Positions 1 through 15,013 of a stretch of DNA of 15,013 nt are shown piece by piece. Position 1 is the stretch's first letter; every line of letters starts with the position of its first letter. Source of the DNA: an uncultured Clostridia bacterium (GTDB lineage: Bacteria > Bacillota_A > Clostridia > TANB77 > CAG-508); NCBI GenBank assembly GCA_947625985.1, contig CANQQF010000057.1, positions 1 to 15,013 of the forward strand. The letters are read 5' to 3'. Under the pieces are notes generated by a model that was given only the letters and a program-made list of their open reading frames with translations, did no database searches and was not told where the DNA came from. Position numbers and translations under genes: made by a program.

Positions 1-29
1 CGAAATAATAAAAGAAAAGAGCGAAAAAA

Positions 30-287
30 ATGAAAAAATTAAGTAGTAACCAAAATGGAATGTCGTTAGTTAGAGCAGTGATTGTCACAATATTATTGAT
101 TATTTTATTTACAATCATCTTTTTTCTTGTGATAGATACAAGTGAGTTTAGACAAAAGTTTGAACCAGAAAGTACAGAAAATCAAGTAGAAATACAGCCT
201 GTAGATGAAACTCAAGAAGAAAAAGTTGAAAAAGACCCCAAAGATATAAAAAATGTAGTAAATGGAGATGGATCAATAAATTATTAA
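30..287 (+). CDS. Small single-pass membrane protein, prepilin-like N-terminus, function unknown
   Basis: This encodes 85 residues. A short polar N-terminus ends in N-Q-N-G and is followed by one long hydrophobic segment (about residues 11-34), then a strongly acidic, Glu/Gln-rich hydrophilic tail. The segment starting at Gly10 (GMSLVRAVIVTI) resembles the prepilin-type motif G(I/F)(T/S)LI.A common in Clostridia, but the Glu normally found five residues after the cleavage Gly is Arg here, so processing as a pilin is doubtful. It could equally be a simple N-in/C-out membrane anchor. A purine-rich stretch (AAAAGAAAAGAG) precedes the ATG but is a weak ribosome binding site. The gene lies 25 nt upstream of pcrA and is probably cotranscribed with it; its own upstream context is cut by the window edge. 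I do not recognise a named family. Confidence 0.6.
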   Translation: MKKLSSNQNGMSLVRAVIVTILLIILFTIIFFLVIDTSEFRQKFEPESTENQVEIQPVDETQEEKVEKDPKDIKNVVNGDGSINY

Positions 288-312
288 TACATAGTAAAGG
301 AAGGAAAAATAA

Positions 313-2592
313 ATGCAAGAAATATTAAAAGGACTAAACGATAAACAATATGAAGCTGTAATGTCAACAGAAGGACCTTGTCTTGTAATAGCAGGTGCAG
401 GAAGCGGAAAAACAAAAGTATTAACACATAAAATTGCATATTTAATTGAAGAAAAAGGATTACATCCATGGGATATATTAGCAATAACATTCACAAACAA
501 AGCAGCAAATGAAATGAAAGAAAGAATAGAAGCATTAATAGGAAATGGAGTGAACGACATGTGGGTCGGAACATTCCATTCAATTTGTGTTAGAATTCTA
601 AGAAGATTTATAGATAGGCTAGGCTTTGATACATCATTTGTTATTTTTGATACATCAGACCAACGTACACTTGTAAAAAATTGTTTGAAAGATTTACAAA
701 TTGATGACAAATTGTTTACAGATAGAAGTGTATTATCAGAAATAAGTAATGCAAAAAACGATATGCTAGAACCAGAGGAATATGAAAGAAAAGCAAATGA
801 CTACCGTAAAGAAAAAATAGCAAAAGTATATGAACTATATCAAAAAAGGTTAAGAGAAAACAATGCAATTGACTTTGATGACATTATAAACTATACAATA
901 AAAATATTTATGTCAAATGAAGACATACTAAATTATTACTCAAATAAATTTAAATATGTATTAGTAGATGAATATCAAGACACAAATAAAGCTCAATTCA
1001 CATTAATAAGTATGTTGGCTGCATTGCATGGAAACATAACAGTTGTAGGAGACAATGACCAAGGAATATATTCATTTAGAGGAGCAGATATTTCAAATAT
1101 ATTGAATTTTGAAAAAGACTTTCCAAATACAAAAGTTATTAAACTTGAACAAAATTACAGATGTACAGGAAATATTTTAAAAGTTGCAAATTCAGTAATT
1201 AGTAATAATGAAGTAAAATACAAAAAAGAATTATGGACACAAAATGAAGATGGAAATTTGCCAAAAGTATATTTGGCAGATAATGAATATGATGAAGGCT
1301 CTTTTTTAGCTAGCGAAATAGAACATTTAAGAAGAGAAGAATATTATAAATATTCAGATTTTGCAGTATTATATAGAATGAATACACAATCAAGAGCAAT
1401 AGAAGATATTTTTAGAAGAGAAAACATTCCATATAAAATAGTAGGGGGACTAAAATTCTATGAAAGAAAAGAAATAAAAGATATCATAGCATATCTAAGA
1501 TTAATTCAAAATACTTCAGATAATTTAAGTTTTAAAAGAATAGTAAATGAGCCTAAACGAGGAATAGGAAAAACAAGTTTAGATAAAATTGAACAAATTG
1601 CAAATGAAATCGAGTCTTCAATGTATGAAGTATTAAAAAATGCGGATCAATATGATTTAAATAGAGTATTCTTAAAATCAAGAGATTTCATAAACCAAAT
1701 AGAAGAATTAAGAAATAAAGAGCTTACAATTTCAGAATTGATAAAAACAACATTAAAGAAAACAGGTTATTTATCAACATTAGAACAGGAAAAAACAATA
1801 GAAGCTGAAAATAGAATAGAGAATTTAAACGAATTTTTGACAGTAGCTATTGAATTTGAAGAAGAATCAGCAGAAGCTACATTAAGTGAATTTTTAGAAG
1901 GAATTACATTATCTTCAGATATTGATAATCTTGAAGAACAAGAAGATTCAGTTACATTAATGACATTGCATAGTGCAAAAGGATTAGAATTTCCGGCAGT
2001 ATTCATGGTAGGAATGGAAGAAGGAATTTTTCCAGGTTATAAATCAATATCTGAACCAAGAGAAATGGAAGAAGAAAGACGCTTGTGTTATGTTGGAATA
2101 ACAAGAGCTAGAGAAAATTTATTTATATCATTTGCAAAACAGCGTACAATTTTTGGTTCAACGTCATATAACCAAGTTTCAAGATTTGTTAAAGAAATAC
2201 CAGAAGAATTACTAGATGGATATGAAGAAGCTTTTGAAAATAGAAACATATTCCAAAATAAAGATTCAAATTACGAATGGACATATGGAGGAAATAAATC
2301 AAATAATTCAGAAGTTAAAAGTTATAAAATAGAACCAGTAAAACAAAAGGTATCTGCATCAGGATTTAACTTTAGGTCACCTGACAGTTTCCTTAATTCC
2401 CTAAAGAAAAAAGAGGTTAATGTAGATTTATCACAATATAAAGCAGGTTTAAAAGTATATCATAAAAAATTTGGTGAGGGAATTATAAATAAAGTTGAAC
2501 CAGAAGGTGAAGATTTGAAAGTAGATATAGACTTTGAAAAATCAGGACATAAAAGACTTATGGCAAAATATGCAAACTTAGAAATATTATAA
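313..2592 (+). CDS. pcrA: ATP-dependent DNA helicase PcrA (UvrD/Rep superfamily 1A)
   Basis: PcrA is a 3'-5' single-strand translocase and helicase acting in nucleotide excision repair, conflict resolution and plasmid rolling-circle replication in Firmicutes. The 759 residues have the usual family length and motif order: Q motif (LNDKQYEAV, 8-16), Walker A AGAGSGKT (27-34), Walker B DEYQDT (219-224), motif III GDNDQGIYSFRGA (246-258), NYR motif IV, motif V TLMTLHSAKG (548-557) and motif VI YVGITRAR (593-600). A C-terminal Tudor-like module from about residue 711 (KVYHKKFGEG) supports PcrA over Rep or other UvrD-like proteins. Motif III has Phe where PcrA usually has Trp, and Gly where Ser is usual. 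The AGGAAGG before the ATG is a good ribosome binding site. ligA, a common neighbour of pcrA, is not downstream; the next gene has its own promoter region. I see no clear terminator after the stop. Confidence 0.95.
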   Translation: MQEILKGLNDKQYEAVMSTEGPCLVIAGAGSGKTKVLTHKIAYLIEEKGLHPWDILAITFTNKAANEMKERIEALIGNGVNDMWVGTFHSICVRILRRFIDRLGFDTSFVIFDTSDQRTLVKNCLKDLQIDDKLFTDRSVLSEISNAKNDMLEPEEYERKANDYRKEKIAKVYELYQKRLRENNAIDFDDIINYTIKIFMSNEDILNYYSNKFKYVLVDEYQDTNKAQFTLISMLAALHGNITVVGDNDQGIYSFRGADISNILNFEKDFPNTKVIKLEQNYRCTGNILKVANSVISNNEVKYKKELWTQNEDGNLPKVYLADNEYDEGSFLASEIEHLRREEYYKYSDFAVLYRMNTQSRAIEDIFRRENIPYKIVGGLKFYERKEIKDIIAYLRLIQNTSDNLSFKRIVNEPKRGIGKTSLDKIEQIANEIESSMYEVLKNADQYDLNRVFLKSRDFINQIEELRNKELTISELIKTTLKKTGYLSTLEQEKTIEAENRIENLNEFLTVAIEFEEESAEATLSEFLEGITLSSDIDNLEEQEDSVTLMTLHSAKGLEFPAVFMVGMEEGIFPGYKSISEPREMEEERRLCYVGITRARENLFISFAKQRTIFGSTSYNQVSRFVKEIPEELLDGYEEAFENRNIFQNKDSNYEWTYGGNKSNNSEVKSYKIEPVKQKVSASGFNFRSPDSFLNSLKKKEVNVDLSQYKAGLKVYHKKFGEGIINKVEPEGEDLKVDIDFEKSGHKRLMAKYANLEIL

Positions 2593-2679
2593 ATTTAAGT
2601 AAAATGAAGAAAATGGAAGAAAATAGAACGAATTTAGAGAAAAACAATATAAAAAAAGTAAAATAGAACTTAAACAACC

Positions 2680-2732
2680 TTGCAAAAAAAGAAATATTAC
2701 AATATCATTACATTGTAACATAATAGTAATAT
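2680..2732 (+). promoter_or_regulatory. Promoter region of the M23 peptidase gene
   Basis: Two readings are possible. TTGCAA (2680-2685) and TATCAT (2703-2708) are separated by 17 nt. Alternatively, TAATAT (2727-2732) acts as a -10 without a good -35, which would suit an activated promoter because the WalR-like box then sits over the -35 position. The ribosome binding site AAGGAG (2751-2756) lies 6 nt before the ATG. Confidence 0.45.
2696..2712 (-). promoter_or_regulatory. WalR (YycF) box upstream of the M23 peptidase
   Basis: On the minus strand this reads TGTAAT-GATAT-TGTAAT, matching TGTWAH-N5-TGTWAH at all 12 defined positions. A second, opposed near-match (TGTAAC-N5-AGTAAT, 11/12) starts at 2714 on the plus strand. 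The two together create a 7-bp inverted repeat TTACAAT/ATTGTAA (2697-2703 and 2712-2718). WalR is known in other Firmicutes to control peptidoglycan hydrolase genes, which fits the downstream product. Binding is inferred from sequence only. Confidence 0.6.
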
Positions 2733-2762
2733 AAAAAAGCAAAGTATTCAAAGGAGAAAATA

Positions 2763-3773
2763 ATGTTAAAAAAATTAACAGTGCAAGTAAAAAAAACAAT
2801 AAAGTTTATAATACTTTTAATAATATCTGTTTTTCTTATACTTGGTGCATTTATTTTTTTATATAAACCTACATATAGTGTCTCTATAAATGGTCAACAA
2901 GTTGGTTATACAGATAATAAAGGAAAGTTACAGCAAAAAATAAATGACTATATAGAAAAAGGTGATAGTGAAAATGTAGCTTTTGTGCAAATGGAGAACT
3001 TACCAGAATATAAATTATGTTTACTTAAAAAAGATGTTGTAACAAATGATGATGAAATATTTGAACAAATAAAACAAGCAGGAACATCATACTATCGTTA
3101 TTATGCAATAGCTGAAAATGATGAAGAAAAAGTATATGTAACAAATTTTGAAGAAGCAGAAAATATAATAAACGAATTAAAAACAAAAGAAAGTACAAAT
3201 ATAAACGATATATCAATTGTAGAAAAATATGAAACAGAAACAAAAAACTTTGAAAATGTGGAAACAGCAGTAGCAAGTTTATACAAAGAGGCTCCAAAAG
3301 TAAATCCTGCTGAAGTAGCAAAAGTTGCATCTAATGTAAAAACAGGAGGAACTGTTAACACATCAACAAAAGTTTTGGGAGGAAAAGCTGACATAGGAAT
3401 AAATTTAATTAGACCAATTTCAGGTGTAATAACATCAAGATTTGGAGTATCAAGTAGAGTTAGAAGTTCAGCACATACTGGACTAGACATATCAGCAGCA
3501 ATAGGAACTCCAATAAAAGCAGCAGCAGCAGGGACAGTAAGTTTTGCAGGAAATAAAGGTTCATTTGGAAAAATGATAGCAATAAATCATGGAAATGGAG
3601 TACAAACATACTATTGTCATTGTAGTGCACTATATGCCTCAGTTGGACAAAGTGTAGCACAAGGAGAAGTGATTTCAGCTGTAGGTTCAACAGGAAACTC
3701 AACTGGACCGCATTTACATTTAGAGGTTAGAATTAATGGAACTCCATATAATCCACAAAATTATGTTTATTAA
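2763..3773 (+). CDS. Membrane-anchored M23 family metallopeptidase (peptidoglycan endopeptidase)
   Basis: This encodes 336 residues: a basic N-terminus, one transmembrane segment (about 13-34) and a large extracytoplasmic part. Residues 35-190 are a lysine- and glutamate-rich stalk of unknown fold that begins with VSINGQQVGY. The C-terminal lysostaphin/LytM-type M23 domain covers about 215-336. The zinc site is complete: H238 and D242 (HTGLD), the catalytic H286 (YYCHCS) and H317/H319 (HLHLEV). Enzymes of this type cut peptide cross-links in peptidoglycan, and an intact site suggests an active hydrolase rather than a degenerate EnvC/NlpD-like activator. The domain is also shared with sporulation proteins such as SpoIIQ, but no sporulation gene is adjacent. 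The gene stands alone between its own promoter region and a strong terminator, and a WalR-type box upstream suggests control by wall stress. Confidence 0.9.
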   Translation: MLKKLTVQVKKTIKFIILLIISVFLILGAFIFLYKPTYSVSINGQQVGYTDNKGKLQQKINDYIEKGDSENVAFVQMENLPEYKLCLLKKDVVTNDDEIFEQIKQAGTSYYRYYAIAENDEEKVYVTNFEEAENIINELKTKESTNINDISIVEKYETETKNFENVETAVASLYKEAPKVNPAEVAKVASNVKTGGTVNTSTKVLGGKADIGINLIRPISGVITSRFGVSSRVRSSAHTGLDISAAIGTPIKAAAAGTVSFAGNKGSFGKMIAINHGNGVQTYYCHCSALYASVGQSVAQGEVISAVGSTGNSTGPHLHLEVRINGTPYNPQNYVY

Positions 3774-3784
3774 TTTATTATAAC

Positions 3785-3819
3785 AAAAAGAATCTCGTAT
3801 AAAATACGAGATTCTTTTT
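3785..3819. terminator. Bidirectional rho-independent terminator between convergent genes
   Basis: A perfect 16-bp stem (arms 3785-3800 and 3804-3819) closes on a 3-nt AAA loop. The left arm begins with five A and the right arm ends with five T, so it can terminate both the M23 peptidase transcript (plus) and mecA (minus, whose stop is 9 nt away). Confidence 0.9.
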
Positions 3820-3827
3820 GTTTCTAA

Positions 3828-4433
3828 TCAAGCAAAATATTTAATTCCAGTATTTAATGCATTATGTTTAATTACAGCCTTACCATGTTCTAGCAATTTA
3901 TTTTCAAACATAGTAGAAACATTAAAATATTTTCCAAATTCTGAAAATATAGCAAATAAAGTTTTACAACTAATATTTTTATTATTAATTCCTTTAATAA
4001 ACAAGTAATAAGTATTATTGTATTCATGCAAAGAAATTGAACGAGCCAAACCTCGAACAGCCAAATTAGAACGGTTTAAATAAGTGCATAATTCACAAAA
4101 AGATTCAAAATTATCGAAAGCATAAACCATGTTTTTAACATTAGTATTAATCTTTCTTCTTCTAGGTACAACCTTTTTCCTAGTTTCATCTAAATATTTT
4201 GTAATTGTAAAAATAAAATCATTTTCAGGAGAAGAATACGCCTCAATAAGAAGTCTGTATCCATCAGTTTTAAATCCAACTTCTTCTTCAGCCTGGTTAA
4301 GCATCTCCAAAAAGAATCCTTGAGATTCAATAGCTTTAGTCATAATTGTATGTAAATCTATATTTTTATCTTTAATATCTTCATACTTCAATAAAACACG
4401 TATCTTATTTTCAGTTATCTTTTCAATTTTCAT
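3828..4433 (-). CDS. mecA: Adaptor protein MecA (ClpC/ClpP substrate adaptor)
   Basis: This encodes 201 residues, close to the usual MecA length. MecA proteins deliver substrates to the ClpCP protease and help ClpC assemble; known targets elsewhere include ComK. The N-terminal substrate-binding domain begins MKIEKITENKIRV and continues with the conserved elements NIDLHTIM and EEVGF. A basic linker (RKKVVPRRRK) separates it from the C-terminal Clp-binding domain, which contains NMVYAFDNFESFCEL. An ATG five codons further upstream (4448) is in frame, but its second and third codons form the AGGAGG ribosome binding site lying 7 nt before the start used here, so the shorter form is preferred. The gene ends in TGA directly beside the shared terminator, evidence that TGA is a stop in this organism. 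It is the only minus-strand gene in the window and has its own promoter. Confidence 0.9.
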   Translation of the reverse strand: MKIEKITENKIRVLLKYEDIKDKNIDLHTIMTKAIESQGFFLEMLNQAEEEVGFKTDGYRLLIEAYSSPENDFIFTITKYLDETRKKVVPRRRKINTNVKNMVYAFDNFESFCELCTYLNRSNLAVRGLARSISLHEYNNTYYLFIKGINNKNISCKTLFAIFSEFGKYFNVSTMFENKLLEHGKAVIKHNALNTGIKYFA

Positions 4434-4472
4434 TAAAATCCTCCTCATCGCAAAAATATTATCGCTAAATAC

Positions 4473-4501
4473 ATTATAACATCTATTTTATTATATTTAA
4501 A
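4473..4501 (-). promoter_or_regulatory. mecA promoter
   Basis: On the minus strand, a -35 TTTAAA (4501-4496) and a perfect -10 TATAAT (4478-4473) are separated by 17 nt. This gives a leader of roughly 33 nt before the mecA start. Confidence 0.65.
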
Positions 4502-4665
4502 TATATAATTTTTGGTAAATTTATTTCAATAAATTAATAAAATTTCTCTAGACCACTATAACATATTAAACAAAAAAATAAAATATAAACAACAAAAAAT
4601 GTTAAAAATAAATAACAAAAACTGGATTTTTTTAGTGAAACTGCAAATATAAAGAAAAGCCCAAT

Positions 4666-4682
4666 ATTACAGGAAATTAACA
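4666..4682 (-). promoter_or_regulatory. WalR (YycF) box upstream of the surface-protein gene
   Basis: The minus strand reads TGTTAA-TTTCC-TGTAAT, matching TGTWAH-N5-TGTWAH at all 12 defined positions. It ends 15 nt before the -35 of the predicted promoter, a position compatible with activation. Assignment to WalR is inferred. Confidence 0.55.
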
Positions 4683-4697
4683 AATTGAGGACTAATA

Positions 4698-4725
4698 TTG
4701 ACTACATATATATACATGTTAAAAT
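4698..4725 (+). promoter_or_regulatory. Promoter of the surface-protein gene
   Basis: TTGACT (4698-4703) and TAAAAT (4720-4725) are each 5/6 matches to the SigA consensus with 16-nt spacing, and a TGT just before the -10 makes it an extended -10. A weaker alternative is TTGAGG (4685) with TATATA (4707). Confidence 0.65.
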
Positions 4726-4772
4726 TAATAAAATAGGATAAAAGGCAAGAAATATAAGAAGGAGGGGTAATT

Positions 4773-7700
4773 TTGAAAGTGAGAAAAAAGACAATATTAA
4801 AAATAATTCTTTTACAATTGATATTAATTATATCTTTAATTTTTTTCTTGAATAAATATAGCTTTGCAGTAATAGTTAACAATACAAACAAAATGTTATC
4901 AAATGTTGCAATGGCGGTGGCAGAAAACTTTCACTTAAATGCAGTTGCACTTCCTGAAGAAAATAATAATCATGGAGCTGTTTCACTAGACTGGAGCTCA
5001 TATGGAGATCAGAACGTAATATTTAAAGGTTATCAAAAACGTGAAGGTACAGAGGAATGGAACAGTTTTTCAATATTAAATTATGAAACAATAGATGAAG
5101 TTAAACTTTTACAAGTATATCCAGATACTGGAGCAGGTCAATTGAGAAGTTGGTTAGTAGATAGTGGATATGGGCAAGGACTAATATCAGTTGATGAAGT
5201 AAGTATAACAAACTTCAACAACAATCCTACAGCATATCTAAAAAAAGATGCATCTGGTTCATATAATTATGACGTAATATTTTTTGGAACATGGGATAGA
5301 AATAATTGTAGAGATTTAAGCACAGCATCATATAACGTAGTTGACCAATATATAGAAGCAGGTTATGGATGTATATTTGGACATGATACAATATTAAACA
5401 ATGCGACATTTGTTAATGATACACGTGAAACAAATGGAGGTCCAGTAAAACAAGGGCAAACTAATTTTGATAATTTAGCAAAAAAATATTTTAAATCTCT
5501 ATATCTTGCATCTACACAAAATAATCAAATAAATCATGGAGGTACTGAAGTACAAATTGTAAAATCAGGTCTATTTACAACATATCCATGGCATATAGGT
5601 GATGTTGGAGACAAACTAACAGTTCCAAATTGTCATACATGGGGACAAGGTGTTACATCAGGGTATGAAGATAATGTTTGGCTTAGATTTACAGCTTGGG
5701 GAGCAGATGATCCAACAAACTTCTTCTTAATAACAGAAAACAATGTAGCAATGATACAAACAGGGCATAGTAATGGAACAGCTACAGCAGATGAGCAAAA
5801 AATACTAGCAAATCTAGTATTTAGTTCATATCAAATATCATCAGATACAAGTACAGTTGACCGTTCAGCAATGGACTATAATGCACCAGATAAGCCAACA
5901 GTTAACTTTGAACCTCAAGCAGATGGAATAAATGTAACATTCTCAAGTAAAGACAATGGAACAAACTATACATATAGAATTGATGCATTTAATAAAGACA
6001 ATTACAATGAACCAATAAATTCATCAGATATGCCAACAGTCAATGTAATGTCAGGATTTAGTAACTACTACTATGTAGTAGACACAAATCCAGAAAACAA
6101 CTTTGATATAGCAGGAGCAACATCAACAACAACAGGAGCAATAAAGCTAGGGTATGCAGATAATGGAACTAAATATGTACATATAAAAGCAGCAGATAAA
6201 GCAGGAAATGTAAGTGAAGTATCAACATTACCAATACGAGTATTATCAAATGTAAAATTAAATCCAAATGAAGGAACAATAGATGGAAGTGGAGAAGTAA
6301 AAACGGTAACAGGACTAACAGGAAAAGAAGTATTAACATTAGGGACACCACAAAGAACAGGATATACATTTACAGGATGGTATAGTGACCCAGGATGTAC
6401 AACAAGAGTAACAACAGCAGACAACACTCAATATACACCAATGCAGTTAGAAACAACACTATATGCAGGATGGCAAGTAAACAGTTATGGATACAAAATA
6501 GACTATTACTATGATAATACAAAAGAATCAACAATAGAAGGAACAGCAGAATATGGAACAACAATACAAAACTTTGAACCAAGAGAGAAGTCAGGCTATG
6601 AATTTAGTAGTAAAACAAATATACCAATGCAAATAACAGAAGACCCGAGCAGAAATGTAGCAAGCATATACTATGTAAGGAAAAACGCACAAATAACAGT
6701 CAAATACTTAGATAAAGCAACAAATACAGAAGTACATACACCAGTAATACTTGAAGCAAAAGTATTTGACCCATATGATTTAACAGATAAAGAAGAAACA
6801 ATACAAGACTATACATTAATAGAAAGACCATATCCAATGACAGGAAAGTACACAGAAAAGCCACAAGAAAAGATATTTTACTATGCAAAAAATACACATG
6901 TAACAGTAAGGTACTTAGAATTAGATGATACAGAAGAAGACAATGAAGATAACTTAAAATTATCAAAAGAAACAACAATAGAAGGATATGAAGGACAAGA
7001 ATATAATTCAGATCCAATAGAAATAAATAATTATAAATATAAAAAGTCAACAGCAAATGCAAAAGGAAAAATGACAAGAGATCCATCAGAAGTAATACAT
7101 TATTACGTACAAAAAACAAAAGTAGTAGTAAACTATATAGATAAAAACACACAAACAAAACTAGCAGTAGTAGAACAAGAAGGATTAGTAGGCGATTTAT
7201 TTACAGCAGAAGAAAAAGAATTTGATAATTATAAAATAGTAACAAGGCCAGATAACCCAACAGTAACAATGGGAAAAAGTACAATAGAATTAAATTACTA
7301 CTATGTACATGAATCAGAAGGAGTAACAGAAGAGCATATAGACTTCATAACAGGAGATATATTAAAACAAGAAATACATGAAGGATATGAATCAGACAAA
7401 TATACAACAAAAGAACAAACAATAGAAGGATATGACATAGTAACAAATGAAAGATATTACAAAAAATACATAGAAGATCATCCAGGATATTTAGAAGAAA
7501 ATGAAGTAACATCATTAGAAGAACTATTAAGAAAACTAAATAAAGAAGCAGACGAGCCATACATACCAGAAAACAGTAAAGGAAAAATGAAGGTAGAAGG
7601 AACAGAAGTAAAATACTATTACATAAGAAAAACAAAAGTAAAAGTAGAATATATAGATTCAATAACAGGAAAAGTAATAGACGAAGGAGCGACAGAGTAT

Positions 7701-8507
7701 ATAAAAGACCATGAGAATGACGAATATACAACAACGATGAAGGAATTTGAAGGATATGAGCTAGAAGAAGGCAAATATCCAAAAAATGCAAAAGGAACAA
7801 TGAAAGTTACAAGAAAAGAAGATGGAACAGTAGAAAACGTAACAGAAGTAAAATACTATTACATACACAAATCAGAAGGAGTAGTAGAAAAACATATAGA
7901 CATAGTAACAGGAGAAGTTCTAAAAGAGGAAACACATAAAGGAAATCAATCAGATCCATATAAAACAGAAGCACAAAAATTTATAGGATATGATTTAGTA
8001 ACAAAAGAGAGATATAACAAGTATTTCCCAGAAAAAGGGACAAAAGAAAAAGCAATAAAAGTGACAGCAGAAAAGAAAGACGAAGAAGGCAAAGAAAATG
8101 AAGAAGAAATATATAAGCCAGAGAATGCAGAAGGAGAAATGGGAATAGAAGAAATAGAAGTAGACTATTATTACGTACATAAAGCAGGAGGCGTAGTAGA
8201 AAGGTATATAGAGGAGACAACAGGGAACCTAATAGAAGAGACAAAATATGAAGGATATGAAGGAGACGAATATGAAACAGAGGAGAAAGAGCTAGATGGA
8301 TACATATTTAATAAAAAAGAATATCCGAATAATGCAGAAGGAACAATGACAACAGATAAGATAGAAGTAACATATTACTATACAAAATTAGAGTTACCAA
8401 ATTCAGGAGGAGAAGATAAAAAAAGCGAATACAAGATAATATTATTAATAATAATTATGGTAGATAGTATAATGATAGTATACAATTGGAAAAAGATAGA
8501 TAAATAG
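4773..8507 (+). CDS. Large cell-wall surface protein with DUF5057-like, InlB-type and MucBP repeats and LPNSG anchor
   Basis: This encodes 1244 residues. A signal peptide (basic KVRKK, hydrophobic core 8-26, likely cut after SFA at 32) leads into a roughly 300-residue domain (about 62-360). That domain contains VIFFGTWD, CIFGHDT and MIQTGHSNG and resembles DUF5057 or ThuA-like glutaminase-fold domains. An Fn3-like segment (about 369-490) and one InlB B-type repeat (about 491-567, GYTFTGWY...LYAGW) follow. Eight MucBP-like repeats (572-1207) each start near V.V.YID..TG and end in Y-Y-Y. The C-terminus has LPNSGG (1208-1213), a hydrophobic segment and the tail KKIDK, a sortase signal with Ser in place of Thr. 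The start is TTG, 7 nt after AGGAGG. The protein is probably anchored to the wall and may bind glycans or mucin; the ligand is unknown. The gene is monocistronic, between its own promoter and terminator. Codon use changes sharply at the repeats. Confidence 0.88.
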   Translation: MKVRKKTILKIILLQLILIISLIFFLNKYSFAVIVNNTNKMLSNVAMAVAENFHLNAVALPEENNNHGAVSLDWSSYGDQNVIFKGYQKREGTEEWNSFSILNYETIDEVKLLQVYPDTGAGQLRSWLVDSGYGQGLISVDEVSITNFNNNPTAYLKKDASGSYNYDVIFFGTWDRNNCRDLSTASYNVVDQYIEAGYGCIFGHDTILNNATFVNDTRETNGGPVKQGQTNFDNLAKKYFKSLYLASTQNNQINHGGTEVQIVKSGLFTTYPWHIGDVGDKLTVPNCHTWGQGVTSGYEDNVWLRFTAWGADDPTNFFLITENNVAMIQTGHSNGTATADEQKILANLVFSSYQISSDTSTVDRSAMDYNAPDKPTVNFEPQADGINVTFSSKDNGTNYTYRIDAFNKDNYNEPINSSDMPTVNVMSGFSNYYYVVDTNPENNFDIAGATSTTTGAIKLGYADNGTKYVHIKAADKAGNVSEVSTLPIRVLSNVKLNPNEGTIDGSGEVKTVTGLTGKEVLTLGTPQRTGYTFTGWYSDPGCTTRVTTADNTQYTPMQLETTLYAGWQVNSYGYKIDYYYDNTKESTIEGTAEYGTTIQNFEPREKSGYEFSSKTNIPMQITEDPSRNVASIYYVRKNAQITVKYLDKATNTEVHTPVILEAKVFDPYDLTDKEETIQDYTLIERPYPMTGKYTEKPQEKIFYYAKNTHVTVRYLELDDTEEDNEDNLKLSKETTIEGYEGQEYNSDPIEINNYKYKKSTANAKGKMTRDPSEVIHYYVQKTKVVVNYIDKNTQTKLAVVEQEGLVGDLFTAEEKEFDNYKIVTRPDNPTVTMGKSTIELNYYYVHESEGVTEEHIDFITGDILKQEIHEGYESDKYTTKEQTIEGYDIVTNERYYKKYIEDHPGYLEENEVTSLEELLRKLNKEADEPYIPENSKGKMKVEGTEVKYYYIRKTKVKVEYIDSITGKVIDEGATEYIKDHENDEYTTTMKEFEGYELEEGKYPKNAKGTMKVTRKEDGTVENVTEVKYYYIHKSEGVVEKHIDIVTGEVLKEETHKGNQSDPYKTEAQKFIGYDLVTKERYNKYFPEKGTKEKAIKVTAEKKDEEGKENEEEIYKPENAEGEMGIEEIEVDYYYVHKAGGVVERYIEETTGNLIEETKYEGYEGDEYETEEKELDGYIFNKKEYPNNAEGTMTTDKIEVTYYYTKLELPNSGGEDKKSEYKIILLIIIMVDSIMIVYNWKKIDK
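6486..8393 (+). repeat. Tandem MucBP-like repeat array inside the surface-protein gene
   Basis: Eight protein-level repeats begin at about residues 572, 639, 708, 783, 849, 955, 1035 and 1139. The first is the most degenerate. Repeats five and seven carry 25-35-residue lysine/glutamate-rich insertions after a conserved ERY; six and eight lack them. Repeats 5-6 and 7-8 therefore form a duplicated two-repeat unit of about 186 residues. At DNA level, an identical 25-nt stretch recurs at 7601 and 7841. Confidence 0.8.
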
Positions 8508-8537
8508 GCGAGAAAAACTTGCCTATTTATTTTTTTT
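8500..8537 (+). terminator. Rho-independent terminator of the surface-protein gene
   Basis: A 10-bp stem (ATAAATAGGC at 8500-8509 with GCCTATTTAT at 8521-8530) closes on an A-rich loop and is followed by a T run to 8537. The left arm overlaps the TAG stop codon. Confidence 0.85.
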
Positions 8538-8549
8538 AAAATTGTAAAA

Positions 8550-8603
8550 AATCAATAGATATACTTGAAAAAATTGACAAATCAATATATAATACGATTG
8601 ATT
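8550..8603. promoter_or_regulatory. AATCAAT half-site cluster around the mre-operon promoter (putative operator)
   Basis: AATCAAT occurs at 8550-8556 and 8580-8586, and its inverse ATTGATT at 8597-8603. The last two form a 7-bp inverted repeat with a 10-nt centre that contains the -10 hexamer, a typical repressor geometry. The factor is not known. Confidence 0.4.
8565..8593 (+). promoter_or_regulatory. Promoter of the DUF4321-radC-mre-minC operon
   Basis: TTGAAA (8565-8570) and a perfect TATAAT (8588-8593) are separated by 17 nt. Transcription would start near 8600, leaving a leader of about 88 nt that carries the WalR-type box at 8635-8651. Confidence 0.7.
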
Positions 8604-8634
8604 GGAAAAATATAATTTCCGTAAGAAAAAATAC

Positions 8635-8651
8635 TGTAATAAAACTGTAAA
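8635..8651 (+). promoter_or_regulatory. WalR (YycF) box in the leader of the mre operon
   Basis: The plus strand reads TGTAAT-AAAAC-TGTAAA, matching TGTWAH-N5-TGTWAH at all 12 defined positions. It lies about 35 nt downstream of the predicted start point, which would suit repression or a second, undetected promoter. Assignment to WalR is inferred. Confidence 0.5.
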
Positions 8652-8687
8652 AAAACCAAAATTAACAAAGGAAAATAGGAGGAAAAA

Positions 8688-8948
8688 ATGGCAGCAAAAG
8701 ATAAAAGTATATGGATTCTAGTAATATTTATATTATCAGGGCTAGTAATAGGCGGACTATTAGGACAATTAGCTTCAAATATAGATTGGCTTAGTTGGAT
8801 GTCATTTGGACAACAGTTTGGCTTACGAGATCCAATAAATCTAGACTTAAGCGTAGTAAATATAACTTTTGGATTAATGTTTAATATTAACATAGCCAGT
8901 ATAATAGGAGTTACTATTGCTATAATCATATATAGAAAATTTGTATAG
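8688..8948 (+). CDS. DUF4321 family small membrane protein
   Basis: This encodes 86 residues with two membrane segments (about 8-28 and 60-84) joined by a loop containing DPINLDLSVVNITFGL. The length, two-helix layout and position just before radC-mreB match the DUF4321 family of Clostridia, whose function is unknown. AGGAGG (8677-8682) lies 5 nt before the ATG. It is the first gene of the shape operon here; maf, often found in this neighbourhood, is absent. Location beside MreBCD hints at an envelope role, but this is only context. Confidence 0.8.
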   Translation: MAAKDKSIWILVIFILSGLVIGGLLGQLASNIDWLSWMSFGQQFGLRDPINLDLSVVNITFGLMFNINIASIIGVTIAIIIYRKFV

Positions 8949-8996
8949 TAGGGGTATAAAGTAAGGGGTAATCAAACAAAGAAAGAAGGAATAAAT

Positions 8997-9692
8997 ATTA
9001 ATATTAAAGAATTACCAATTACAGAAAGACCATATGAAAAATTAGAATTATATGGAGAAAAGATGCTATCAGAAGCAGAACTTTTGGCAATAATAATAAA
9101 AACAGGTACAAAAGGAGAAACATCAATCCAATTAGCTCAAAGATTATTAGCAATAAGTGATAACAATCAAAAACAAGGATTAGAATATCTAAAAGAATTA
9201 ACATTAGAAGAACTAAAGAGAATAAAAGGAATTGGTAAAGTAAAGGCTATACAGCTAAAAGCAATGTGTGAATTAGCAATTAGAATGGCAAAGCCAGCTG
9301 ATTATAGAAAAATAAAAATAAAATCACCATATGATTTAGCGAAAATATTACTATTAGAAATGCAAAATGAAAAAAGAGAAGTAGTAAAAATAGTAATACT
9401 AAACTCAAGAAATGAAATAATAAAAATTAAAGATATTGCATTAGGAGGAAGCAATTTCGTTAATTTAAATATAAAAGATATATTAAGTGATCCTATTAAA
9501 ATGCAAGCACCAAAGATAATTTTAGTACATAACCACCCGAGTGGAAATTCAAACCCAAGTAAAGCAGATATAGAATTTACAAAAAAGGTATATAAAGCAT
9601 CAGAAATATTTGAAATAGAATTATTAGATCATTTAGTTATTGGAAATATGCAATATACAAGCATATTTTCTGAATTAACAAAAGATATATAG
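8997..9692 (+). CDS. radC: RadC family protein (JAB/MPN domain), probable ATT start
   Basis: This encodes about 231 residues, the normal RadC length. A helix-hairpin-helix segment (about 65-95, IKGIGKVKAIQLKA) precedes the JAMM/MPN metal site: H178-x-H180-P-S-G with S188 and D191. The family was once called a DNA repair protein, but that role is disputed. The first ATG is at 9063, yet the 22 codons before it encode INIKELPITERPYEKLELYGEK minus Met, which matches the conserved RadC N-terminus (IKxLPxxERPREKLxxxG). From the in-frame stop at 8949 to 9063 there is no ATG, GTG, TTG or CTG codon. The ATT at 8997 lies 6 nt after AGAAGGA (8984-8990), so an ATT start is proposed; ATT at 9003 is a weaker alternative. 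It sits 48 nt after DUF4321 and 39 nt before mreB. Confidence 0.88.
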   Translation: MNIKELPITERPYEKLELYGEKMLSEAELLAIIIKTGTKGETSIQLAQRLLAISDNNQKQGLEYLKELTLEELKRIKGIGKVKAIQLKAMCELAIRMAKPADYRKIKIKSPYDLAKILLLEMQNEKREVVKIVILNSRNEIIKIKDIALGGSNFVNLNIKDILSDPIKMQAPKIILVHNHPSGNSNPSKADIEFTKKVYKASEIFEIELLDHLVIGNMQYTSIFSELTKDI

Positions 9693-9731
9693 AAATAATA
9701 ATAAAAAATAGAAAGGACGTGGAATTGGATT

Positions 9732-10766
9732 ATGAAATTATTTACATTTGGCTCAAAAGACATTGGAATAGATTTAGGAACAGCAAATATCTTAGTAACA
9801 CTTAAAGGAAGAGGTATAGTATTAAAAGAACCATCTGTAGTAGCAATAGATAGAAGAACTCAAAATATTGTAGCAACAGGAATTGAGGCTAAAGAAATGC
9901 TTGGAAGAACACCTGAACAAATAGCAGCAGTAAGACCAATGAAAGATGGTGTTATAGCAAACTTTACAGCTACTCAATTAATGCTAAAAAACATAATCCA
10001 GAAAGTAAGAAGAAAATTTAGTATTGGAAAGCCAAGAATAGTAGTAGGAGTTCCATCTGGAATAACAGAAGTTGAGGAAAGAGCTGTTGAAGAATCAATA
10101 ATGCAAGCAGGTGCAAGAGAAGTAATACTAATAGAGGAACCAATGGCAGCAGCAATTGGAGCAATGTTAGATGTTGGTGAACCTAGTGGAAATATAATTG
10201 TTGACATTGGTGGAGGAACAACAGAAGTAGCAGTTATATCTTTAGGAGGAATTGTTGTAAGTCATTCTCTAAGAATAGCAGGAGACGAATTAGACAAAGA
10301 TATAGTAAACTACTTAAAAAGAGAGAAAAATATTGCAGTAGGAGAAACAACAGCAGAACAACTAAAAATGGAAATTGGTTGTGCAATGCCATTAATGACA
10401 GAAAGCTCTATGGAAATTAGAGGTAGAGATTTAACAGATGGACTACCAAGAACTTTAAAAATTACATCAACAGACATGGAAGAAGCAATGAAAGAATCAG
10501 TAGGAAAAATTGTAGATGTAGTAAAACAAACATTAGAGAAAACGCCACCAGAATTAGCAGCAGACATAATGGAAAAAGGAATAGTATTAGCTGGTGGAGG
10601 AGCATTAATCAAAAATCTAGACAAACTAATTAGTAATGAAACACAAATGCCAGTATATGTTGCAGAAGATCCATTAGAATGTGTAGTAAAAGGAACAGGA
10701 AAAACACTAGAAGATATAGAAAAAATAAGAACAGTGTTGATAAATGAAAGAAAAAGAAAAATATAA
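9732..10766 (+). CDS. mreB: Rod shape-determining protein MreB
   Basis: MreB is the bacterial actin that forms membrane-associated filaments guiding lateral cell-wall synthesis. The 344 residues match the family length. Actin-fold nucleotide motifs are intact: phosphate-1 DLGTAN (14-19), phosphate-2 DIGGGTTE (158-165) and the adenosine-site LAGGGA around 288-290. The sequence IEEPMAAAIGAML and the C-terminal region are also typical. The start is ATG; the nearest good purine-rich site, AAAGGA (9712-9717), is a rather long 14 nt upstream. It is followed 19 nt later by mreC, in the classic mreBCD order. Mbl or MreBH paralogues would look similar, but the mreC/mreD context supports MreB proper. 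Confidence 0.97.
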   Translation: MKLFTFGSKDIGIDLGTANILVTLKGRGIVLKEPSVVAIDRRTQNIVATGIEAKEMLGRTPEQIAAVRPMKDGVIANFTATQLMLKNIIQKVRRKFSIGKPRIVVGVPSGITEVEERAVEESIMQAGAREVILIEEPMAAAIGAMLDVGEPSGNIIVDIGGGTTEVAVISLGGIVVSHSLRIAGDELDKDIVNYLKREKNIAVGETTAEQLKMEIGCAMPLMTESSMEIRGRDLTDGLPRTLKITSTDMEEAMKESVGKIVDVVKQTLEKTPPELAADIMEKGIVLAGGGALIKNLDKLISNETQMPVYVAEDPLECVVKGTGKTLEDIEKIRTVLINERKRKI

Positions 10767-10785
10767 ATAAAGAATGGAGTTACCA

Positions 10786-11604
10786 ATGTATAAGAACAAA
10801 AAATCAGGTTTTTTAGGTGTTTTTATAACAATAATAATTTTGATAGTTATTGTAATTTTTTCAAATGGAGCAAATGGTGATGCATCTTTCTTTGAAAATA
10901 TTGCCAATAGAGTTGTAGTACCAATTCAAAACGGATTGACATTCTTAAAAAACAAAATAAGTGGAAATGAAACTTTTTTTGCAGATATTAATACTTTAAA
11001 AAAACAAAATGAGGAACTACAACAACAAAATAGTCAATTAGAACAAGAACTTAGAGAAATGGAAAATATAAAAACAGAAAATGAAACACTTAAAGAATAC
11101 ATGAATTTAACGGAAAAATATGGAGAATACAAGACAATTTCAGGATATGTAGTAAACAGAGATATAAGTAATTATGCAAAAACAATAGTAATTAACATAG
11201 GAAAAAACGACGGAGTAGAAAAAGATATGACAGTCATTGGTGACGAAGGATTAGTAGGACGAGTAGTATCAGTTACAGATACAACAGCAAAAGTCGAAAC
11301 AATTGTTGATACAGCAAGTTCAGTAAGTGCAATAATGAGTACAACAAAAGATAGTATAGTATGTAAAGGAAACTTAGATTCAGATTCAGAACTAAAAGCA
11401 ATGTATATACCAACAGATGCAAACATAATACAAGGAGATAGTGTTGAAACTTCAGGAATCGGTGGAGTATATCCAAAAGGAATTCATATTGGAACAATAA
11501 AAAAAGTAATATCAACACAAAACATAACAGATAGATATGCAGTTATTGAAACTGCTATAGATTTTGACAAACTTACAAGTGTATTAGTAATAACAAATAA
11601 TTAG
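10786..11604 (+). CDS. mreC: Rod shape-determining protein MreC
   Basis: MreC is a bitopic protein that links the MreB cytoskeleton to PBP2 and other elongasome enzymes outside the membrane. The 272 residues show a short basic N-terminus (YKNKK), one membrane segment (about 9-26), a coiled coil (about 68-105, rich in KQNEELQQQ-type heptads) and the periplasmic-type beta domains, with VINIGKNDGVEKDM and the glycine-rich GIGGVYPKGIHIG. An in-frame ATG 12 nt upstream (10774) exists, but GGAG (10776-10779) overlaps it and sits 6 nt before 10786, so the later ATG is preferred. The gene is 16 nt before mreD. Confidence 0.93.
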   Translation: MYKNKKSGFLGVFITIIILIVIVIFSNGANGDASFFENIANRVVVPIQNGLTFLKNKISGNETFFADINTLKKQNEELQQQNSQLEQELREMENIKTENETLKEYMNLTEKYGEYKTISGYVVNRDISNYAKTIVINIGKNDGVEKDMTVIGDEGLVGRVVSVTDTTAKVETIVDTASSVSAIMSTTKDSIVCKGNLDSDSELKAMYIPTDANIIQGDSVETSGIGGVYPKGIHIGTIKKVISTQNITDRYAVIETAIDFDKLTSVLVITNN

Positions 11605-11620
11605 AAAAGAGGTGAACTAA

Positions 11621-12154
11621 TTGAAAAAAGTAATGATTAATATAGCGCTAGTAATAATAGCGATTATGTTCTATTTATTACAACTAAACTTTTTCAATTG
11701 GTTCACTATTGCAGGTGTAATGCCAAATTTATTTATAGTACTTGTTCTATTTATTGGATTATTTACTAGTAAAAACCTAGGTGCGATTTATGGAATGTCA
11801 ATAGGGATAATTATAGATTTACTATCATCTCCAAAGGTTGGAATTAATGCTGTAGTTCTAGGTATAGTAGGTTGGTTAGCAGGAGTATTTGATAAAAACT
11901 TTTCAAAAGACAATAGACTAACAATAATATTTATAGTAACAGCAACAACTATATTAGCAGAAACAGCAATATATATTTTAAATTATTTATTTCTGAATTT
12001 AAATTTAGACATATTAGCATATATAAAAATACTAGCGATTGAAACAATTTATAATATAATTATATCAATAATTTTATATCCATCTATCCAAAAATTTGGA
12101 TACTATATAGAAAACGAATACAAAGGAAACAAAATATTGACTCGTTACTTTTAA
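11621..12154 (+). CDS. mreD: Rod shape-determining protein MreD
   Basis: This encodes 177 residues, almost entirely hydrophobic, with five to six predicted membrane helices and the family-typical segments PNLFIVLVLFIGL and YGMSIGIIIDLLSSP. MreD is the integral membrane member of the MreBCD complex. The start codon is TTG, 6 nt after GAGGTG (11609-11614). It lies between mreC and the PBP2 gene, as in many Firmicutes. Confidence 0.93.
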   Translation: MKKVMINIALVIIAIMFYLLQLNFFNWFTIAGVMPNLFIVLVLFIGLFTSKNLGAIYGMSIGIIIDLLSSPKVGINAVVLGIVGWLAGVFDKNFSKDNRLTIIFIVTATTILAETAIYILNYLFLNLNLDILAYIKILAIETIYNIIISIILYPSIQKFGYYIENEYKGNKILTRYF

Positions 12155-12187
12155 AATAAAATAATCTAACATATAGAGGAGGTGTAT

Positions 12188-14314
12188 ATGACTAAACTAT
12201 TTAATAAGAAAAAAATAAAAAAGATAATAGATAAAAATAGTATAAATCTAAGATTTAATATACTTACAGTTCTTGTTTATGTTATAGGAATAATCTTATT
12301 AGTTCAACTATTTAACTTACAAATAGTAAATGGAGCAGAATATAGAGAACAGTCAAATACACGTCTATCAAGAGAAAGTAAATTAAAAGCAGCAAGAGGT
12401 CAAATATTAGATAAAACAGGAAATACATTAGTATCATCAGATATGCAATTTGATCTAGAATTATATAAAACAAAAAGTGATACTGAAACATTAAATAATA
12501 CGTTATTTAATATAATAACAGTATTAGAAAAATTTCAAATAGCATATCCAGATTCATTCCCAGTAGATATAACTACTATGCAATATACTATAGAAGGAGA
12601 AGGACTAGAAAAATGGCTAAAAGATAATGATTTAAAACCAGATACAACAGCAGAGCAAGCTTTCTACCATTTTAAAAATAAATACGAAATATCACAAGAA
12701 AATATAAATGATGCAAGAAAGATAATGGCTTTAAGATATGAAATAAATCAAAAAGGATATAGTAGTACAAAATCAATATTAATAGCAAAAGAAATACCAA
12801 GAGATGCTGTTTCAGAATTTTATGAAAGTAGTGATAAATTTCCTGGTATAAATATAGTTGTAAAACCAGTAAGAACATATACATCAGGAGCTCTTGCATC
12901 ACATATATTAGGATATGCAGGAAGTATAACTCAAGAAGAATTAGAATCTAGAAAAGATAAATATGCAAATGATGATTTAATAGGAAAGACTGGAATAGAA
13001 AGAGTTTTTGAGGAATACTTAAAAGGAAAAGATGGAACTAAACAAATTGACATGGCAGTTGATGGAACAGCAACAGCAGAATATGTAACACAAGAAGCAA
13101 CAGCTGGTTCAAACATTGTACTAACAATAGATTCTAATTTGCAGGAAATAACAGAAAGAGCATTGGCATCTAATATTGAAAAAATAAAAGCAGGAGGATT
13201 TGGAAAAGCTTATAATACTAAAGGTGGAGCATGTGTTGTTATGGATTGCAACACAGGAGAAGTTCTAGCAATGGCAAGCTACCCAAATTATGATCCAAGC
13301 CTATTTGTAAAAGGAATAAGTACAGCAGATTGGAATATGTATGCAAATGACCCACTAGATCCTTTAGTAGATAAAGCAACTCAAGTATCATATTCACCAG
13401 GATCAACATTCAAAATGATTTCAGCAATAGCAGGACTAGAAAGTGGTGCTATTAATACAAACACAAGATTTAATGATATAGGTGTATATAGAAAATATGG
13501 AATTAGCATGAATTGTTGGTATTATACAGACTACCATACAGGACATGGATGGTTAAATGTTGAAGGTGCAATAGAAAAATCATGTAACTATTTCTTCTAT
13601 GAAACAGGAGATAGAATGGGAATAGATGAACTTGCAAAATATGCAAGATATTTTGGATTAGGAGGAAAAACAGGAGTAGAACTTCCAGATGAAAGAGCAG
13701 GAGTTTTAGCAAGTAAAGAATCAGCTTCTGCACTAGGATATCCTTGGAATCCAGGAGATACATTAAATGCAGTAATAGGACAAGGATATAATGAATTTAC
13801 TCCAATTCAAATGGCAAAATATATAAGCATGTTAGCAAATAGAGGAAAATATGTGGATGCTACAATTATAAAAGCGATTCAAAATTCAAATGGAACAGAA
13901 GTACCAAAAGAAGAGATAGAAAACTTTGTTAACCAGAAATTAAATTACCAAGATACAAGAGGTGAAGAATTGTCAATAGATCCAAACCATGTTAATGCTG
14001 TACTTGAAGGAATGAGATCTGTTACTTCAGATTCTGGTGGAACAGCGAGCAATGTGTTTAGAGATTTCGGTATTCCAGTAGGAGGAAAAACAGGATCTGC
14101 AGAAACATCAACAGACGATGTAAATGCGTGGTTCGTAGGATTTGCACCATTTGACAATCCAGAAATTGCAGTTGTTGTAATGGTAGAAAATGGTGGACAT
14201 GGAAACTATACAGCAGAAGCTGTTAAAGAGATAATGTCAGAATACTTTGGAATGAATGTACAAACAGTAGAAGAAAGTACTCAAGTTCAACCATATATTC
14301 AAAGAATAATGTAA
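12188..14314 (+). CDS. mrdA: Penicillin-binding protein 2 (elongasome transpeptidase)
   Basis: This class B penicillin-binding protein cross-links peptidoglycan during cell elongation together with RodA and MreBCD. The 708 residues contain a basic cytoplasmic N-terminus, one membrane anchor (about 24-44), the dimerisation/pedestal domain (about 50-340, with ARGQILDKTGN) and a transpeptidase domain with a complete active site: S406-T-F-K409, S465-C-N467 and K634-T-G636. The ribosome binding site AGGAGG (12177-12182) lies 5 nt before this ATG; an in-frame GTG at 12182 overlaps that site and is unlikely to be used. Placement after mreBCD supports PBP2 (MrdA/PbpA type) rather than division-specific PBP3/FtsI, and there is no PASTA domain. 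rodA is not in the window. Confidence 0.94.
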   Translation: MTKLFNKKKIKKIIDKNSINLRFNILTVLVYVIGIILLVQLFNLQIVNGAEYREQSNTRLSRESKLKAARGQILDKTGNTLVSSDMQFDLELYKTKSDTETLNNTLFNIITVLEKFQIAYPDSFPVDITTMQYTIEGEGLEKWLKDNDLKPDTTAEQAFYHFKNKYEISQENINDARKIMALRYEINQKGYSSTKSILIAKEIPRDAVSEFYESSDKFPGINIVVKPVRTYTSGALASHILGYAGSITQEELESRKDKYANDDLIGKTGIERVFEEYLKGKDGTKQIDMAVDGTATAEYVTQEATAGSNIVLTIDSNLQEITERALASNIEKIKAGGFGKAYNTKGGACVVMDCNTGEVLAMASYPNYDPSLFVKGISTADWNMYANDPLDPLVDKATQVSYSPGSTFKMISAIAGLESGAINTNTRFNDIGVYRKYGISMNCWYYTDYHTGHGWLNVEGAIEKSCNYFFYETGDRMGIDELAKYARYFGLGGKTGVELPDERAGVLASKESASALGYPWNPGDTLNAVIGQGYNEFTPIQMAKYISMLANRGKYVDATIIKAIQNSNGTEVPKEEIENFVNQKLNYQDTRGEELSIDPNHVNAVLEGMRSVTSDSGGTASNVFRDFGIPVGGKTGSAETSTDDVNAWFVGFAPFDNPEIAVVVMVENGGHGNYTAEAVKEIMSEYFGMNVQTVEESTQVQPYIQRIM

Positions 14315-14333
14315 TTGAAAGGATGTTGGAAAA

Positions 14334-14948
14334 ATGAAAATGAATAATATAAGTGTAAATATAAAAAGAGACAATATAGTCATAAAAATAAATGAAGATG
14401 CTGAATATATGAGTATTATAGAAGAACTAAGAAAAAAACTACCAGAACTAAAAAAATTCTATAACAATGAAAAAACACCTATATTAGTAACAGGAAAAAT
14501 ATTAAAAAACAAACAAATGGATGAAATAAAAACAATCATAAAAGAAAAAATAAATGTAGAAATAGAGTTTGAAATACCAAAAACATTAGGATTACATAGT
14601 ATAAAAAAGACATTTAATAAAAATATAGAAATATCAGAAACAAAATTTTATAGAGGTTCACTACGTTCAGGACAAAAAATGGAAGTAGAAGGAAGCATTG
14701 TAGTAATAGGAGATGTAAATTCAGGAGCAGAGGTAATTGCATCAGATAACATAGTTGTGCTTGGAAGTTTAAGAGGTCTAGCACATGCTGGAGCAAAAGG
14801 AAACAAAGATGCAATAATATCAGCAGGACTAATAGATACAGTACAGATGAGAATAGCAGATATAGTAAAAGAAATAAATCGAGATGAAGATACATTACAC
14901 AAACAAGCATACTGCTATGTTGAAGAAAATAAAATTATTATAGAATAG
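14334..14948 (+). CDS. minC: Septum site-determining protein MinC
   Basis: MinC inhibits FtsZ assembly away from mid-cell and acts with MinD. The 204 residues divide into an N-terminal FtsZ-inhibiting domain (about 1-95, with variable sequence) and the conserved C-terminal beta-helix domain (about 103-185: FYRGSLRSGQ, GSIVVIGDVNSGAEVIA, GSLRGLAHAGAKG). AAAGGA (14318-14323) lies 10 nt before the ATG; the in-frame ATG at 14340 is a possible alternative. It is 19 nt after the PBP2 gene. minD is expected next, but only 65 nt remain and they show no start of it. Confidence 0.93.
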   Translation: MKMNNISVNIKRDNIVIKINEDAEYMSIIEELRKKLPELKKFYNNEKTPILVTGKILKNKQMDEIKTIIKEKINVEIEFEIPKTLGLHSIKKTFNKNIEISETKFYRGSLRSGQKMEVEGSIVVIGDVNSGAEVIASDNIVVLGSLRGLAHAGAKGNKDAIISAGLIDTVQMRIADIVKEINRDEDTLHKQAYCYVEENKIIIE

Positions 14949-15013
14949 AGTATACATGAGAAGTTTGGAGCAGTTTAGAGCGACGCAAAAGCATAAAAAA
15001 AATAATTTAAGAA

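Follow-up and report, generated by a model that had tools for sequence, protein, structure and literature searches.

Among the studied Firmicutes WalR is the essential regulator of the wall, but few cultured species have had its targets determined. In Bacillus subtilis and Staphylococcus aureus the WalR (YycF) regulons are marked by the direct repeat TGTWAH-N5-TGTWAH and by wall and division targets, features that recur in the lineage described here. The accessible part of a study in S. aureus gives a position rule, in which WalR sites upstream of the -35 activate and sites between or downstream of the -35 and -10 repress, while the orientation of the site has no effect (PMC10746227). For VicR of Streptococcus mutans, footprinted direct repeats with the same consensus lie on either strand and serve activated as well as repressed genes; arrays of at least three half-sites, as found here, are not described in the accessible text of that report (PMC4168254), and the targets differ from those in the relatives analysed below. 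A further close system is WalRK of Clostridioides difficile, also a member of the Clostridia, for which the available sections report predicted sites upstream of wall genes and, upon WalR over-production, repression of a gene that encodes a predicted hydrolase and carries two such sites (PMC9210968). No WalR regulon study in Clostridia was among the matches listed in our literature search. Here we analyse a stretch of 15,013 nucleotides from an uncultured Clostridia bacterium (contig CANQQF010000057.1, hereafter the window) together with related loci and genomes.

Exact consensus matches in the window

A first-pass annotation of the window had reported full WalR-consensus matches before three transcription units, estimated about one chance match per 30 kb and placed all three units under one wall regulator. 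An exact scan for TGTWAH-N5-TGTWAH recovers these three matches (Table 1) and none beyond them in the window. Dinucleotide shuffles of the whole window yield a mean of 0.43 exact matches, in agreement with the estimate, and three or more in 1 of 200 shuffles; when the three upstream regions are shuffled separately, 0.0066, 0.0146 and 0.002 boxes are expected, and a box in all three at once occurs in 0 of 5000 shuffles. The proposal that the boxes are far from chance thus holds for exact matches, but is weakened by a scan allowing one mismatch, which reveals no excess in the window (15 found versus a mean of 11.8, with 41 of 200 shuffles reaching 15), and by the behaviour of the degenerate consensus in relatives.

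Table 1. Boxes, promoter elements and genes in the window
Feature	Position	Strand	Remarks
Box 1	2696..2712	-	ATTACA-N5-ATTACA on coding strand; exact match; upstream of M23 peptidase gene
-35 (TTGCAA), M23 promoter	2680..2685	+	From sequence; 17 bp before -10, conserved in 24 promoters
-10 (TATCAT), M23 promoter	2703..2708	+	From sequence; inside box 1
M23 peptidase gene	2763..3773	+	Predicted target of box 1; Pfam Peptidase_M23, E 9.8e-34
Box 2	4666..4682	-	ATTACA-N5-TTAACA on coding strand; exact match; upstream of MucBP gene
-35-like TTGACT	4698..4703	+	15 bp after box 2; distance identical at L193
-10-like TAAAAT	4720..4725	+	16 bp past -35-like element; spacing identical at L193
MucBP / Listeria-Bacteroides-repeat surface protein gene	4773..8507	+	Pfam MucBP and Flg_new
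-35 (TTGAAA), DUF4321-mre promoter	8565..8570	+	Conserved in alignment with four relatives
-10 (TATAAT), DUF4321-mre promoter	8588..8593	+	Conserved in alignment with four relatives
Box 3	8635..8651	+	Exact match; upstream of DUF4321-mre operon; starts 41 bp after -10
DUF4321 gene	8688..8948	+	First gene after box 3; Pfam DUF4321

The box on the M23 peptidase promoter

Box 1 is composed of two TGTWAH hexamers with 5 bp between them, an exact match to what defines a WalR site. Its register with the promoter is shared by 24 of 31 M23 promoters (the window counted), in which the -10 lies within the box and the -35 17 bp upstream, and in all 24 the -10 starts at box position 8; the other seven promoters lack this geometry. 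The conserved block extends beyond the -10 as far as the second half-site, and four relatives carry a third. Judged by this conservation box 1 appears to be a real, deeply conserved operator on the M23 peptidase promoter, for which repression is the likely mode of action. A palindrome over the M23 box, TTACAAT-N8-ATTGTAA, pointed to a repressor of another family; this reading was set aside because the palindrome is confined to the window and four loci (L001, L021, L025 and L045), whereas the direct repeat is widespread.

A strict core and its targets in relatives

The enrichment expected of a regulator motif depends on how the motif is written. Across five related genomes the degenerate published consensus occurs 296 times versus 243 for the reversed pattern. 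The strict core RTTACA-N5-RTTACA, picked post hoc after this result and on the same five genomes, occurs 133 times versus 19, about seven-fold more than its reversed pattern, a genome-wide comparison to which the wall and division targets are added gene by gene. This restriction of the enrichment to a stricter core sets the lineage apart from the B. subtilis and S. aureus regulons, as does the near-constant presence of sepF among the targets. A spacing of N5 gives 26 matches in one genome (G003) and 32 in another (G001), as compared to 1–13 for every other spacing from 3 to 9. Only 3 of 43 strict sites in 48 loci not selected for boxes, many of the 43 being M23 sites, fall inside ORFs, which cover 89% of the sequence.

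Targets of the strict core include sepF, ftsA, an S11 peptidase of the dacA type, M23 peptidases, surface proteins and others, and the conserved ones also comprise the non-envelope genes nrdD and a Crp-type regulator; in 20 of 88 clusters the target is ambiguous due to a location between divergent genes. At sepF the box lies some 35 bp upstream of the -35, and 29 of the 30 loci, none of them selected for boxes, have it. Arrays of boxes precede walR in the four nearest relatives, and a strict box is absent at 25 of 29 readable walR loci.

It could be imagined that the M23 block is conserved purely as a promoter and that AT-rich sequence yields the boxes as by-products, with no regulator involved, as the M23 -10 falls within the box and the degenerate consensus is barely enriched. 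We regard this as very improbable in view of the enrichment of the strict core with its single preferred spacing, the conservation at M23 promoters that reaches the second half-site and in four relatives adds a third, and the sepF box, which is retained well upstream of the -35. Taken together, the data argue for a WalR-type regulon in this lineage that reaches wall and division genes, with WalR as its presumed binder.

The regulator and its kinase

A WalR-like regulator with a full-length match to YycF is encoded in 37 of 40 genomes of relatives, with scores mostly just below the curated cut-off of 340 bits and above it in one of the 40. The family assignment is clear for the protein of a close relative (L091, 1495-2223 on the minus strand), which scores 326.8 bits for YycF and 243.8 for the next family, a lead of 83 bits. 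No walRK operon was found in G001 to G005: in three of these genomes (G002, G003 and G005) the best candidate for the kinase is on a different contig from walR, in G001 it is about 28 kb away, and G004 has no strong candidate. The candidates, at 344–351 bits, fall short of the curated WalK cut-off of 725, and for one of them (L081) WalK and PnpS score nearly equally (349.9 and 346.6 bits), for which reason the name WalK was abandoned. The separation of walR from the best kinase candidate differs from C. difficile, where walR and walK share one operon, according to the accessible text (PMC9210968).

Could another response regulator of the OmpR family, PhoP-like or other, bind the ATTACA repeats instead of WalR? 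Members of this family have winged-helix domains in common and use direct repeats spaced by about 11 bp, the consensus sites of PhoB and WalR are similar as far as the available part of one report goes (PMC4168254), most of 14 genomes tested encode 3–5 such DNA-binding domains, and the near-tie of the kinase scores points in the same direction. Against this, G002, G007 and G016 each show a single OmpR-type DNA-binding domain, that of WalR, although the genomes are drafts whose completeness is not stated and in which further regulators may have been missed. The strict core occurs 24 times in G002, versus once for the reversed pattern, and the sepF box is kept in G007 and G016 (L232 and L233). 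Moreover, the arrays precede walR itself in the nearest relatives, and the targets resemble known WalR targets such as ftsA and ftsZ of B. subtilis, as given in the accessible portion of PMC5717166. A different OmpR-family regulator therefore seems unlikely.

The boxes at the surface protein gene and the mre operon

Box 2 lies upstream of a gene with little to compare: its MucBP protein finds no match in 48 related loci, and 40 genomes yield a single weak one to its N-terminal 509 residues. The half-site class of box 2 is not enriched in the five genomes (2 versus 9 for the reversed control). The spacing of box, -35 and -10 equals that at a box-bearing pilM-like gene of one relative (L193). 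Box 2 is a possible site for a WalR-type regulator and may be a weak activating member of the regulon.

Box 3 precedes an operon in which ORFs for radC, mreB, mreC, mreD, PBP2 and minC follow the DUF4321 gene, and it sits 3' of the conserved promoter. At its position a box is found in 0 of 43 relatives scanned, the four nearest included, and its half-site class is weakly enriched (21 versus 11). Its orientation was dropped as a counter-argument, since clusters with a single downstream gene carry the core on either strand (coding strand in 27, opposite strand in 31).

All three boxes might still be working WalR sites, with the mre site a recent gain in the lineage of the window. The excess of exact matches over chance and the activator-like spacing at box 2 would fit, and shape genes can carry such sites, as four of the 43 relatives (L006, L014, L015 and L034) have a strict box elsewhere upstream of mre, just before the -35, and in G004 a second gene of the MreB type (L113) has a box over its -10. 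The empty box 3 position in all relatives scanned and the behaviour of the two half-site classes render this reading quite improbable, and equal status of the three boxes was rejected after comparing orthologous promoters. Box 3 is poorly supported as a WalR-type site and is probably not a conserved one; the likeliest reading is a match that is very local or due to chance. The original idea of one WalR-type regulator over three units thus survives for the M23 box, is not supported for the mre box and is possible for the MucBP box.

Proposed mechanism and implications

The explanation we consider probable is that box 1 is a WalR (YycF)-type operator and regulon member, box 2 perhaps a weak one and box 3 most likely a chance or very local match. 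Conservation, spacing, enrichment and promoter register were established by computation, as was the WalR-like protein in relatives, and from these we infer WalR as the binder of the boxes and the direction of regulation. Briefly, a head-to-tail WalR dimer or chain would sit on two or three ATTACA half-sites that recur every 11 bp. On the M23 promoter it would cover the -10 and exclude RNA polymerase, so that active WalR would lower the amount of M23 hydrolase. Arrays of half-sites upstream of the -35 would instead activate sepF, ftsA and a subset of the surface and pilus-like genes; in the nearest relatives of the window they would activate walR as well. By analogy with the S. aureus position rule, as stated in the accessible part of that study, repression would be expected from the M23 site and activation from the MucBP site (PMC10746227), and even real sites therefore need not act in one direction.

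A more far-reaching version, to which we give somewhat less than an even chance, is that a WalR unlinked to its kinase, the candidate for which would lie in a murG-kinase-signal peptidase locus, activates sepF and ftsA, pilus-like genes and, in the sub-lineage of the window, its own gene, while shutting off the M23 hydrolase through occupation of the -10. If true, this would be a self-reinforcing switch that sets wall synthesis with division against wall cutting.

In genomes this rich in AT the degenerate consensus from the literature is not strict enough, and the stricter core is offered as a candidate replacement. Conservation lets a WalR-type regulon be read in uncultured bacteria, featuring a site at sepF that is almost constant, one of repressor type at the M23 peptidase gene and, in the four nearest relatives, a walR array that contrasts with the wal operons, including that of C. 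difficile, described as non-autoregulated in the accessible text of two reports (PMC9210968, PMC4801191).

Boxes in the window and gene neighborhood

Exact matches to the published consensus of the response regulator WalR (YycF), TGTWAH-N5-TGTWAH, occur in the window at three sites and nowhere else, as claimed in the first-pass annotation, and exceed chance: whole-window shuffles gave a mean of 0.43 matches and at least three in 1/200 cases, and separate shuffling of the three upstream regions yielded a box in all three in 0/5000. With one mismatch allowed there is no excess in the window (15 observed, shuffle mean 11.8).

Features in the window and in one related locus
Feature	Position	Strand	Remark
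ORF, 85 residues	30-287		hydrophobic N-terminal stretch, pilin-like; no Pfam match
Box 1	2696-2712	-	before M23 peptidase gene
Palindrome TTACAAT-N8-ATTGTAA	2697-2718		overlaps box 1; only in window and four nearest relatives
Box 2	4666-4682	-	before MucBP gene
MucBP gene	4773-8507		between mecA and DUF4321
mre promoter TTGAAA-N17-TATAAT	8565-8593		conserved in four nearest relatives
Box 3	8635-8651	+	before DUF4321-mre
Three TGTAAY half-sites	L113:2997-3024 (genome G004)		before second MreB-type gene; TATAAT between first two

Pfam identified a UvrD/PcrA helicase, M23 peptidase, DUF4321, RadC, MreC, MreD, MinC, a surface protein of 1244 residues with MucBP/Flg_new and, encoded on the other strand, MecA; two further products, read from their sequence outside the Pfam scan, we take to be MreB and PBP2. 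A search with MreB returned 48 loci of uncultured bacteria, with titles nearly all Clostridia or Clostridium, the nearest by summed DNA similarity being L045, L021, L025 and L001. These four share with the window the gene order pcrA, M23, mecA, DUF4321, radC, mreB, and in them mecA and DUF4321 adjoin. The MucBP gene has no match in the 48 loci, the four nearest included, and looks like a lineage-specific insertion.

A strict core across genomes

In five relatives' genomes (those of L021, L025, L045, L001 and L010) a genome-wide excess was found for the strict core RTTACA-N5-RTTACA, picked after the result for the published consensus was known (133 matches vs 19 for the reversed pattern), but hardly for that consensus itself (296 vs 243), whose matches outside the core number, by subtraction, 163 vs 224. 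Half-sites spaced by 5 give 26 matches in genome G003 and 32 in G001, every other spacing from 3 to 9 between 1 and 13. Stretches were taken around strict sites other than those at M23, which the MreB-search loci had already supplied. In these, simple ORF calling placed 13 of 88 strict clusters inside ORFs, which make up 89% of that DNA, and 20 sit between divergent genes. Within the 48 MreB-search loci 3/43 strict sites lie inside ORFs.

Three sites of unequal standing

The annotation had proposed that all three boxes answer to WalR, which holds best for box 1. In alignment the block CCTTGCAAAAAA..AAATATTACAATATYATTACATTGTAA is common to five species and its surroundings are less conserved. 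Counting the window, 31 M23 promoters could be read far enough upstream; in 24 of them TTGCA(A/T) is followed after 17 bp by TAT(T/C/G)AT, whose first base is the eighth of a strict box. The seven exceptions comprise near-matches at the same place (L036, L042), a promoter without box (L007) and other promoters (L012, L017, L023, L044), with a strict box farther upstream in L012, L017 and L023 and just a looser one in L044. Three half-sites in 11-bp steps precede M23 in L004, L005, L008 and L034. Box 1 stands as a conserved operator belonging to a regulon of WalR type, and we infer both WalR as the binder of such sites and the direction of its regulation. In Staphylococcus aureus (PMC10746227), sites upstream of the -35 are associated with activation, and those lying between -35 and -10 or farther downstream with repression, irrespective of orientation. 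With the -10 inside the M23 box, this position rule would by analogy predict repression of M23.

For box 2, a WalR-type site is possible. Its class, RTTACA-N5-TTAACA, has 2 matches vs 9 for the reversed pattern. TTGACT-N16-TAAAAT begins 15 bp after it, and within 70 bp after the 88 strict clusters there are 10 promoter-like sequences, vs 2 on the mirror side, at distances of 15 bp (2), 26 bp (5) and 35 bp (3). At one of these, before a pilM-like gene (L193), the identical TTGACT-N16-TAAAAT follows at 15 bp; since this agreement was noticed post hoc, box 2 is graded no higher.

Box 3 is unlikely to be a WalR-type site. It starts 41 bp downstream of the mre -10, and alignment with the four nearest relatives shows no conservation of it; at its position 0/43 relatives with a placeable DUF4321 start (5/48 loci excluded; L027 offering just 30 bp upstream) have a published-consensus box. 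Its class, TTTACA-N5-RTTACA, gives 21 matches vs 11 reversed in the five genomes. In L006, L014, L015 and L034 GTTACAAAAATATTACA lies directly upstream of the mre -35.

A WalR-like regulator and a candidate kinase

As to a walR/walK pair in relatives, a WalR-like regulator was found, with a full-length YycF match in 37/40 genomes (over the curated cut-off in 1/40). A histidine kinase candidate, flanked by murG and a signal-peptidase gene in 4/4 genomes examined (L079, L080, L081, L082), is ambiguous between WalK and PnpS and is unlinked and not adjacent to walR. For the L091 protein YycF is the best family, at 326.8 bits, and the next reaches 243.8. Among 14 draft genomes chosen partly for few candidates, G002, G007 and G016 have a single OmpR-type DNA-binding domain, WalR's own, and the others 3 to 5 each. 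A strict box occurs at 4 of 29 readable walR loci (30 fetched from the 37 genomes), namely in the four nearest relatives, where the array ends 7 bp before the -35 as read. Wal operons are reported not to be autoregulated in papers on C. difficile and S. aureus (PMC9210968, PMC4801191).

Targets

With one member scanned per named family, strict boxes precede M23, sepF, a TED/DUF11 surface protein gene, a pilM-like gene and nrdD (anaerobic ribonucleotide reductase; L125, L130, L157, L165, L179) in all five genomes, and ftsA, an S11 (dacA-type) peptidase gene, walR, a CpaB-like gene and an unknown family in four; the pilM- and CpaB-like names come from reading, with no Pfam match. Non-envelope genes are included, namely nrdD and the Crp-type regulator gene that is divergent from it in 4/5 genomes with the strict box between. 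At sepF the box is present in 29 of 30 loci chosen without regard to boxes (30 listed of 40 matches) and in 5/5 fetched for their box; no WalR site at sepF was seen in passages of PMC5717166. To this WalR-type regulon the window contributes one conserved operator, one possible site and one unlikely one.
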